A stretch of 64,000 bases of DNA from Colwellia ponticola. Lineage in GTDB: Bacteria > Pseudomonadota > Gammaproteobacteria > Enterobacterales > Alteromonadaceae. The stretch lies in assembly GCF_005885605.1 (NCBI RefSeq), contig NZ_SZVP01000010.1:1-64000 (forward strand), in the 5' to 3' direction. Positions 1 to 64,000 of this stretch are shown here, in pieces (position 1 is the first letter of the stretch; each line of letters starts with the position of its first letter). The notes under the pieces were generated by a model. It was given only the letters and a program-made list of their open reading frames with translations. It had not been told where the DNA came from and made no database searches. The translations under genes were made by a program, and so were the position numbers.

Positions 1-35
1 TTAAATTCTTTGGTATATTTTTTACGTTTTGCCAT
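1..35 (-). CDS. IS3-family transposase OrfA, N-terminal fragment (runs off the left edge)
   Basis: The minus strand from position 35 reads ATG and then encodes MAKRKKYTKEF before the window ends. This Lys/Arg-rich opening followed by Y-T-x-E-F is typical of the helix-turn-helix OrfA protein of IS3-type elements, which binds the element ends and helps cut and paste it. A good ribosome-binding site (GGAG about 7 bases upstream) supports the start. Only 11 codons are visible, so the family call rests on the motif alone and the element could be intact or broken outside the window. Confidence 0.6.
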   Translation of the reverse strand, partial: MAKRKKYTKEF

Positions 36-86
36 TTCTGTTCTCCAGTTAAGCTTATTATGTCTTAACTGGGGTAGTCGAATCCA
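1..86 (-). mobile_element. End of an IS3-type insertion sequence, cut by the window edge
   Basis: This stretch holds the first codons of a transposase gene on the minus strand, preceded by about 50 bases that look like an insertion-sequence terminus. On the minus strand, position 86 begins TGGATTCGACTACCCCAGTT, which has the TG start and CCCC core common in IS3-family ends. The exact boundary is inferred, because the other end and any target duplication lie outside the window. Confidence 0.55.
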
Positions 87-414
87 TTAAACCACGTCAT
101 GTTTTTAAGGTGTTTTTAAGGCTTTTTTAAGGCTTTTTTAAGGTTTTTTTAAGTATCATTAAGTATTTTTTAAGTATTTCTTGAGGTGCTTTTAATGGCG
201 CTTTAAGTTAGCGGTAGACTACTATTCACTGTGAATACAAAGCCGCTGAATTCAGATATATGTTAACTTCTAATTATGGTTAACGCTTTTTATTATATAG
301 GTATACACGCTTTATACGGACGTTTTAAGAGTCGCTATTTTTCTTTTTTAATAACAACATAGTCATTTCAATGAGATTGGTAGTTACTAAATAATTCTTA
401 GTGGAGTATAAAAT
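87..414. other. Upstream region of the repeat-protein gene
   Basis: This AT-rich region without a gene lies between the insertion-sequence end and the 415 start. It holds the phased T-tract array (separate entry) and then ordinary AT-rich sequence. A TATTATATAG stretch near 291-300 is a possible -10 element for the downstream gene, which would give a leader of roughly 100 bases. GGAG at about 401-404 is a good ribosome-binding site for the start at 415. The promoter is only a guess. Confidence 0.4.
101..174. repeat. Helically phased T-tract array (TTTTTTAAG units)
   Basis: Seven units of the form T-run followed by TTAAG sit one after another. The AAG ends fall at 109, 120, 131, 142, 153, 163 and 174, so spacing is 11, 11, 11, 11, 10 and 11 bases. 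T-tracts repeated once per helical turn are known to bend DNA. The array lies about 240 bases upstream of the repeat-protein gene and just inside the insertion-sequence end, so it could shape promoter activity, bind a nucleoid protein such as H-NS, or simply be a slippage product. Confidence 0.7.
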
Positions 415-2154
415 ATGAAATCTTTTAACAAAAACATACTAGCAGTAAGTATTGCTTTAATACTTAGTTCCGCCGCTAACTTAGCATGGGCAGAAGGTGA
501 AGGTGTTGATGCTGATAATTCATCAGCGGCAGCTAGTGAAAGTTCTAGCGCAAATACCAATAACTCAGATAATTCTGATAATAGTAATGATTTAGATGTT
601 GGTATAGCAGATTCGGGTAATAACAGCTCAGATAATACCAATAATTCAGATAACAGCGACAGTTCAAATAATTCTGATAATTCGGATAATAGCAACGATC
701 TAGCCATTTCAGACAATGGTAATGATATGTCTGATAATACCGACAACTCAGATAACAGCGACAGTTCAAATAATTCTGATAATTCGGATAATAGCAACGA
801 TCTAGCCATTTCAGACAATGGTAATGATATGTCTGATAATACTGATAACTCGAACAATAGCGACAACTCAGATAACAGCGACAGTTCAAATAATTCTGAT
901 AATTCGGATAATAGCAACGATCTAGCCATTTCAGACAATGGTAATGATATGTCTGATAATACTGATAACTCGAACAATAGCGACAACTCGGATAACAGCG
1001 ATAGTTCAAACAATTCAGATAATTCAGATAATAGTAACGATCTTGCTGTTGCTGATAGTGGTAACGATAATTCGAACAATAGTGATAATTCAGATAATAG
1101 CGATAGTTCAAACAATTCAGATAACTCGGATAATAGCAATGATTTAGCTATTTCAGACAATGGTAATGATATGTCTGATAATACTGATAACTCGAACAAT
1201 AGCGATAACTCAGATAACAGCGATAGTTCAAATAATTCCGATAACTCCGATAGCAGTAACGATCTTGCTATTGCTGATAGCGGTAATGATAACTCTGATA
1301 ATTCCGATAATTCGAATAATAGCGATAACTCTGATAGCAGTAACGATCTTGCTATTGCTGATAGCGGCAATGATAACTCTGATAATACCGATAATTCGAA
1401 CAATAGCGATAACTCGGATAATAGCGATAGTTCAAATAACTCAGATAACTCAGATAATAGTAATGCGCTAGCTATTTCAGATAATGGTAATGATATGTCT
1501 GATAATACCGATAATTCTGACAATAGTGATAGTTCAAATAATTCTGATAATTCAGATAATAGTATCGATTTAGCTGTTTCAGATAGCGGTAATGATAACT
1601 CAAACAACTCTGATAATAGTGATAACTCAAATAACTCTGATAATAGTATGGCTAAGGCAAGTGCCACGGGTTCTGCCGCTGCTAACAATGGAGGAGTAGC
1701 GAGCACTGATAACTCAGACAATAGTGATAATAGTAATAATAGTGACAACAGTTATGCCGATGCTAATCACCGCTCAGCTTCAGCTAATAATGGTAGTACC
1801 GCTAGTGTTGATAACAGCGATAACAGTGACAATAGCGATAATAGCGACAACAGCGACAACAGCGACAATAGTTCTGCATGGGCTGAAGGTTGGGGAACAT
1901 CTGCAGCAAATAATGGTGGCACCGCAACTACAACCTATACCTATAGTGTTAACGAATCTGCATTAACGGGTACAGTAACTGATAATAGTGTTGCTTATAA
2001 CTTTGATAATGCTTCTACAAAAACGTCTAGTAATAATATGACGGATACCTTTAACGGTACTGCAGGTATTAACCAAAATGTACAAAACCTTGGTAATAAT
2101 GCATTAACGCAGCAACAGGTATCATTTCAAGGGAATGTTAATGTAAATCCATAA
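415..2154 (+). CDS. Secreted Asp/Asn/Ser repeat protein, putative Fap-like amyloid or adhesin
   Basis: This 579-residue protein begins with a clear signal peptide (residues 1 to about 26, ending NLAWA). Residues about 30-430 are low-complexity D-N-S and N-N-S triplets broken ten times by a more hydrophobic motif such as NDLAISDNGNDMSDN. Two Ala/Gly/Asn blocks follow (about 413-437 and 451-467), then another DNS run. The non-repetitive C-terminus contains INQNVQNLGNNALTQQQ, the Asn/Gln-rich style seen in bacterial functional amyloids. It has no cysteine and is strongly acidic. The downstream C39 peptidase and coiled-coil outer-membrane barrel make it the likely exported substrate, comparable in role to FapC. 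I do not recognise the repeat itself. It could instead be an adhesin or an ice- or calcium-interacting surface protein. Confidence 0.75.
   Translation: MKSFNKNILAVSIALILSSAANLAWAEGEGVDADNSSAAASESSSANTNNSDNSDNSNDLDVGIADSGNNSSDNTNNSDNSDSSNNSDNSDNSNDLAISDNGNDMSDNTDNSDNSDSSNNSDNSDNSNDLAISDNGNDMSDNTDNSNNSDNSDNSDSSNNSDNSDNSNDLAISDNGNDMSDNTDNSNNSDNSDNSDSSNNSDNSDNSNDLAVADSGNDNSNNSDNSDNSDSSNNSDNSDNSNDLAISDNGNDMSDNTDNSNNSDNSDNSDSSNNSDNSDSSNDLAIADSGNDNSDNSDNSNNSDNSDSSNDLAIADSGNDNSDNTDNSNNSDNSDNSDSSNNSDNSDNSNALAISDNGNDMSDNTDNSDNSDSSNNSDNSDNSIDLAVSDSGNDNSNNSDNSDNSNNSDNSMAKASATGSAAANNGGVASTDNSDNSDNSNNSDNSYADANHRSASANNGSTASVDNSDNSDNSDNSDNSDNSDNSSAWAEGWGTSAANNGGTATTTYTYSVNESALTGTVTDNSVAYNFDNASTKTSSNNMTDTFNGTAGINQNVQNLGNNALTQQQVSFQGNVNVNP
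583..1660 (+). repeat. Coding repeat array with modules of 84, 102, 108 or 120 bp
   Basis: The codon run encoding S-N-D-L (or close variants) recurs at 583, 691, 793, 913, 1033, 1135, 1255, 1339, 1459 and 1561. The spacings are 108, 102, 120, 120, 102, 120, 84, 120 and 102 bases. Apart from the first, module lengths differ only in steps of 18 bases, which is six residues or two D-N-S triplets. Some neighbouring modules (691, 793, 913) are nearly identical at the base level, which points to recent duplication or gene conversion. Frame is always kept. Confidence 0.85.
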
Positions 2155-2194
2155 TAGTAAAACAACATTAAGATTTACCTGAAATGAGGTTAAA

Positions 2195-2222
2195 AAGTTG
2201 CTGGCATTATTGTCAGCAACTT
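2195..2222 (+). promoter_or_regulatory. Intercistronic hairpin downstream of the repeat-protein gene
   Basis: AAGTTGCTG (2195-2203) pairs perfectly with CAGCAACTT (2214-2222) around a 10-base loop. No T-run follows, so it is not a classical terminator. It lies between the repeat-protein stop and the start of the next gene at 2241. It could stabilise the upstream message or lower read-through, so that the major substrate is made in excess. The role is inferred. Confidence 0.55.
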
Positions 2223-2240
2223 CCTATAAGGATAAAGGCT

Positions 2241-2600
2241 ATGAAAAACCTATATCAGAGTATAAGTTTATTAATCTTGTTTATCTTGTTCATAATGAGT
2301 AGCACAACCTTTGCCGAAGATGTTTTTGTAGAAAATTCGATAGTTGGACTTTTACCGGTAGCACTTGGCGATTTAGATGGAGCCAGAGGCCTTGGTGGTG
2401 TTGTTGATGTGACTAACAATGCCGATTTAGCAGCCGTGTTAACCAATAATGATGCCAGCAATAGTGTTACGGGTTATAACATCATAGATCAAGGTTCGTT
2501 TAATGATGCTAGCGGTGTGTTTTCAATTATTCAAAATACGGGTAATAATGTCATCATTCAAGACTCGACTATCATTACCATTACAATATCGCCAGAGTAA
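2241..2600 (+). CDS. Small secreted Asn-rich protein of the Fap-like locus
   Basis: This is a 119-residue protein from the ATG at 2241, which has GGATAAAGG just upstream; the longer reading from 2184 has no ribosome-binding site and would bury the signal peptide. Residues 1-25 form a signal peptide ending STTFA. The mature part carries DVTNNADLAAVLTNND and a C-terminal block FSIIQNTGNNVIIQDST. The I-I-Q-N-T-G-N-N-V-I-I-Q pattern resembles amyloid-forming beta-strand repeats. It may be a minor fibre subunit, a nucleator or a chaperone of the system. No catalytic motif is visible. The function is inferred from style and neighbours. Confidence 0.7.
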   Translation: MKNLYQSISLLILFILFIMSSTTFAEDVFVENSIVGLLPVALGDLDGARGLGGVVDVTNNADLAAVLTNNDASNSVTGYNIIDQGSFNDASGVFSIIQNTGNNVIIQDSTIITITISPE

Positions 2601-2610
2601 GGTAACTGTT

Positions 2611-3306
2611 ATGAGCAAAGTATTGACAATATTTTTAGCATTAGCACTACTATTAGTTACCCCAGTACATGCTAGTAGAGTCAACTTAGGAGGTGGTTTT
2701 AGCGGAGGAAATTTTTCAATAGGTGTTTCAAGTATTAAAGAGCAACGCTTTAAAACTATCTATAAGCAACAATACGACTTTAGCTGCGGTTCTGCTACAT
2801 TGGCCAGTTTATTATCTTTTCACTATGATGATGTTATAGATGAGTTTAATGTATTTAAAGATATGTTTAGCAATGGTAATCAAGAAAAAATACAAAAGCA
2901 TGGCTTCTCGTTATTAGATATGAAACATTACTTATCACGTCGAGGTTACCGTTCTAATGGTTTTAAAATCACGCTTAAGCAGTTAGCAAAAGCTGAAATT
3001 CCGGCAATAACTATTATTAATAATAAAGGTTATATGCACTTTGTTATTATTAAAGGTAGTGATGAAAAAGAAGTACTGGTTGGTGACCCTGCTATTGGAA
3101 TTAAAGTTTATAGTAGAGCTGAATTTCAAAAAATGTGGAACAATCAAATTTTGTTTGTTATTCAAGATAAAAAAGATACAGCATCCAATCACTATCAAAG
3201 CCAAGAGGAGTGGAAGCTCCGAGTGAAAGCTCATTTAGGTCTCGCTGTAGATCATTCTAGTTTAGCGTTATTCGATATGTTTAAACCATCAGCAATTGAT
3301 TTTTAA
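2611..3306 (+). CDS. C39-type cysteine peptidase, FapD-like
   Basis: This 231-residue exported peptidase starts at the ATG at 2611, eight bases after AAGG and ten bases after the previous stop. Residues 1-22 form a signal peptide (ending PVHAS). The papain-like C39 fold is shown by QQYDFSCGSATLASLL, with the catalytic Cys in SCGSA and an oxyanion Gln just before it. The catalytic His lies in YMHFVII and the Asp in VGDPAIG. C39 peptidases cut leader sequences at export. In Pseudomonas fap operons the C39 protein FapD is required for fibre export, so a periplasmic processing role on the two upstream proteins is likely. Unlike ABC-type C39 exporters, it has no transporter domain. Confidence 0.85.
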   Translation: MSKVLTIFLALALLLVTPVHASRVNLGGGFSGGNFSIGVSSIKEQRFKTIYKQQYDFSCGSATLASLLSFHYDDVIDEFNVFKDMFSNGNQEKIQKHGFSLLDMKHYLSRRGYRSNGFKITLKQLAKAEIPAITIINNKGYMHFVIIKGSDEKEVLVGDPAIGIKVYSRAEFQKMWNNQILFVIQDKKDTASNHYQSQEEWKLRVKAHLGLAVDHSSLALFDMFKPSAIDF

Positions 3307-3344
3307 TGGCAATTTTTTATGTTAACTAAAATATAGGTATTCAC

Positions 3345-3863
3345 ATGAATATAAACCTAACTATATCTTTAAAAAAATTATACATAATTATTTTACGAAG
3401 AATAGTAGTAACTTTTATCATAGTTAACTCAACTTTTGCTTCAGCAATTAACAACGATAATATAGCTTTTGAGCAATCATTAGCCATGGAAAAATGGCGA
3501 AAAGTACCAGATACTAAATTAGCGGGTTCACGCGGAGGGTTTCTTTTACCTAATGGCGTGATTATTGACATAAGTTTTGAAAAACGTATATTTAGAAATG
3601 GTGAAGAGACCTCAAGCGCTTATTTTCAAATACCTAATAACTTGAATTTAATCAAAAATGGACAATTAAATAACACTGAATTAGCGAAGAAATCATCTAA
3701 TCAAATAGCTGACTCCTTATTTCACTCAATTATTCAAAATGATCTAGACAACCAAACACTACAAACTATCAATAATATCAATATCGATATTAAAAATTTA
3801 AATAATATCAATTTAACGCCAAGTAATAATCAGTTTTTCAATTTACACTCATTAAAAATATAA
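3345..3863 (+). CDS. Exported protein of the Fap-like locus, possibly FapE-like
   Basis: This 172-residue protein has a hydrophobic signal segment (about residues 10-33, ending TFASA). The central block reads LAGSRGGFLLPNGVIIDISF followed by EKRIFRNGEE. The C-terminal part is Asn-rich with IIQNDLDNQTLQTINNINID. Small exported proteins with an R-G-G-F / N-G / F-x-N-G-E pattern and an I-Q-N-x-L-x-x-Q tail are, to my recollection, found beside C39 peptidases in Fap-like loci, and FapE is the closest known role. That match is from memory and needs a profile search. It starts 38 bases after the peptidase stop on the same strand, so co-transcription is likely. Confidence 0.6.
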   Translation: MNINLTISLKKLYIIILRRIVVTFIIVNSTFASAINNDNIAFEQSLAMEKWRKVPDTKLAGSRGGFLLPNGVIIDISFEKRIFRNGEETSSAYFQIPNNLNLIKNGQLNNTELAKKSSNQIADSLFHSIIQNDLDNQTLQTINNINIDIKNLNNINLTPSNNQFFNLHSLKI

Positions 3864-4394
3864 GGTAAGTTATCAATTCATCTTGTCTGACAGCTTACTT
3901 GTTTACTCATTAGCGCTATAGCGTATTGATAGCCTAGTAAACTTCTAACATAAAGAGTGCTTCGAACCTTTATTGTCGATGATAAGTAAGCAAAGACTCA
4001 TCAAAAACCTATCAAATTAACTGTTGGCAAGGTAAACGTGAGTTTACTAGCAACAACCTCTGCACGTATTTTATAGCATTTCGTATAAAGCAGTCACCAT
4101 TTAGAATAGCATAGGCGACATGTTATTAATAAGCCTCTGCTGAGCCAAACCTAACCTTAACACTTTCTAGCTATTGAGTAGTTTTGTACTCAATTAAAAA
4201 TATCCTCTAGCTATTTCGCTGAATGAATTAATCAACGAGCTAGGTTTATGAAAATGTTTTCCCATATTTTTGATGTTTGTTGCAATAATAGTCGTGATAA
4301 GGCTAAAGTACTGTATTGGTAAAAGTAGTACTTTTGATCTAGTGCAAACCAAGTAGGCAGTTATCGCACAGTGAATTAAATTGAAAATAGTAAG
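3864..4394. other. Long spacer between convergent genes of the Fap-like locus
   Basis: I see no convincing gene in these 531 bases. An inverted repeat ATTGAGTA / TACTCAAT (4173-4180 and 4187-4194, loop 6) followed by TAAAAAT could end transcription of the plus-strand genes, although its stem is AT-rich and weak. A 24-codon reading frame from the ATG at 4248 has no clear ribosome-binding site and is not called. Confidence 0.4.
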
Positions 4395-5648
4395 CTAAAA
4401 CATCATAGGTACCCTAAAGTTTAGCCGCATGTCTGGAGCATCATCAGTGACACCAATATTGAGTGATAAGTTAAAGTTAGTTTGTGCGGAATAATTAAAA
4501 GAATAACCAATAATGAATTGACCAATATCGAGTTCACTACCATTAATTTTAACGTTATCAATTTTAGATTTTAATACATGCTTATGTGAATAACTTAAAC
4601 TGATAGCAGTGCGTTCATTTAACGATAACCCTAAACCAAAACTAAAGCCTAAACTATCACCAGGGTCAACAGTGCCTACTTCTTCATCTGTTTCAAAGTT
4701 ATTACCATAACTTATGTTTCCAAAAAGTACACCAGGATCGGTTGGATAAATTGCTGTTAAACTTGGTTGAACGCTGTAGTATCCTGAGCCTGTTGGTAAT
4801 TCAATAGGAAAAACAGTTCCAGGGGCAGATTCTACATACTCAACCTCAAATGGACTTGTACCTGTGGGTATAGTAGCAACAAGATTAAAGACATAGATGG
4901 CACCACCGCCCATACCAGAATTAAGTTGATAACGCGTAGAAAACTCAAGATCTCCAATATCACCACCGCTGGCGGTAAAAATTTCATCTTGGCTAGCGCC
5001 TATACTAATAGGTCGAGATCGTTGGCTATCATTACGCCCGATATAAGAAACTTTTAAATCGACTTCCCACCTATCAGTTAAACCGTATCGACTACCAATA
5101 CTGCCTATAATAGTATGACGCTTTATTTCTCTTACATCGATTAAACCAACGACTAGCGCAGGCAGAAATGAATAGGCATCGAGAAATACACGGTTAGAAT
5201 CGGTATATGAATAACCCAATCTAGGCTCTATTATTAAAGTTCCTGCTTTGGTAAGCACTCCGCTATTATTTGTGCTTAATTTAGGTATGGCAGAGACATC
5301 GATATGCGTAGGTTTTTTAGGGGGGGCTTTTCCTACAGGTTTATTAACAAGGTTCGACTTTTTATTTTTTTTAGCAGAGGTGTTTCTATTTTGGGGCGTA
5401 TTTACTGTTTTGCTGTTTACGTCTTTAATCAAACGTTTTAAATTTTCAATTTCACGACCTTGTTCTGTTAGTATTTTTTTTTGTCGCTCGAGTTCAAGCT
5501 GATATTCTTTCTTAGTTGACTCAGATGGGAGAGTTATTTGCTGTGCGTGGCTGTAATGCGATGTCGTTGCCCCTAATGTTGCCATCAGTAAAAAGAGTTT
5601 ATATTTTTTCACGCTACGGCAAGTTATATGACTATTGATTTTATTCAT
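4395..5648 (-). CDS. Outer-membrane beta-barrel protein with N-terminal coiled coil, FapF-like
   Basis: This protein has 417 residues from the ATG at 5648, which has AGAG six bases upstream; an ATG at 5654 is the alternative. A signal peptide ends near SHYSHAQQ. Residues about 45-80 form a charged heptad coiled coil (KKEYQLELERQKKILTEQGR). A Lys/Pro-rich linker follows, and from about residue 135 to the end there are alternating amphipathic strands with Gly/aromatic turns, ending in FRVPMMF with the terminal Phe typical of outer-membrane barrels. Coiled coil, linker and barrel is the layout of FapF, the trimeric pore that lets amyloid subunits out. It is convergent to the other genes of the locus, whereas known fap operons are co-directional. 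Confidence 0.7.
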   Translation of the reverse strand: MNKINSHITCRSVKKYKLFLLMATLGATTSHYSHAQQITLPSESTKKEYQLELERQKKILTEQGREIENLKRLIKDVNSKTVNTPQNRNTSAKKNKKSNLVNKPVGKAPPKKPTHIDVSAIPKLSTNNSGVLTKAGTLIIEPRLGYSYTDSNRVFLDAYSFLPALVVGLIDVREIKRHTIIGSIGSRYGLTDRWEVDLKVSYIGRNDSQRSRPISIGASQDEIFTASGGDIGDLEFSTRYQLNSGMGGGAIYVFNLVATIPTGTSPFEVEYVESAPGTVFPIELPTGSGYYSVQPSLTAIYPTDPGVLFGNISYGNNFETDEEVGTVDPGDSLGFSFGLGLSLNERTAISLSYSHKHVLKSKIDNVKINGSELDIGQFIIGYSFNYSAQTNFNLSLNIGVTDDAPDMRLNFRVPMMF

Positions 5649-5820
5649 AAGCATCTCTTTTATGACAATATCTCAAGTATTTAAGGAAGTTATTAAGTAT
5701 TGGCAGCTACCAACATAACGTGTAATAGAATTGTTGACTGGCAATTATATTGTTTAAGTTAAATATAAGCTTATATGGTAAACGTTGAAATGCAAACTAA
5801 AGTGCTAACTAATCATTATA

Positions 5821-5896
5821 ATACCAAGTTGATTAAGTGCTTTTCCACTTAGCGAGCAGCGAGAATTAAATATCTTAAAGACAAGGTATTGGTTGA
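5821..5896 (+). mobile_element. Left half of a MITE-like element, truncated copy
   Basis: This stretch lines up with the left end of the element at 43635. Shared in order are ATACCAA, TG, AAG, TC, CTTAGC, AGAATT, AA, CTTA, AG, CAAGG, ATTG and TTG, with diverged bases between. Similarity stops near 5896 and no matching right terminal repeat follows, so this looks like a decayed or truncated copy. No coding content. Confidence 0.5.
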
Positions 5897-5950
5897 AATG
5901 CTTATTCAGAAAAATAAATACCGACACTCCCCAATATGTCACCTCCGTGT

Positions 5951-5980
5951 ATCAGTCCAGTCAAAATCAGTCCAGTCAAA
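5951..5980. repeat. Perfect 15-bp tandem duplication
   Basis: ATCAGTCCAGTCAAA occurs twice in a row, at 5951-5965 and 5966-5980, in non-coding DNA. It is probably a slippage duplication within a decayed repeat. No function is evident. Confidence 0.85.
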
Positions 5981-6360
5981 ATAAATAACGGCGCATGTAA
6001 ATCTTTACTTTATATTAGGTACTCGAACCTTGAGAGCTGGCTCGATGCGCACTAACATCGTTAAATTTATTTGATGTGGCATGAGTAAACCGAAAGAAAT
6101 TAGTCTTGTTATAACATATCGAGCATCGTTCTGCGCTAGGAAGAAATTCAACTGGAGGAGATAACTAGCTTGAAAAACTCCAGTATAAGTACTAGCTAAA
6201 ATGGGCACTTTACCTTACCATCTTTAATAAAATTAAAGGCAACATCGGTTGTCTTTTTTATATATTAAAAACGCCTTTGTTATTTAATTTCTCATGATAA
6301 GTTATTTTGTGTAAGTTATTTTATAAGGCTGTTTGATTATTATCATTTATAAGGATTTTC

Positions 6361-8022
6361 ATGACCATAATGCAAAAGGTGCTGTGGTTAATTGCCAGTA
6401 TTGGTAATTTTCTCGCAGGTTACTTCTATATGTATAGCCAAAGTTTCTTTAGCTTTATTTTACTATTCGTGACCTTAACCTATAGCATTATTGGCTTACA
6501 TGACATTTTTTATAGTCGCCACGCGTTAAATCGTTTATATCCTGTAGTGGCTTATTTGCGTTATTTTTTGGAATCTTATCGCGTTGAAGTGCAACAATAT
6601 TTTATTGCTAACGACACCGAAGAGTTGCCTTTTAACCGCGAACAACGTTCGTTAGTGTATCAACGTTCTAAAAATGAACGCGATACCATTGCTTTTGGTA
6701 CCCAGCGTAATTTACTTGAAGAAAATTATTTAAGTCTATGGCATTCAATGGCTCCTACTCATGTAAAAGAGAGTGCTAAGCGAGTGGTTATTGGCAGTGA
6801 GCGCTGTCAGCAACCTTACTCGGCGTCTTATTTAAATATATCAGCAATGAGCTTTGGCTCGTTAAGTACTAACGCTATTGAAGCGCTTAATTTAGGCGCT
6901 AAAAAAGCCGGTTGTTATCATAATACCGGTGAAGGTGGTGCAAGCCCGTATCATTTAAAACATGGTGGCGATATTGTTTGGCAACTAGGCACGGGGCTTT
7001 TTGGTTGTCGTGATGAGCAAGGACGTTTTAATCCGAGTAGCTTCGAAGTAACTGCAAAGCTACCACAAGTAAAAATGATTGAAGTAAAATTAAGTCAAGG
7101 CGCTAAACCTGGTCATGGTGGTGTGTTGCCTAAAGAAAAAATTACCGATGAAATTGCTCGCATTAGACATATTCCCAAAGGAAAAGATTGTATTTCACCA
7201 GCCATTAACCCTGAGTGTACCTCACCGAAAGCATTATTAGCTTTTATCGAACAATTGAGGGTGTTAAGTGGCTTTAAACCTATTGGTTTTAAATTATGTG
7301 TTGGTAATCCTGCGGAGTTTTTAAGTCTGTGTAAAGCCATGCTAGAAACAGGTATTACCCCTGACTTTATTACGATAGATGGCGCTGAAGGAGGTACTGG
7401 TGCCGCCCCTATTGAGTTTAGTAATCGCTTAGGGGTAACCTGTTTAGAAGGAATCTATATTGTCAATAATGCGCTCATTGGGGTTGGGCTTAGAGACAAA
7501 ATAAAGATAATTGCTGCGGGTAAAACAGCCTCAAGCTTTGATTTGTTAGCAAAAATTGCTGCTGGCGCCGATGTGGTCAATGCCGCAAGAACAATGATGA
7601 TGGCTATTGGCTGTATTCAATCAAGGCATTGTAATACCAATCTTTGCCCAACAGGTATTGCCACGCAAGACCCTATTCGTTCAAAAGCGGTTAACATTGT
7701 TAATAAAAGTGAGCGAGTGAAAAACTTTCATCATAATACGTTAGCGAGCTTTTTTGAATTAGTGGGGAGTATGGGCTTAGATGATCCGACTAAACTAGTA
7801 CCTCAAATGGTAAAGCGCCGTTCACCTTATGGCGTACAAATGTCTATGGGCAGTTTGGTTGCTCCTTTAGCTGCTAATGCGTTAGTTGAACCGTTACTTA
7901 ATACATTAGATCTTGATGAAACGTGGCGACATTGGTGGGAAAAAAGTAGTGCAGAGCAGTTCTATGTAGATGATTTATTTATACTTAAATCACCAGAATT
8001 TCATCGAGCAAAAAAAAATTAA
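6361..8022 (+). CDS. Membrane-anchored FMN-binding glutamate synthase family protein
   Basis: This 553-residue protein has two hydrophobic helices at the N-terminus (about residues 5-45) and then a complete glutamate-synthase central/FMN domain. Visible marks are NISAMSFGSLSTNAIEAL, NTGEGGASPYH, GAKPGHGGVLP, TIDGAEGGTGAAP and the C-x5-C-x4-C set CIQSRHCNTNLC that binds a 3Fe-4S cluster in the family. It lacks the glutamine amidotransferase domain and the C-terminal beta-helix of true GltB, so it probably does not make glutamate from glutamine by itself. Substrate and electron partner are unknown. It stands alone, with its own ribosome-binding site and a terminator. Confidence 0.85.
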   Translation: MTIMQKVLWLIASIGNFLAGYFYMYSQSFFSFILLFVTLTYSIIGLHDIFYSRHALNRLYPVVAYLRYFLESYRVEVQQYFIANDTEELPFNREQRSLVYQRSKNERDTIAFGTQRNLLEENYLSLWHSMAPTHVKESAKRVVIGSERCQQPYSASYLNISAMSFGSLSTNAIEALNLGAKKAGCYHNTGEGGASPYHLKHGGDIVWQLGTGLFGCRDEQGRFNPSSFEVTAKLPQVKMIEVKLSQGAKPGHGGVLPKEKITDEIARIRHIPKGKDCISPAINPECTSPKALLAFIEQLRVLSGFKPIGFKLCVGNPAEFLSLCKAMLETGITPDFITIDGAEGGTGAAPIEFSNRLGVTCLEGIYIVNNALIGVGLRDKIKIIAAGKTASSFDLLAKIAAGADVVNAARTMMMAIGCIQSRHCNTNLCPTGIATQDPIRSKAVNIVNKSERVKNFHHNTLASFFELVGSMGLDDPTKLVPQMVKRRSPYGVQMSMGSLVAPLAANALVEPLLNTLDLDETWRHWWEKSSAEQFYVDDLFILKSPEFHRAKKN

Positions 8023-8038
8023 TCAGTAAAATGTCGTA

Positions 8039-8072
8039 AAAGCCCATTAGATCAAATGATTTAATGGGCTTT
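8039..8072. terminator. Intrinsic terminator between convergent genes
   Basis: AAAGCCCATTA (8039-8049) pairs with TAATGGGCTTT (8062-8072) around a 12-base loop. A-rich and T-rich flanks on either side allow use from both strands, by the glutamate-synthase-like gene and by rlmJ. Confidence 0.8.
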
Positions 8073-8107
8073 GTTATTATTACGATGTAAGTCGCTATTA
8101 CTTACTA

Positions 8108-8989
8108 TTACTCTGCAATTAACTGTTTAACCGTATAGCTTGTGTCATCACTCCCTAGCTTTGTTTTTAGATAAGGCAGTATTTCTTTAAGTTGTGCCGT
8201 TAATTGCCAGGGCGGGTTAACAATAAATAGCCCTGTGCCGGTCATGCCATATTCATCGCTATCTTGCTCTAAACACAGTTCTACTTGTAGTAGATTTTTT
8301 ACTTCGCTATGACTAAAGTCTCGCTCCATTGCCAACACTAATTCGCGTTTTACGACAGGATACCAAAGAATATAGGTACCGGTTGAGAATTTTGTATAGG
8401 CTTTGATGATTGTTTTGACCGCTTTTGTATAATCTTCTTTAAGCTCATAAGGTGGGTCAATAAGTACTACACCTCGACGACTTGGCGGTGGTAATAAGCC
8501 AAGTACCCCTTGGTAACCATCTGATTGTTTAACAAACACTTTACGCCAGCGCTGACAAAAATCAGTTAAGTGTTGGATATCTGTTGGATGTAATTCAAAT
8601 AAATGACTACTGTCTTGACGACGAACAAACGCTTTAGCTATGCCTGGAGAGCCCGGATAAACCTCAAGCTCATTAGTTGCGTTATTATTTACGTTATCAC
8701 TCGCTTCATTTACCTTAATAAGGTTAAGACTGCTAATCAAAGATAAGTAGGGCTCTAGTGATTCAGGCGCCGCAGCATCGTTAATAATTTTGGCGATACC
8801 GTTTTTATACTCACCTGTTTTTTGAGCATATTCATCAGCCAGTTGATACATACCAGCGCCAGAGTGACTGTCTATGTAACAAAACCCTTTTTCTTTACGG
8901 GTCATATAATCTAAAACCAGTGTTAAAACGCTGTGTTTTAGGACATCGGCAAAATTGCCAGCATGAAAAGCGTGACGATAACTAAGCAA
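8108..8989 (-). CDS. rlmJ: 23S rRNA (adenine-2030-N6)-methyltransferase RlmJ
   Basis: This 293-residue protein opens with MLSYRHAFHAGNFADVLKH, the signature N-terminus of RlmJ, which methylates A2030 of 23S rRNA using S-adenosylmethionine. The methyltransferase motif IV is VVLIDPPYELKEDY, where D-P-P-Y lines the adenine pocket. YIDSHSGAGMY is part of the cofactor site. It is about 13 residues longer than the E. coli enzyme, with a small Asn-rich insertion (SDNVNNNATNE, near residue 98). It is a single gene between a terminator and a tandem hexamer repeat. Confidence 0.95.
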   Translation of the reverse strand: MLSYRHAFHAGNFADVLKHSVLTLVLDYMTRKEKGFCYIDSHSGAGMYQLADEYAQKTGEYKNGIAKIINDAAAPESLEPYLSLISSLNLIKVNEASDNVNNNATNELEVYPGSPGIAKAFVRRQDSSHLFELHPTDIQHLTDFCQRWRKVFVKQSDGYQGVLGLLPPPSRRGVVLIDPPYELKEDYTKAVKTIIKAYTKFSTGTYILWYPVVKRELVLAMERDFSHSEVKNLLQVELCLEQDSDEYGMTGTGLFIVNPPWQLTAQLKEILPYLKTKLGSDDTSYTVKQLIAE

Positions 8990-9081
8990 GATAGTTCCTT
9001 AGAGGAAAGTAATAATAGAAAGGAATACGGCTATCAAAGTGTATTGATAGCCATTAAGTGATTTACATGTAGGTTACATGA

Positions 9082-9115
9082 AAACGTAAACGTAAACGTA
9101 AACGTAAACGTAAAC
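9082..9115. repeat. Hexanucleotide tandem repeat (AAACGT)n
   Basis: Five full AAACGT units and a partial sixth run without interruption between rlmJ and ybiT. On the minus strand this lies downstream of the ybiT stop. It may vary in copy number between strains. It cannot change any reading frame here. Confidence 0.9.
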
Positions 9116-9126
9116 TCACAGTCAAG

Positions 9127-10719
9127 TTAAGCTTTGCTAGCTAAGTACTCATCATAAGTACCGGCAAAATCAACATAACCGTCGCTGGTTAATTCAATAA
9201 CACGTGTGGCAATGGTCGACACAAACTCTCGGTCGTGACTAACAAATAACAAGGTACCTTCGTACTGCTCTAATGCCATGTTTAATGATTCAATAGATTC
9301 CATATCCATGTGGTTAGTGGGTTCATCAAGTACTAATATATTTGGTTTTTGCATCATTAACTTACCAAATAACATACGTCCTTTTTCACCACCAGAGAGC
9401 ACACTGACATTTTTCTTAATATCATCAGCTGAGAAAAGTAAACGTCCTAAGTAGCCACGAACCGCTTGCTCGTCATCAGTAGGTTGACGCCACTGGCTCA
9501 TCCACTCAAACAAGTTCATATCATTTTCAAATTCATATTCATGATCTTGTGCATAATAACCGATATTAACATTGTCAGACCAAGTATACTCACCAGCGTC
9601 TTGTTGATAATTAACATCGCCCACTAACGTGCGTAATAGAGTGGTTTTACCAATACCATTTTCACCAATAATAGCAATGCGTTCACCGACTTCGACTAAG
9701 GCCGAAATATCTTTAAGTACTTGAGAGCCGTCAAAGCTTTTGTTAAGGTTTTCTATGACGAGAGCATTACGAAAGAGTTTTTTCTCTTGTTCAAAACGAA
9801 TAAACGGGTTACTACGGCTAGAGGCTTTTACTTCATCTAACTGAATTTTATCTATACGTTTAGCGCGTGACGTGGCTTGTTTTGCTTTTGACGCATTAGC
9901 AGAAAAGCGTGCAACAAAGGCTTGTAGTTCACCTATTTGTGCTTTTTTCTTGGCATTATCAGATAATAAACGAGCTCTGGCTTGCGTTGCCGCTAACATG
10001 TATTCATCGTAATTACCGGGATAAACACGTAACTCACCGTAATCTAAATCGGCCATATGGGTGCAAACACTGTTAAGAAAATGTCTATCATGGGAAATGA
10101 TAATCATGGTTGAGTTGCGTTCATTTAAGGTTTCTTCTAACCATTGAATGGTATGAATATCTAAGTTGTTGGTTGGTTCATCAAGTAATAAAATATCAGG
10201 GTCTGAGAACAACGCTTGAGCAAGTAATATACGTAATTTAAAGCCAGGGGCTATTTCACTCATTAAACCGTAATGTTGCTCAACAGCAATACCGACACCA
10301 ATTAATAATTCGCCAGCACGACTCTCCGCACTGTAACCATCCATTTCGGCATACTGCGACTCTAAGTCACCTACTTTCATACCGTCGGCTTCAGTCATTT
10401 CAGGTAAAGCGTAAATACGGTCACGTTCTTCTTTTACCGCCCATAATTCGGTATGTCCCATGATCACGGTATCAATAACACTGTAATGTTCAAAAGCGAA
10501 TTGGTCCTGGCGTAATTTACCTAAACGCTCACCCGTATCAAGATTAACGTTGCCAGAAGTTTGTTCTAAATCACCGCCTAATATTTTCATAAAGGTAGAT
10601 TTACCACAACCATTGGCGCCGATTAAGCCGTAGCGGTTACCGCCACCAAACTTTTGTGAGATATTTTCAAACAATGGCTTGGCGCCAAATTGTTGAGTGA
10701 TATTGTTAGCTGCTAGCAT
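9127..10719 (-). CDS. ybiT: ABC-F family ATPase YbiT
   Basis: This 530-residue protein with two ABC ATPase domains and no membrane segment belongs to the ABC-F family that acts on ribosomes. Walker A motifs are GANGCGKST (about residue 36) and GENGIGKTT (about 352). Walker B regions are [11 protein letters not shown] and [11 protein letters not shown], and the second signature is LSGGEKGRM. Between the domains lies the charged linker ([16 protein letters not shown]) that reaches toward the peptidyl-transferase centre in family members. Length and sequence match E. coli YbiT closely. Its exact physiological role is not settled. It stands alone, with long flanking spacers. Confidence 0.93.
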
Positions 10720-11063
10720 GATGAGTTCCGTCGAATGTTAAAATTTACTAAATTAAATAAGTCAGTACATTGACTGATATAGTTAATTTTTTAGTCTTTG
10801 ACTAAGTAAGTGATAGAAAGTGATAGTTTAAAAAACAGTGATTTAATTTACTGGCTAAGTACTGACTCATTAATAACTTTAGCCCATTAAAGTGGTGACT
10901 GCTGATACAGCCTATATACATGCGCTAAATATAATAAATGCGCGCGATTATACACGAGACAAATACAATAGTTAATAGCGCTGTAAAGGCGCTACTATCT
11001 TATTATTAAGCAACAGATAAATGTTCAGTTGCTTATTGAATAAGTAGTAGCGCTTTATTTAGG
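10720..11063. other. Spacer between ybiT and ygiQ
   Basis: No gene is seen. TAAGCAAC (11007-11014) and GTTGCTTA (11028-11035) form an 8-bp hairpin with a 13-base loop just downstream of the ygiQ stop; it could be its terminator, although no clear T-run follows on the minus strand. The remaining bases upstream of ybiT are AT-rich and should hold its promoter. Confidence 0.4.
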
Positions 11064-13361
11064 CTATTTTACTTTTTGCCCGTCACTAAATTGATTATCA
11101 GAAAAACGGGTTAAGCCTTTTTTATGCGCAGGGGTATTCTTGGCTTTTCCTTGCCCGAATTTAGGTCTATTTTGACCTGGACTTGTTTTAAAGCCTTGAG
11201 CATTGTTTTTACCTTGCCTACCTTTTGTTGTTAATTGTTTTTCAGCGCGGGTTTCTTTAGGGACTAAGCACGTTGGCGCAGAGCCTATAAGTTTAGTTAA
11301 GCCCATTTTTGTTAACGCTTGACGAATTTGAGGCCAATTAACGGGGTCATGATAACGTAAAATAGCTTTATGTAAACGTCGTTGTATGGTGCCTTTAGGT
11401 ACGGTAACTTTGCCAATATCTTTTGCTAAATTCTTACTGGTGATGTTACGCAAGGAATTAAGCTCGGTATGGTATAACGTCGTTGCATTCGCTAATGGTG
11501 AAGGATAAAAATTTTGTACCTGATCTAACTTAAAGTTATTGTCCTTTAGCCATAGAGCTAAGTTAACCATGTCTTTATCGGTTGTCCCTGGATGCGCAGA
11601 AATAAAGTAAGGGATTAAATACTGTTTTTTACCAGCAAGTATTGAATAATGATCAAACATTTCTTTGAATTTGTCATAACTGCCCATCCCTGGCTTCATC
11701 ATATTGTCGAGTGGCCCTTGCTCAGTATGCTCAGGGGCAATTTTTAAATAACCACCCACATGATGAGTTGCTAACTCTTGTATATACTCTGGATGTTCAA
11801 TGGCTAAGTCGTAACGAACGCCAGAGGCAATTAATATTTTTTTAATGCCTTTAACTTTACGTGCTTTACGATACAGTTCTATGGTTGGCGTATGGTCGGT
11901 ATCTAAGTGACCACAAATCGTTGGCCAAACACAAGAAGGCTTTCTACAGGTTGCTTCAGCTTTTTCACTTTTACAGTTAAGCTGATACATATTAGCAGTA
12001 GGACCACCTAAGTCTGATATAACACCTGTAAAACCCGGGACCTTTAATTTTATATCTTCAATTTCATTAATAATTGATTCATGAGATCGCGATTGAATAA
12101 TACGACCTTCATGTTCAGTAATTGAACAAAAAGTACAGCCACCAAAACAGCCGCGCATAATATTAATTGACGTTTTGATCATATCGTAAGCAGGAATTTT
12201 TGCCTTACCGTAGCTAGGGTGGGGCACACGCTGATATTCAAGACCAAATACACCATCCATTTCTTGTGTTGATAATGGTTTAGCCGGTGGGTTTAACCAA
12301 ATAAGGCGTGTACCGTGGCTTTGTACCAGAGGCTTAGCAGACGTAGGATTAACTTCTTGATGAAAAATACGCGAAGCATGGGCATAAAGCACTTTATTGT
12401 CTCGTACTTGCTCAAACGTCGGTAAATTTATATAAGTGGTTTCCCAAGGCTTAGCTTTGTTTTCCCATGATTTATTGCGATAGTCAGCAATCTCAATAGG
12501 TTGTGCTGTTTTAGTGATGTCGTTATTTAACGCTGCTTGCTCTGTTTTTGCTTCATTATCACTACAGCTTTCTGGAGTTATCTCTTCATAAGGGCTATAA
12601 ATAGGATCAATTTTGCCTGGTCGGTCGATATCTCGTGAATCAATGCCTTTCCAACCGGGTAATGCTTGATTCGTTAAGAAAGCACTACCTCTAACGTCAG
12701 TAATACTTTTAATGTCATCACCTCGGGCGATGCGATGAGCAATCTCAACTAAAGGACGTTCGGCATTACCAAAAATTAATAAATCGGCTTTTGAGTCAAA
12801 CAGTACTGAGCGACGTACTTTATCTGACCAATAATCATAATGAGCAATACGGCGTAAACTTGCTTCTATGCCACCAATAATGACAGGCACGCCTTTATAG
12901 GCTTCTTTACAACGCTGAGTATAAGCAGTTACCGCGCGATCGGGGCGTTTGCCACCTTCATCATTAGGTGTGTACGCATCGTCATGGCGCATGCGTCGCT
13001 CAGCGGTGTAGCGGTTGATCATAGAATCCATGTTACCGGCGGTCACACCAAAAAATAAATTGGGTTTGCCTAATTCCATAAACGCATCTTTTGAGCGCCA
13101 TTCTGGCTGAGCAATAATACCAACACGAAAGCCTTGCGCTTCTAACATTCGACCGATAATAGCCATACCGAAACTGGGATGATCAATATAGGCATCACCG
13201 GTGACAATAATAATGTCGCAACTATCCCAACCAAGGATGTCCATTTCTTTGCGAGACATAGGCAAAAAAGGTGCGGTGCCGTAGCACTCTGCCCAGTATT
13301 TTGGATAATCAAATAATCCCGGTTGTTTTTGTGAAATTATTTGTTTTTTTACTGAAGCCAT
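11064..13361 (-). CDS. ygiQ: YgiQ family radical SAM protein
   Basis: This 765-residue cytosolic protein has a radical SAM centre: [15 protein letters not shown] (about residues 405-419) gives the C-x3-C-x2-C that holds the 4Fe-4S cluster cleaving S-adenosylmethionine. The N-terminal half ([22 protein letters not shown]-type start region and [12 protein letters not shown]) is the conserved UPF0313/YgiQ domain. The C-terminal 70 residues are basic, Gly/Lys-rich and probably disordered. An acidic/Ala-rich insertion near residues 264-290 is not usual core. The reaction is unknown in this family. It stands alone on its strand with a long spacer on each side. Confidence 0.9.
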
Positions 13362-13747
13362 ATCACCATTCTCATTGAGAGTTAACTCATATTAAATTAC
13401 TACGTTGCTAAACACTGATAATTGCAACATGGTTAAACCTCTGCATTATCAAATCGCACTATCAAATTAAAGCACCGTTAAGTAACAGCACTATTAGAAA
13501 TATTGTACCGCTAATAGCGGGCGCGAAATTATAGCAGAAATATAGTGTTAATCCCAACTGGTTGTGTTTGTTTTTTATACGTCAAGTATTAGATCAAAGC
13601 AAAACAAGGGTTGAATCTTAGCTAAAAAAATAGTGATACAAAAAAAACGTAGTGCTGTTAACAATACGGTTTGTAGGAATATATACAGTTTATTATTTAT
13701 GTAATCTGTTGAACTTAAGTTAGACAAGATAAGCGGGGCGCCGTTTT
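13362..13747. other. Spacer between ygiQ and the sulA-like gene
   Basis: These 386 bases hold no convincing gene. The ygiQ promoter must lie in the part nearest 13361. The sequence is AT-rich with A-runs near 13620-13650 and no strong hairpin that I can see. Confidence 0.4.
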
Positions 13748-14212
13748 TTAATGAATGTTTGCATCATTAACAAGTGATTGTTTTTTCATGGTATTTTTAA
13801 GTAGCACACAGCGCGTCTCTCCTAAACGTGCGCAGTCATTGAGCGCGATAATTTCATCAGTATCAAAAGAGGCATTTGATAGAATTACGGCGGAACAATT
13901 ACCGCGGCGTAAAACATTTTTAATATGTTCAATATCTAAATGCGCAGAGTTAATATCTGTTAAGTTATTGGTTTTATTTTTACCTTTAAAGCTCACACAA
14001 AGTACTTTTGAAACATCAACGCCATGGCTTTGTGCTAATTGCTCTAATGAAGACTCTTCTGGGTTAATAAATAATAACCATTTTTTATCTTGGTTATATT
14101 GCTGGCAGATAGTGACGTAATGTGAAGATAATTCTTGATGGTTTGCAACACTAGTTAATTTTAACCAAACCTGCTCTGTTATTTTGTTGTTAATGGTATT
14201 GATTGTGAACAT
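13748..14212 (-). CDS. sulA: SulA-like SOS cell-division inhibitor
   Basis: This 154-residue protein resembles SulA in its second half: KKWLLFINPEESSLEQL, then GVDVSKVLCVS, then LRRGNCSAVILSNASFDTDE, matching the order W-L-x-P, L-x-K-V-x-Q-I-S and R-x-G-N-x-S-x-V-I in E. coli SulA. SulA blocks FtsZ polymerisation after DNA damage. Overall similarity is weak, so the call leans on a perfect LexA box 34-49 bases upstream (separate entry). It is slightly shorter than the E. coli protein (169). There is no adjacent ompA or lexA gene. Confidence 0.75.
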   Translation of the reverse strand: MFTINTINNKITEQVWLKLTSVANHQELSSHYVTICQQYNQDKKWLLFINPEESSLEQLAQSHGVDVSKVLCVSFKGKNKTNNLTDINSAHLDIEHIKNVLRRGNCSAVILSNASFDTDEIIALNDCARLGETRCVLLKNTMKKQSLVNDANIH

Positions 14213-14243
14213 AGTATTGCCCTGTGTTAGGTGGTAATAAAGA

Positions 14244-14263
14244 TACTGTATAAATGAACAGTA
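14244..14263 (-). promoter_or_regulatory. LexA (SOS) box upstream of the sulA-like gene
   Basis: CTGT-N8-ACAG (14246-14261) flanked by TA on both sides matches the gammaproteobacterial LexA consensus exactly, with an AT-rich spacer. It ends 34 bases before the start codon, the usual place for repression by LexA and induction after DNA damage. Confidence 0.88.
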
Positions 14264-14567
14264 TCTCTTATTTGGTGGTTATTCAAGCATTATTTATGTT
14301 TTTTGGCGATAATCTCTTGTATGTTTACTGCAAAACATACACTGAAGACGTAATTATAATGTCTGTAGTGACAAGCTAAGTAGAGTAGTTGGGGAGCTTA
14401 GAGAGTTAGACCTATAGCTAAAAAATAGGCACTAAAAAGTGCAGATCACATGAGTTAGCTAACAGTGGAGAAAAAAGTAGTGAGTTTACAAGAGAATTTA
14501 GGGGACTAATAAAATGAGCATGGGGGATACTCACTTTATTTTATTGTATTTTCATATCTTATGGGTT
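14264..14567. other. Spacer between the SOS gene promoter and the DUF3108 gene
   Basis: No gene is seen. GTATGTTT (14319-14326) and AAACATAC (14333-14340) form an 8-bp inverted repeat with a 6-base spacer, a possible regulator site or small hairpin of unknown role. The end of the DUF3108 gene lies at 14568 with AT-rich sequence after it. Confidence 0.4.
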
Positions 14568-15338
14568 TTATTTAGTTTCTAGCGTTAACAATTGTGCTTC
14601 AAATTGTTCCTCGCCATCTTTTATTTGATAGAGTTTAACCAGTAAATAGTTTAATTCAGGCGCAAACCAAGCATAGGTAATACGTTTTTTCTCGATGACT
14701 TCTCGTTTTAAACGTATAGTGTTGACCAAGCCAAAGGGTAGTGTAAGTGTCTCGGTATCGTCATATTGATATTGATAATCTTTAATAGAACCGCTAGTAC
14801 TAATAACGGGGTAAATAAATTGTTTTTGTTCAGGGTTGGTAATTAAATCTAAACGGTTTTGTAAATGGTAACTCAGTTTATCGAATAGACCATCAGTAAA
14901 GTCGAGTGTTATTTTTTTATCTTTTTTCAGATCAAGGGCCGTTTTTTCAGTCAAGTTATACTGCCATTGGTAACGCTTATCACGACCTGTTCCCTCACGC
15001 TCATAATCATATTGCCATGGTGTAACTTTATTATTGTCTATTGAGACAATAGCGGTTTCACTGCGTTTATCAGAAAAAATGAGCCAACTTATATCTGTTT
15101 CATAATGATACTTTACTTTATTATTTTCTAGGTAGGTTAATTCTCTGATGGCAGTGCCAACAGGATCTGATTTATGCAGTAAGGTATAAGTCGCTCGATA
15201 AGCCGGTATTAAAGGCGTAGAAGTTATTTTTTCTGGTGGCGTTACTGAGGAGCTTGGTAGCTGTGCTTGGCTAGGAAAAATAAAAAGAGCGGCTGAAAGT
15301 GCAGTAACAACACTAAGTAATAAAGAGGTAATTCGCAT
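14568..15338 (-). CDS. DUF3108 domain protein, periplasmic
   Basis: This 256-residue exported protein has a signal peptide over residues 1-25 (ending FPSQAQ). The DUF3108 region follows, with YRATYTLLHKSDPVGTAIREL, then ETDISWLIFSDKRSE and YAWFAPELNYLLVKL, all typical of this family. The function is unknown; the fold is predicted in the family to be a beta-rich periplasmic domain. It lies 96 bases downstream of purN on the same strand, an arrangement that may allow co-transcription. Confidence 0.85.
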   Translation of the reverse strand: MRITSLLLSVVTALSAALFIFPSQAQLPSSSVTPPEKITSTPLIPAYRATYTLLHKSDPVGTAIRELTYLENNKVKYHYETDISWLIFSDKRSETAIVSIDNNKVTPWQYDYEREGTGRDKRYQWQYNLTEKTALDLKKDKKITLDFTDGLFDKLSYHLQNRLDLITNPEQKQFIYPVISTSGSIKDYQYQYDDTETLTLPFGLVNTIRLKREVIEKKRITYAWFAPELNYLLVKLYQIKDGEEQFEAQLLTLETK

Positions 15339-15434
15339 AATAAATAAAAATCCAAAAGCTAATGAGTAGATTATACTAACAGCTTCTGGATTTTTAACAG
15401 TAAAAAAGTGTTTAACGTTCTGCTAATTATTTAG

Positions 15435-16079
15435 TTATTCGTCGTTTGCGTAACCTGATGCAGGTAATATGTTGTGGTCTAGCACAGCATTGTCACCTTG
15501 CATTGTGAGTCTTTTTTGGGCAAACCACTTAACGACTAACGGATAAATTCGATGTTCTTGTTCGTGCACACGAGCAGCTAAATCATCAACATTATCACCC
15601 TCAAACACTGGCACCTTGGCTTGTAAAATTACCGGACCGCCATCAAGCTCTTCGGTGACAAAGTGAACACTAACGCCGTGTTCAGTATCGCCTGCATCAA
15701 TAGCACGTTGATGGGTATTTAAGCCTTGGTATTTAGGTAGTAAAGACGGATGAATATTAAGTAACTTCCCTTGGTAATGTTGCACAAAACCGGGTGTTAA
15801 AATACGCATAAAACCAGCTAACACGATAATATCAGCAGTAAAACTATCAATTTTTTGGATCAATGCTTGATCGTAATCTTCACGATTTTCAAAATTTTGA
15901 TGGGACAGCGCCACGGCTTCAATACCCGCATCTTTAGCGCGGGTTAAGCCATAAGCATCGACTTTATTAGAAATAACTGCAACCACTTCTGCAGGGTAAT
16001 TTTTGTTAGTACAAGCATCAATAATCGCTTGTAGATTAGTGCCTCCACCAGAGATTAATACTACTATTCGGCTCGACAT
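15435..16079 (-). CDS. purN: Phosphoribosylglycinamide formyltransferase PurN
   Basis: This 214-residue enzyme of purine synthesis transfers the formyl group of 10-formyl-tetrahydrofolate to glycinamide ribonucleotide. The start RIVVLISGGGTNLQAIIDAC holds the phosphate loop. Catalytic residues are visible as the Asn and His of LNIHPSLLPKYQG and the Asp of HFVTEELDGGPVILQ. Length matches the family. It lies downstream of purM, but a strong hairpin separates them (16133-16187), so its expression may partly depend on read-through. Confidence 0.96.
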   Translation of the reverse strand: MSSRIVVLISGGGTNLQAIIDACTNKNYPAEVVAVISNKVDAYGLTRAKDAGIEAVALSHQNFENREDYDQALIQKIDSFTADIIVLAGFMRILTPGFVQHYQGKLLNIHPSLLPKYQGLNTHQRAIDAGDTEHGVSVHFVTEELDGGPVILQAKVPVFEGDNVDDLAARVHEQEHRIYPLVVKWFAQKRLTMQGDNAVLDHNILPASGYANDE

Positions 16080-16132
16080 ATGCTGCTAATTTCCTACTAT
16101 TTTCATTTATTAGTGCTAGCGGTAAGCTAACT

Positions 16133-16187
16133 AAAAGGGGCTATTGATACCAGTGTTAATAATTAACTGCTATCAATAGCCCCTTTT
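16133..16187 (-). terminator. Intrinsic terminator between purM and purN
   Basis: AAAAGGGGCTATTGATA (16133-16149) pairs perfectly over 17 bp with its complement at 16171-16187, loop 21 bases. On the minus strand the stem ends in a T-run. It lies 37 bases after the purM stop and 54 bases before the purN start, so it should limit or attenuate read-through. Confidence 0.8.
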
Positions 16188-16223
16188 TAAAATATTTGTG
16201 TTATTAAAGTAAACCGTTAACTA

Positions 16224-17264
16224 TTAGGCAAAAACAACCGGCTCTTCGCCGTCGGCTTTATCAGCTATTTCGCCAATATGCCAAGCTTTTTCGCCATGCG
16301 CTGTTAATATTTCGATACTTTCTTCAACTTTATCAGCTGGTACAACAATAACCATACCAACACCACAGTTAAAGGTACGGTACATTTCATGTGTGGTAAT
16401 GTTGCCGTTTTCTTGTAACCAGTTGAAAATACTTGGCCATGCCCAGCTATCACCATTAATGACTGCTTGGGCAGTTTCAGGTAATACACGTGGAATATTT
16501 TCCCAGAAACCACCACCAGTGATATGAGAAAGAGCATGAACATCAACGCTTTTAAGCAGTTCAAGTACCGACTTAACGTAGATTTTAGTTGGCTCCATTA
16601 AATGGTCAGCAATTTTCTTACCGTCAAGTAATTCATTGGTATCAGTGCTATTCACTTCTAATACTTTACGAATTAATGAGAAACCATTTGAATGAGGACC
16701 TGACGCGCCTAGGGCAATAAGTTGATCGCCCGCAGCAACATGAGTACCGTCAATTAAACGAGACTTTTCTGCGACACCAACACAAAAACCAGCAATATCG
16801 TAATCGCCTTTATGGTACATACCTGGCATTTCAGCAGTTTCACCACCAACAAGCGCACAACCTGCTTGAATACACCCTTGTGCAATACCTTCAACGACTG
16901 ATGAAGCAACAGCAACATCAAGTTTGGCGGTTGCGTAGTAATCAAGGAAGAATAAAGGCTCAGCGCCTTGAACGATTAAATCGTTAACACACATAGCAAC
17001 TAAATCGATACCAACAGTATCGTGTTTAGCTAAATCAATCGCTAAACGTAACTTAGTACCAACACCATCGGTGCCAGCAACTAATACAGGCTCTTTATAG
17101 CCGGTAGGTAATTGACAAACCGAACCGAAACCACCTAAACCACCCATAACCTCTGGGCGTGTAGTGCGTTTAACCGCACCTTTAATGTTTTCAACAAGGG
17201 CATTACCAGCATCAATATCAACACCAGCATCTTTATAGCTTAACGACTGTTTTTGTTCGCTCAC
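16224..17264 (-). CDS. purM: Phosphoribosylformylglycinamidine cyclo-ligase PurM
   Basis: This 346-residue enzyme (AIR synthetase) closes the imidazole ring in purine synthesis using ATP. The opening [19 protein letters not shown] is the family signature. The core has [45 protein letters not shown] and [14 protein letters not shown], and the second domain [16 protein letters not shown] and [16 protein letters not shown]. It is full length. It is divergent from the DUF2066 gene. I looked for a PurR-type operator in the 192-base gap and did not find a convincing one. Confidence 0.97.
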
Positions 17265-17456
17265 GGGGAAACCTCAGAATTTACCGACAGTATTTTATGG
17301 GCATTATTCTAACAGCGCAAAGGTCCATACTCAAGATATGAAACAGTATCTTAGCTTGTTTTATTTTATTACGGTATTTCAACAGGATTTATTGATTTTT
17401 TCAGGTGTTACTTGCTGGTGATGTGGTAATATAAAAGATATAAAATCAGAGAGTTT

Positions 17457-18980
17457 TTGAAAGTTTTAATCGCTATGCTTAGATTTCCCCTTATATATTT
17501 TCCACTTGTCTCAATAATACTGTCATTTTCTTTCTTTATTAGTAAGGTAGCGGCACTTGAAGTAGATGGCTTATACCAAGCTAATGTAGTCGTTGACTCA
17601 CAAGATAAAGAACAGCGTGAACACGCTATAGAAAAAGCACTGGCAGCTGTATTTTTAAAAGTGGGCGGTAAGCACAGTAGCTTAACTCACCAGGTACTAC
17701 AAACAGCACAAAAAAATGCCAGTCGTTACGTTAGCCAGTATCGTTATCAACGTAATGATGGGCAGCTAAGCTTGATAGTCATGTTTAACGAAGACCAAGT
17801 AAATGAGTTGTTTAAAGCAGCTGACCTAGCCTTATGGGGCAGTTTACGCCCGCAGGTTCTTTTATGGTTAATTGATGAGCAAGGTACAACGCGCTCTATA
17901 GTATCCGCGGATGCAGACTCAATAATCCCATTAAATATCCATGATTTTTCTGTGCAGCGTGGTTTGCCTATTACCATGCCATTAATGGATTTAATCGATA
18001 ATGAGCAGGTAGTGCTAACTGATTTTTGGCATTATTCACACGAGCATGTGCAACAAGCCTCATTACGTTACCTTGCCGATATGGTTGTCGTGATGAGAGT
18101 GTCAGATTCTAGCTTAGTGCTTGATAAGCACCTATCAGAAAATTTAACTACAGACATAACCACAGGTATAAATACAGAGAACTTAGCCTCACAAGGTTCA
18201 ATTCCTGATAGCCGAACGGTATCAAACAATAGTTCTTGTGATTTGTTATGCCAACAACAAGCTAATATGCCTAAAGTGCTTGATTGGAGAGTATATATGC
18301 AAGGTGCTTTGTACACTCAGCAATATCAGGGGGTTGATAAAATGAGTTTAATCACTCAAGGCTTAGCTGATATTACCGAGCTGATTTACCAATCTTACGC
18401 GTTATCAACAGCGGCGGAAAATAATTTTATTATTGAAGTACAAAATATTACCTCATTAAAAAGTGATACTGCGGTTGCTAACTTCCTTATCAATTTATCG
18501 GCGGTTAAGACGGTTACGTTAACGCGTGTGCAAGGCGATATTCGTCATTTTAAATTAGAGTTAATTGGTTCAAAGGCTTCACTTATCGCGTCTTTAAAAC
18601 TTAATAACAAGTTAACGCAAAAAATTGAAACGCCAATTGATAGCCAAAGTACTCAACACAATTACCTTGATAATATGGTTATTAATACCGAAGCGACAGG
18701 CGGTTTTAATAACCGCAGTCAAGCAATGAAGGTCATTATTCTTGGTGATGATAATACCGCAGCAAAAAATGCAGCGGCTCCAGTGGCGAATGAGATTATT
18801 GATAGTACTGCACAGGAGCAGCAATCATTGACGGAACTTGACGCCGGTTATGATACGTATACTGACGAAGAACAAGAACAAGAACAAGAACAAGAACAAG
18901 CACAAGAACAAGAACAAGAACAAGTGATACCACAAACGATTATCCCTAATATTCCTGTTTTTTATTGGGAGCAAGGATGA
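17457..18980 (+). CDS. DUF2066 domain protein, exported
   Basis: This 507-residue protein has a signal peptide (to about residue 34, ending KVAALE) and the DUF2066 region (EVDGLYQANVVVDSQDKEQR, ALAAVFLKVGGK). The start shown is TTG at 17457, with GAGAG about five bases upstream; an ATG at 17475 would also leave a signal peptide. The tail (about residues 470-490) is a Glu-Gln repeat built from GAACAA hexamers, likely disordered. DUF2066 proteins are often found before hda in gammaproteobacteria. The function is unknown. The last bases overlap the start of hda (ATGA), showing translational coupling. Confidence 0.8.
   Translation: MKVLIAMLRFPLIYFPLVSIILSFSFFISKVAALEVDGLYQANVVVDSQDKEQREHAIEKALAAVFLKVGGKHSSLTHQVLQTAQKNASRYVSQYRYQRNDGQLSLIVMFNEDQVNELFKAADLALWGSLRPQVLLWLIDEQGTTRSIVSADADSIIPLNIHDFSVQRGLPITMPLMDLIDNEQVVLTDFWHYSHEHVQQASLRYLADMVVVMRVSDSSLVLDKHLSENLTTDITTGINTENLASQGSIPDSRTVSNNSSCDLLCQQQANMPKVLDWRVYMQGALYTQQYQGVDKMSLITQGLADITELIYQSYALSTAAENNFIIEVQNITSLKSDTAVANFLINLSAVKTVTLTRVQGDIRHFKLELIGSKASLIASLKLNNKLTQKIETPIDSQSTQHNYLDNMVINTEATGGFNNRSQAMKVIILGDDNTAAKNAAAPVANEIIDSTAQEQQSLTELDAGYDTYTDEEQEQEQEQEQAQEQEQEQVIPQTIIPNIPVFYWEQG
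18870..18923 (+). repeat. Coding hexanucleotide repeat (GAACAA)n
   Basis: Nine units of six bases, eight GAACAA and one GCACAA, encode alternating Glu-Gln near the end of the DUF2066 protein. Copy changes would keep frame and only lengthen or shorten the tail. Confidence 0.9.
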
Positions 18981-19684
18981 AGCAAGTCGCTCAACTTACT
19001 TTGAAGGTACAATTACCTGATGATGAAACATTCGACAGTTATAAAAGTGAAGCGAACTTAAGTATTGTAAGTCAGCTCAAATTATATATTGAGCAACAAC
19101 AAGAATCCCCTCACGGGTTTTACTTATTTGGTTTAACTAGCGCTGGTAAATCACACTTATTACATGCAAGCAGCAGTTATGCTGCGCAATTAGGAAAATC
19201 TTCTGTGTGCTTATCATGTGCAGAGTTGAAGCAACTTCCAGTAGCCGTTCTCGATGGCTTAGAGAATATCGATTTAATTTGTTTAGATGATATTCATTTA
19301 ATTGCTGGCGACAATCAATGGGAACAAGCCATCTTTGATTTATATAATCGCGTACTTGAACACAATAAATATTTATTAATTTCAGGTAACGAGAGTGTGC
19401 AACAACTTGGTATTAGCTTACCTGATCTTGTTTCAAGGCTTTCATGGGGGTTAACTGAGCAAGTTAAGCCCCTTGATGATGAAGAGAAAATAACGGCATT
19501 ACAGTATCGTGCAACACAACGTGGTTTGATCTTATCAGATGAAGTGGTTAAATTTTTACTTAACCGCTTAAGTCGTGATATGGGGAGTTTAACTAAATCA
19601 TTGGATGTCTTAGATAAAGCATCAATTCAAGAACAAAGAAAAATTACTATTCCTTTTATTAAGGAAGTGCTTAGTCTGCAATAG
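18977..19684 (+). CDS. hda: DnaA inactivator Hda
   Basis: This 235-residue AAA+ protein works with the DNA-loaded sliding clamp to trigger ATP hydrolysis by DnaA and so prevents re-initiation. The ATG at 18977 overlaps the previous stop and has GGGAG ten bases upstream; a TTG at 18965 is less likely. The N-terminal MKQVAQLTLKVQLPDD contains the clamp-binding Q-L-x-L element. Walker A is GLTSAGKSH, Walker B LICLDDIHLI, and the sensor regions end in NRLSRDMGSLTKSLDVLDK. Full length. Confidence 0.94.
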   Translation: MKQVAQLTLKVQLPDDETFDSYKSEANLSIVSQLKLYIEQQQESPHGFYLFGLTSAGKSHLLHASSSYAAQLGKSSVCLSCAELKQLPVAVLDGLENIDLICLDDIHLIAGDNQWEQAIFDLYNRVLEHNKYLLISGNESVQQLGISLPDLVSRLSWGLTEQVKPLDDEEKITALQYRATQRGLILSDEVVKFLLNRLSRDMGSLTKSLDVLDKASIQEQRKITIPFIKEVLSLQ

Positions 19685-19743
19685 TTAATGCTATCTCAGT
19701 TAACTGTATAGCGATAATAATGGATTTTACGGGTGAATATAAT

Positions 19744-19772
19744 AACGCGACTCAACTAAAGTCGCGTTTTTT
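19744..19772 (+). terminator. Intrinsic terminator after hda
   Basis: AACGCGACT (19744-19752) pairs with AGTCGCGTT (19760-19768), loop 7, followed by TTTT. It lies 60 bases after the hda stop, facing the convergent DUF2069 gene. Confidence 0.88.
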
Positions 19773-19813
19773 CTCTCTGTTTCTCACTACTTTATTGATG
19801 AAATAGCAATGCG

Positions 19814-20221
19814 TTATTTTTTTTCTGCCTGGTCTTCTTTCTTTTTTCTAATGCTTAAACCAAGCTCCTGCCCACGAAATTTAGCGTAATAGGTGGCACC
19901 AAAAAACATAGTGCTAGCAAAAAACAATTCTAACAACGCCCATAATCTGTCTGCTGGCAATACCCAAAGGGTTGTTAAGCTATGTAAAAAATAAATTAAG
20001 ACAATAAAGTTAGACCAAGCATAGGTAAAAGGGTTGCCTTGTAGCATTCCCTTTAAAGGGAATAACAAGGGTAAGGTGAACATAATCAATGCCGTAGGAA
20101 TGCTTAAACTTTCACTTGGACTGAGCACGATTAGCCATAACGGCATGAAGATGAGTAAAGCGAAGTACCCCGTTAAGGCGATTCTTTTGTAGGTACTTGT
20201 TGAAAATCTTTGTTTATTCAT
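19814..20221 (-). CDS. DUF2069 inner-membrane protein
   Basis: This 135-residue protein has four hydrophobic segments (about residues 12-33, 42-55, 67-85, 92-110) and a charged Lys-rich tail. The DUF2069 family is a small predicted inner-membrane protein family of unknown role, common next to arsC/bepA in this order. The start follows the arsC-like stop by 43 bases on the same strand, so the two are probably in one operon. Confidence 0.8.
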   Translation of the reverse strand: MNKQRFSTSTYKRIALTGYFALLIFMPLWLIVLSPSESLSIPTALIMFTLPLLFPLKGMLQGNPFTYAWSNFIVLIYFLHSLTTLWVLPADRLWALLELFFASTMFFGATYYAKFRGQELGLSIRKKKEDQAEKK

Positions 20222-20264
20222 TGGTCTGCTTAATAGTATTGGAAGGTAAGTGGCGCTTATTCGA

Positions 20265-20615
20265 TTAAAAAAAGCTTAGAACATTTTCAGGAGGCCTACC
20301 AATAATGGCTTTGCTGCCATTAGAGACAATAGGACGTTCAATTAATTTTGGTGTATTGGCCATAGCATTAAAAAGCGTATCATCAGTAGCACCTTTTAAA
20401 TTTTGTTCAGTAAATTCTGCTTCTTTAACGCGCATCATCTTCAATGCAGAGCAGCTAAGTTGTACTGATAACTGTTTTATTTCATCAACAGAGAGTGGCG
20501 TTTTTAGGTACTCTACAATGGTAACCTCTTGATTATTTTGTTGTGCTTGCTCTTCAAGTAACGCTAACGTTTGACGACTTTTAGAACATCTTGGATTGTG
20601 ATAGATAGTGAACAT
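20265..20615 (-). CDS. arsC: ArsC-family glutaredoxin-dependent reductase (YfgD-like)
   Basis: This 116-residue thioredoxin-fold protein begins MFTIYHNPRCSKSRQTLALL, where the Cys is the catalytic thiol of ArsC arsenate reductases. Further family marks are VEYLKTPLSV, LIERPIVSNGSKAIIGRPPE. Arsenate reductases of this family pair with glutathione/glutaredoxin. The E. coli homologue in this neighbourhood, YfgD, is not known to give arsenic resistance, and no ars genes are near, so a house-keeping redox role is also possible. It lies 84 bases after the bepA start end, in the same direction. Confidence 0.88.
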   Translation of the reverse strand: MFTIYHNPRCSKSRQTLALLEEQAQQNNQEVTIVEYLKTPLSVDEIKQLSVQLSCSALKMMRVKEAEFTEQNLKGATDDTLFNAMANTPKLIERPIVSNGSKAIIGRPPENVLSFF

Positions 20616-20699
20616 TGTTTTTCCTTGGCTAATTTAATCGAATAGTTATTTTTAGTAGCAATATTAGGCCACTATATTGAGCAATGATACCGTATAGTA

Positions 20700-22169
20700 C
20701 TATAACCGCTTTAAACGGTTTTCTTGCTCTTGTAATTGTAAAATACGCGCTTTGACTCTTTTCTGCATTAACGGTTGTTCTTCAAGAAAGTTATAGCTGG
20801 TTTGTAACTCATCTATCGCTTTGGGATATGCGCCTAGTAAAGCCAGTGCTTCAGCTTTGGTCATGTGCATTAATCCTATTTTATCCTGAGAGCGATATAG
20901 CGTTGTTAATATATCATAAGCAATAAAGTTACTGGGGTTGACTAATAAGAAATCTTGTAATATTTGAACAGCAAGATCATAGTCTTTATTGGCAAGTAAT
21001 GCATTAGCATAATTTAAACTCACCACTTGATTATTCGGCATAAACAAGTTGAGTTGTTTAAGCATGTTAATTGCTTTGTTGGTTTGGTTATTAGCGATAT
21101 AGGTATCGGTTAACGCATCAACATAAAATAAATTATTAGCATCACTTTGCGCTAAACTCTCCAGTAGTTTTATTGCTTCATTGACTTGCTTATTTTCAAA
21201 GTAAGCCAAGGCTAAACCATATTTTGCAGCAGCTTCAAGCGCATAACTTTTTTGCTTTAATTGCTGAGTAAAAAAGCTAATGTTTGATCTAGCATCGCCT
21301 TGATAGCGTGCTTTTAAGCGAGCTTTAGTCAGTTCAAAGCTTAAGCTCGGTGGCAAAGGTCTAACCGGATAGTTTAGTGCACGTTGGCGAGCTTCAGCAA
21401 TACGCGATTCTGGTAATGGATGGGTAAGCAACATTGCTGGCGGCTTGCTAGCATAACGATATTTTGCAGACATTTTACTAAAAAAACTGGCGGCGCCTTG
21501 TGGATTAAAATCACTACTGGCTAGTAAGGCAATACCCACGCTATCGGCTTCTTTTTCATTACCACGCGTATAGTTAATACTTGCTTGTTGTGTCGCGGCC
21601 ATACTTGCACTAAGCGCGGCCATACCTACTGTAGGATTAACTAAGGTAAGTAATATACTCGAGAGCATTGCCGCCATGGTTAAACTTTGTGTTTGACTTT
21701 GCGACTCAAGGCGGCGGGCTAAATGGCGCTGGGTAACGTGTGAAATTTCATGAGCAATAACAGAGGCTAATTCACTTTCTGTGTCAGCGGTGGTGATTAA
21801 ACCACTGTGGATACCCACATGACCACCAAAAAAGGCAAAGGCGTTTAACTCATTATTATTGATAATAAAAAATTCAAAAGCATAATTAACGCCTTGAGCA
21901 TTTTTGACTAAGGTATTACCTAAGTGATTGATGTATTCAATCAAAACAGGGTCTTGAATGATGGGTTGTGAGCCACGTAATTGACGCATCATCGCTTGAC
22001 CAATTTGTAACTCTTTATCGGTTGATAATATGCTGTAACCTGAAATTCCGATGTCTGGTAACTTATTTTTATTGGCAGCGTTATCAAGAGCACCTGCATT
22101 AAAACTAGTGATGGTAGCAATACCTAACACTAGTGCTAAGGCAGTGAACATTGGTTTTGGGTTAAACAA
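20700..22169 (-). CDS. bepA: M48 metalloprotease/chaperone BepA
   Basis: This 489-residue periplasmic protein has a signal peptide (to about residue 27, TSFNAGA). The zinc motif HEXXH is in VIAHEISHVTQRHLARR (about residue 140), and the third ligand Glu lies in NEKEADSVGIALLA. C-terminal TPR repeats begin near residue 310 (YALEAAAKYGLALAYFENK). BepA assists or degrades LptD and other barrels at the BAM complex, and bamC lies 4 kb away in the window. Length matches E. coli BepA (487). It heads an arsC-DUF2069 group. Confidence 0.95.
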   Translation of the reverse strand: MFNPKPMFTALALVLGIATITSFNAGALDNAANKNKLPDIGISGYSILSTDKELQIGQAMMRQLRGSQPIIQDPVLIEYINHLGNTLVKNAQGVNYAFEFFIINNNELNAFAFFGGHVGIHSGLITTADTESELASVIAHEISHVTQRHLARRLESQSQTQSLTMAAMLSSILLTLVNPTVGMAALSASMAATQQASINYTRGNEKEADSVGIALLASSDFNPQGAASFFSKMSAKYRYASKPPAMLLTHPLPESRIAEARQRALNYPVRPLPPSLSFELTKARLKARYQGDARSNISFFTQQLKQKSYALEAAAKYGLALAYFENKQVNEAIKLLESLAQSDANNLFYVDALTDTYIANNQTNKAINMLKQLNLFMPNNQVVSLNYANALLANKDYDLAVQILQDFLLVNPSNFIAYDILTTLYRSQDKIGLMHMTKAEALALLGAYPKAIDELQTSYNFLEEQPLMQKRVKARILQLQEQENRLKRL

Positions 22170-22233
22170 TATGACATCCTAGGAACAAAGTTGTAGCTAA
22201 TTTAAGCGTGATAGCAATAAAGATACATGATTG

Positions 22234-22842
22234 TTAGCTGTCCATGTTAAGAATATCACCGTTTTTTCTCGCAATCTCTTGATAAAATTCAGCAAGGTTA
22301 TAACCTCTGACCGTTATAATCTCAAAAGATTCGCTTAATATTCCAATTAATTTTTCAACTTTGTAATGGGCATACTTTAACAGCGCTATATCGGCGTCAT
22401 CACCACTTTGGAAACAGTAAATAGCGAAGGCAATAAAACTATTAATACGAAACAGTATCTGCATTTTTTCAGGTAACCAATTATTAAAAGGACAATTACC
22501 TTGGCTAATCATATGTGGCGTTACTGCTTGACCATCAATCGCTGGGTAACAATGTAAAGCGTAACCTATGTCGTTAAACTCGTGGCGCAATATAATTTGT
22601 GGTTTTTTATTTACTCTAAGACTACCATCAGTATTTTTATCTGCGCCTAATAACGTTAAGTTCCAAGTGTTTGGGTTTAATATTTGTTTATATGCACTAT
22701 CAAAACCGTGCGTCAGTATGCCATCTAAATCACCTAGTGAAGAAGATATCATATGATAAATAGCGGAAACATCGCCCCAATTAATTTTCTTTTTATACGC
22801 ATTAATTTCTTTTAAATTAGCGTTTTGGCTTAATGTCGTCAT
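22234..22842 (-). CDS. Hypothetical protein, 202 residues
   Basis: I do not recognise this protein. It has no signal peptide and no clear membrane segment, and looks like a soluble mixed alpha/beta protein. Noteworthy stretches are PQIILRHEFNDIGYALHCYP, AIDGQAVTPHMISQGNCPFN and NSFIAFAIYCFQSGDDADIA. GAG seven bases before the ATG is a fair ribosome-binding site. It lies 64 bases upstream of bepA in the same direction and may share its transcript. Codon use matches its neighbours, so it looks like a real, resident gene. Confidence 0.7.
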   Translation of the reverse strand: MTTLSQNANLKEINAYKKKINWGDVSAIYHMISSSLGDLDGILTHGFDSAYKQILNPNTWNLTLLGADKNTDGSLRVNKKPQIILRHEFNDIGYALHCYPAIDGQAVTPHMISQGNCPFNNWLPEKMQILFRINSFIAFAIYCFQSGDDADIALLKYAHYKVEKLIGILSESFEIITVRGYNLAEFYQEIARKNGDILNMDS

Positions 22843-23100
22843 TTAATTCTCGCTAAGTATTCAATAAATCAGTTCGATTGGTCTAAGTTGGTTTTAGTCA
22901 TATTTCTATATAACATTTATACGTATAAAAACCGATGTTGCTCAAGTATAGTTCTGTTGTGAAATAGCGGTTCATTACCGCTTAAACCCAATACTTTACA
23001 TGGTAACGGTTATAGAGGTACGTTATGATAACTCGAATATGCACAATTGATTAATTGTCGCAAATTAGAGAGTCAAACTAAAGAGTTGTTTACGTTTTTT

Positions 23101-23358
23101 ATGATTTATAAATATGATGGTAAAGGACAAAAATGTCCTGTGCCTTTAGTTAATTTACGCTTTTTGCTGAAGAAAATGCATCAAGGTGATCAATGTATTA
23201 TTTTAATTGATGATATTGGCTCCATAAACGATATTCCCAAATTATTAGATAAATATAATTACTGTTATCAGGCACAAACCATTGATGATGGTGCTGTGGA
23301 GATACAGATTGAAGCGCCTTCAGCAAAAACTAATGCAAAAGTTAACGCAAAATTTTAA
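23101..23358 (+). CDS. TusA-family sulfur carrier protein
   Basis: This 85-residue protein from the ATG at 23101 has the TusA fold signature MIYKYDGKGQKCPVPLVNLR, with the conserved Cys-Pro-x-Pro whose Cys carries persulfide sulfur. TusA proteins relay sulfur for tRNA thiolation or other redox paths. This one is a paralogue-type protein with a Lys/Ala/Asn tail. The longer reading from 23047 lacks any family similarity in the extra part. It lies 12 bases before the permease gene, so the two are almost certainly co-transcribed. Confidence 0.8.
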   Translation: MIYKYDGKGQKCPVPLVNLRFLLKKMHQGDQCIILIDDIGSINDIPKLLDKYNYCYQAQTIDDGAVEIQIEAPSAKTNAKVNAKF

Positions 23359-23370
23359 GAATAGGTAATT

Positions 23371-24456
23371 ATGTTTAAGTTATTTAAAGATTGGTATACG
23401 CGTAAGTTTTCTGATCCGCACGCAGTTACTCTCGTTGTTATTTTAACCTGTATAGCGTTGTTTATTGCTTTTTTTAGTAGTTTATTAATGCCAGTCTTTG
23501 TCGCCATAGCGCTGGCTTTTTTGTTAGACTTACCTGTTAATAAACTTAGACAACACTCAATATCACGCTTAAGTGCTACAATAGTGGTGGTGGCTACTTT
23601 TCTCGGTTTTTCGTTATTAGCGGTGTTAGGGTTAATGCCCATTATTTGGAAACAAAGTAGTAACTTACTACAAGAAGTTCCTCATATGATCAGTCAAGGA
23701 CAAGACTACTTATTAACGTTGCCAGAAAAGTATCCTGACTTTGTTGATGTTACCCAAATTAAAACCTTTATTGCTATGGTTAATAATAATTTACTTGAGT
23801 GGGGACAAGTCGCCTTAAAAGCATCACTCAATTCTATTTCAGATATTGTCGCGCTGATGGTTTATTTAATTCTGGTGCCGTTAATGGTGTTTTTCTTTTT
23901 AAAAGACAAAACTGAGCTAATGAACAACATTACGCATTTTTTACCAAAAGAGCGCAGAATGGCCATTAAAGTAAGCCAAGAAATGAACCAACAAATTTTG
24001 AATTATATCCGTGGTAAAGTGATTGAAATCATCATTGTTGGTACCTCTACCACCATCGCCTTTATGTTACTTGACTTACAATATTCATTACTACTCGGGG
24101 TATTAGTTGGCTTATCAGTACTTGTGCCTTATGTGGGTGCTACTGTGGTGACTATTCCCGTGTTGTTAGTGGCTCTTTTTCAGTTTGGGTTAAGCAGTGA
24201 ATTTGGCTACGTTATGCTCGCTTATGGCATAATTCAAGCTATTGATGGCAACGTGATTGTGCCATTACTTTTTTCAGAGGCCGTTAATTTACATCCAGTT
24301 ATCATTATTATCGCGGTAATATTTTTTGGTGGTTTATGGGGTTTTTGGGGGGTATTTTTTGCTATTCCGTTAGCCACATTGGTCAAAGCCGTGATCAATG
24401 CTTGGCCTTCAATACCTGAGTTAGATTCAGAAAATAAAAGTGAAGCACAGGTTTAA
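23371..24456 (+). CDS. perM: AI-2E family transporter, PerM-like
   Basis: This 361-residue inner-membrane protein has about eight hydrophobic segments. The AI-2E/PerM family pattern is clear: two helices near 15-50, a large soluble loop, then VPLMVFFFLKDKTELMNNI and LGVLVGLSVLVPYVGATVV, with QAIDGNVIVPLLFSEAVNLH and FFGGLWGFWGVFFAIPLATL at the end. E. coli PerM lies beside bepA, as here. Family members export small signals or drive Na+/H+ exchange, so the substrate is unclear. A strong terminator follows. Confidence 0.9.
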   Translation: MFKLFKDWYTRKFSDPHAVTLVVILTCIALFIAFFSSLLMPVFVAIALAFLLDLPVNKLRQHSISRLSATIVVVATFLGFSLLAVLGLMPIIWKQSSNLLQEVPHMISQGQDYLLTLPEKYPDFVDVTQIKTFIAMVNNNLLEWGQVALKASLNSISDIVALMVYLILVPLMVFFFLKDKTELMNNITHFLPKERRMAIKVSQEMNQQILNYIRGKVIEIIIVGTSTTIAFMLLDLQYSLLLGVLVGLSVLVPYVGATVVTIPVLLVALFQFGLSSEFGYVMLAYGIIQAIDGNVIVPLLFSEAVNLHPVIIIIAVIFFGGLWGFWGVFFAIPLATLVKAVINAWPSIPELDSENKSEAQV

Positions 24457-24461
24457 TCATT

Positions 24462-24498
24462 AAAAAACCTAAGCGATATTATTTCGCTTAGGTTTTTT
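24462..24498. terminator. Bidirectional intrinsic terminator between perM and bcp
   Basis: AAAAAACCTAAGCGA (24462-24476) pairs perfectly with its complement at 24484-24498, loop 7. The A-run and T-run at the two sides serve both convergent genes. Confidence 0.93.
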
Positions 24499-24536
24499 AT
24501 TAGTTCAATTATGGGTTAAGTTATATTACTGAAATA

Positions 24537-25010
24537 CTATTGATCCAACTCATTTAATACAGCTAAAACAACCTCGTGATGATTTTTGGTTTTAAACTTA
24601 TTGAACACATGTTCAATGTTACCCTTTTCATCAATAAGGAAACTTGTGCGAACAACACCCATATTTTCTTTACCCATGAATTTTTTCAATTGCCAAACAT
24701 GGTACTTTTCACAAACACTGTGATCTTCATCAGCAAGTAGTGTGAAGTTAAGCTCTTGCTTATTAATAAAATTAGTTAACTTTTTGGGGGTGTCAGGGCT
24801 TATACCTAATACAACTACATTATGAGCATCTAATTCAGCTTTAGTGTCACGTAGCCCTTGAGCTTGTACTGTACAACCCGGTGTGCTTGCACGAGGGTAA
24901 AAATAAAGTAGTGCTTTTTTCCCTTTTAGCTCAGATAAAGTTACAGGGATACTGTCTTGATCTAAGAGGGTAAAGTCAGGAGCTATTTGACCTACTTCGA
25001 TTGCCATCAT
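24537..25010 (-). CDS. bcp: Thioredoxin-dependent thiol peroxidase Bcp
   Basis: This 157-residue peroxiredoxin (PrxQ/BCP class) reduces hydrogen and organic peroxides. The active site is YPRASTPGCTVQAQGLRD: the peroxidatic Cys is present, but the resolving Cys that stands five residues later in E. coli is Gln here. Another Cys lies in EDHSVCEKYHVW. It may therefore work as a one-Cys enzyme or use a different partner. Two adjacent ATG codons could start it. It is next to gcvR, as in E. coli. Confidence 0.93.
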   Translation of the reverse strand: MMAIEVGQIAPDFTLLDQDSIPVTLSELKGKKALLYFYPRASTPGCTVQAQGLRDTKAELDAHNVVVLGISPDTPKKLTNFINKQELNFTLLADEDHSVCEKYHVWQLKKFMGKENMGVVRTSFLIDEKGNIEHVFNKFKTKNHHEVVLAVLNELDQ

Positions 25011-25196
25011 GTTATTCCTTTTGATTTATTAGGTGTTTAAATAGGTATTGAAAAATTTATGCTTACTTGTTTCTTTTGTGACGTATGCCGTATAGCTTAC
25101 CTCTGAACTATTTTGAATGCTCAACAATGTTAATGTTAGAGATGTTAAATCATTCTGTCTAGGGTAAACAATAAAGCAGGAGATAGCATGTTGCCA

Positions 25197-25724
25197 TTAT
25201 AATAAATTAGTCGTCGCCTTTTTGATACAACCTTGTACGCCAGTTTGCTGACATAATTCCAAGAAATCACGCTCTAGCTGGTCAAAACTAATTTTTTCGG
25301 TTAAAGCAAATAATATATTGGCACTCATATGGTTGTTTTTAGGGTCTATGGCTGACTTTAACGAGGAAATGTCTATTTTACGTGTAGCAAAAAAAGCAGT
25401 CATTGATTTTAAAATGCCGGGTTGGTCTATACCAGAATACTCTGCTTGATAATGCTTTACTAAGTCAAACGTTCTGTGACCAGAGGTTCGCTTCATCATG
25501 GTGATTAAGTCTAAACTATGCGCTAGTTTAGGCAGTCTTGCTTCAATTTTATTTATCGCTCTACTATCACCAGTCAATAACATGATAAAAGAAAATTCAG
25601 AGCCAAACAGCGCCATTCTGCTGTCTAATATATTACATTCGCATTCACTTGCTAATTTAGTTAATTCACTAACACAACCTGTTCGGTCTGATCCCATCGC
25701 TGTTAGCACTAAATATTGTGGCAT
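25197..25724 (-). CDS. gcvR: Glycine cleavage system regulator GcvR (tandem ACT domains)
   Basis: This 175-residue protein has two ACT domains: PQYLVLTAMGSDRTGCVSEL (residues 2-75) and LVKHYQAEYSGIDQPGILKS (about 88-165). In E. coli GcvR binds GcvA and blocks activation of the glycine cleavage operon when glycine is scarce. Position beside bcp and near bamC supports the call. ACT-only proteins of this class are often annotated simply as glycine cleavage repressors, and its target genes are not in this window. Confidence 0.9.
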   Translation of the reverse strand: MPQYLVLTAMGSDRTGCVSELTKLASECECNILDSRMALFGSEFSFIMLLTGDSRAINKIEARLPKLAHSLDLITMMKRTSGHRTFDLVKHYQAEYSGIDQPGILKSMTAFFATRKIDISSLKSAIDPKNNHMSANILFALTEKISFDQLERDFLELCQQTGVQGCIKKATTNLL

Positions 25725-25972
25725 GTATTGCGCCTATGTTGTTAAGAAAGCGGCATTGTAACTGATCACAATTAAAGTTGGAATCATCTTACATTTTTGT
25801 GGTCATATCACTTGTGTTTGTAAAAACAGCCAAGTACCATGAGCGCAGTATTAGCCCTGTCTTAATGTCACTTTTCTTTTAGTCGTTTTATAGTCGCTTT
25901 TAATAGTTTTAGTCTTTTTTTAGTAGGTTAGTTGGGTGGTCAATATTTATAACCCAAGCCACAGGAGTTTTA

Positions 25973-27136
25973 ATGAGTTGTAGAGCATTTTATTTATCAC
26001 TGTTAGCCTTGTCACTAACCGCCTGTAGTGCTGGTAATAATAAACAAGCGCAAGGCAGTTTTGATTATCAATATAAACCAGAAACTAACGATTTGGTGAT
26101 CCCCGAAAATTTAAATAAACCCAAACAAGCCAATGATTTTTTTATTACCGATAAGATAAATAATCAAGGACCCGTGGGGGAGGACATGGATATCCGTGCA
26201 CCGTCATTGGTTATGCCTATTGCTGCTTCTTCGCGTGTTGTTAATGAATCTAATATTGCTATTATTTGGTTTGATAAAGTATTAGAAGATAAAGAGCTAT
26301 TACCCTTTATTGAAAATGTTGTGAAAGCGCAATTAGTAGAAGATAATGTGTCTTATCACTACATTGAAGAAGATATTGAAACGACTTTAAGTAAAGTCAC
26401 TGAAGGTACGACTAGTTTAAAAGATACCACTATTAAGCGAGCAGGCATTAAAACGGCCATTATAGAATCAGACTGGTATCATAATGAAGTGGATGCGGGT
26501 TGGATTTTTACTGAGATTCAATCGTCTAAAAGTTTACGTTTTCGCTATCAATTATTAGCTAAAGCGCACGGGCGTAGTGTCTCATTACGTGTATCATTAG
26601 TTGATTTTTTGCAAACCGATGAAAAAGGTGGCAGTAAAACTATGGATCCTATTGACAAACAGCGTGCTGAAAAAGCCATGCTCAATGAGTTAATAGCCGC
26701 CGTTGATTATAATTATCGTGTTCAACAACGCGCTGACCGCTTAAAACGTGCTAATCAACAATTAGTTACCATTGGTAAAAATACGGCAGAAGAAGAAGCC
26801 TATATCATTGAGATGGGCTTAGATTCCTTATGGAGTAATATGCCACTGTTCTTTGAAAAGCATGGTTTTACTATTACCGACTTGAACGAAGATAAAAAGA
26901 TTTACTATGTTGAGTTTGTTAAACCTGAAATTAGTATGTGGGATAGTATTTGGGGTGATAACGTACCCGTTATTGATGTTAGTGACGCACATTACCAGTT
27001 TGTTTTAGCGCCAGTTGATGATACAACTACCTCGGTGTCTATTTATAACGCAGACGGTGAACCATTAACTTTTGAAACATTAGAGCGAATATTCCCTGTT
27101 GTTGAAAAAGGATTATCGTTTAGAGATATATTCTAA
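25973..27136 (+). CDS. bamC: Outer-membrane assembly lipoprotein BamC
   Basis: This 387-residue lipoprotein has lipobox LTAC in SLLALSLTACSAGN, so Cys 18 should be lipidated and anchor it to the outer membrane. The long unstructured N-terminal part (to about residue 90, TNDLVIPENLNKPKQANDFF) binds BamD in E. coli. Two helix-grip domains follow (about 100-215 and 270-385). It has AGGAG 6 bases before ATG. The usual neighbour dapA is missing upstream; gcvR is the next gene instead, on the opposite strand. Confidence 0.92.
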   Translation: MSCRAFYLSLLALSLTACSAGNNKQAQGSFDYQYKPETNDLVIPENLNKPKQANDFFITDKINNQGPVGEDMDIRAPSLVMPIAASSRVVNESNIAIIWFDKVLEDKELLPFIENVVKAQLVEDNVSYHYIEEDIETTLSKVTEGTTSLKDTTIKRAGIKTAIIESDWYHNEVDAGWIFTEIQSSKSLRFRYQLLAKAHGRSVSLRVSLVDFLQTDEKGGSKTMDPIDKQRAEKAMLNELIAAVDYNYRVQQRADRLKRANQQLVTIGKNTAEEEAYIIEMGLDSLWSNMPLFFEKHGFTITDLNEDKKIYYVEFVKPEISMWDSIWGDNVPVIDVSDAHYQFVLAPVDDTTTSVSIYNADGEPLTFETLERIFPVVEKGLSFRDIF

Positions 27137-27163
27137 AGAGCTACTTTGCTGTGCAAGCTAGCA

Positions 27164-27202
27164 GACATAAAAAAACTCCATTTATTGGAGTTTTTTTATG
27201 TC
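27164..27202. terminator. Strong intrinsic terminator after bamC
   Basis: GACATAAAAAAACTCCA (27164-27180) pairs perfectly over 17 bp with its complement at 27186-27202, loop 5, then TTTTTT. It can also serve the convergent DUF2897 gene. Confidence 0.93.
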
Positions 27203-27265
27203 TTTTTTTAGGCTTTATTTATAGTTAATCGTTAAAAGTAACTTAGTAAGTATTGATTTAATTCG

Positions 27266-27463
27266 TTATTTACTTTGATATTTTGTTTTTTCGATAGACT
27301 GCATTTTATGAGCACTTCGATTACTTCTTGGAAGTGTTTCTGTGCGGTCGTTTAAACTTTTTTCGCGCATTTTCTGTGTTGAGCTCTTTTTGAGTATGCT
27401 CAAGTCGCCTATGACAACAAAGACTATTATTATTACGATAACAATAGCTAACCAATTTTCCAT
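27266..27463 (-). CDS. DUF2897 family small membrane protein
   Basis: This 65-residue protein has one membrane helix (about residues 5-24, LAIVIVIIIVFVVIGDLSIL) followed by LKKSS and a basic, polar tail. Small DUF2897 proteins of this design are common in gammaproteobacteria and have no known function. It lies 28 bases after the start end of the M15 peptidase gene on the same strand, so it is likely its downstream operon partner. Confidence 0.75.
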   Translation of the reverse strand: MENWLAIVIVIIIVFVVIGDLSILKKSSTQKMREKSLNDRTETLPRSNRSAHKMQSIEKTKYQSK

Positions 27464-27491
27464 TTAAGTGCCTTATGCTTGATGAGGGAGT

Positions 27492-28205
27492 TTATTTTGG
27501 CAGTATAACATTTGTTGGTGCGACACAAACATTATTAATATAGCGCTTTGCTATGTCCGCTATGTTTTCAATAATCACTTGCTTGCCTAATATGTCACTG
27601 TTTTTTAGCGCTTGTGCTAATGAATCAATATCGAAAGCTTGTTGGTACTGTTTTGCAAGCGGTAGGTAAGATAAATGCCAAGGCTCTTTAGCGACTCCCC
27701 CTTGAAAAATGGCATAAGGGAAATAAAAGCCAAAATGGTGGGCATGTTGCTTAAGCCAAGTTGACAAAAGCGCTAATGGTCCTTGCTCATGATATTCCCA
27801 GGGTTCAAGTTGTAATTGATAGTTTTTGGGTAATATATTTGGCGCATAAACATCAATATCACACCCCCAGTGATGACGGCTGGCGCCTGGTAATGCAGAG
27901 TAAAGTAAAATACTGTGCACTAGCTCCAGTGGTGATAAGTGTTTAGGCTCAATGATTTCACCATTACTATTTTTAATCGGAGTCTTACCTGAAAATTTGT
28001 TATTCCATAAGAGTAATTGTCGGTCAAATGAACGAAAGCCACTGGCAATGGTGAGCTCAATATTTTCTGTTTTAGCGGCATCTACCATAGCGGTAAAGTC
28101 AGCTTTCATATGTTGATGAATGGCAACTCGTTCTGATAAGTAACAAAGGTGTTCTTCGGTTTGTCCTAGCAACTGGCCTGAATTTATTTGAGTGCTATAT
28201 TGCAT
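27492..28205 (-). CDS. M15 family D-alanyl-D-alanine carboxypeptidase (VanY/LdcB-like)
   Basis: This 237-residue protein has the M15B zinc-peptidase core: SGFRSFDRQLLLWNNKFSG, then PGASRHHWGCDIDVYAP (zinc ligands His and Asp) and VAKEPWHLSYLPLA (catalytic Glu and zinc His). Such enzymes trim the terminal D-Ala or act on tetrapeptides in peptidoglycan. No signal peptide is evident at this start, and no better in-frame start is apparent, so a cytosolic role in peptidoglycan recycling is possible. Confidence 0.85.
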   Translation of the reverse strand: MQYSTQINSGQLLGQTEEHLCYLSERVAIHQHMKADFTAMVDAAKTENIELTIASGFRSFDRQLLLWNNKFSGKTPIKNSNGEIIEPKHLSPLELVHSILLYSALPGASRHHWGCDIDVYAPNILPKNYQLQLEPWEYHEQGPLALLSTWLKQHAHHFGFYFPYAIFQGGVAKEPWHLSYLPLAKQYQQAFDIDSLAQALKNSDILGKQVIIENIADIAKRYINNVCVAPTNVILPK

Positions 28206-28326
28206 TGTAATAAAACCTTTATAGCTAAGGGAGTATTATTAACGACGTAGGGAGATAAGTAGTCATAATCATGATAAAACTGTGCTTTAGGTACCCTCTT
28301 TACAGAGCAGTACCTAAAGCAAGCAA

Positions 28327-28785
28327 TTACCCACCCACTTTGTGAGCATAAAGTTTGAAAGGTTCATCTTGCTTTGGCAAAGGTAAATGTTCAACTACCG
28401 CACCTTGGCTGCCAAAATCTTGTTTCATGCGAGCATAACCATCTGCTGTTGAATAACCAAAAGGGCCTCCAATTTCATCATCAGCACAAAAAATTACCCG
28501 CTCAACCCCTGCATTGACCATAGCCGCCATACACATTGGGCAAGGTTTACCACTGGCGTATATAACACTGCCTGGATGAGAGCCTCGACCTTGCTCACGA
28601 CTGGCTATGCGCAGTGCTTGTATTTCAGCGTGAGCTGTTGGGTCGTGATCAATATGGGCTTGATTCATAGCCTCGGCAATCACTTTACCATCTAGAACCA
28701 TAACAGCGCCGAACGGTTCTCCGCCTAGCGTTACACTTTCTTTAGCCAGTTCAAGGGCTCGTTTCATCAAGCTTTCATCGTTCAT
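28327..28785 (-). CDS. Nucleoside/guanine deaminase family protein
   Basis: This 152-residue zinc-dependent deaminase has the motif TAHAEIQALR (zinc His and catalytic Glu) and PCPMCMAAMVNA (two zinc Cys). GGEPFGAVMVLDGKVIAEAM and an acidic stretch FCADDEIGGPFGYS fit the guanine-deaminase branch (GuaD-like) better than TadA, but cytidine-type or other purine substrates are possible. It sits alone between the M15 peptidase and dapE. Confidence 0.85.
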   Translation of the reverse strand: MNDESLMKRALELAKESVTLGGEPFGAVMVLDGKVIAEAMNQAHIDHDPTAHAEIQALRIASREQGRGSHPGSVIYASGKPCPMCMAAMVNAGVERVIFCADDEIGGPFGYSTADGYARMKQDFGSQGAVVEHLPLPKQDEPFKLYAHKVGG

Positions 28786-29018
28786 CGTTTATTCCTTTAT
28801 AATGCAGGGTATTGCAACTTTCTCGAGGTAGTGTGCAATAACAGTTGTTAAGTTATTCCCCTATTTTTATTTACTTAAGTTGTCGTGTTGACAGTAAAAA
28901 TAGGGACTAGCTAACGGTGTTTATTATCTTTTGCTGTGACTTTACCAAGCTGCCCTTTTAAATGGCTTGATAGCTTTAAATACATCTTAGCAAATAACAC
29001 CCTAATAAAACGCTATCT

Positions 29019-30227
29019 TCAGGTTTTCTCTGGGCACAATACATTTATTAAACAATGATAATAAATATCTACGAGTTGCTCTAAGTCGCGACAAGAAACA
29101 GATTCATTAACTTGATGAATAGTGGCGTTACAGGGGCCAAGTTCAATGACTTGGGCGCCTGTTGGTGCAATAAATCGACCATCTGATGTACCACCTGAAG
29201 TAGACAGCTGTGTTTCTTTCCCCGTCACAGTTAAAATGGCTTGGCTAACAGCGGTTAAAAAACCGGGCTTTGAATCAACAGGCTCAATTTTAGTGTGCTC
29301 AGTAATAAAGGGCTTACCGTTAAATGTCCACTTAATACTGTAATCAAGCTGATGTTTATCAAGAATTGACTCCACTTGCTCAACAATCATCTGATCGGTT
29401 AATTCAGTGCTATAACGTAAATTAAATAACGCCTTAATATGACCAGGGACAACATTGGTGGCACCAGTACCCGCATTAAGATTTGATAATTGAAAGGTAG
29501 TCGCAGGAAAATAATCATTACCATTATCCCAGGTGACCTGGCTTAATTCTGTTAACGCAGGCATTGCTAAATGAATAGGATTTTTAACATGCTCAGGATA
29601 GGCAACATGGCCTTGCTTACCCTTAATATCGACTTCTGCTGAGATAGAGCCGCGTCGACCATTTTTTACTATATCACCAACGGTATGAGTGCTTGAAGGC
29701 TCACCTACTATGCAATAAGTTATTTTTTCATTACGCGCTTCTAAGGTATCAATAACTTTAGTCGTACCGTTGATAAATGGGCCTTCTTCATCACTTGTTA
29801 TTAAATAAGTAATCGCGCCTTGATGGTCAGGGTGATTTTGCACAAAACGCTCTGTCGCCACTATCATTGCAGCCAAGCTCCCTTTCATATCTGCAGCGCC
29901 ACGGCCATATAACATGCCATCAATAATGGTTGGTTCAAAGGGCGGTGTATGCCATAACTCAAGGTTACCCGCAGGTACTACATCAGTATGACCAGCAAAA
30001 CAAAAAACAATATCCTCTTGTTTATTGCTTTTACTGCCGTTGCGCCGTGACCACAGGTTAGTGGTGTCAGCAAATATCATACTTTCATTGGTAAACCCGA
30101 TTTTTGCTAACCGTTGTGCCATGAGCTTTTGACAACCTGCATCTTCGGGCGTAACAGAGGCTCTAGCCATTAATGCTATGGCTAGCTCGATAACTGCGCT
30201 TTGACTTTTTTTTTCTGTTTGGCTCAC
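29019..30227 (-). CDS. dapE: Succinyl-diaminopimelate desuccinylase DapE
   Basis: This 402-residue M20 zinc enzyme hydrolyses N-succinyl-LL-diaminopimelate in lysine and peptidoglycan synthesis. Metal sites are visible in [39 protein letters not shown] (catalytic and bridging Glu) and [27 protein letters not shown] is the dimer/active-site signature. It is about 25 residues longer than E. coli DapE, partly from an Asn/Lys-rich insert ([11 protein letters not shown]). yffB lies directly upstream, as in E. coli. Confidence 0.96.
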
Positions 30228-30288
30228 AAGGACTACCTTTGCTTATGTTGTAATATTGCGCTAACACGCTGTTAATATTGTAATGTTA

Positions 30289-30642
30289 TTAATTTTTTGC
30301 AGAGAAAATAGCTTGATATTGTTCAGCTTTAAACCCCAAATGTAGTTCTCCATCTAATGGCAGCAATGGTCTTTTAAGTAGGGTAGGTTGCTCAAGTACG
30401 GCGGTAAACATCACTTCATCAGTTAAGTTGTTTTTTACTGCTTCAGGTAGGTTTCTAAAGGTTGTACTGCGCTTGTTTAACAATAATGACCAATCACTTT
30501 GATTAACAAATTGTGTTAGTAACTCAGCGGTTAACGGCTGTTTTTTAAAGTCGTAAAGTTGATAAGCTATGTTATTTGCTTCAAGCCATTTAGTTGCTTT
30601 TCTAACGGTGTCGCAATTTTTTATGCCGTATAAGGTGATCAT
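30289..30642 (-). CDS. yffB: ArsC-like protein YffB
   Basis: This 117-residue protein belongs to the Spx/MgsR/ArsC-like thioredoxin-fold family. MITLYGIKNCDTVRKATKWL has the single Cys of the YffB branch, followed by YDFKKQPLTAELL and LLKRPLLPLDGELHLGF. Function is unknown (glutathione-dependent reductase suggested for relatives). It sits 61 bases upstream of dapE in the same direction, the conserved yffB-dapE pair. It is a second ArsC-type protein, distinct from the one at 20265. Confidence 0.9.
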   Translation of the reverse strand: MITLYGIKNCDTVRKATKWLEANNIAYQLYDFKKQPLTAELLTQFVNQSDWSLLLNKRSTTFRNLPEAVKNNLTDEVMFTAVLEQPTLLKRPLLPLDGELHLGFKAEQYQAIFSAKN

Positions 30643-30950
30643 ATTTAAAAGCTCCTGTGTAAATGTTGATTGTTATCTTGGGCGTTAACAGTGATTATTT
30701 TTTGAAGTCAAGTTAGTCATCATTGCGCCACTACTTATGACTATATTATCAGATGTTAATTGTGATTATTAGTCAAGAGTGGCTTGCCGTAAGTTAACTT
30801 TAACCTTTGCGAGTTTTCTCATTCTAATTGGACATTATTAATCAGAGTTGTTTGAAAATACAGTTAATCAGAGCTAAATCATGTAAAGTCGTTGTTTACA
30901 AGTGTTTTATCTACTTTTTAACGTAAATAAGGACTAGTTATCTTTAGTTT

Positions 30951-30987
30951 TTCTATCCACAAAACCTGTGGATAGAATTGTGGGTAA
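30951..30987. promoter_or_regulatory. Cluster of three DnaA-box-like sites, two as an inverted repeat
   Basis: TTCTATCCACA (30951-30961) pairs with TGTGGATAGAA (30967-30977), a perfect 11-bp inverted repeat with a 5-base loop. Each arm holds CTATCCACA, one mismatch from the DnaA consensus TTATCCACA. A third near-match, TGTGGGTAA, is at 30979-30987. The hairpin could equally be a terminator-like or regulator element. DnaA binding is inferred. Confidence 0.4.
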
Positions 30988-31135
30988 TGCGTAGTTAACT
31001 GACTTTGCCTTTGAAATATAAGGGTAATTTTGTTAGTACGTTTTTTGTCTAGCTAGCGTTTAAAGAAGGTGTCGTGGGATAAGTGATTAAAATGCACAGT
31101 TGACACGTTTTAGCGAGAAAAATAATCTTAAAGAG

Positions 31136-31186
31136 CGATAGAACTTGTTAAAAACTTAATTTTATGAGTTTTAACATGTTCTATCG
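31136..31186 (-). terminator. Intrinsic terminator after pta
   Basis: A long stem joins 31136-31158 with 31164-31186 (CGATAGAAC / GTTCTATCG base plus AT-rich upper part, one mismatch). It lies just after the pta stop and is followed on the minus strand by a T-rich stretch. Confidence 0.75.
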
Positions 31187-31195
31187 GCTTTTTAT

Positions 31196-33316
31196 TTACA
31201 TACTTGCCTGTATTGCTGTTAAGGCGATGGTATAAACAATATCATCGACTAAGGCACCACGAGATAAGTCATTTACCGGTTTATTCATCCCTTGCAACAT
31301 CGGTCCTATGCTAACTAAATCAGCAGAACGCTGTACTGCTTTATACGTGGTGTTACCGGTATTTAAATCAGGAAAAATAAATACCGTTGCTTTACCAGCT
31401 ACTGGGCTATTAGGTGCTTTTTTCTTTGCGACATTTTCCATAATTGCGGCATCATACTGCAGTGGACCATCAATAATTAGATCAGGTCGTCTTGCTTTGG
31501 CAATTTCAGTCGCTTTAACGACTTTTTCAACATCAGCGCCGTGGCCTGAACTCCCCGTGCTGTAGCTGATCATGGCGACGCGTGGTTCAATATCAAATGC
31601 GCGAGCTGAGTCTGCTGATTGAATGGCAATATCGGCAAGCTGTTCGGCGTTAGGTTCAGGGTTAATCGCGCAATCACCGTAAACAAGTACTTGATCAGGC
31701 AACAACATAAAGAATACTGATGATACTAAAGCGCTATCAGGAGCTGTTTTAATTAACTGCAAAGCAGGTCTAATAGTATTTGCTGTGGTATTTATTGCGC
31801 CAGAAACAAGGCCATCGACCTGACCTAGCTGTAACATCATGGTGGCTAGCACTACATTATCTTGTAAACTCTCTAAAGCAATAACATCGGTTAACCCTTT
31901 ACTTTTACGCAGCTCCACCATAGGCCCCACGTAATTCTCTCTAATGACATCGGGATCTGTTATTAGCAAGTTATCAGGTAATTCAATGCCTTGATTTTCA
32001 GCAATTTGTAGTATTTCTTCTTTATTACCTATTAGTTGACACCTAGCTATTTTGCGCTCGCAGCAAATTGCTGCAGCTTTAATAGTACGGATGTCTGTGC
32101 CTTCAGGTAAGACTATTAATTTATTAGCTTTACGCGCCAGTTCAGTTAATTTATGTCTAAAAGCGGGCGGTGATAATAGGTTATAGGTATTATTTTTAGA
32201 GGTAAGACTTTCAAGCCAATCAGTACTTAAGTTATCAGCAATATATTGTTTTACTTTATCTTGGCGTTGGATGTCGTCTTGAGGTATTTCAGGATTATAG
32301 TTCATTATATGGCGCGATGTTTGCCATGTATCAGATTGCACGGATAAAACAGGTAGACCAGCGTCCAGTGCTTGTTTACATAAATCTAAAACTTGCGCTG
32401 ATGGCTCAAAACCATTAGTTAAAATTAACCCGCCTAATTTTGTCCCGTTTAACGCCGATAAGCAGGTCGCGATAATAATATCAGTGCGATCTCCAGGAGT
32501 AACGATAAGACGGCCAGGCACTAAGTAACTCATTAGGTTTGCTACGGTTCTCGCACAAAAGCTGACGCTTCTAAAACGACGATGCGCCATGTCCCCAGCA
32601 TTAATTATGGTTGCTTCAAGGTAATTGCTAATATCACAAACACGCGGCGCGATAAGATCTATTTCCCACATTACCGTGCCAAGTAGCTCAAAGTGCCTTC
32701 CTTTGAAAATGTCTAAATCGACCCAGCTTTTTAAGTTAAAATCGCTGCCTATTTCTTCTTCTTTAGGTAACAACCCATATTCGTCTTGATCAGGACAGTT
32801 TAGTTTGTTGATAATACAGCCAATAAGGTGTTTGTTTTTTATGCCACCGTAGGTTTCTGCACTGACTTCAAGGCGATCTTCAAATTCACCTGCACTGTCA
32901 TTACCTGGGCTCGCTACTAAAACAATATCTGCGCTAAGCGCTTGTGCAACATCGCGGTTAATTCGACCTGCGTAGGGTTGTCTTGGTGTGGGTACTAAAC
33001 CTTCGATAATGATAACGTCATGATCTGCTTTAAAGGCGTTAAAATTAGCTACAATTTCTTCTAACACAACATTGTGTAGACCATCGCCCATTTTTTCTTC
33101 AACATAACTTAGTGATACACTGCTGCTATTTTGAGATAAACGAATGGCATCAATGGTTTTATTTTTCTTGGCTAAACTATTACGTGACGGCTGACTAATG
33201 GGTTTGAAGTGACCTACTTTAATGCCCTTTTGCTGACAAGCATGCAATAAGCCTAATGAGACACTGGTTAAGCCGACACCTGAGCCTACAGGGATTAACA
33301 TAATTCTATGAGGCAT
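31196..33316 (-). CDS. pta: Phosphate acetyltransferase Pta
   Basis: This 706-residue enzyme converts acetyl-CoA and phosphate to acetyl phosphate. It has the long three-domain form: an N-terminal P-loop-like domain (MLIPVGSGVGLTSVSLGLLH, residues 1-200), a middle DRTGG domain (about 220-330, with PGRLIVTPGDRTDIIIA) and the catalytic PTA domain (from about 385; VDGLVSGAINTTANTIRPAL, SYSTGSSGHGADVEKV, FPDLNTGNTTYKAVQ). It is 35 bases downstream of ackA in the same direction, so ackA-pta form one operon. Length is close to E. coli (714). Confidence 0.97.
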   Translation of the reverse strand: MPHRIMLIPVGSGVGLTSVSLGLLHACQQKGIKVGHFKPISQPSRNSLAKKNKTIDAIRLSQNSSSVSLSYVEEKMGDGLHNVVLEEIVANFNAFKADHDVIIIEGLVPTPRQPYAGRINRDVAQALSADIVLVASPGNDSAGEFEDRLEVSAETYGGIKNKHLIGCIINKLNCPDQDEYGLLPKEEEIGSDFNLKSWVDLDIFKGRHFELLGTVMWEIDLIAPRVCDISNYLEATIINAGDMAHRRFRSVSFCARTVANLMSYLVPGRLIVTPGDRTDIIIATCLSALNGTKLGGLILTNGFEPSAQVLDLCKQALDAGLPVLSVQSDTWQTSRHIMNYNPEIPQDDIQRQDKVKQYIADNLSTDWLESLTSKNNTYNLLSPPAFRHKLTELARKANKLIVLPEGTDIRTIKAAAICCERKIARCQLIGNKEEILQIAENQGIELPDNLLITDPDVIRENYVGPMVELRKSKGLTDVIALESLQDNVVLATMMLQLGQVDGLVSGAINTTANTIRPALQLIKTAPDSALVSSVFFMLLPDQVLVYGDCAINPEPNAEQLADIAIQSADSARAFDIEPRVAMISYSTGSSGHGADVEKVVKATEIAKARRPDLIIDGPLQYDAAIMENVAKKKAPNSPVAGKATVFIFPDLNTGNTTYKAVQRSADLVSIGPMLQGMNKPVNDLSRGALVDDIVYTIALTAIQASM

Positions 33317-33351
33317 AACTTAACTCCTATGTATTTGTCTTAATATGCGCA

Positions 33352-34560
33352 TTACTGTACTACTTTACTGAGTAATTGCGCTGATTGCTCTGCAATGACC
33401 CACTCTTCATTAGTGGCTATTACCCAACAAGCTCTTGCATTGTTTTTAGCAATATTACCGGAAACGCCAAAGCGAGTTAGTTGATTTTTTTCTTCATCTA
33501 AATAAAAGTTTAATAAACTGAGTTGATTCACTATTTCAGTGCGAACCCAGCTTGAATTTTCACCAATGCCTCCGGTAAATATAAGACCGTCTAATTGCGT
33601 TAAGCTAGCACTGTAAGAGGCAATTGTTTTAGCAATTCGGTAGCAAAAAACCGTTAACGCTAAGGTTGCTTGGGCATGATTATCGTTTTGCATGGCATTT
33701 TCTAAGGTACGACAGTCGTTACTAAGACCTGATACACCTAACAAGCCACTCTCTTTATTGACTAGCTTATCAACGTCGGCAATAGAATAGCCTAAGTTTT
33801 CAACTAGGTGAAAAATAATACCGCTGTCGATATCACCACAACGTGTGCCCATCATAACGCCTTCGCCAGGTGTCATGCCCATACTGGTATCAACACTTTT
33901 CCCCGCTTTAATGGCGGTAACACTACAACCATTACCTAAGTGTGCACTAATGAAATTACACTGTTCTAGCGGTTTATTTAACTGTTTAGCAGCTTGGGTC
34001 GCCACAAAGTAATGACTCGTCCCATGAAAGCCATAACGTCTAATCGCATGTTTTTTATATAAAGAGTAGGGCAGACCATACATAAATGACTTGTCTGGCA
34101 TGCTTTGATGAAATGCGGTATCAAACACAACTACTTGAGGCAGGTTTTTAAAGGCAAGTTGACACGCTTTTATACCGATTAAGTTAGCGGGGTTATGCAA
34201 TGGTGCTAATTTAGCTAATTGTTTAATTGCCTGCTCTACCTCGATAGTAACAAGTGTTGGTTGAGAATACTTTTCACCGCCATGCACAACACGATGGCCG
34301 ATGGCGCTAATATCATCAACTAAATGATGTTGCTCTAGCTGTTCTACTAGCACAGCAAGCGCTGTTTGATGGTTAAAAGGCGCAGCTAGCTTGTGTTGTT
34401 GTTTTGTACCATTATCAATGTTGAGGGTTATGATAGCCTCACTAGAGAGTAAACATTCTGCTAGACCTGATAATAGTGTTTCACCACTTGTGGGTTTTAT
34501 TAACGAAAATTTAACTGAGGAGCTACCGCAGTTTATCACTAAAATTGCTTGAGTATTAAT
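33352..34560 (-). CDS. ackA: Acetate kinase AckA, apparent ATT start codon
   Basis: This enzyme makes ATP and acetate from acetyl phosphate. Family marks are INCGSSSVKFSLI (phosphate-binding), VVHGGEKYSQPT, VVFDTAFHQSMP, RRYGFHGTSHYFV, ISAHLGNGCSVTAI and GLIFTGGIGENSS. No ATG, GTG or TTG start gives a full N-terminus: the GTG at 34539 lacks a ribosome-binding site and cuts off the first beta-strand (ILVI). The ATT at 34560 gives MNTQAILVINCGSSS, which aligns well with other acetate kinases, and AGGGG sits seven bases upstream. This gives 402 residues, the usual length. A sequencing change of ATG to ATT is the alternative. Confidence 0.9.
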   Translation of the reverse strand: MNTQAILVINCGSSSVKFSLIKPTSGETLLSGLAECLLSSEAIITLNIDNGTKQQHKLAAPFNHQTALAVLVEQLEQHHLVDDISAIGHRVVHGGEKYSQPTLVTIEVEQAIKQLAKLAPLHNPANLIGIKACQLAFKNLPQVVVFDTAFHQSMPDKSFMYGLPYSLYKKHAIRRYGFHGTSHYFVATQAAKQLNKPLEQCNFISAHLGNGCSVTAIKAGKSVDTSMGMTPGEGVMMGTRCGDIDSGIIFHLVENLGYSIADVDKLVNKESGLLGVSGLSNDCRTLENAMQNDNHAQATLALTVFCYRIAKTIASYSASLTQLDGLIFTGGIGENSSWVRTEIVNQLSLLNFYLDEEKNQLTRFGVSGNIAKNNARACWVIATNEEWVIAEQSAQLLSKVVQ

Positions 34561-34567
34561 AGTGCTT

Positions 34568-34572
34568 CCCCT
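34568..34572 (-). promoter_or_regulatory. Ribosome-binding site that decides the ackA start
   Basis: AGGGG on the minus strand (34572 to 34568) stands 7 bases before the ATT at 34560. No comparable site precedes the GTG at 34539, so it favours the ATT as the initiation codon. Confidence 0.6.
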
Positions 34573-34832
34573 AAACGAGTGTTGGATGAGTTTTTTGTCT
34601 TTAAAAAGAGACCATATTTAAATAAAGGTTAACCATTATTTAAATATTAAAAAATCATAGGCAGAATAATAATTATCTTATTATACTAACGACAGCAGTT
34701 AAATATATTGATGCAATGCAATAAAAAATTGTTTACGTGTATTATTAAGTATTGTTTAGATCATAGACTATCGTTATTTTCCACTATAGATAGTGCTAAC
34801 TTTTACTAATAACGACTAGCTGGTATAATTAT

Positions 34833-35351
34833 ATGATGAAACTTTCCGTTGTACAGCTCATTAAATTAGGGCAAAAATACTTATCACTGTGGCCTGAAAA
34901 GCCAGAGTTAAGGAATTACTTTGAAGAGTACCAAGGTGTGCAAAGTGCTCGCTTTGTCTGTCGATACTTTCCGGCGTTAGCGTTATTTACGGTTATTATG
35001 CAGCTTTATCTGACCTCAGGGTATCATTTAGGTCAAGGCTCTGTCAGTCATGCTATCGATGCACTACCGCAAGCCTTAGTGTATGGTTTGTTTTTATTGA
35101 GCTTACCGATTCAAGCACTAGTTTTTTCAGGCGTTAAAGCCGATAAACTGTTATCACCTTCTTTAGCGTCTTGGTATCACAGTCGTTTAGCAAAGATTAA
35201 ACAGCAGGGTAATCAAAGCGATGCCAAACAAGGTGATTATAGCAGCACTACGGGTGATAATAACAATGCCCTAGCTAATTTAGCCACTTACAAGCCTCGC
35301 TATATTGATCTTGCGCAACTGTTACAATTAACTTATCCAAACGCTAAATAA
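34833..35351 (+). CDS. yfbV: YfbV (UPF0208) inner-membrane protein
   Basis: This 172-residue protein matches UPF0208/YfbV: LIKLGQKYLSLWPEKPELRN, then RFVCRYFPALALFTVIMQLY (first membrane helix) and DALPQALVYGLFLLSLPIQA (second helix), followed by LLSPSLASWYHSRLAKI. In E. coli the protein affects Ter-region structure, but that role is not established here. It is divergent from ackA, the same arrangement as in E. coli. The tail (residues 125-160) carries a polar insertion rich in Gln/Asn/Asp. Confidence 0.9.
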   Translation: MMKLSVVQLIKLGQKYLSLWPEKPELRNYFEEYQGVQSARFVCRYFPALALFTVIMQLYLTSGYHLGQGSVSHAIDALPQALVYGLFLLSLPIQALVFSGVKADKLLSPSLASWYHSRLAKIKQQGNQSDAKQGDYSSTTGDNNNALANLATYKPRYIDLAQLLQLTYPNAK

Positions 35352-35397
35352 AGACAACAATAACTATTTTTATAGCGGGTTATTATTGTCTTTATTT
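35346..35397. terminator. Terminator between convergent yfbV and rlmA
   Basis: A 19-base arm (35346-35364) pairs with 35379-35397 with one mismatch, loop 14. It starts inside the yfbV stop region and has A/T runs at both sides, so it may serve both genes. Confidence 0.75.
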
Positions 35398-35428
35398 AGG
35401 GGGTATTTAGTTTTTGAAGTTTTGCCAC

Positions 35429-36244
35429 TTACTTTTGATATAAACGCAGCACAAAATCAGCTTGGCAAGTAAAGTGTGTTTGCTGTGTTAATTGGCTAAT
35501 TAATGTTTCACTTGCTTTAAAGGCAAAAGGTGTCATCGCTAATAAATTGAGCACATCGTCACTGTTAGTAAAGTCCATTGAGTAATTTAAACGTTGCTCT
35601 TCAACTAACGTTAATTGCTCAATGACTTGTTTGCTGGTGTCATGCTTATTTGCTTGGCGATATATTAACGACTTAAGCTCAAACAAGTGATTATCGGCCG
35701 GTGTTACCGTTAATAAATAAGCATTTTTTTGTAAAATACGGGTAAATTCGTGCTCTAAGATAGGTGCGTATACACTATATAGCCAGCCAAATTGCTCATC
35801 TATAAAAGGTAAATCTGACAGCGTAGCGACGCTAAAAAAGCATTCCTGATAGCGCTTTGCCGCTATTTTTATGGTTTCTTTAGCAATATCTACCCCGTAG
35901 ACGCTGTTGTGTTGTGTTTTATGCTGATGAGTATAAAACCCTTCACCGCAACCAGCATCAAAAACTGCAGCGCTTTTATCGCCATATTGATGATATAACG
36001 CCAGCATACTGTCAACTAAAGGTTGGTAATAGCCTTTATCTAAAAATGCACGTCTGGCCTGTACCATCGCTTTGTTATCACCTGGGGCTTTTGAGTGTTT
36101 AAACTGCACAGGTAATAAGTTTACATAACCTTGCTTTGCTTGATCAAAACTATGGTTGTTTTTACAACGATAACTTTTCTCATTAAGCAATAAAGCTTGC
36201 TGGCAAAGAGGGCAGCGGTATTGTGCTAATTCTGTGATACCCAT
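35429..36244 (-). CDS. rlmA: 23S rRNA (guanine-745-N1)-methyltransferase RlmA
   Basis: This 271-residue protein from the ATG at 36244 (AAGGTG 8 bases upstream; a TTG at 36250 is too near the site) has an N-terminal zinc-binding region, CPLCQQALLLNEKSYRCKNN, with HSFDQAKQGYVNLLPVQ after it. The S-adenosylmethionine site is AAVFDAGCGEGFYTHQ and VYGVDIAKETIKIAAKRY. RlmA methylates G745 in helix 35 of 23S rRNA. The stop of xthA lies 12 bases upstream on the same strand, so the pair is co-transcribed. Confidence 0.93.
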   Translation of the reverse strand: MGITELAQYRCPLCQQALLLNEKSYRCKNNHSFDQAKQGYVNLLPVQFKHSKAPGDNKAMVQARRAFLDKGYYQPLVDSMLALYHQYGDKSAAVFDAGCGEGFYTHQHKTQHNSVYGVDIAKETIKIAAKRYQECFFSVATLSDLPFIDEQFGWLYSVYAPILEHEFTRILQKNAYLLTVTPADNHLFELKSLIYRQANKHDTSKQVIEQLTLVEEQRLNYSMDFTNSDDVLNLLAMTPFAFKASETLISQLTQQTHFTCQADFVLRLYQK

Positions 36245-36256
36245 GAACAATACACC

Positions 36257-37063
36257 TTATGAAAATGTTGACCAAATAGGGGCATGATCAGAAGGCTTTT
36301 CAATACCTCGTAGCTCATAATCAATATCAGCTTCAATACAATGCTTTGCCATATTTGGGGTTGCTAATACCACATCTATACGTAGACCGCGATTGTTATC
36401 AAAGCCACGTGAACGATAATCAAACCAAGAATACCGCTCGGTTGTATCAGGGTGTAACTGACGGAAGGTATCAATAAAGCCCCAGTCCATTAGAGTTGTT
36501 AACCATTGACGCTCTTCAAGTTGAAAAGAGCACTTGCCGCTTTTTAACCAACGTTTACGGTTTACCTCACCAATACCAATATCTAAGTCAAGTGGTGAAA
36601 TATTAATATCACCCATCACCACGATATTTTCATCATTTGCGTGGTTCTCATTAAGGTAGGTCATTAAGTCTTGGTAGAATTTTCGTTTGTAAGGGAATTT
36701 AGTTTCATGGCTAATGTTCTCTCCTTGTGGGAAATAGCCATTTAACACAGTAACTTTTTCACCGTTATTATTGGTTGTTGTCACCATAATCATCCTACGC
36801 TGCGCTTCATCGTCATCGCTAGGAAAACCACGCTGTACTGTATCAGCTGCTTTTTTACATAACATGGCAACACCATAATGTGCTTTTTGGCCATGAAAAT
36901 ACACCTGGTAACCCATGGCTTCAACCGCCTCTAGCGGAAAAGCTTCATCATGCACTTTAATTTCTTGTAAACCAATAATATCAGGTTGATGCTTGTCGAT
37001 AATAGCTTGTAATTGATGAAGGCGAGCACGAAGGCCGTTAATATTAAAAGAGATGATTTTCAT
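36257..37063 (-). CDS. xthA: Exodeoxyribonuclease III XthA
   Basis: This 268-residue AP endonuclease/3'-5' exonuclease acts in base-excision repair. [18 protein letters not shown] has the first active-site Asn, [16 protein letters not shown] the metal-binding Glu, [18 protein letters not shown] the catalytic Asp and Asn, and [15 protein letters not shown] with [11 protein letters not shown] the final Asp-His pair. Full length, equal to E. coli. It heads the xthA-rlmA operon; a 411-base upstream spacer should hold its promoter. Confidence 0.97.
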
Positions 37064-37474
37064 AGAGTTCCTACTGGCTTTTAGTAAAAATTTAGCAAAG
37101 CATAACGTTATATGTTGCTTGGCAATACCATGCCTATAAATTAAGGTAATGATCTTGCTTGTTTATCTATAGTCTCGCAAGGTTTATTTTATACTGGCTG
37201 TTATAAAATGTAATTTTACCGTAACAACAGGTAGAACCTATTGTTTAAACATAATAACTTGTTTAAGCTAACCTCAAATTAGCACCATAATATAACAAAC
37301 TGCCAATGCAGTTATTAGTTACCGTTAGTCGTTGCCATTATCAACTGCAGCTATTAATTCAGTGATTAGTCAGGTCATTAGCGATGAAGTTAATACCATT
37401 ATTTTAGTACCGTTATTGTAGTGCCGTTAATCTCGGTTGCTATTTTATAGCAGGTAATAAACAAGGAAAAGAAT
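37064..37474. other. Divergent promoter region of xthA and the response-regulator gene
   Basis: These 411 bases hold no gene. Many short inexact repeats of TTA-TACC/GTTA type occur near 37310-37440, but I see no clear palindrome. AAGGAAAAG ends about 8 bases before the start at 37475 and is its ribosome-binding site. Confidence 0.45.
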
Positions 37475-38191
37475 ATGCCAGATAGCAACGCCAACGTAAA
37501 AAAAATATTACTGGTTGAAGATGACCGTCAATTATCCGATTTAGTGACAGACTTTTTAACCAGTGAAGGCTTTCATGTTAAACAAGAGTTTCGTGGTGAT
37601 ACCGTTACTAAGCGAGTAAAACTATTTTCTCCTGATCTTATTATTCTTGATGTAATGTTACCGGGTAAAGACGGTTTTGGTGTGTGTCGCGATTTACGTC
37701 CAGACTTTACTGGCCCTGTATTAATGTTAACAGCAAAAAGTACTGACTTTGACCAAGTACTTGGCTTAGAAATAGGCGCAGACGATTATGTTATTAAACC
37801 GGTGGAACCTCGCGTATTATTAGCACGAATCAATGCGTTATTACGCCGAGGCGAATTACCTAATCAGAGTGAAGATAAAGGCGAAATCACCTGTGGCAGC
37901 TTATATATCAATAAAGCATCGCGTAAAGTAACGCTACAAGATGAAAATATTGATTTAACCAGTCAAGAATTTGATTTGTTATGGTTACTTGCCGGTAAGG
38001 CGGGTGAAGTACAAAACCGTGACTATATTTATAAAGCAGTTATAGGTCGTGAATATGATGGTTTAGACCGAAGTGTTGATGTGCGTATTTCTCGTTTACG
38101 TAAAAAACTACATGATAGCACCGACACACCTTTTAGAATTAAGACAATTTGGGGGCAAGGTTATTTATTTGTGCCCGACGCTTGGAGCTAG
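37475..38191 (+). CDS. OmpR-family response regulator, RstA-like
   Basis: This 238-residue regulator has a receiver domain (residues 10-122) with the acidic pair in LLVEDDRQL, phospho-acceptor Asp in LIILDVMLPGKDGFGVCRDL and the Lys in DDYVIKPVEP. The C-terminal winged helix (about 140-235) has LTSQEFDLLWLLAGKAGEV and RSVDVRISRLRKKL. The receiver part matches E. coli RstA best (LPGKDG followed by C-R-D-L-R). Target promoters are not evident. A terminator separates it from the kinase gene that follows, so the pair may be expressed at different levels. Confidence 0.9.
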   Translation: MPDSNANVKKILLVEDDRQLSDLVTDFLTSEGFHVKQEFRGDTVTKRVKLFSPDLIILDVMLPGKDGFGVCRDLRPDFTGPVLMLTAKSTDFDQVLGLEIGADDYVIKPVEPRVLLARINALLRRGELPNQSEDKGEITCGSLYINKASRKVTLQDENIDLTSQEFDLLWLLAGKAGEVQNRDYIYKAVIGREYDGLDRSVDVRISRLRKKLHDSTDTPFRIKTIWGQGYLFVPDAWS

Positions 38192-38227
38192 CCTAAAGCA
38201 AAGTGTATGTTAGTCACTAAAATAGAT

Positions 38228-38261
38228 AGGCTTTGTTACTTCTGTGTAACAAAGCCTTTTT
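38228..38261 (+). terminator. Intrinsic terminator between response regulator and kinase
   Basis: AGGCTTTGTTAC (38228-38239) pairs perfectly with GTAACAAAGCCT (38246-38257), loop 6, followed by TTTT. It lies 36 bases after the regulator stop and 38 bases before the kinase start. Confidence 0.88.
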
Positions 38262-38299
38262 GTTAAGCGTTTATTGGATCTTTTAAATAGGGTAAGTTA

Positions 38300-39598
38300 A
38301 TGAAGTTAGGCCGTTCTTTTTTTAATCTTTATTTCTTTATTATCTCCACGTTCATTATTTTTTCTTGGGCGCTTGATGAAGTGTGGACTTCTTACCTTGA
38401 ACAAGATATTGAATCGTATACCGGTTATAAAACCATGATGATGGCATTAGGGGATTACACCCAAAAACATCCTCAAGATGAATGGGAAGAAATCATTGCT
38501 GGTGCAGGTCAGCGCTGGGGACTACCTTTAAAGTTAAGGTCGTTAGCTGAAGTTGAAGCCATTGATCATACAGACCATAACACCTTAACTTACTCTAATA
38601 CCCACATATATTACTTCGATGGCAATGTTGTTTTACATTACTTACTCGATGGCTCTGACTCTGTTATTACCTTAGGGCCAGCAAAAATGCCAACTAGACC
38701 AAGGGTTAAAGCGACGTATCGAGTATTGATTCTTGCTACCCTAGGCTTCGTTATTTTTATTTGGTTGTGGCCAATGTCCCATGACTTAGAACAACTTAAG
38801 AAAGCGACTAAAGCCTTTGGTCAAGGGCAGTTCGACAGTAAAGCCCCTGAAGCTAAATCAACCATGATAGCGCCGATGATGTCCTCTTTTAATATGATGG
38901 CGGCGAGGATAAGACGGCTAATTGAGGCGCATAAAGAATTAACTAATGCTGTATCACATGAGCTAAGAACTCCCTTAGCGCGAACAAAGTTTGCTTTGCA
39001 AATGCTTGATACTATTAAAGATGATGAGAAAAGAGAAAGGTATCAACAACAAATAAAAAGTGATGTTTGTGAGTTAGAAGGGCTCATTAATGAAATGCTT
39101 ATTTACGCTGCCTTTGACAATGACAAGCCAGAGCTTAATTTTACCAGCACCAATCTTAACGAATTAGTGACATTACAAATAGCTAACCATGAACAATTTG
39201 TTAGTTCAGTAGAGTTTATTAATAAACTACCAGATAATTATGTCTGTTGTGATGGTCACTTTATTGACAGAGCGGTTAATAATTTTATTAACAACGCCAT
39301 TAAATACGGTAATGATAAAATTAGGATAACGCTGTCATTAGAAAATGAACACTGCAAAATATGTGTTGAAGATAATGGCGATGGCGTTTCTAAAGAATTG
39401 AAACAAGTAATTTTTGATGCTTTTTCACGTGGCGATCAATCGAGAAACCGAGAAACTGGTGGCTTTGGTCTTGGTTTAGCTATTGTCGCGCGTATTATGG
39501 AGTGGCATCAAGGGTATGCCTCGGTTGGCGATAGTGAACTAGGTGGTGCTTCATTTACCTTATCTTGGCCGATTAAACCTAATAAGCTAACGAGTTAA
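38300..39598 (+). CDS. Sensor histidine kinase, RstB-like
   Basis: This 432-residue membrane kinase has a first membrane helix near residues 8-26 (FNLYFFIISTFIIFSWAL), a periplasmic sensor of about 110 residues, a second helix near 145-163 (VLILATLGFVIFIWLWPM), a HAMP-like linker, and HisKA with the phospho-accepting His in AVSHELRTPLARTKFALQML. The ATPase domain has NNFINNAIKYG (N box), EDNGDGVSKEL (G1) and GGFGLGLAIV (G2). It is the partner of the preceding regulator. The input signal is unknown. Confidence 0.9.
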   Translation: MKLGRSFFNLYFFIISTFIIFSWALDEVWTSYLEQDIESYTGYKTMMMALGDYTQKHPQDEWEEIIAGAGQRWGLPLKLRSLAEVEAIDHTDHNTLTYSNTHIYYFDGNVVLHYLLDGSDSVITLGPAKMPTRPRVKATYRVLILATLGFVIFIWLWPMSHDLEQLKKATKAFGQGQFDSKAPEAKSTMIAPMMSSFNMMAARIRRLIEAHKELTNAVSHELRTPLARTKFALQMLDTIKDDEKRERYQQQIKSDVCELEGLINEMLIYAAFDNDKPELNFTSTNLNELVTLQIANHEQFVSSVEFINKLPDNYVCCDGHFIDRAVNNFINNAIKYGNDKIRITLSLENEHCKICVEDNGDGVSKELKQVIFDAFSRGDQSRNRETGGFGLGLAIVARIMEWHQGYASVGDSELGGASFTLSWPIKPNKLTS

Positions 39599-39727
39599 GC
39601 GATAGGTTTTGAGGATAAAGCTGGATAAGCTCATTTATTTTTAAATTTATTACGGTATCGGCTAAATGTTTTTTACTACTAGCCGATAACTTATTTATCA
39701 AGGCACCGATAAATAAGAGATAAAGCA

Positions 39728-40420
39728 TTGCCAGCAGGACTTTCACAACCATTTTCAGCAACTAATTTGTCACAACGTATCTCACAAAGTAATAGTGTGG
39801 ATGCGGCAAATAATAGTGCTGGACAATTGGCTGCTGACTTTTCCTCATCAACAGCATTACTGCATGAGTTACAGCTTGGTGAGCAACTCAATGAAAGTGT
39901 CGTTCAGTCACGACGTGCAGATTTTAGCTTAATGCTTGCTATGCTCGCTGAAGATGTGCGTGAACAAAGTCAATTTTTATTACCACAAGCGCAACAAAAA
40001 TTGCCTGCTGATGTGACGAATCGCTCATTAAGAAAGCAATTTAACCTACCGGAAGAAGCCTCATTAGCGTTATCGACGTTAGATGAGTTAAGTCAATTTA
40101 ATCAAGTACAAGCTATTGTTGATAACAGTTTAGCTACCTTACAGTTAACAAACGCTATGCAGCCAAGACCACTAGCATTTCGTGATGATAAAAAGCATAT
40201 TAATAGCAATGTGTTACATAACACCAGCTTATTTACCCAGCTTAAATATAAACAAGCTGCGCTAATCAATCAAGAACTGGATCGTTTGTTACAAGCACGC
40301 GAAGAAGCAGAGATGGTCATAAAGAGTGATAAACCGCTGAGTAAGCCATTAACCTTTAATGCCACGGCGTGGTTAGATAATATTCAACAATCTATAATTC
40401 AAGCGCCACTAGTTAGTTAA
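39728..40420 (+). CDS. VC2046/SO_2500 family protein
   Basis: This 230-residue soluble protein carries a block LQLGEQLNESVVQSRRADFS followed by LMLAMLAEDVREQSQFLLPQ, typical in my memory of the VC2046/SO_2500 family of uncharacterised gammaproteobacterial proteins. A second conserved part is RPLAFRDDKKHINSNVLHN. No signal peptide, membrane helix or catalytic motif is visible. The start is TTG at 39728 with GAGA upstream; no ATG gives the N-terminal part. It stands alone downstream of the kinase. Confidence 0.7.
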   Translation: MPAGLSQPFSATNLSQRISQSNSVDAANNSAGQLAADFSSSTALLHELQLGEQLNESVVQSRRADFSLMLAMLAEDVREQSQFLLPQAQQKLPADVTNRSLRKQFNLPEEASLALSTLDELSQFNQVQAIVDNSLATLQLTNAMQPRPLAFRDDKKHINSNVLHNTSLFTQLKYKQAALINQELDRLLQAREEAEMVIKSDKPLSKPLTFNATAWLDNIQQSIIQAPLVS

Positions 40421-40494
40421 AGGCACGCTAACATAGACGACAAGACTATACTTTAAAATTATAGCTCACTACTATATCTCATCACTGTCTCATT

Positions 40495-40974
40495 TTATTT
40501 AGCGCAGCAATGTTTAAACTTTTTACCTTGCTTAGCAGACCAAGCCGTTGGGTAACGGTTACAAGGGCAAAGCTCACTTCGTTTAACTATGCCAATTTCT
40601 TCATTGACGATAATGTCGCCATCAATATAGCGCCATTGACCTTGCTCAAGGTTAAAGTTTGACTTTTCTCGCAGTTCACACAAGATATTATTCATTAAGT
40701 AGTAAGCTGAAAAATCGACAGTGTTGGTCGTTGCTTGATGTATTTTTAATGCTAGCCATGAGCACTCATCCGCCCAGGATTGAATATCACTAACCGACTG
40801 TTGTAACTGTGCTGCGCCGCCGTATGTCTCAAAAATATAGCGTGCTTGTTTAGTGGCATAAGCGCTAAAGCGTGAGCGCATTAATTGCTCAGGCGTGCCG
40901 GGAAGCTGTTGTTTTGTAATATAAGGTTGACAACAACGATTAAATAACTGGGTTGAACCGCAAGGGCAAAGCAT
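40495..40974 (-). CDS. ychJ: YchJ family protein with SEC-C zinc motif
   Basis: This 159-residue protein has two Cys-rich ends: MLCPCGSTQLFNRCCQPYI at the start and ELCPCNRYPTAWSAKQGKKF with HCCAK at the end, both C-x-C...C-C/H-C type SEC-C metal-binding motifs. Between them is the YchJ domain (TPEQLMRSRFSAYATKQARY and WLALKIHQA). YchJ proteins are uncharacterised; the SEC-C motif binds zinc and often mediates protein contact. It is a lone gene, divergent from the peptidase gene at 41136. Confidence 0.9.
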   Translation of the reverse strand: MLCPCGSTQLFNRCCQPYITKQQLPGTPEQLMRSRFSAYATKQARYIFETYGGAAQLQQSVSDIQSWADECSWLALKIHQATTNTVDFSAYYLMNNILCELREKSNFNLEQGQWRYIDGDIIVNEEIGIVKRSELCPCNRYPTAWSAKQGKKFKHCCAK

Positions 40975-41135
40975 AACAATGTGTCCGATAGTGATATTAT
41001 ATGGGCCAATGATAAAACAGATAATTAACGAGGCTATTTTTTTAAAAGGTACTAATCACTATTTTAACGAAATCACTCACTAAACGCACTTAACATAAGC
41101 ATTTAACATAAGCATTCAACACAAGAGCCTATTTT

Positions 41136-43619
41136 ATGAAAATACCACTTATTGCCGCAGCACTTAGTTTATCACTCGCTGCTTGTAGTACGACTCAATT
41201 TACTGAGCAAGCCAACACAATCGTACCTGATAAAGTGCTAGGTGCCGTGGCTAATAATGCGCAATCAACTGACATTATAACGCTAGAGCAAATAATGGCC
41301 GATCCCGATTGGTTTGGGCGTTCGCCAGAGTCTTGGTATTGGGGTGCTGATAGTAACACGATTTATTATCAGCAAAAGCAATTGGGTAACCCACTACGTG
41401 ATTTATATTCTCTGGAGTTATCTAATCACAATAAAGTAGCACCTGTTGCTTTATCCATTAAGCATAAAGTCGCCGATAAAAATGGTCAGTTAAATCAAGC
41501 AAAAACCCATAAAGTATATACCTTTAATGGTGATGTGTTTGTCAAAACACTGGTCAGTAATACCGTTAAGCAGCTTACCTTTACCTCACACAATGAAGAG
41601 AATGCCATTTTTTTAACTAATGGTGATGTAGCGTATCAGGTCGCTAATGTTTTTTATGCCCACAACCTACAAACAGGTCAAATTAAAGAATTGGCCAGTT
41701 TACATATGTCAGCAAAACCTGCTGGCGTTAGCGCACCGACAAGTTACTTAGCCAAAGAGCAACATAAGTTAATTAACTACATTGCGTTACAGCACAAAAA
41801 TAGTCAATTAAAACAAACTCAGCGTGAACAATTGGCGACAGAAAATCAGGCGATAAACGACAGTAAATTTTATTTTGGTAAAGATAATAAAGTAGCACAG
41901 GCGAGCTTATCTCCAGCGGGTGATAAGTTATTAGTCAGCATAGCAAGCGCAGAGTCTAGCCGTGATAAAACTGATATTATGCCTAATTACATCACAAAAG
42001 ATGGCGTGATTGGCGCTGAAAAAGTACGTGCTCGCGTTGCTAATAACAGACAATATAAAGAGCAGTTATTTATACTTGATTTGGTCAAAGGCACTCAACA
42101 AGCGTTAAGCTATAAAAACCTACCAGGCTTTGATGACGATGTCTTAGCGAACGTTAAAGCAGAAAACTTTGCTCGTGAGGGCAAAAAATACACGTCAGTT
42201 AAAAAAGCGCGTAATATTCATATCATGCAAATGTATAACCCAATTAAGTGGAGTGATGATGGTAAGCACCTAGCGTTAATGCTAGAAGCGTGGGATAACA
42301 AAACGCGCTGGTTAACGACGGTTGATTTTGCCAATAACAAACTACTGACTCAACATAAGTTACATGATGATGCTTGGATAAACTGGCGCTTTAATGAGTT
42401 TGGTTGGTTAGCCGCGAACGCTAACACCACCGCTAGCCTTTATTATTTATCGGAAGAGTCCGGTTACTCGCATTTATACTACAAAGCGTTAAACGCCAAA
42501 GCGATTAAACTTACCTCGGGTAAATTTGAAGTGAGCAGTGTTACGCCAATGCAAGATAATCAACGTTTTATTTTCAAAGCTAATAAAAAGCATCCTGGTA
42601 TTTATGAAATATACCAAGTTGATTTAGCAAAAAACATCACGCCATTAACAGATTTAGGCGGGAAAAACGATTATCAACTAAGCCCTGATGAAGCAAAACT
42701 ATTAATTGAGCATTCTACTGTTACCATGCCGCCAGAGCTTTATGTACAAGACTTACCTTCAGGTGATTTAAAGAATAATATTGATGCAGTAACAAGAATT
42801 ACTCATACGGTATCAGAGCAGTTTTTAGCGATGCCTTGGACTGCGCCTAATGTGATTGCTATTGCCTCAAGTAAGCAAAAAGATCCTATTTATTCTAAAG
42901 TATATTTACCTAAAAACTTTGATAAAACAGCCACTAAAAATCGCGCGGTTATGTTTACTCATGGTGCGGGTTACTTACAAAACGCTCACTTAGGTTGGTC
43001 AGGCTATTTTCGTGAATTTATGTTCAACTCACTGTTAGTACAGCAAGGTTATGTGGTCATTGATATGGATTATCGAGCATCGGCAGGTTATGGGCGTGAC
43101 TGGCGCACTGCTATTTATCGCCACATGGGCAAACCTGAAGTAGAGGATATGCGTGATGGTGTGCAATGGTTGGTTGAAAATGCCAATGTTGATGCTAAGC
43201 GTGTTGGTACTTATGGCGGCTCTTACGGTGGTTTTTTAACGTTAATGTCAATGTTTACCGACCCTGATTTATTCGCGGCCGGTTCAGCGATACGTTTGGT
43301 GTCTGATTGGGCTTATTATAATCATGGTTATACGTCAAATATCTTAAATACCCCTGCAGATGATGCCATCGCCTATGAGCGTAGCTCTCCTATTTATTTT
43401 GCCCAAGGCCTTAATAAGCCGTTATTAATTAATGCGCCTATGGTTGATGATAATGTCTTTTTTGAAGATACTGTCCGCTTAGTACAGCGTTTAATTGAGC
43501 TTGAAAAACAAAATTTTGAAACGGCTATTTATCCGGTAGAGCCTCATGGCTTTGTACAGCCTAGCTCTTGGTTAGATGAATATCGCCGTATTTATAAGCT
43601 ATTTGATAATAACTTATAA
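41136..43619 (+). CDS. S9 family prolyl-oligopeptidase-type peptidase, lipoprotein
   Basis: This 827-residue enzyme has a lipoprotein signal (AALSLSLAACSTTQF, Cys 17), so it is probably anchored in the envelope. Residues about 60-560 form a beta-propeller-like region (SPESWYWGADSNTIYYQQKQ), and the C-terminal 250 residues the alpha/beta hydrolase. The catalytic Ser is in GTYGGSYGGFLTLMSM, Asp in INAPMVDDNVFFED and His in VEPHGFVQPSSW. The order and motifs fit dipeptidyl-peptidase or acylaminoacyl-peptidase relatives that trim peptides. Specificity is unclear. It has no operon partner. Confidence 0.9.
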   Translation: MKIPLIAAALSLSLAACSTTQFTEQANTIVPDKVLGAVANNAQSTDIITLEQIMADPDWFGRSPESWYWGADSNTIYYQQKQLGNPLRDLYSLELSNHNKVAPVALSIKHKVADKNGQLNQAKTHKVYTFNGDVFVKTLVSNTVKQLTFTSHNEENAIFLTNGDVAYQVANVFYAHNLQTGQIKELASLHMSAKPAGVSAPTSYLAKEQHKLINYIALQHKNSQLKQTQREQLATENQAINDSKFYFGKDNKVAQASLSPAGDKLLVSIASAESSRDKTDIMPNYITKDGVIGAEKVRARVANNRQYKEQLFILDLVKGTQQALSYKNLPGFDDDVLANVKAENFAREGKKYTSVKKARNIHIMQMYNPIKWSDDGKHLALMLEAWDNKTRWLTTVDFANNKLLTQHKLHDDAWINWRFNEFGWLAANANTTASLYYLSEESGYSHLYYKALNAKAIKLTSGKFEVSSVTPMQDNQRFIFKANKKHPGIYEIYQVDLAKNITPLTDLGGKNDYQLSPDEAKLLIEHSTVTMPPELYVQDLPSGDLKNNIDAVTRITHTVSEQFLAMPWTAPNVIAIASSKQKDPIYSKVYLPKNFDKTATKNRAVMFTHGAGYLQNAHLGWSGYFREFMFNSLLVQQGYVVIDMDYRASAGYGRDWRTAIYRHMGKPEVEDMRDGVQWLVENANVDAKRVGTYGGSYGGFLTLMSMFTDPDLFAAGSAIRLVSDWAYYNHGYTSNILNTPADDAIAYERSSPIYFAQGLNKPLLINAPMVDDNVFFEDTVRLVQRLIELEKQNFETAIYPVEPHGFVQPSSWLDEYRRIYKLFDNNL

Positions 43620-43634
43620 AGTTAGCCGGTAGTT

Positions 43635-43899
43635 ATACCAATCTGCATAAGAAAGTGATCTCTTAGCCAGAATTTAAAGGCTTAGAGGCAAGGCATTGAT
43701 TGTAGGCAAGGGTTGTTCCCTTGTCAAAATCAATAACGATGCATATAAGCCTTTAAAAATGGCCCTTTGGGAATGCATGGACACCATGATAACGTCATAA
43801 AATTTACTTGATGTAGGGTAACTATATCGGCATAAATTTTATTTGTTCTACTGTCGTCCATGCCATTCTAAGTGAACACTTCTTTATGCAGAATGGTAT
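43635..43899. mobile_element. MITE-like element with 23-bp terminal inverted repeats
   Basis: The left end, 43635-43657 (ATACCAATCTGCATAAG...), and the right end, 43877-43899, match as inverted repeats at about 20 of 23 positions. Inside lie a second inverted pair, GAATGCATGGAC (about 43772-43783) against GTCCATGCCATTC (about 43855-43867), and a short hairpin AAGGG-TTGTT-CCCTT near 43708-43722. It encodes nothing. TA flanks on both sides suggest, without proof, a TA target. A half copy of the same family lies at 5821. Confidence 0.7.
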
Positions 43900-43917
43900 T
43901 ACTCATTTAATTACCTA

Positions 43918-43968
43918 TAAAAAAGCCCTGATGTCACTGTTAATAATGTGCTATCAGGGCTTTTTTAG
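43918..43968. terminator. Terminator between the MITE and the DUF3379 gene
   Basis: TAAAAAAGCCCTGAT (43918-43932) pairs with ATCAGGGCTTTTTTA (43953-43967), loop 20. It can end the DUF3379 transcript on the minus strand and read-through from the plus strand. Confidence 0.85.
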
Positions 43969-44040
43969 TGTTTAAAGAAACTTAACGCTTGTTCTCATAT
44001 AAAACGAATTCAAGTGAAGTTGGTATAAAAGTGAGTTAAG

Positions 44041-44754
44041 TTAAATAGACCAAGAAACTGTTTTATTAATATGTTGTTGCCATTGAGCTAGCGATTCATT
44101 TTTATCGGCAACAACAATAATATTACTGTTAGTAAACTCAATTGAGCTGCCAAAAAGCTGTTGGTCATTAAAAGCAGTAGTAAACGCCAATTGTTCATTT
44201 TTAGGTACAACAAAAATAGTTACTGGGCTAGTTTTGCCTTGATAGACCAAATGCAGGCTTTTTAAACCACCAAATCGACAATAATCAGCAAATAAGAGCT
44301 TACCTAACGACTCACTAAAATTGCCATCAAAAGCTGTCATTTTTTGATTTAATGACGCCAAGGTTACTGTATTGCTGTCATTGTTAGTAAACTTATCTTG
44401 CTCATGATAAACATGGGCTAGGGCATAATCACCTAAATTGTTGTAAGCACTAGAAAACTGCATAAAGTTAACAAGTAACGCAGCGACAATAGCGACAGAA
44501 GCTGCTAACGCTAAATACACACGCGTTTTGCGCTTTTGCACTTGGTGGTTTGCTAAAGTTTGGCGTAAAATCAGCTTATCACATAAATGATCAGGTACAG
44601 GCACTTGTAAGGCTTGTTTAATTTTTTCATCTAATTGATTCATCTCTTGAGCAAATTGCTTTTTACTTGCATCTTTTTGCTGCGCTAAGGTTACCTCAGC
44701 ATCTTGATTATTAGGATCGGCATATATAGCGCGTCTAAATTGCAAATCATCCAT
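44041..44754 (-). CDS. DUF3379 family protein, likely anti-sigma factor
   Basis: This 237-residue protein has a soluble N-terminal part (MDDLQFRRAIYADPNNQDAE), one membrane helix (about residues 81-100, VYLALAASVAIVAALLVNFM) and a C-terminal periplasmic part. DUF3379 proteins are the usual partners of an adjacent ECF sigma factor, and this gene overlaps the sigma gene by 8 bases on the same strand. It should hold the sigma factor at the membrane until a signal frees it. The mechanism is inferred from arrangement, and the signal is unknown. Confidence 0.85.
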   Translation of the reverse strand: MDDLQFRRAIYADPNNQDAEVTLAQQKDASKKQFAQEMNQLDEKIKQALQVPVPDHLCDKLILRQTLANHQVQKRKTRVYLALAASVAIVAALLVNFMQFSSAYNNLGDYALAHVYHEQDKFTNNDSNTVTLASLNQKMTAFDGNFSESLGKLLFADYCRFGGLKSLHLVYQGKTSPVTIFVVPKNEQLAFTTAFNDQQLFGSSIEFTNSNIIVVADKNESLAQWQQHINKTVSWSI

Positions 44755-45262
44755 TGTACATACCTCGTTTTACTGGCTCTGCTTCTAAGGCTTCTTTAAG
44801 TTGATTTCTTGCTCTAAATAAGCGCGTCATTACAGTATTCTTATTGAGATCTAATATAGTGGCAATATCTTCACCGCTAAAACCACCTAATACTTGTAAA
44901 ATCAACGGTTCAGAATATTCAGGGGGAAGCTGTGTTATTTTATTTCTTAACCACTGATTTTCAATTTCTTGCTCTGTGGTTACTGAACTCGTATCGATTA
45001 TCGTTGCTTCTTCATAGTCACTCATCTCAAAACGTTTACGCTCAAAACGTCGAGCATTCTCTCGCCTTAAAATAGTAATTAACCATGACTTAGCTGCTTT
45101 TTCATCTTTTAATGAGTCAAGCGCTCGCCAAGCACGCAAAAAGGTTTCTTGTACTAGGTCTTCAGCCACTTGTTTGTCGTGCGTTAACCAATAGGCATAG
45201 CGATATAAATCACCATGTAGTGCCCTGACTAACGCCTCATATCTAACTTGTTTTGTCATCAT
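44747..45262 (-). CDS. ECF-type RNA polymerase sigma-70 factor
   Basis: This 171-residue sigma factor has region 2 (YRYAYWLTHDKQVAEDLVQE with TFLRAWRALDSL, which opens and recognises the -10 element) and region 4 (LPPEYSEPLILQVLGGFSGE with DIATILDLNKNTVMTRLFRA, the -35 helix-turn-helix). A charged Arg-rich stretch (RRENARRFERKRFE) joins them. It is followed and overlapped by its DUF3379 partner. No autoregulatory promoter motif could be identified with confidence upstream. Confidence 0.93.
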   Translation of the reverse strand: MMTKQVRYEALVRALHGDLYRYAYWLTHDKQVAEDLVQETFLRAWRALDSLKDEKAAKSWLITILRRENARRFERKRFEMSDYEEATIIDTSSVTTEQEIENQWLRNKITQLPPEYSEPLILQVLGGFSGEDIATILDLNKNTVMTRLFRARNQLKEALEAEPVKRGMYNG

Positions 45263-45339
45263 AGGTTTATAGACCCTAGCATAGGGTAATTAATTTCAAC
45301 GGAAGAAGAATAATCGCTTAAATAAGCTTATTGCTAAGC

Positions 45340-45377
45340 AATGCTAGTAGTGTTGAGAGTTCAGCACTACTAGCATT
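45340..45377 (-). terminator. Strong hairpin after the Bat operon
   Basis: AATGCTAGTAGTGTTGA (45340-45356) pairs with 45361-45377 over 17 bp with one wobble and a 4-base loop. It lies 19 bases after the stop of the last operon gene. No long T-run follows, but the stem is strong enough to mark a transcript end. Confidence 0.7.
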
Positions 45378-45395
45378 TACGCGTAAGCATTAACC

Positions 45396-47228
45396 CTATG
45401 GGTTCAATGATAACGGTGAAGTACTTACTGGCTTATGTTGTTGCTTATGCACTGTTTGAATTGCATTTAATAAGGTCATTCCTTGCCATGACGAAGCCTT
45501 ATCAGTGGCGTCTTTTCCATAAAGGTGTTGCTGTAAATCATTAACCGCCTGTTTAAAACTTTGCTCTTGGATAATATCTTGAGCTTGAGCAATCGTAGTT
45601 ATTTCGACGCCTGGTTGCTCATTCCCTAATAATTGCTTTAACCAAGGTAATAGTAAACTTAATGCTTGCTCGGCATTATTTTTTTTACAAGCGGCTAATA
45701 ACGTTAAATAATTTTTACCGGTATCACTGACGCTATTCGTATGATTTAACGGCTGTTTATTTTTTTTATCTTGATTGCTTTTCCTATAAAAATATTGGGT
45801 AACCCATGCCAAACTCGTTAATAACCATAAACTAAGAAATAACCATTGCAGTCGCTTATCTTCAGGAGCTGCTGCCGGTGTTTTAGTCATTAAGTGTTCA
45901 GTATCACTCACCGTTTGTTGAGAGGTATTCGCTTGATAGGTATTAGCAAGGTTACTTGGCGAATCACTAGGTAAATGATTAGGTAAGCCACTCGCCATGG
46001 TCGTGGCGGCAGCTTTAACCGTTATCGTTTTTGCTGGCAGGGTCGCTTTTTCTATTTTATTGGTAATAGTATTAAACCAAGTAATGGTCATCGCTGGTAA
46101 AACAAACTCGCCAGCACTACTGGGGACTAGGGCAAAGTTTTGTACTTTTTGACTAACTAAACGACCATTACGTAGACTTGCGTGTAGCTCAGCTTGATCA
46201 GGGTAAATTTTTAATCCTGGGCTGCTGTGCATATTAAGTGCTGGTAACTGTGATTTTGACAGGCCTGCAGCCGTTAGGGTGATGGTACGAGTAATTGGCT
46301 CGCCCACCTTAAATTGCTCATCATCGGCTTGCCATTCTTGATGTAGGGTTAGTATATCGGTAGGTAACCATTGGCTATTATTTGGATAATTTGCTGGTAT
46401 AGGTAACACCTTGATAGCAAGCTCATCACCAACAATACTTACTGGTTTAGTTTGAGCAAAGCTTAAAAAATTTGCGCGACGTGGAGAGCCTTGTAGTACC
46501 TCACCTGAAAATAAGGGGGCTGATAAGGTAAATTCGCCACTTTGCTCTGGTGTTATGGCATAAGTTTGTTCAATAACACGATAGCGCCTACCGTTAATAA
46601 TATTATCAGACTGTTTATCTTGACCTACCTTTTCAATGGCAGCACCGGTTAAGCTTGGCTCAGTTAAGCTTCCCGCTTTCAGTTCAATAGCAAAGTGTAG
46701 CTTGATCGTTAAGGTTAATAATTGTTGTACATAGACTTCATTACTGGAAAGTTCACTGGTGATAAAAATATCTGTTTGGCTGTTATTTTGCTCTTTCGCC
46801 GCGACAACCGTTAGCGCTATTGGCGCACTTTGCTGGTTTTCAATGGTCAGTGCGGGGATCATAAGCTCGCCAGTATTACGTGCAATTAATACTATTTTCC
46901 ATGTGGTTAGTCGACTGGTTTTAAAATTAACCATACTGGTTTGTGAGCTAACAGAGGTTTGACCAACAATAAAGTCACTAAGTAATGGACTGGTATCTAA
47001 CGCATTGCGATTAACATCATCATCAGCAGTAACGGTTAATAGTATTGACTCATTAATCATCGCAGGGTTTTTATCAATGATGGCGGTCACTTGTGATAAA
47101 GCATAGGCATTATTGCTTGAGAACAAAGTAGCGATAATAAGCAGCGTGAGCATGACCATTGGTAGCATCATCGAAACCACGGTTTTTGGCGATTTACTCA
47201 TTATCGTCATTAAAAATTTTCTTACCAC
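45396..47228 (-). CDS. batD: BatD-family protein
   Basis: This 610-residue envelope protein has a signal segment (TVVSMMLPMVMLTLLIIATL, ending NAYA) and three or more immunoglobulin-like beta domains (residues about 40-410), a Ser/Thr/Asn-rich linker, one membrane helix near 460-480 (LQWLFLSLWLLTSLAWVTQY) and a cytosolic tail. This layout matches BatD (oxygen tolerance). The start GTG at 47228 overlaps the previous stop by 7 bases; the ATG at 47210 is an alternative. It is the last gene of the MoxR/Bat operon. Confidence 0.85.
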   Translation of the reverse strand: MVRKFLMTIMSKSPKTVVSMMLPMVMLTLLIIATLFSSNNAYALSQVTAIIDKNPAMINESILLTVTADDDVNRNALDTSPLLSDFIVGQTSVSSQTSMVNFKTSRLTTWKIVLIARNTGELMIPALTIENQQSAPIALTVVAAKEQNNSQTDIFITSELSSNEVYVQQLLTLTIKLHFAIELKAGSLTEPSLTGAAIEKVGQDKQSDNIINGRRYRVIEQTYAITPEQSGEFTLSAPLFSGEVLQGSPRRANFLSFAQTKPVSIVGDELAIKVLPIPANYPNNSQWLPTDILTLHQEWQADDEQFKVGEPITRTITLTAAGLSKSQLPALNMHSSPGLKIYPDQAELHASLRNGRLVSQKVQNFALVPSSAGEFVLPAMTITWFNTITNKIEKATLPAKTITVKAAATTMASGLPNHLPSDSPSNLANTYQANTSQQTVSDTEHLMTKTPAAAPEDKRLQWLFLSLWLLTSLAWVTQYFYRKSNQDKKNKQPLNHTNSVSDTGKNYLTLLAACKKNNAEQALSLLLPWLKQLLGNEQPGVEITTIAQAQDIIQEQSFKQAVNDLQQHLYGKDATDKASSWQGMTLLNAIQTVHKQQHKPVSTSPLSLNP

Positions 47229-49261
47229 TTTTTGGTTACTCCTTGGGGCGCGCCTTCATGTTGGCGTTTTTGATATTCGAGGCGCATTTTGTTGCGTAAT
47301 AGTAAATAAGGATCGTCAGTGACTTTATTTAACAGCTGTTGGTGTTTCTGCTCTGTTTCTTGCGCTTTGTTATCAAGGGCTTGTTGCGCTAGCGATTTCT
47401 CATCGTTAGGCTGCTGCTCATCATCCGTTGCTTGTGCTTGTTGCTTAGCTTGTTCAGACTGCTCTTCTTGCTGCTTTTCTGTATTATTTTGCTCAGCGTT
47501 ATCGGTTTTTGATTCTGTTTTGGGGTCGGCTTGAGCAGCGTCTTGCCCTTGTTTATCACTCTCTTGATTTTGTTGTGTTGGTTCTTGATTGTCTTTGGGT
47601 GATTGTTGACCGTCTTGTTGCTCTTGCTGACCCTCTTGTGGTTGTTCTTCAGAGTTTTGTTGTTGCTGTGCTTGTTGTTTTTTTAGCGCTTCTAGCTTCT
47701 CTAAATTATCTTTAGCATCGGTTAAGTTAGCATCTTTGGCTAAGGCTTTTTTATAAGCATCAATGGCTTCATCAAGTTGTTGCAATTGTGCCAAGGCATT
47801 GCCTTGGTTATAAAGCGCTTGTGCACTATCACTTTGCTTAAATGCTTGTAATGCTTGCTGATAATCGCCCGCTTTATAGTGAGCACTGCCTTGCCATTGG
47901 CTGTCTTCAAATTGCTGCGCTGCTTGTTGATAGTCTTGTTGTTGAAAATGTTGTTGTGCTTGCTGATCTGAGGTTTGCCATAAATCTTGCCACAATTGAC
48001 CGGCACTGTTTGTTAAGGGGTCAGTTACCGATTTAGCTAGCGATTCACTAGCTGCTGCCTCGCTGGCATAACTCGTTGGGCTTATGCTGGTTAAGCTTAA
48101 CAATAAGCTCAGTGGCATCAGCCAAGTGATGGCGAGGATAGCAGAGCCACGACGAAAATAAGTTAATAGCAAAGGCAATATAATAATAAGTAGCCAGGGT
48201 CCTTGCTCTTGATATTGATCGCCTTGCATTAGTTGTGGTGCGTTGGGCTGATCTTTTGATGACACATCGATTTTGTCATTAAGGTTGTCGGTTAAGTTAG
48301 CAGTTAAGTGGGCGGTTAGTGCCTTAATATCGCTGTCATTATTAGTCATGGTCCGATAAACGCCGCGGCTACGCTGAGCAATCGCCGATAGTCTACTTTC
48401 GGGTAATTTAGGGATAACAATAGCACCACTGTTATCTTTTAGTAACTTGCCGCTACTTAGTGTAATCGGTGCACCTGCTTTACTGCCAATACCTAAAATA
48501 TTGACCTGATGGCGATTAGCATTTGCCCACTGATAAATATCCGACATTTCTTCAGTATCAATATCGTCGGTAAACCAATAAATATCACCGCTGACATGGC
48601 CGGCATTTTTTAGCGTTTTATCGGCTAAAGTCAATGCAGCTAAAGCATTAGCGCCATAACTAGGCATAATATCGGGCGACAATGAAGGTAACAGCAATTC
48701 AATGTTTTTACTATCTTGCGTTAATGGGCTAATAATAAAAGCATCACCAGCATAAGCGATTAAACCGACATCACCTTCATTAATTTGCTTGAGCAGATCA
48801 ATAGCTTTATAGCGCGCACGGGTTAATCTATTAGGTTTTACATCGGTAGCAAACATGGAATAAGACATATCCATAATCACCACCGCACCGCGCTCTAGTT
48901 GATAAACCGGTTGTGGCAATTTTTGCCAAGCAGGACCTGCGAGCGCTAAAATAGTACAAGTGCCTATAATAAGCGGCTTTAACCCATAACGCTTTTGCGA
49001 ACTTGGTGAGGATGCGTGCGCGGTTTTATTTTGTGAGTTTTCTACTAGCGCGATAGCTAAATGAGCAGGTAAAAAACGCTGCCAAGGTGATTGGTAATAG
49101 CGCATTTTTTTTAATAACAATAGCATTAAGAATAAGCCCAAAAAAGCTAAGAGCCACCAAGGTCGAATAAAGTGGAAATTAGTGCTTATATTACTGCCCA
49201 GTTGGTTTAAATCGAACAGTTGGCTTAGCTCGGTTAATAAGCTTGTTGGTTGTGCAGACAT
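47222..49261 (-). CDS. batB: BatB/BatC-like protein: VWA domain with TPR repeats
   Basis: This 679-residue protein from the ATG at 49261 (GGGAGGT 8 bases upstream, decisive against the longer start at 49282) has N-terminal membrane helices and a VWA domain with metal-ion site DMSYSMFATD (about residue 126 on). Another helix follows near 360-400, then TPR repeats (YNQGNALAQLQQLDEAIDAY) and a very Gln-rich tail (GQQEQQDGQQSPKDNQ). In other genera BatB and BatC are separate, so this is a fused form. The VWA domain likely binds partner VWA or AAA proteins. Confidence 0.88.
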   Translation of the reverse strand: MSAQPTSLLTELSQLFDLNQLGSNISTNFHFIRPWWLLAFLGLFLMLLLLKKMRYYQSPWQRFLPAHLAIALVENSQNKTAHASSPSSQKRYGLKPLIIGTCTILALAGPAWQKLPQPVYQLERGAVVIMDMSYSMFATDVKPNRLTRARYKAIDLLKQINEGDVGLIAYAGDAFIISPLTQDSKNIELLLPSLSPDIMPSYGANALAALTLADKTLKNAGHVSGDIYWFTDDIDTEEMSDIYQWANANRHQVNILGIGSKAGAPITLSSGKLLKDNSGAIVIPKLPESRLSAIAQRSRGVYRTMTNNDSDIKALTAHLTANLTDNLNDKIDVSSKDQPNAPQLMQGDQYQEQGPWLLIIILPLLLTYFRRGSAILAITWLMPLSLLLSLTSISPTSYASEAAASESLAKSVTDPLTNSAGQLWQDLWQTSDQQAQQHFQQQDYQQAAQQFEDSQWQGSAHYKAGDYQQALQAFKQSDSAQALYNQGNALAQLQQLDEAIDAYKKALAKDANLTDAKDNLEKLEALKKQQAQQQQNSEEQPQEGQQEQQDGQQSPKDNQEPTQQNQESDKQGQDAAQADPKTESKTDNAEQNNTEKQQEEQSEQAKQQAQATDDEQQPNDEKSLAQQALDNKAQETEQKHQQLLNKVTDDPYLLLRNKMRLEYQKRQHEGAPQGVTKKW

Positions 49262-49262
49262 G

Positions 49263-50327
49263 CTATTTACCTCCCATAGCATTGCGCTTACTTTTACTCG
49301 TTTTGTTTTTAACGGTATTATTTACAGTCGTTATGGGCTGAGCAGGTAATAAAAAACTAAAATGTAAGCTGAGTAAATAGCCAAAACAAAGCAGTGCGGC
49401 AAAACCAAGTGGCCAATAGTATAAAGCACTTAGCGGGCGCATTTGTTGTTGCTCTTGCTCAATAGGTTCAAGTTTATCTAATAAATTGTAAATTTCATTC
49501 ATACCTTGGCTGTCGCGAGCACGAAAGTATTGGCCACCTGTTTTCTCGGCAATAGCGGTTAAACTTTGCTCGTCTAAGTCACTCGATGGGTTAATACGTT
49601 GCGTGCCCCACATTGATTGCTGCAACATAACGTCAGCACCAATACCTACGGTATAAATAGTAATACCTTTAGCAACGGCTAGCTCTACTGCTTGCTCAGG
49701 GGTGATTTTACCGGCAGTATTTTGACCGTCAGTTAACAATAACAGTACCTTGTTAGATTCTTTTTTGGCATTAAAACGCTTAACTGCTAGACCAATAGCA
49801 TCACCAATCGCGGTTTTTCTACCGACAAGGTTTAGCTCACTCTCATCTAACATTTGCTTAACTGTTTTTCTATCAAAGGTCATCGGGGTTTGCATGTAGG
49901 CATCATCAGCAAATAAAATTAACCCCAGACGGTCGCTAACACGACGCTCGATAAAGTCACCTAAAACGACTTTGAGCATTTGTAGGCGGTTAACATTACG
50001 GCCATTAAGGCTCATGTCTTCTATTTCCATACTGCCCGATAGATCAACAGCAATCATCATTTCACGACCTTCGCTGGGAATATCTATTGCTTCACCAAGC
50101 CATTGCGGTCGACTAATCGCTATAATCACTAACAACCAAGAGACAGATAAAATTACTAATGGCGTTTTGCGTTTTTGTTGATCGCTCACCGTATTACTCG
50201 CTACCTTAATCAGTACGGGCATGATCAGTGCACTTTGCTCAGTAGCGTTTTTTTTAACGGGTAAAAAATAGATAATAAGTGGAACAGGTAATAAGACAAA
50301 TAACCATGGCCAAGCAAAACTTATCAT
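49263..50327 (-). CDS. batA: BatA-like VWA-domain membrane protein
   Basis: This 354-residue protein has helices at residues about 6-24 and 56-76, a VWA domain with MIDAS motif VAVDLSGSMEIED-type (MIAVDLSGSM) and LLLLTDGQNTAGKIT, and a C-terminal helix near 310-330. BatA forms an envelope complex with the other VWA protein in known systems. The start overlaps the previous stop by four bases (ATGA), and the stop lies one base before the next start: a tightly coupled operon. Confidence 0.9.
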   Translation of the reverse strand: MISFAWPWLFVLLPVPLIIYFLPVKKNATEQSALIMPVLIKVASNTVSDQQKRKTPLVILSVSWLLVIIAISRPQWLGEAIDIPSEGREMMIAVDLSGSMEIEDMSLNGRNVNRLQMLKVVLGDFIERRVSDRLGLILFADDAYMQTPMTFDRKTVKQMLDESELNLVGRKTAIGDAIGLAVKRFNAKKESNKVLLLLTDGQNTAGKITPEQAVELAVAKGITIYTVGIGADVMLQQSMWGTQRINPSSDLDEQSLTAIAEKTGGQYFRARDSQGMNEIYNLLDKLEPIEQEQQQMRPLSALYYWPLGFAALLCFGYLLSLHFSFLLPAQPITTVNNTVKNKTSKSKRNAMGGK

Positions 50328-50980
50328 GCGCTTAGCTCCTTTTCTTTTTCAAAGGTGATAGATTGTTCAACAGGGATAGTGTGATTACTGCCTCGCGATT
50401 TTTTAATCGGTAACGCATGGTTTAGCCAAAGCTTAGTGGCTTGATAACAATCACTATCCATTGTTGTTAAAACGAAACTTGCAGCTGCTTCTTCTACTGT
50501 AGCGTCTGCCAATAAGCCATGCCCTGCTTGATATTGTTGTTCAAATGCTTGGGTAATTAACCGGGTAAAATTTTCTTGATATTGTTCGGGTAATTTTTTC
50601 ACTAAAAAATCTTGAAAATGCACACCATATAACTTGGCTAATTGTTGGCGATTACCATACTGCATAGCGGCCCATTTTAGTAAACTAATACATTGTGTAG
50701 CGCTTAAAGCAGGGTTATTTTTTAATAGGGTTAAGGCTTTTTTCTTGCTGCTATTTAGACGTTTGTTTTTCTTAAACCACCGATAAAAACACACAGCGCT
50801 GATAATAATAACGGTTAATAATAACCACCAACCAGGCGCGACAGGGTAATGACTTATTGGCTCGGGTAGGTGAATATCGTGTAACGATAGTGCTTCTGCT
50901 TGGCTAGCGACATTTTGCGCTGATAGCGTTTGGCTCGGTATGTTTTGTATAGCTGTTATTGGCGGATTTGCTATAGCCAT
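50324..50980 (-). CDS. DUF4381 domain protein
   Basis: This 218-residue protein has a membrane helix at about residues 49-67 (PGWWLLLTVIIISAVCFYRW) followed by a basic stretch and a cytosolic helical domain (WAAMQYGNRQQLAKLYGVHF). DUF4381 proteins occur in MoxR/Bat operons between the DUF58 and BatA genes, as here. Their role is unknown. It overlaps the stop of the DUF58 gene (TAATG) and the BatA start. Confidence 0.85.
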   Translation of the reverse strand: MAIANPPITAIQNIPSQTLSAQNVASQAEALSLHDIHLPEPISHYPVAPGWWLLLTVIIISAVCFYRWFKKNKRLNSSKKKALTLLKNNPALSATQCISLLKWAAMQYGNRQQLAKLYGVHFQDFLVKKLPEQYQENFTRLITQAFEQQYQAGHGLLADATVEEAAASFVLTTMDSDCYQATKLWLNHALPIKKSRGSNHTIPVEQSITFEKEKELSA

Positions 50981-52083
50981 TACAAAGAAACTCCATTGTA
51001 TTTTAACTGTTGCTCTAGGCTTTCCCCAGCGCTAAAGTGAATCACTCGGGCACCGGTTGATTGTAGCAATAATTGCATTTGCTCAGCTTGTGCAGATGCT
51101 TGCTGTTGATATTGCTTTGCCGTGCGTTTATCACCTAGGGTTAGTTGCTGCCTGTTGCGACCGTCGGTAATAGTGACGGCTAATTTTAGTGGGCTGTCAG
51201 GGAGTTTTTGCTCGAGAGGATCATTAATTAAACACACCACTAATTCACAATGCTGACTAATTTGGCTTAGGTGCTTTAGCGTGAGTGTATTAGTGTTGTT
51301 ATCGCGCAGCGCATAGCCATCGGTGATCAAGTAAACTAATGAACCTGGTTTAGCAAGGTGTCGTAAGCGGGCGCAGTGTTGTTCAAAGTGTTGAACCGTT
51401 AACTTGTGTTGAGCGATGTTTTGCGAAGCTAAGCCGTCTTCAGTTAACTCTTCAGTTAACTCTTCAGTTAACTCTTCAGTTATGGCTTGTTCTTTTAAAG
51501 ACGCTGATTGTTGTTGATTACTTAAGGTGGTTAACGCGTGTAAATAATGCAGCACTCCGGCTTTGCGGCTGCGCGGCTTTACTTCAATATGTTGCTTATC
51601 ACAAAACACCAAACCGCCAATACGATCACCACGACTTTTGCCATGCCAAGCGACAAGCGCAGCTAAATGGGCGGCTTGTACTGATTTAAAAAGTAGTGTT
51701 GTACCAAAACGCATATTTTCACTTAAATCGGTAGCAACCAGTACCGGTCTTTCTATTTCTTCACGAAAAAGCTTGGTGTGAGTAGTTCCAGTGCGCGCAG
51801 TAACACGCCAGTCAATAGCGCGTACGTCGTCACCACTTTGGTAATGACGTACTTCATCAAACTCCATACCACGACCTTTACTGCGCGATAAGTAGTTACC
51901 AGATTGCTTACCTCGAATATTTTTTTTAGCCGCTAAATCGATTAAGCGACTTTTACTCTGATACTGCAATAGCTCTGGCATAGATACATCAATACCATTG
52001 CTATGTAAGCTTGCTAGTAAGGAGGGAATAACCTCTTTATTAACGTTATTCGTAGAGGACTTTTTAAGACGATTAAACCACAT
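50980..52083 (-). CDS. DUF58 domain protein of the MoxR/Bat operon
   Basis: This 367-residue protein has the DUF58 core: GRGMEFDEVRHYQSGDDVRA with IDWRVTARTGTTHTKLFREE, which is the family signature, followed by a VWA-like fold (LVATDLSENMRFG). An unusual insertion (about residues 197-222) encodes EELTEELTEELTE from a 12-bp tandem repeat. Partners are the MoxR ATPase upstream and the Bat proteins downstream. The exact role is not known. Confidence 0.88.
   Translation of the reverse strand: MWFNRLKKSSTNNVNKEVIPSLLASLHSNGIDVSMPELLQYQSKSRLIDLAAKKNIRGKQSGNYLSRSKGRGMEFDEVRHYQSGDDVRAIDWRVTARTGTTHTKLFREEIERPVLVATDLSENMRFGTTLLFKSVQAAHLAALVAWHGKSRGDRIGGLVFCDKQHIEVKPRSRKAGVLHYLHALTTLSNQQQSASLKEQAITEELTEELTEELTEDGLASQNIAQHKLTVQHFEQHCARLRHLAKPGSLVYLITDGYALRDNNTNTLTLKHLSQISQHCELVVCLINDPLEQKLPDSPLKLAVTITDGRNRQQLTLGDKRTAKQYQQQASAQAEQMQLLLQSTGARVIHFSAGESLEQQLKYNGVSL
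51439..51482 (-). repeat. 12-bp coding tandem repeat
   Basis: TTCAGTTAACTC is repeated three times with a partial fourth (51439-51482), encoding Glu-Glu-Leu-Thr units in the DUF58 protein. Gains or losses keep frame. Confidence 0.88.
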
Positions 52084-52099
52084 AATTAATAGCTACCAA

Positions 52100-53143
52100 C
52101 TAAGCAACAGCCACCAGGCTTAAAATATGATCAAGCACTTGATTAGCGCTAATACCTTCAGCTTCTGCTTGGTAACTGAGTAAAATCCGGTGTCTAAGCA
52201 CATTATGTAAAACCGCTTGAATATCTTCAGGACTAACAAAGTCGCGGTTATGTAACCAAGCCCGGGCTCGTGAACATCGGTCTAACGCAATAGTGGCACG
52301 CGGACTTGCACCATAGGCAAGCCAAGTCGCTAGCTTAGCATCATATTTTTCAGGTTGGCGAGTAGCCATAATCAAGTCAACAATATAGTTTTCCAATGAT
52401 GGTGCCATATGAATGTTAAGGACTTGTTCACGAGCAGAAAAAATTTCACTTTGCCTTAACGTACGTAAGGTATTATTTTTTGTTGCCGCTTTATCTTCAG
52501 CAGCTTTGTTGTCAGTAGCGTCACTTTCTTTGAGCTCGTTTACACCTTCAGTCGTATTTTTAGCGTTTGAACTTAAGGCTTCTCCACGGTTTAGCTTTAA
52601 TATTGCTAACTCATTTTCTGCATCTGGGTAGCCAATTTCAATGTGCATTAAGAAGCGGTCTAATTGTGCTTCAGGTAGCGGGTAAGTACCTTCTTGTTCA
52701 ATAGGGTTTTGTGTTGCCATTACTAAGAATAACTTAGGTAAGTCATAGGTTTTACGACCTACCGTTATTTGTCCCTCGGCCATGGCTTCTAATAACGCTG
52801 ACTGCACTTTAGCGGGTGCACGGTTAATTTCATCAGCCAGCACTAAGTTTTGAAAAAGCGGCCCTGGTTGAAAGACAAAACTGCCATCTTCTGGTCGATA
52901 AATATCGGTGCCGGTTAAGTCGGCAGGTAATAAATCAGGGGTAAATTGTATACGATGAAAGTCAGCTTCTAAGCCTTGCGCTAAAGCATTGACGGCACGG
53001 GTTTTTGCTAAGCCTGGTGGCCCTTCAACAATGAGGTGGCCATTAGCGAGTAGGGCAATAAGCAAATTTTCAACTAACGCTTCTTGACCGATAATTTGTG
53101 AAGATAAGTGTTGTTTTAACGTAGAAAAGTGTTCAATAGCCAT
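52100..53143 (-). CDS. MoxR-family AAA+ ATPase
   Basis: This 347-residue ATPase has Walker A GPPGLAKTRAVNALAQG, Walker B LVLADEINRAPAKVQSALLE, the sensor FLVMATQNPIEQEGTYPLPE and the arginine region QLDRFLMHIEIGYP. A polar insertion (about residues 195-240, rich in Asn/Lys/Glu) interrupts the family sequence just after the AAA core. MoxR proteins are thought to act as chaperones that insert metals or fold VWA proteins. It is the first gene of the six-gene Bat operon. Confidence 0.93.
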   Translation of the reverse strand: MAIEHFSTLKQHLSSQIIGQEALVENLLIALLANGHLIVEGPPGLAKTRAVNALAQGLEADFHRIQFTPDLLPADLTGTDIYRPEDGSFVFQPGPLFQNLVLADEINRAPAKVQSALLEAMAEGQITVGRKTYDLPKLFLVMATQNPIEQEGTYPLPEAQLDRFLMHIEIGYPDAENELAILKLNRGEALSSNAKNTTEGVNELKESDATDNKAAEDKAATKNNTLRTLRQSEIFSAREQVLNIHMAPSLENYIVDLIMATRQPEKYDAKLATWLAYGASPRATIALDRCSRARAWLHNRDFVSPEDIQAVLHNVLRHRILLSYQAEAEGISANQVLDHILSLVAVA

Positions 53144-53527
53144 AGTATCAATTCTTTTTATATTGCGGTTGTTAGATGAAATTTCAAGTAAACGCCTTGC
53201 ACTGCGAATTTGTCACTATCAATATAGATTAAATGCCGTATATTGGCAGTACATTGATAATCGTTAAGTCCGTGTTAACAGCGTTAACTTTATATAAGGC
53301 TTACCTAAAAGAAAACAAGTCAATAGTAACAAAGTTTTAATCGATATTTGTAGTGATAAAATGTAACGACGTTTTTATCTCAGGTAATGATTGAATTTTT
53401 TCAAAAGTAAGTTAGAATCGAGATAACCTCAAGAGGTCTGACCTCTTAATTTTGTATCATAATATCGGATCATTAGCTGTTTTTTAGTAAGTGATATCGT
53501 TATGAACCTAGCGTGTGGGAGTAATAA
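53144..53527. other. Divergent spacer between the MoxR gene and fadI
   Basis: These 384 bases hold no gene. They carry the 17-bp palindrome at 53431-53447, and GGGAG seven bases before fadI. The MoxR operon promoter must also be here but is not obvious. Confidence 0.5.
53431..53447 (+). promoter_or_regulatory. FadR-like operator upstream of fadIJ
   Basis: AAGAGGTCTGACCTCTT is a perfect palindrome with the centre GGTCTGACC, which equals the core of the FadR operator (GGTCnGACC). It ends 80 bases before the fadI start. In E. coli, FadR represses fatty-acid degradation genes until acyl-CoA releases it. The outer bases differ from the classic TGGTC/GACCA, so another regulator such as a TetR protein is possible. 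Confidence 0.6.
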
Positions 53528-54835
53528 ATGACAATGAAAAGACTAACAACATCAACCGGTGAGCGAATAGCAATTGTTGCTGGCTTGCGAACTCCGTTTG
53601 CAAAACAAGCCACTGCTTTTCATGGTGTCCCAGCGGTTGACTTGGGTAAAATCGTTGTAAATGAATTATTACAAAAACACGATATTGATCCAGCGATAAT
53701 TGATCAACTGGTTTTTGGTCAAGTAGTACAAATGCCAGAAGCGCCAAACATTGCCCGTGAAATCGTTTTAGGCACAGGCATGAAAACAAGTACTGACGCT
53801 TATAGTGTGTCACGCGCTTGTGCAACGAGTTTTCAATCAACGGTCAATGTTGCTGAGTCTATTATGGCGGGTCATGTTGATGTAGGTATTGCTGGTGGTG
53901 CAGACTCTTCGTCTGTAGCGCCTATTGGGGTGTCTAAAAAGCTAGCACGCACCTTAGTTGATTTAACCAAAGCAAGAAGTTTTGGTCAAAAATTGTCATT
54001 ACTTAGTCGTCTTGGTTTAAAAGATTTATTACCCGTTTCTCCTGCCGTTGCTGAATACTCTACCGGTATTTCGATGGGACAAACGGCAGAACAAATGGCG
54101 AAAACTTATCATATATCACGTCAAGATCAAGATGCGTTAGCCCATAGATCACACACCTTAGCGACTAAAAGTTGGCAAGAAGGTAAATTAGCCGGTGAAG
54201 TGATGAGCGTTCATGCCGAACCTTATAAAAGCTTTATTGATAAAGATAATTGTATTCGAGAAAACTCAGTATTAGACAGTTACGGTAAATTAAAACCGGT
54301 ATTTGATCGCAAACACGGCACAGTGACCGCCGCGACAAGTACGCCATTAACCGATGGTGGCGCTGCTATTTTATTAATGCGTGAAGGCCGAGCTAAAGAG
54401 TTAGGCTACAAACCGTTAGGCTATATTCGCAGTTTTGGTTTTGCTGCCATTGATGTATGGCAAGATATGTTAATGGGTCCCAGTTATGCAACGCCAATTG
54501 CTTTGCAACGTGCTGGTATGAACTTAGCAGATTTAGACTTAATTGAAATGCATGAAGCCTTTGCCGCGCAAGCGCTAGCGAATATGAAAATGTTTGCAAG
54601 TCGAAAGTTTGCCCAAGAGCACCTAGGTCGTGATCAAGCCATTGGTGATATTGATATGGATAAATTTAATGTCATGGGTGGCTCGCTAGCTTATGGTCAT
54701 CCTTTTGCAGCAACCGGCGCTAGACTTATTACTCAAACCCTTAATGAATTAAATCGCCGTGGCGGTGGTATTGGTTTAACAACCGCTTGTGCTGCTGGTG
54801 GCTTAGGCGCAGCAATGATTGTGGAGACAGATTAA
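53528..54835 (+). CDS. fadI: 3-ketoacyl-CoA thiolase FadI
   Basis: This 435-residue thiolase is the last enzyme of each beta-oxidation round and releases acetyl-CoA. The nucleophilic Cys is in [20 protein letters not shown]. The His-pocket is [16 protein letters not shown] and the second Cys is in [19 protein letters not shown] sits seven bases before ATG. The stop overlaps fadJ (TAATG), so the alpha and beta subunits are translated together. The FadR-like palindrome lies upstream. Full length against E. coli (436). Confidence 0.96.
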
Positions 54836-57195
54836 TGACTGACAAAATAAATGTAAATACTACTCATGATGAGACGCTTAACGCTAATCCCGATGTTGAT
54901 GTTAAAGAAAGTACAGTCGAAAAAAGCACAACAGAGCAAGTAACGAGTGAAGCTAAAGACATGAGTAATGTTGAAGTTAATGAGGCTATTGAAACTGATA
55001 AAGCAGCTACAGTAGCACCAACAGACAGTGCTTTTACCTTAGTTCGTCATGATAACGGCATCGCGCATTTAGTCATCGATGTCATTGGCGAAAGTGTTAA
55101 CACCTTAAAAACTGAATTTGCTGAGCAGATAAATGTGGTGTTGGCTGATATTAAAGCCGATAAAAGCATTACTGGTATTGTGCTTTGTAGTGGTAAGCAA
55201 GATTCTTTTGTTGCTGGTGCTGACATCAATATGCTTGATGCCTGTCAAAGTCGTGAAGAAGTTATTGCCTTATCTCGACAAGGACAACGTATATTTTCTT
55301 TACTAGAGCGACTACCTATCCCTATTGTTGCCGCTATCGACGGTACTTGTTTAGGTGGTGGTTTAGAGCTTGCTATGGCTTGTCATGCACGGGTTTGTAC
55401 TGACAATGAAAAAACAGCACTAGGCTTGCCTGAAGTTCAATTGGGCTTACTGCCTGGCAGTGGTGGTACGCAACGTTTACCTAAGTTAGTTGGCTTGCAA
55501 AAAGCGTTAGATATGATGCTAACCGGTAAACAGTTACGCGCTAAACAAGCATTAAAAGCAGGCTTAGTTGATGATGTCGTCCCTAGTAGTATTTTACTCG
55601 ATGTGGCAGAAAAATTAGCAATATCGCTAAGTCAACGAGGCAAGCGTGTTGTTAAACGTAAGCAAAGCGCTATGGATAAGCTGTTAGAAAATAACAGTGT
55701 TGGTCGTAATATTGTTTATCAACAAGCGCAAAAGTCGGTTTTTGCTAAAACCCAAGGCAATTACCCAGCGCCTGGTAAAATTATTGACTGTATTCGAACC
55801 GGTATCGAGTTTTCACCAGAAAATGGCTACAAATTAGAAGCAGAGCATTTTGCTGATTTAGTCATGAGTGATGAGTCAGCGCAAATTCGTCAGTTGTTTT
55901 TTGCCACAACGGCCATGAAAAAAGAGCAGGGCGTTGCCGGTGTTATGCCAGAAAAAATCATTAAAGCCGGCGTATTAGGTGGTGGTTTAATGGGCGGTGG
56001 AATTGCTTTTGTCACGGCGACGAAAGCCAATATTCCAGTGCGCGTTAAAGATATTAGTCACCAAGGTATTAGCCAAGCGTTAAAATATAGTTATCAAATA
56101 CTCAATAAAAAAGTTAAGCGTCGTTTTATACTTAATAGTGAAATGCAAAAACAATTAGCAATGATCACGGGCAGTGTTGAATATACTGGTTTTAAAGCCC
56201 TTGATATTGTTGTAGAAGCTGTTTTTGAAGACTTGAGTTTGAAACAAAAAATGGTTGCAGAAGTAGAGGCGCATGGTCACGAGAACACTATTTTTGCCAG
56301 TAATACCTCAAGCTTACCTATTGGGAAAATTGCCGCTAACGCCAAGCGTCCTGAAAATGTTATTGGGCTACATTATTTTTCACCGGTTGATAAAATGCCG
56401 TTAGTAGAAATAATCCCTCATGAAAAAACCTCTGATCAAACCATCTCTAATACCGTTGCGTTTGCTAAAAAACAGGGTAAAACACCTATTGTTGTTAAAG
56501 ATAAAGCCGGCTTTTATGTTAACCGTATTTTAGCGCCTTACATGAATGAAGCAGCTATATTACTACTTGATGGCGAGCCTATTGATAAAATAGATAAAGC
56601 GTTAGTCAAATTTGGCTTTCCGGTAGGCCCAATGCAACTGCTTGATGAGGTTGGTATTGATGTTGGTGCTAAAATAAGCCCTATTTTACAAGCAGAGCTA
56701 GGTGAGCGTTTTGCTGCTCCTCCTGCGTTTGATAAGTTACTTGCTGATGGCCGTTTAGGTAAAAAAGCCAACAAAGGTTTTTATCAATACCAGAAAAATA
56801 GTCTGACTCAAACGTTTAAAAATGGTTTAAAGGGCATTAAGCCGGGACAGAAACAAGTAGATGATACTGTCTATAGCTTGTTAAATGTTAAACCAATGGC
56901 AAGTTTATCAGCCAATGAAATTAGCAAGCGTTGTATTTATATGATGCTAAATGAAGCCGCGCGCTGTGTTGATGAAGGCATTGTCAGAAGTGCAAGGGAT
57001 GGTGATGTTGGTGCAATCTTTGGTATTGGCTTTCCGCCGTTTTTAGGTGGACCGTTGCGTTATATTGATAAAATTGGTGCTAAGTCAGTGGTTGCACAAT
57101 TAAGTCAGTGGGCTGAGCAACACGGTGAACGTTATACTCCATGTGCAGCCTTAGTGACTATGGCTGAGAATGATGAAATGTATTATCCAAAGTAA
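54835..57195 (+). CDS. fadJ: Multifunctional fatty-acid oxidation protein FadJ with an acidic N-terminal extension
   Basis: This 786-residue protein from the ATG at 54835 has an enoyl-CoA hydratase domain (about residues 65-250; GGGLELAMACHARV and LPEVQLGLLPGSGGTQRLP) and a 3-hydroxyacyl-CoA dehydrogenase domain (from about 380; AGVLGGGLMGGGIAFV NAD site; GLHYFSPVDKMPLVEIIP with the catalytic His; and KDKAGFYVNRILAPYMNEAA). The first ~65 residues are acidic Thr/Glu/Asp-rich with no counterpart in E. coli FadJ (714 residues). FadI is its partner. Confidence 0.95.
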   Translation: MTDKINVNTTHDETLNANPDVDVKESTVEKSTTEQVTSEAKDMSNVEVNEAIETDKAATVAPTDSAFTLVRHDNGIAHLVIDVIGESVNTLKTEFAEQINVVLADIKADKSITGIVLCSGKQDSFVAGADINMLDACQSREEVIALSRQGQRIFSLLERLPIPIVAAIDGTCLGGGLELAMACHARVCTDNEKTALGLPEVQLGLLPGSGGTQRLPKLVGLQKALDMMLTGKQLRAKQALKAGLVDDVVPSSILLDVAEKLAISLSQRGKRVVKRKQSAMDKLLENNSVGRNIVYQQAQKSVFAKTQGNYPAPGKIIDCIRTGIEFSPENGYKLEAEHFADLVMSDESAQIRQLFFATTAMKKEQGVAGVMPEKIIKAGVLGGGLMGGGIAFVTATKANIPVRVKDISHQGISQALKYSYQILNKKVKRRFILNSEMQKQLAMITGSVEYTGFKALDIVVEAVFEDLSLKQKMVAEVEAHGHENTIFASNTSSLPIGKIAANAKRPENVIGLHYFSPVDKMPLVEIIPHEKTSDQTISNTVAFAKKQGKTPIVVKDKAGFYVNRILAPYMNEAAILLLDGEPIDKIDKALVKFGFPVGPMQLLDEVGIDVGAKISPILQAELGERFAAPPAFDKLLADGRLGKKANKGFYQYQKNSLTQTFKNGLKGIKPGQKQVDDTVYSLLNVKPMASLSANEISKRCIYMMLNEAARCVDEGIVRSARDGDVGAIFGIGFPPFLGGPLRYIDKIGAKSVVAQLSQWAEQHGERYTPCAALVTMAENDEMYYPK

Positions 57196-57292
57196 TAGTC
57201 AAAGTCATAGCCAAAGCTAACGGCTTAAAGTAATAGCAAAACTATTAGCCAAACAAAGAGTAAATGTTTTATTAGGCTTAGGTTGTTGAAAT

Positions 57293-57346
57293 AAAGGCTG
57301 TTGAGAATTTTTGAACCTCGGTTCATTTAGGCTCAACGGCCTTTTT
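57293..57346 (+). terminator. Terminator after fadJ
   Basis: AAAGGCTGTTGAG (57293-57305) pairs with CTCAACGGCCTTT (57332-57344, one wobble), with an inner stem GAAC/GTTC. A T-run follows at 57342-57346. It may also serve the convergent M16 gene. Confidence 0.8.
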
Positions 57347-57361
57347 ATTGCCTACATATTA

Positions 57362-60187
57362 CTATTTAAGCGCACTTGCTTTAATAAAAGCGTCAATATC
57401 AGTGATCATCTCGCCGCTCGGTTGTTGTGAGCGATTTAGCGTATTATTTTCAGCATACAAAATAAATCGATCTGGCTGACTCGCGCTAACTAACTGAGTA
57501 GTGATAAAGGTTTTAACTTGCGTTAGGGTCAAACGTAGGAGTGCAGCCAGTAAACGCTCTTTTTGATTAAAACGCTCATCTTTATTACAAATAGCGGCCC
57601 AAAAACGTTGGTTTTTAATACGCAAGTTGTGATCTTTTTCTTGTAATTGGTTGGCCAAACCGTGCAATAAATGTTGCCACTGCTCAGGAGACATATTATC
57701 AAGGACGGCAGGGCTATCGCTGATAAAGTCGTCCATTGCTTGTGCTAAGGTAAAGGCATCACTGCTAGGTGATTGTATATAAAAAGCGATGCCGGGGTAG
57801 CTATTAATAGGTACATAACCGACACCAACTAAGTATCCATATTGTCTTTCTGTGCGCATTTGCTGAAAAAATAGCGGCGATAATAGTTGGCTAGTGATCA
57901 TCGCTAGGGCGACGCAATGAGCATCTTTGTGCTCAAAAGCCCGGTAAATAACACAGGTATGATCCTGCTCGCCTAAGTTTACTGGTAATAAGCAGGTAGC
58001 TTTACCTACTATATTGGTTACTGGACATTGAATGCTGTGTTTACTATCAAGGTTACTTAGAAAAGCTTGTTCGATAATCGCTGACAATTGTTGAGCATGT
58101 TCCAATAACCAATTACCATGAATCAACACAGTTAGTGTTACTTGTTGAAAAAGTTGTTTAGTAAAGTGCTGGTACTGGCTAAAGCTTATTTGATTCAACG
58201 CTTGCGCTAATGCTTTGCTCGTTGGGTTATTAGGCTGCATAACCGTGCTTAAGGTGGCAAATAATTGTGAAATAGGCTTGTTTTTATCGCTATTTTGCCA
58301 ATGCTTAAGCAACTGCTGTTTGAAGACGGTAAAATGAGCTTGAGTGACTTGAATGTTTTTTAACCGCGTTAATAACTTAGCTAATAATAAATGTTGCTTT
58401 TCACTATAACCTGACAGTTGCAAGGTTATGCCGCCTTGGTGCGCATATAAATGATAATGAATGCCCGCTAATTCTGCTTGGTAATTTTCTTCAATGACAG
58501 TATCGGTATATAAATTCACAAATAAACGCGTCATGGCGATGTTAGCGACACTACTAACAATAAAAGGTGAGTCAATACCTATAGATAAATGACCTTTAGG
58601 TACATTAAAAGTACGATCTTTTTTATACCAAACGACGAAACCATTTTTATTGATAATTTTTTGAGGTGTCGCGGTATCGCTTGTTGTTAACTCAAGTGAC
58701 GGTTCATGTTTATAAACCTTTGGTGAAGTAACGATATAAGGGTTTGGCTCAGGTAGAGACAAGCCACGGGTATGTGTCTTATCGTTCAGCGCAGTTTTAT
58801 CATGTAGTGCAATGCTTCGCCACTTAAGCAGTTGTTGCTTTGACATAGCGGTTACTTGATAAGGCACTTGATACCAGGGACTCTTTTTAGAAAAATGATT
58901 ATTTTGGCTAATATGAATGAGACGCATATTATCGACCTGTAAGTAGTCGAGCAAGGTGTTGATATTATCTGTCGACATGCCTGACATACTATAATCGCCA
59001 TAAATATAATCTTCTTGAGGGTAATGCTGCATATTGATCACTAATTGGCTAACATTCTCTAATGGCTGCATTTTTTCGTGATAATGAAAGGCGAGTTGAC
59101 TAAGGCTTTTCTTTTCTTGGTAATAATAATCGGCAAGCTTATTATGTTTTAGCAGGGCAATATAGGCTAAAACAATGTCGATTATACTATTGATATGCTG
59201 TTCACCTAACTGAGTTAAAGTAATACAGACATTAAAATCTTTATAATTTGAGCCATTAATACCTGAACCAGCGGTGAGGGCAAAAGCCCATTGATGCTTT
59301 TTCAGTAGCGATAAAATACTGCCTTTGCCTTCATGACCTAATAAATAGGCCAAGATAGACTCTGGTTTATCTTGATAATATTTATCGATACCAGGCATAG
59401 CAAAACTGATAATCAGTTGATGATCATTTTTAATAGGAAAAACATCGATTTTTATTTGTTGATGACGAGGTAAATATAAAGCTTGCTCAATTTTAGCTAG
59501 TGGCTTAGTCGCCGGTTTTATTGTAGTAAAAAAGTGTGTTGCTATATGGTGCAGTTCATCTAATGATTGCGGCCCCTCAAGCACTAAGGTCATGTAGTTG
59601 GCGCGATAGTACTGTTGAAAAAAAGCTTGTATTTCTAGGTTTATATTTTTTCCATCACGATCGGCTAAGGTAGTGATATTACCGACTGAAAATTGCGCAA
59701 AAGGGTGCTTAGGGTTAACGGTACTCTTGTGAACATCATATAAACGTCTACTATCATCTTTTAACGTTAATATAAATTCCGCATCGATATTTTCACGCTC
59801 TTTAATAGCAGACTCATTAGTGAGTAACGGAGTCATAAAAAACTCACTAAAGCGCTCTAACGCAGACGAAAAGTGTGTCGCGGCAATATCAAAGAAAAAG
59901 CAACTATGTTCAGTACCAGTCCACGCATTGTGGTGACCGCCATGTTGGCTAATAAATTGTTGATATTCACTACTTCCGGGAAATTTTTCTGTCCCCAAAA
60001 ATAACATGTGCTCTACAAAGTGCGCTAAACCTTGTCTGTCTTTAGGATCGTTAAAGTGCCCTGCATTAACGGCTAAAGCAGCGGCAGACTTTGTGCTTTC
60101 ATTATTGTGAATGAGTAATACCCGCAAGCCATTTTTTAGCGTAGTTGCTTGATACTGTTTTAAATCATTAGGACTTTGTTTCAACAT
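57362..60187 (-). CDS. M16 family zinc peptidase (pitrilysin/insulinase-like)
   Basis: This 941-residue protease has the inverted zinc motif HFVEHMLFLGTEKFP (about residue 58), with the catalytic Glu and two His, and downstream Glu in the AEFILTL region. Then follow the typical pitrilysin segments HHNAWTGTEHSCFFFDI, YRANYMTLVLEGPQSLDELH and the C-terminal YQAELAGIHYHLYAHQGGIT and QYGYLVGVGYVPINSYPGIA. Domain order and size are like E. coli PtrA, but no signal peptide is apparent, so it may be cytosolic. It is a lone gene. Confidence 0.9.
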   Translation of the reverse strand: MLKQSPNDLKQYQATTLKNGLRVLLIHNNESTKSAAALAVNAGHFNDPKDRQGLAHFVEHMLFLGTEKFPGSSEYQQFISQHGGHHNAWTGTEHSCFFFDIAATHFSSALERFSEFFMTPLLTNESAIKERENIDAEFILTLKDDSRRLYDVHKSTVNPKHPFAQFSVGNITTLADRDGKNINLEIQAFFQQYYRANYMTLVLEGPQSLDELHHIATHFFTTIKPATKPLAKIEQALYLPRHQQIKIDVFPIKNDHQLIISFAMPGIDKYYQDKPESILAYLLGHEGKGSILSLLKKHQWAFALTAGSGINGSNYKDFNVCITLTQLGEQHINSIIDIVLAYIALLKHNKLADYYYQEKKSLSQLAFHYHEKMQPLENVSQLVINMQHYPQEDYIYGDYSMSGMSTDNINTLLDYLQVDNMRLIHISQNNHFSKKSPWYQVPYQVTAMSKQQLLKWRSIALHDKTALNDKTHTRGLSLPEPNPYIVTSPKVYKHEPSLELTTSDTATPQKIINKNGFVVWYKKDRTFNVPKGHLSIGIDSPFIVSSVANIAMTRLFVNLYTDTVIEENYQAELAGIHYHLYAHQGGITLQLSGYSEKQHLLLAKLLTRLKNIQVTQAHFTVFKQQLLKHWQNSDKNKPISQLFATLSTVMQPNNPTSKALAQALNQISFSQYQHFTKQLFQQVTLTVLIHGNWLLEHAQQLSAIIEQAFLSNLDSKHSIQCPVTNIVGKATCLLPVNLGEQDHTCVIYRAFEHKDAHCVALAMITSQLLSPLFFQQMRTERQYGYLVGVGYVPINSYPGIAFYIQSPSSDAFTLAQAMDDFISDSPAVLDNMSPEQWQHLLHGLANQLQEKDHNLRIKNQRFWAAICNKDERFNQKERLLAALLRLTLTQVKTFITTQLVSASQPDRFILYAENNTLNRSQQPSGEMITDIDAFIKASALK

Positions 60188-60396
60188 TAAGGCTCCTTGA
60201 CGTACATCACAATAGTATAGGTAGTTGCAGAAGTTAACCGAGAAATAACCCGTATTATCAATAAGCGTTCATTGCGACTACTCTTGGTATTACTATAGCT
60301 GCAAAAATAACGTAGACTCAACACTTTAGCTAAAGTGTTGTAAAAAGCTAAAAATAAGAGACAAAAGTAATTAATAAATCGTCGATGAGAGAATTA

Positions 60397-60942
60397 ATGC
60401 AAGTTTATATAATGCGACATGGTGAAGCTGAAAGCTTTTTTGGCCAAGGTCATTTTGATGACAGCCAACGAGCCTTAACCGCACAAGGTAACATTGAAGT
60501 TAACATGATGGCAAAGTGGCTGGAAAAAATGCAGATAAAACCGACGCAGGTTTTTGTTAGCCCTTATATTAGAGCGCAACAAACCTGTGCCTTAGTCACG
60601 ACTATGATGCAGACAACCATTACGACGCTAGATTTTATTACGCCGGCAGGTGATGTAAAACAGGTGCATGATTTTATTGATGGTTGGTGTAGTGAACAGT
60701 GCAGTAAGCAGAACACTAAGCAAGCCCAGCAAAGTATATATCAAGCAGTAAATATAGAGGATGTAGAACAAAGTTTACTGATAATCTCTCATATGCCGCT
60801 AGTGAGTTACTTAGTAGCACAATTAACGCAATCAGCTAATGCTCCTATTTTTGCGACGGCGGCTATTGCACACATTGACTATGATATCGATAAAATGCAT
60901 GGCACGTTACAGCGTCTTATGTCACCAATAGCGTTATGTTAA
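60397..60942 (+). CDS. sixA: Phosphohistidine phosphatase SixA
   Basis: This 181-residue protein from the ATG at 60397 (GAGAG six bases upstream; the ATG at 60385 is less likely) has the Arg-His-Gly motif [16 protein letters not shown] and second catalytic His in [11 protein letters not shown]. SixA removes phosphate from His phospho-proteins such as ArcB and the phosphotransferase components. It lies about 3 kb from fadIJ, the same neighbourhood as in E. coli. The insert near residues 105-125 (Cys/Gln/Thr-rich) is longer than usual. It ends overlapping smrB. Confidence 0.9.
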
Positions 60943-61607
60943 TAGCTATTATATTTATCTTTTAATTCGATTAATGCCAAGATGGCACCATTGCCACCCC
61001 ATTCTAAGGGAGCTTGGTGAAAGGCCATCACATCGGGATGTTGTACCAACCAATGCGGTACCTTGTTTTTTAAAATATGTGAGCCTATGCCATGAACCAC
61101 ACAGATACATTGTGCGTGTTCTTTTTGGCAAGCAAACAGTAAAGCAGCAAGCTCTTTCTTAGCTTGGTGTTGATCTAAACCATGTAAATCAAGAATGAGA
61201 TCTGGTCGATAATGGCCGCGGCGGAGGTTTTTCACTTCAAAACTGTCAACCCCCGCTCTAATATACTTCATTGGGCCCTGTGTACTTAAATGCGGCTCAA
61301 ATTCATCAGAAAAATGAAATTGCGCGACCGCTTTATTTGCCTTGTTATACGCTTGGTCATTTTTTAAGGAAGTGTTAGACTTATCGCCATTTTTAATTAA
61401 GCGAACTGTGTCGACAATCATGGGCTTAACGTGACTAACAGCCTCGGCAAAAAGTTGCTTTTCATCAGGTTTTACTTGATCAACTAATGTCGCGTTAACT
61501 TGCTTGGCAAGGCTTTGTTGCTGTTTAATTTTAGCGTTTGTTGCAATATTGGCGCGCACTTGCGCTTTTATTGCAGAAAGTTCGGACTTTAAGGATTTAT
61601 TGCTCAT
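60939..61607 (-). CDS. smrB: SmrB-like endonuclease (Smr domain)
   Basis: This 222-residue protein ends with a Smr domain: [20 protein letters not shown] (the H-x-H/G signature), [20 protein letters not shown] and [16 protein letters not shown]. The first 130 residues are basic and Lys/Gln-rich. SmrB cleaves mRNA at collided ribosomes in E. coli. The gene is divergent from prmB, which is followed by aroC, exactly as in E. coli. It overlaps the 3' end of sixA by four bases. Confidence 0.93.
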
Positions 61608-61904
61608 TAGCTTAAGACATTATTTAGCGACATAGTTTTATCAAGGCAGTGTAAAACATTTTTAGTACCAACACATAATTATTAATGTTGTTAAATCATC
61701 TAGTGCCAAGCAATAGTGAACAGTACACAAGCGCTTTTGACTATGCTAACCAAACGCAGGTCTTAAAAAAGCACAGTAAAATAGAAAACGGTATAATAAT
61801 CATAATGTCAGTAGCGAAACATATAGCGCACCACATTAAATCGTACAACATAAAATTCAGATAACAATAAATACTATCTATCAAGAGTAAATTAGGGAAA
61901 TTAA

Positions 61905-62849
61905 GTGAGCAATACCAATTTTAACGAAATTACCGCGCAGTTACACACCATCGCTGATTATTGTCGCTATGGTGCCAGTTTATTTAATCAAGCTGAACTC
62001 TTTTATGGTCATGGCACTGATAATGCGTTAAATGAAGCGCTTACGCTGGTCATGTTTGCACTCTCTTTACCCGAAGGCATGAGTGAAGATGTCATGACTT
62101 GTCGTTTAGTTGAGCACGAAAAGCAAACTATTTTAGCGATGTTTGAGCAACGCATTGAAACGCAACAACCAGTAGCTTATATTACTAATCTTGCTTATTT
62201 CGCTCAATTGCCTTTTTACGTTGATGAGCGTGTCTTAGTGCCTCGCTCACCGATTGGTGAATTGATTGAAAAACATTTCTCACCGTACTTTAGTGAACAG
62301 CAACCACCACAACGTATTTTAGATTTGTGCACCGGCAGTGGTTGTATTGCTATTGCTTGTGCAAGTTATTTTCCTAATGCTGAAGTTGACGCGGTTGACT
62401 TATCTGACGACGCCTTAGATGTTGCGGTAATAAATATTGAAAATCATGGATTAAGTGAACAAGTTATTCCAATTAAATCTGATGTTTTTTCTGGGGTTGT
62501 CGCGCAAAAGTATGATTTAATTGTTACGAATCCACCCTATGTTGATCAAGAAGATATTAACAGCTTGCCGATGGAGTTTACTCATGAACCTGAAATGGGC
62601 TTAGGCTGCGGTGAAGACGGTTTAGATATTGTTCGCGTCATTTTGGCTCAGAGCGCTCAGCACCTTAATGATAATGGCATACTCATTTGTGAAGTGGGTA
62701 ACTCTCAGTATCACGTTGAAGCACTTTACCCGAACGTTGACTTTACTTGGTTAAGCTTTGAACGTGGTGGTCATGGCGTATTTATGTTAAATAAAGCACA
62801 ATTAGAACACCATAAAACAACATTTTTAGCGGCAGTTAAACCGCTGTAA
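61905..62849 (+). CDS. prmB: Ribosomal protein L3 glutamine N5-methyltransferase PrmB
   Basis: This 314-residue methyltransferase modifies Gln150 of ribosomal protein L3. The N-terminal helical part is NEITAQLHTIADYCRYGASL. The S-adenosylmethionine site is ILDLCTGSGCIAIACASYFP, and the glutamine-binding motif is DLIVTNPPYVDQEDINSLP. ERVLVPRSPIGELIE is the PrmB-specific region. It is full length. aroC follows on the same strand after 148 bases. Confidence 0.95.
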   Translation: MSNTNFNEITAQLHTIADYCRYGASLFNQAELFYGHGTDNALNEALTLVMFALSLPEGMSEDVMTCRLVEHEKQTILAMFEQRIETQQPVAYITNLAYFAQLPFYVDERVLVPRSPIGELIEKHFSPYFSEQQPPQRILDLCTGSGCIAIACASYFPNAEVDAVDLSDDALDVAVINIENHGLSEQVIPIKSDVFSGVVAQKYDLIVTNPPYVDQEDINSLPMEFTHEPEMGLGCGEDGLDIVRVILAQSAQHLNDNGILICEVGNSQYHVEALYPNVDFTWLSFERGGHGVFMLNKAQLEHHKTTFLAAVKPL

Positions 62850-62997
62850 TCTAAATACAATATCAATAAAACATTAAAATTAGCAGCTATCTATATCAAC
62901 AGTTTTACCATAACAGTGAAAAGTTGGCACAAAAAAGCTAGTACACATAACCAGTAACAACAGTTATTAAAAATAAATTAATAGGCGGTAATATTCA

Positions 62998-64000
62998 ATG
63001 TCAGGTAACACCTTCGGAAAATTATTTACAGTCACCTCATTTGGTGAAAGTCATGGGTTAGGTTTAGGCGCCATTATTGATGGCTGTCCACCAGGGCTTG
63101 AATTATCTGAAGCAGACTTACAAATTGACTTAGACCGACGTCGCCCAGGCACTTCTCGATATACCACAGCACGCAGAGAGCCTGATGCGGTTAAAATTTT
63201 ATCAGGTGTATTTGAAGGTAAAACTACTGGCACGCCGATTGGTTTAATGATTGAAAATACCGATCAACGCTCAAAAGATTACGGTAATATTGCCGATAGC
63301 TTCCGCCCAGGTCATGCTGATTATACTTACTGGCAAAAGTACGGCTTACGAGATTACCGAGGTGGTGGACGCTCTTCTGCGCGTGAAACCGCTATGCGTG
63401 TTGCTGCAGGCGCGGTTGCAAAAAAATACTTGGCTGAAAAGTTTGGTATGACTATTAAAGCCTGTGTTACGCAAATTGGAGATATTGTTGCCAGTGGTCC
63501 AAATGGTACGCCGTTTGATGTAAATACGGTTGACTGGGCGAGCGTAGAAGACAATCCATTTTTCTTCCCTGATAACACTAAACTTGAGCAACTTGGCGAA
63601 TACCTGCGTGGCATCATTAAAGAAAAAGATTCTATTGGCGCTAAAGTGACAGTCGTTGCCACTAATGTACCTGTTGGCTTAGGCGAGCCTATATTCGATC
63701 GTTTAGATGCTGATATTGCCCATGGCTTAATGAGTATTAATGCAGTAAAAGGTGTTGAAGTCGGTGATGGCTTTGCGGTAGTAAATCAAAAAGGTTCACA
63801 ACACAGAGATGAGCTTACGCCAGACGGTTTTTCATCGAACCATGCCGGTGGTGTCTTAGGCGGAATTTCATCTGGCCAGCAAATTATCGCTCATTTAGCA
63901 CTAAAACCAACGTCAAGTATTGGCGTTAGTGGTAAAACGGTTGATTTAACGGGCGAAGCCACTGACATTATTACTAAAGGTCGTCATGACCCTTGTGTCG
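62998..64000 (+). CDS. aroC: Chorismate synthase AroC, incomplete at the right edge
   Basis: The open frame from the ATG at 62998 encodes [20 protein letters not shown], then the FMN/substrate region ([20 protein letters not shown]), [31 protein letters not shown] and [20 protein letters not shown], all diagnostic of chorismate synthase, the last shikimate-pathway step. About 334 codons are present; the family length is about 360, so only the C-terminus is missing. The prmB-aroC order matches E. coli. Confidence 0.96.

Follow-up and report, generated by a model that had tools for sequence, protein, structure and literature searches.

The Fap system of Pseudomonas and its relatives (fapABCDEF) exports amyloid with the help of a C39 peptidase, FapD, and an outer-membrane barrel, FapF. 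A December 2025 review calls Fap evolutionarily 'fixed', its three repeats being almost invariably kept, and the survey in it located clusters through FapB/C repeat profiles (PMC12822426). Systems without fapA are a known variant, and in 4 of 16 genera fapF is separated from the other genes (PMC3792158). As to the peptidase, active FapD is needed for the secretion of FapC, a mutant of its active-site Cys abolishes secretion, and mass spectrometry found the N-terminus of FapE to be missing; in the passages cited here the target of FapD is called unclear, and canonical C39 sequences are described as absent from Fap proteins (PMC5557850). FapF has also been considered as a target of FapD (PMC5557850, PMC12822426).

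Here we compare with this system a locus from the beginning of the window (that is, the whole stretch of 64,000 nucleotides of Colwellia ponticola that was analysed). We think it fairly probable that this locus encodes a sister form of the Fap system for amyloid export, one with single repeats and with C39 leader processing. Sec would carry all five proteins to the periplasm, where the C39 peptidase would cut off the N-terminal leader of a FapE-like protein behind R-G-G and may do likewise with the small protein. Leader removal would license export through a coiled-coil barrel. The small protein would nucleate, the large substrate would enter a surface fibre via its single C-terminal Fap-type repeat, and its long acidic Asp/Asn/Ser tract would be displayed outside as a hydrated linker.

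The five genes and the FapD and FapF homologies

A preliminary description of the DNA had listed five components, namely a repeat protein, a small protein, a C39 peptidase, a small exported protein and a barrel. All five genes are indeed present at 415-5654, four on the plus strand and the barrel gene convergent on the minus strand. They encode the major secreted substrate with Asp/Asn/Ser repeats (415..2154, 579 aa), a small secreted protein that is FapB-like by position and repeat (2241..2600, 119 aa), an exported C39 peptidase homologous to FapD (2611..3306, 231 aa), an exported FapE-like protein (3345..3863, 172 aa) and, on the minus strand, an outer-membrane barrel with an N-terminal helix, homologous to FapF (4395..5654, 419 aa). 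Judged by eye, all five proteins have Sec-signal-like N-termini. For the small protein we favour the start at 2241 over that at 2184, because a ribosome-binding-like AAGG and the signal-like N-terminus come after 2184 (again by eye).

As in canonical Fap, the order is subunits-D-E-F, with the FapE-like gene behind the peptidase gene and repeats in two secreted proteins. Unlike there, we recognised no fapA candidate among the five genes. The gene order had been called unusual, and the barrel gene is inverted; however, inversion is common among the relatives described below (13 of 22 loci), and separation of fapF has already been reported (PMC3792158).

The peptidase matches the NCBIfam FapD model with 1.6e-42, yet far below the cut-off of the model. 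Its Gln53, Cys59, His143 and Asp159 (numbered from the Met at 2611) are invariant in 23 of 23 peptidases of its clade and in 14 of 14 canonical FapD, which bears out the earlier claim of an exported C39 peptidase with intact Cys/His/Asp. The barrel matches crystallised FapF (PDB 5O67) with E=4.1e-29 and reaches 8e-110 in a profile comparison with FapF; its match to the NCBIfam FapF model is far below the cut-off. In a low-confidence structure model (mean pLDDT 50) it has a helix at residues 46-82 and 12 strands. A FapF-type barrel homologue lies near 22 of the 23 clade peptidases. The preliminary description had named grouping with unrelated transporters as evidence against its view; since peptidase and barrel both side with FapD and FapF, the half of that test which can be computed came out in favour of a Fap relationship.

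Within a tree of C39 domains the peptidase belongs to a separate clade (23 loci, support 100/99) beside canonical Fap (15 loci, 100/95). It thus lies outside the canonical FapD clade, and going by sequence the locus is not a canonical fap operon. The earlier idea of a diverged Fap system therefore stands as regards homology to FapD and FapF, while its precise place is a clade separate from canonical Fap. We also see matches to the Fil system of Acinetobacter, both for the peptidase (FilB model, 2.9e-36) and for the barrel (FilC model, 1.5e-16), but they score below FapD and FapF, and in the C39 tree the clade does not include Fil-like loci. Membership in the Fil system was rejected because FilB and FilC are not the best family matches.

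A leader-like motif in the FapE-like protein

The 172-aa protein had been described as a small exported protein only, its likeness to FapE and its leader-like motif having been missed. Compared with a canonical FapE profile it gives a local match (probability 93, 38 columns); the NCBIfam FapE model does not match it, and it is shorter than canonical FapE. A profile of the clade's E proteins found nothing below 0.87 among PDB sequences, and the structure model of the E protein has a mean pLDDT of 53.

Residues 54-65 (3504..3539, plus strand) resemble a double-glycine leader, V-x4-L-x2-S-R-G-G-F, with V at -12, L at -7 and Ser, which is not hydrophobic, at -4; we predict a cut by the peptidase before Phe66. 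R[GA]G[FL] is found in 22 of the 23 clade E proteins, hydrophobic residues occupying -7 in 100%, -12 in 95% and -4 in 64%. Canonical FapE has, at the same spacing, GR or GK in place of GG (14/14). Hydrophobic -4/-7/-12 ranks first of 364 position triples both in clade E proteins and in canonical FapE, and this ranking is independent of the columns (R, G and +1) fixed by the regular expressions that placed the motif. The spacing in both E groups matches that of C39 leaders (PMC10885120). Since the residue at -1 differs (GG versus GR/GK), cleavage may proceed differently at the canonical site.

A weaker motif is present in the small protein (V-x4-L-x3-R-G-L-G-G, 2358..2399, plus strand), with GG two residues further on. 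Among small proteins the same triple is third of 364, a rank that depends partly on the fixed columns, which here included Leu/Met at -7. A motif profile placed 12 of 14 FapE and 13 of 23 small proteins within the top 50 of 2198 other ORFs; for proteins in the FapA position the enrichment was unconvincing (1 of 5 in the top 50, p=0.11). In Fil-like loci the motif matrix picked 7 of 21 exported C39 neighbours versus 9 of 417 other ORFs, at a cut-off chosen after the ranking had been seen. Leader-type NCBIfam models matched none of the ten proteins scanned (E up to 10).

It may be that RGG is a structural element of the FapE-type domain and no cleavage site at all, the peptidase working as a chaperone or cleaving the linker of the barrel. 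Homologous as the E proteins are, a structural role might by itself explain the conservation; the invariable GR/GK of canonical FapE and the attention given to FapF as a target (PMC5557850, PMC12822426) fit this as well. Against it stand the C39-leader spacing shared by both E groups (PMC10885120), the picking of exported C39 neighbours in Fil-like loci and the lack of secretion reported for the FapD active-site Cys mutant (PMC5557850). We consider the structural role somewhat unlikely. The leader-like RGG stands in register with RGR/RGK of FapE, so that a candidate FapD cleavage site becomes directly testable; comparing the clade with FapE thus suggests where FapD cuts. By sequence the peptidase is in one family with the C39 domains of bacteriocin exporters (PCAT1, ComA, LahT; 5e-6 to 0.03), and leader-type spacing is found in its presumed substrate. 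Unlike them, it stands alone, with a signal-like N-terminus of its own and no transporter part.

Single repeats and the Asp/Asn/Ser tract

Canonical FapB and FapC have three repeats (27/27), whereas the two secreted proteins of the window have one each, C-terminal, at 2017..2148 in the major substrate and at 2463..2594 in the small protein (both plus strand). Exactly one copy is the rule in the clade too, with 17 of 19 repeat-bearing major substrates; two clade members have four copies. The repeat is missing from 2 of 21 clade major substrates and was not seen in a major substrate at 5 of 16 later loci.

A clade repeat profile matched the canonical Fap repeat with probability 90.4 (E 1.4e-6), a probability reached in none of 200 column shuffles; this control covers the repeat-profile match and not the whole profiles of the E and small proteins. 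Repeats of single-repeat substrates alone gave a probability of just 44.8, and the small-protein profile matched a FapB repeat with 77. A match of seven major-substrate C-termini (five from Colwellia, including that of the window, plus Paraglaciecola and Methylobacter) to FapC C-termini was rejected at probability 0.6. A wider set of repeats was needed.

The tandem arrays of the major substrate have units of 102, 120 and 222 bp, with scores up to 816, far above chance. Residues 51-425 consist of 30% N, 28% S and 24% D, and the tract, which sets the locus apart from canonical Fap, has a net charge of -107. NCBIfam FapB and FapC models do not match the protein (E up to 1), in agreement with the earlier statement that it is not the known FapC. 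It had also been put forward as the major substrate of a diverged Fap system, as an Asp/Asn/Ser repeat protein. The repeats are real, but since both secreted proteins have one C-terminal Fap-type repeat, the tract is more likely a hydrophilic linker than an amyloid core. Such substrates would offer a design, found in nature, for fibre linkers with strong hydration.

The same exporter could instead build a non-amyloid surface coat, in which the acidic protein forms a hydrophilic layer that may bind cations and the C-terminal repeat serves for export or anchoring only. One repeat per subunit may not suffice for a cross-beta core, the charge of the tract suits such a layer, and two E proteins also have a repeat-like end, as with an export signal. 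On the other hand, homology links the repeat to the amyloid repeats of FapB and FapC, and the members with four copies argue against a mere signal; a coat of this sort seems unlikely to us.

Frequency of the lineage and its relation to known outliers

In a class sample of 369 genomes, 15 were placed in the clade of this locus and 15 in canonical Fap, 16 of the 57 places being left unclassified. Further loci came from 17 of 20 new places above 230 bits, which were fetched as 16 loci; a barrel is present in 16 and the leader-like motif in 15. The canonical repeat profile built in this analysis, which is not that of the published survey, found 0 of 67 clade proteins. Since that survey relied on FapB/C repeat profiles (PMC12822426), an equally frequent lineage may have been passed over.

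One could object that the locus is a known outlier Fap operon, like those described from Acidithiobacillus, Vibrio, Shewanella and Aeromonas, and no distinct lineage. The outliers described include systems without fapA or with separated fapF, FapB with one or two repeats and FapC with many (PMC3792158). Moreover, the clade is less firmly supported in the barrel tree (84/100), and the small proteins of two loci (L108, L120) were found by both repeat profiles. The C39 clade, however, was recovered in 100% of 200 bootstrap trees, one contig (C11 of genome G012) holds a locus of each kind, and C39 bit scores are either >230 or <190, save one partial match at 218.6. We judge this objection unlikely to hold.

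Returning to a one-repeat sister form of Fap, a wider proposal can be made, whose chances we place just short of even. Throughout the FapD/FilB superfamily, periplasmic C39 peptidases would read a double-glycine-type leader placed a short way after the Sec signal: R-G-G followed by Phe in this clade, R-G-R/K followed by Tyr/Phe in FapE, and similar forms in the neighbours at Fil-like loci. A bacteriocin-type code would thus have been moved to the periplasm, where it would gate an outer-membrane amyloid exporter. Fap would then not be fixed at three repeats, the one-repeat sister lineage being about as frequent in the class sample.

The direct matches of the barrel to FapF and of the peptidase to FapD led us to set aside curli, two-partner secretion and type I export. 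Curli has a general likeness to the Q/N/G-rich repeat, and no curli family is among the Pfam and NCBIfam matches of the five genes. A Q/N spacing shared by curli and the Fap-type repeat has been described (PMC5135000).

The window begins at base 1 of its contig (C2), which is why the regulator found upstream in relatives is absent here; a homologue of it lies close to the end of contig C121, which belongs to the same genome. In front of the substrate gene TTTAAG recurs in 11 bp steps (104..207, plus strand), starting at 104, 115, 126, 137 and 148, then at 169 and 202. This run is a possible operator, and the last pair, 33 bp apart, has like-spaced counterparts at five other loci (L003, L004, L006, L007 and L009).

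Gene content and clade of the locus

Four collinear genes on the plus strand of the window, which begins at the start of contig C2, encode the major substrate (415-2154), a small protein (2241-2600), the C39 peptidase (2611-3306) and a FapE-like E protein (3345-3863); a barrel gene on the minus strand (5654-4395) converges on them. These five genes had been correctly outlined in the preliminary description, which proposed a diverged Fap amyloid system. In the profile searches that it suggested, the C39 protein matched the NCBIfam FapD model (1.6e-42, 145 bits against a cut-off of 330) and the barrel matched the FapF model (3.8e-44, 151 bits against 700), both below the cut-offs. The peptidase also matched Pfam Peptidase_C39 (4.4e-20). 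For the substrate, the small protein and the E protein we found no Pfam family and no meaningful NCBIfam match. The barrel sequence alone retrieved the FapF crystal structure 5O67 (4.1e-29), and the best 18 Foldseek matches of its low-confidence predicted model (12 strands, mean pLDDT 50) were all FapF chains.

A search with the FapD model (E<=1e-15) matched 45 of 369 genomes of the class at 57 places. The 41 places that were classified comprise 15 canonical Fap loci, 15 window-like loci (the window counted) and 11 others (Fil-like and mixed). In the C39 tree (49 rows, including 8 named relatives) the window-like group has a support of 100/99 and the Fap group, i.e. the canonical one, 100/95; the barrel tree recovered the window-like group at 84/100, the other two groups not being clean. 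The canonical group is anchored by loci L061 and L062, which match the NCBIfam FapC, FapB and FapE models (L062 FapC attains the cut-off, 195.3 vs 195). The proposed Fap interpretation is partly right: by its family matches the locus is a FapD/FapF-type export system and belongs to Fap in a broad sense. Its C39 protein lies outside the canonical clade, and it is not a canonical fap operon.

The named relatives of the peptidase come from six Colwellia loci and one locus each of Paraglaciecola mesophila and Methylobacter luteus. Within the reach of each contig, their genes run substrate, small protein, C39, E protein. Of the 23 window-like peptidases, 22 have a barrel homologue nearby, and 13 of these 22 barrel genes lie on the opposite strand; there is none in the neighbourhood of locus L003, and in Methylobacter the barrel gene shares the strand of the rest. 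Since E<=1e-20 matches occur in only 7 of 196 genomes of the window's own family, the distribution is patchy. According to the literature, five further phyla hold fapD and fapF homologues together (PMC6173800); the Fil system is treated in PMC8792954 and PMC11784438, and further sources are PMC5135000 and PMC3684753.

Repeats and the Asp/Asn/Ser tract

The most useful yield of the analysis is a lineage with one repeat, together with a testable predicted FapD site. Fap has been termed fixed at three repeats (PMC12822426; for repeat numbers and operon variants see PMC3792158), and we saw three in all 27 canonical FapB and FapC proteins examined. Among the window-like proteins, a repeat was found in 19/21 major substrates (17 with one, 2 with four), a single one in 21/23 small proteins, and the repeat profile matched 2/23 E proteins. 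The window-like and canonical repeat profiles are related at the sequence level (profile-profile probability 90.4, E 1.4e-6; reached by 0 of 200 column shuffles). Single-repeat substrates alone gave a weak match to the canonical repeat (44.8), yet above all 200 shuffles. At E<0.1 the canonical profile found 27/27 FapB/FapC, which are its training proteins, and 0/67 window-like proteins. A search of the window's genome up to E 1 located the repeat in no proteins other than the two secreted ones encoded at the locus.

With the presumed signal removed, Asn makes up 27% of the substrate, Ser 25% and Asp 19%, and the net charge is -107. Comparable tracts occur in Paraglaciecola and at loci L051 and L054, and weaker ones at L052 and L046; the tract is absent from the four-repeat forms (L043, L044) and from 13 canonical FapC. 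Its length varies in Colwellia, whole substrates having 495 to 710 aa. FapC linkers are likewise variable, low-complexity sequence outside the conserved repeat (PMC3792158).

The FapE-like protein and a leader-type motif

Fap secretion requires active FapD, whose target is described as unclear; the FapE N-terminus was missing by MS, and canonical C39 sequences are said to be absent from Fap proteins (PMC5557850). As the FapE N-terminus and FapF are thought to be processed by FapD (PMC12822426), FapE processing is not a new idea. In the available excerpts on this processing we did not find a leader-type spacing, and none of the literature matches listed (openly accessible main texts) concerned the window-like clade or such a motif.

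The family of the 172-aa E protein matches canonical FapE with a probability of 93 over 38 columns (profile-profile; the shuffle controls cover the repeat profiles), and 22/23 members contain R-[GA]-G-[FL]. C39 double-glycine leaders carry hydrophobic residues at -4, -7 and -12 (PMC10885120). At these positions, VILMF residues make up 64%, 100% and 95% in window-like E proteins and 93%, 100% and 100% in canonical FapE, in both cases the best of 364 position triples; positions -2/-1 of canonical FapE are GR or GK in 14/14. For the small proteins, counted over 20 of 23 (three lack the motif), the triple ranks third and GG is in register in 2/20.

Ranked among 2198 other ORFs, the motif profile placed 12/14 FapE, 13/23 small proteins and just 1/5 FapA-position proteins in the top 50, with no enrichment of FapB, FapC or major substrates. 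At 11 other loci, a matrix derived from these motifs picked 7/21 exported ORFs near C39 vs 9/417 other ORFs (p=1.8e-6, at a cut-off set after the ranking was known; rank test for the exported neighbours, p=4.6e-8), where "exported" follows our own crude rule. A 96-aa exported-looking protein (L080:4535-4825), on the opposite strand to the C39 gene, contains the double-glycine-like motif LSTAEMGEIKGG.

Later loci and the upstream region

Sixteen later loci were chosen by C39 score alone. They contain the barrel in 16/16, the leader motif in the E-position protein in 15/16, a small one-repeat protein in 13/16 and a repeat in the major substrate in 11/16; the subunits are thus less constant than the export core and motif. 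L117 and L119 have different C-termini, and both repeat profiles match the small protein of L108 and that of L120. At L113:5488-10870 the module of substrate, small protein, C39 and E is tandemly duplicated, with one barrel gene. In some loci an additional small protein that looks exported is encoded between the E gene and the barrel gene (L048:7175-7585, L054:7612-8070); in L054 this protein is hit by the barrel profile (9.8e-11).

A short distance before the substrate gene the contig is interrupted (window 1-207), and its initial bases, taken as minus-strand sequence, seem to us to resemble the start of an IS3-type transposase. The OmpR-type regulator, upstream in relatives, is here located some 0.9 kb away from the end of C121, another contig of the same genome (L082:7566-8375). 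Because of these two observations, an insertion element may separate the regulator from the locus. TTTAAG elements occur at 11 bp steps between the contig start and the substrate gene. VpsR is a biofilm regulator, and sigma-54 activators with a VpsR domain adjoin four loci, of which three are window-like and one is canonical Fap (L042:2323-3768, L044:9399-10784, L047:9597-10940, L062:1157-2503).
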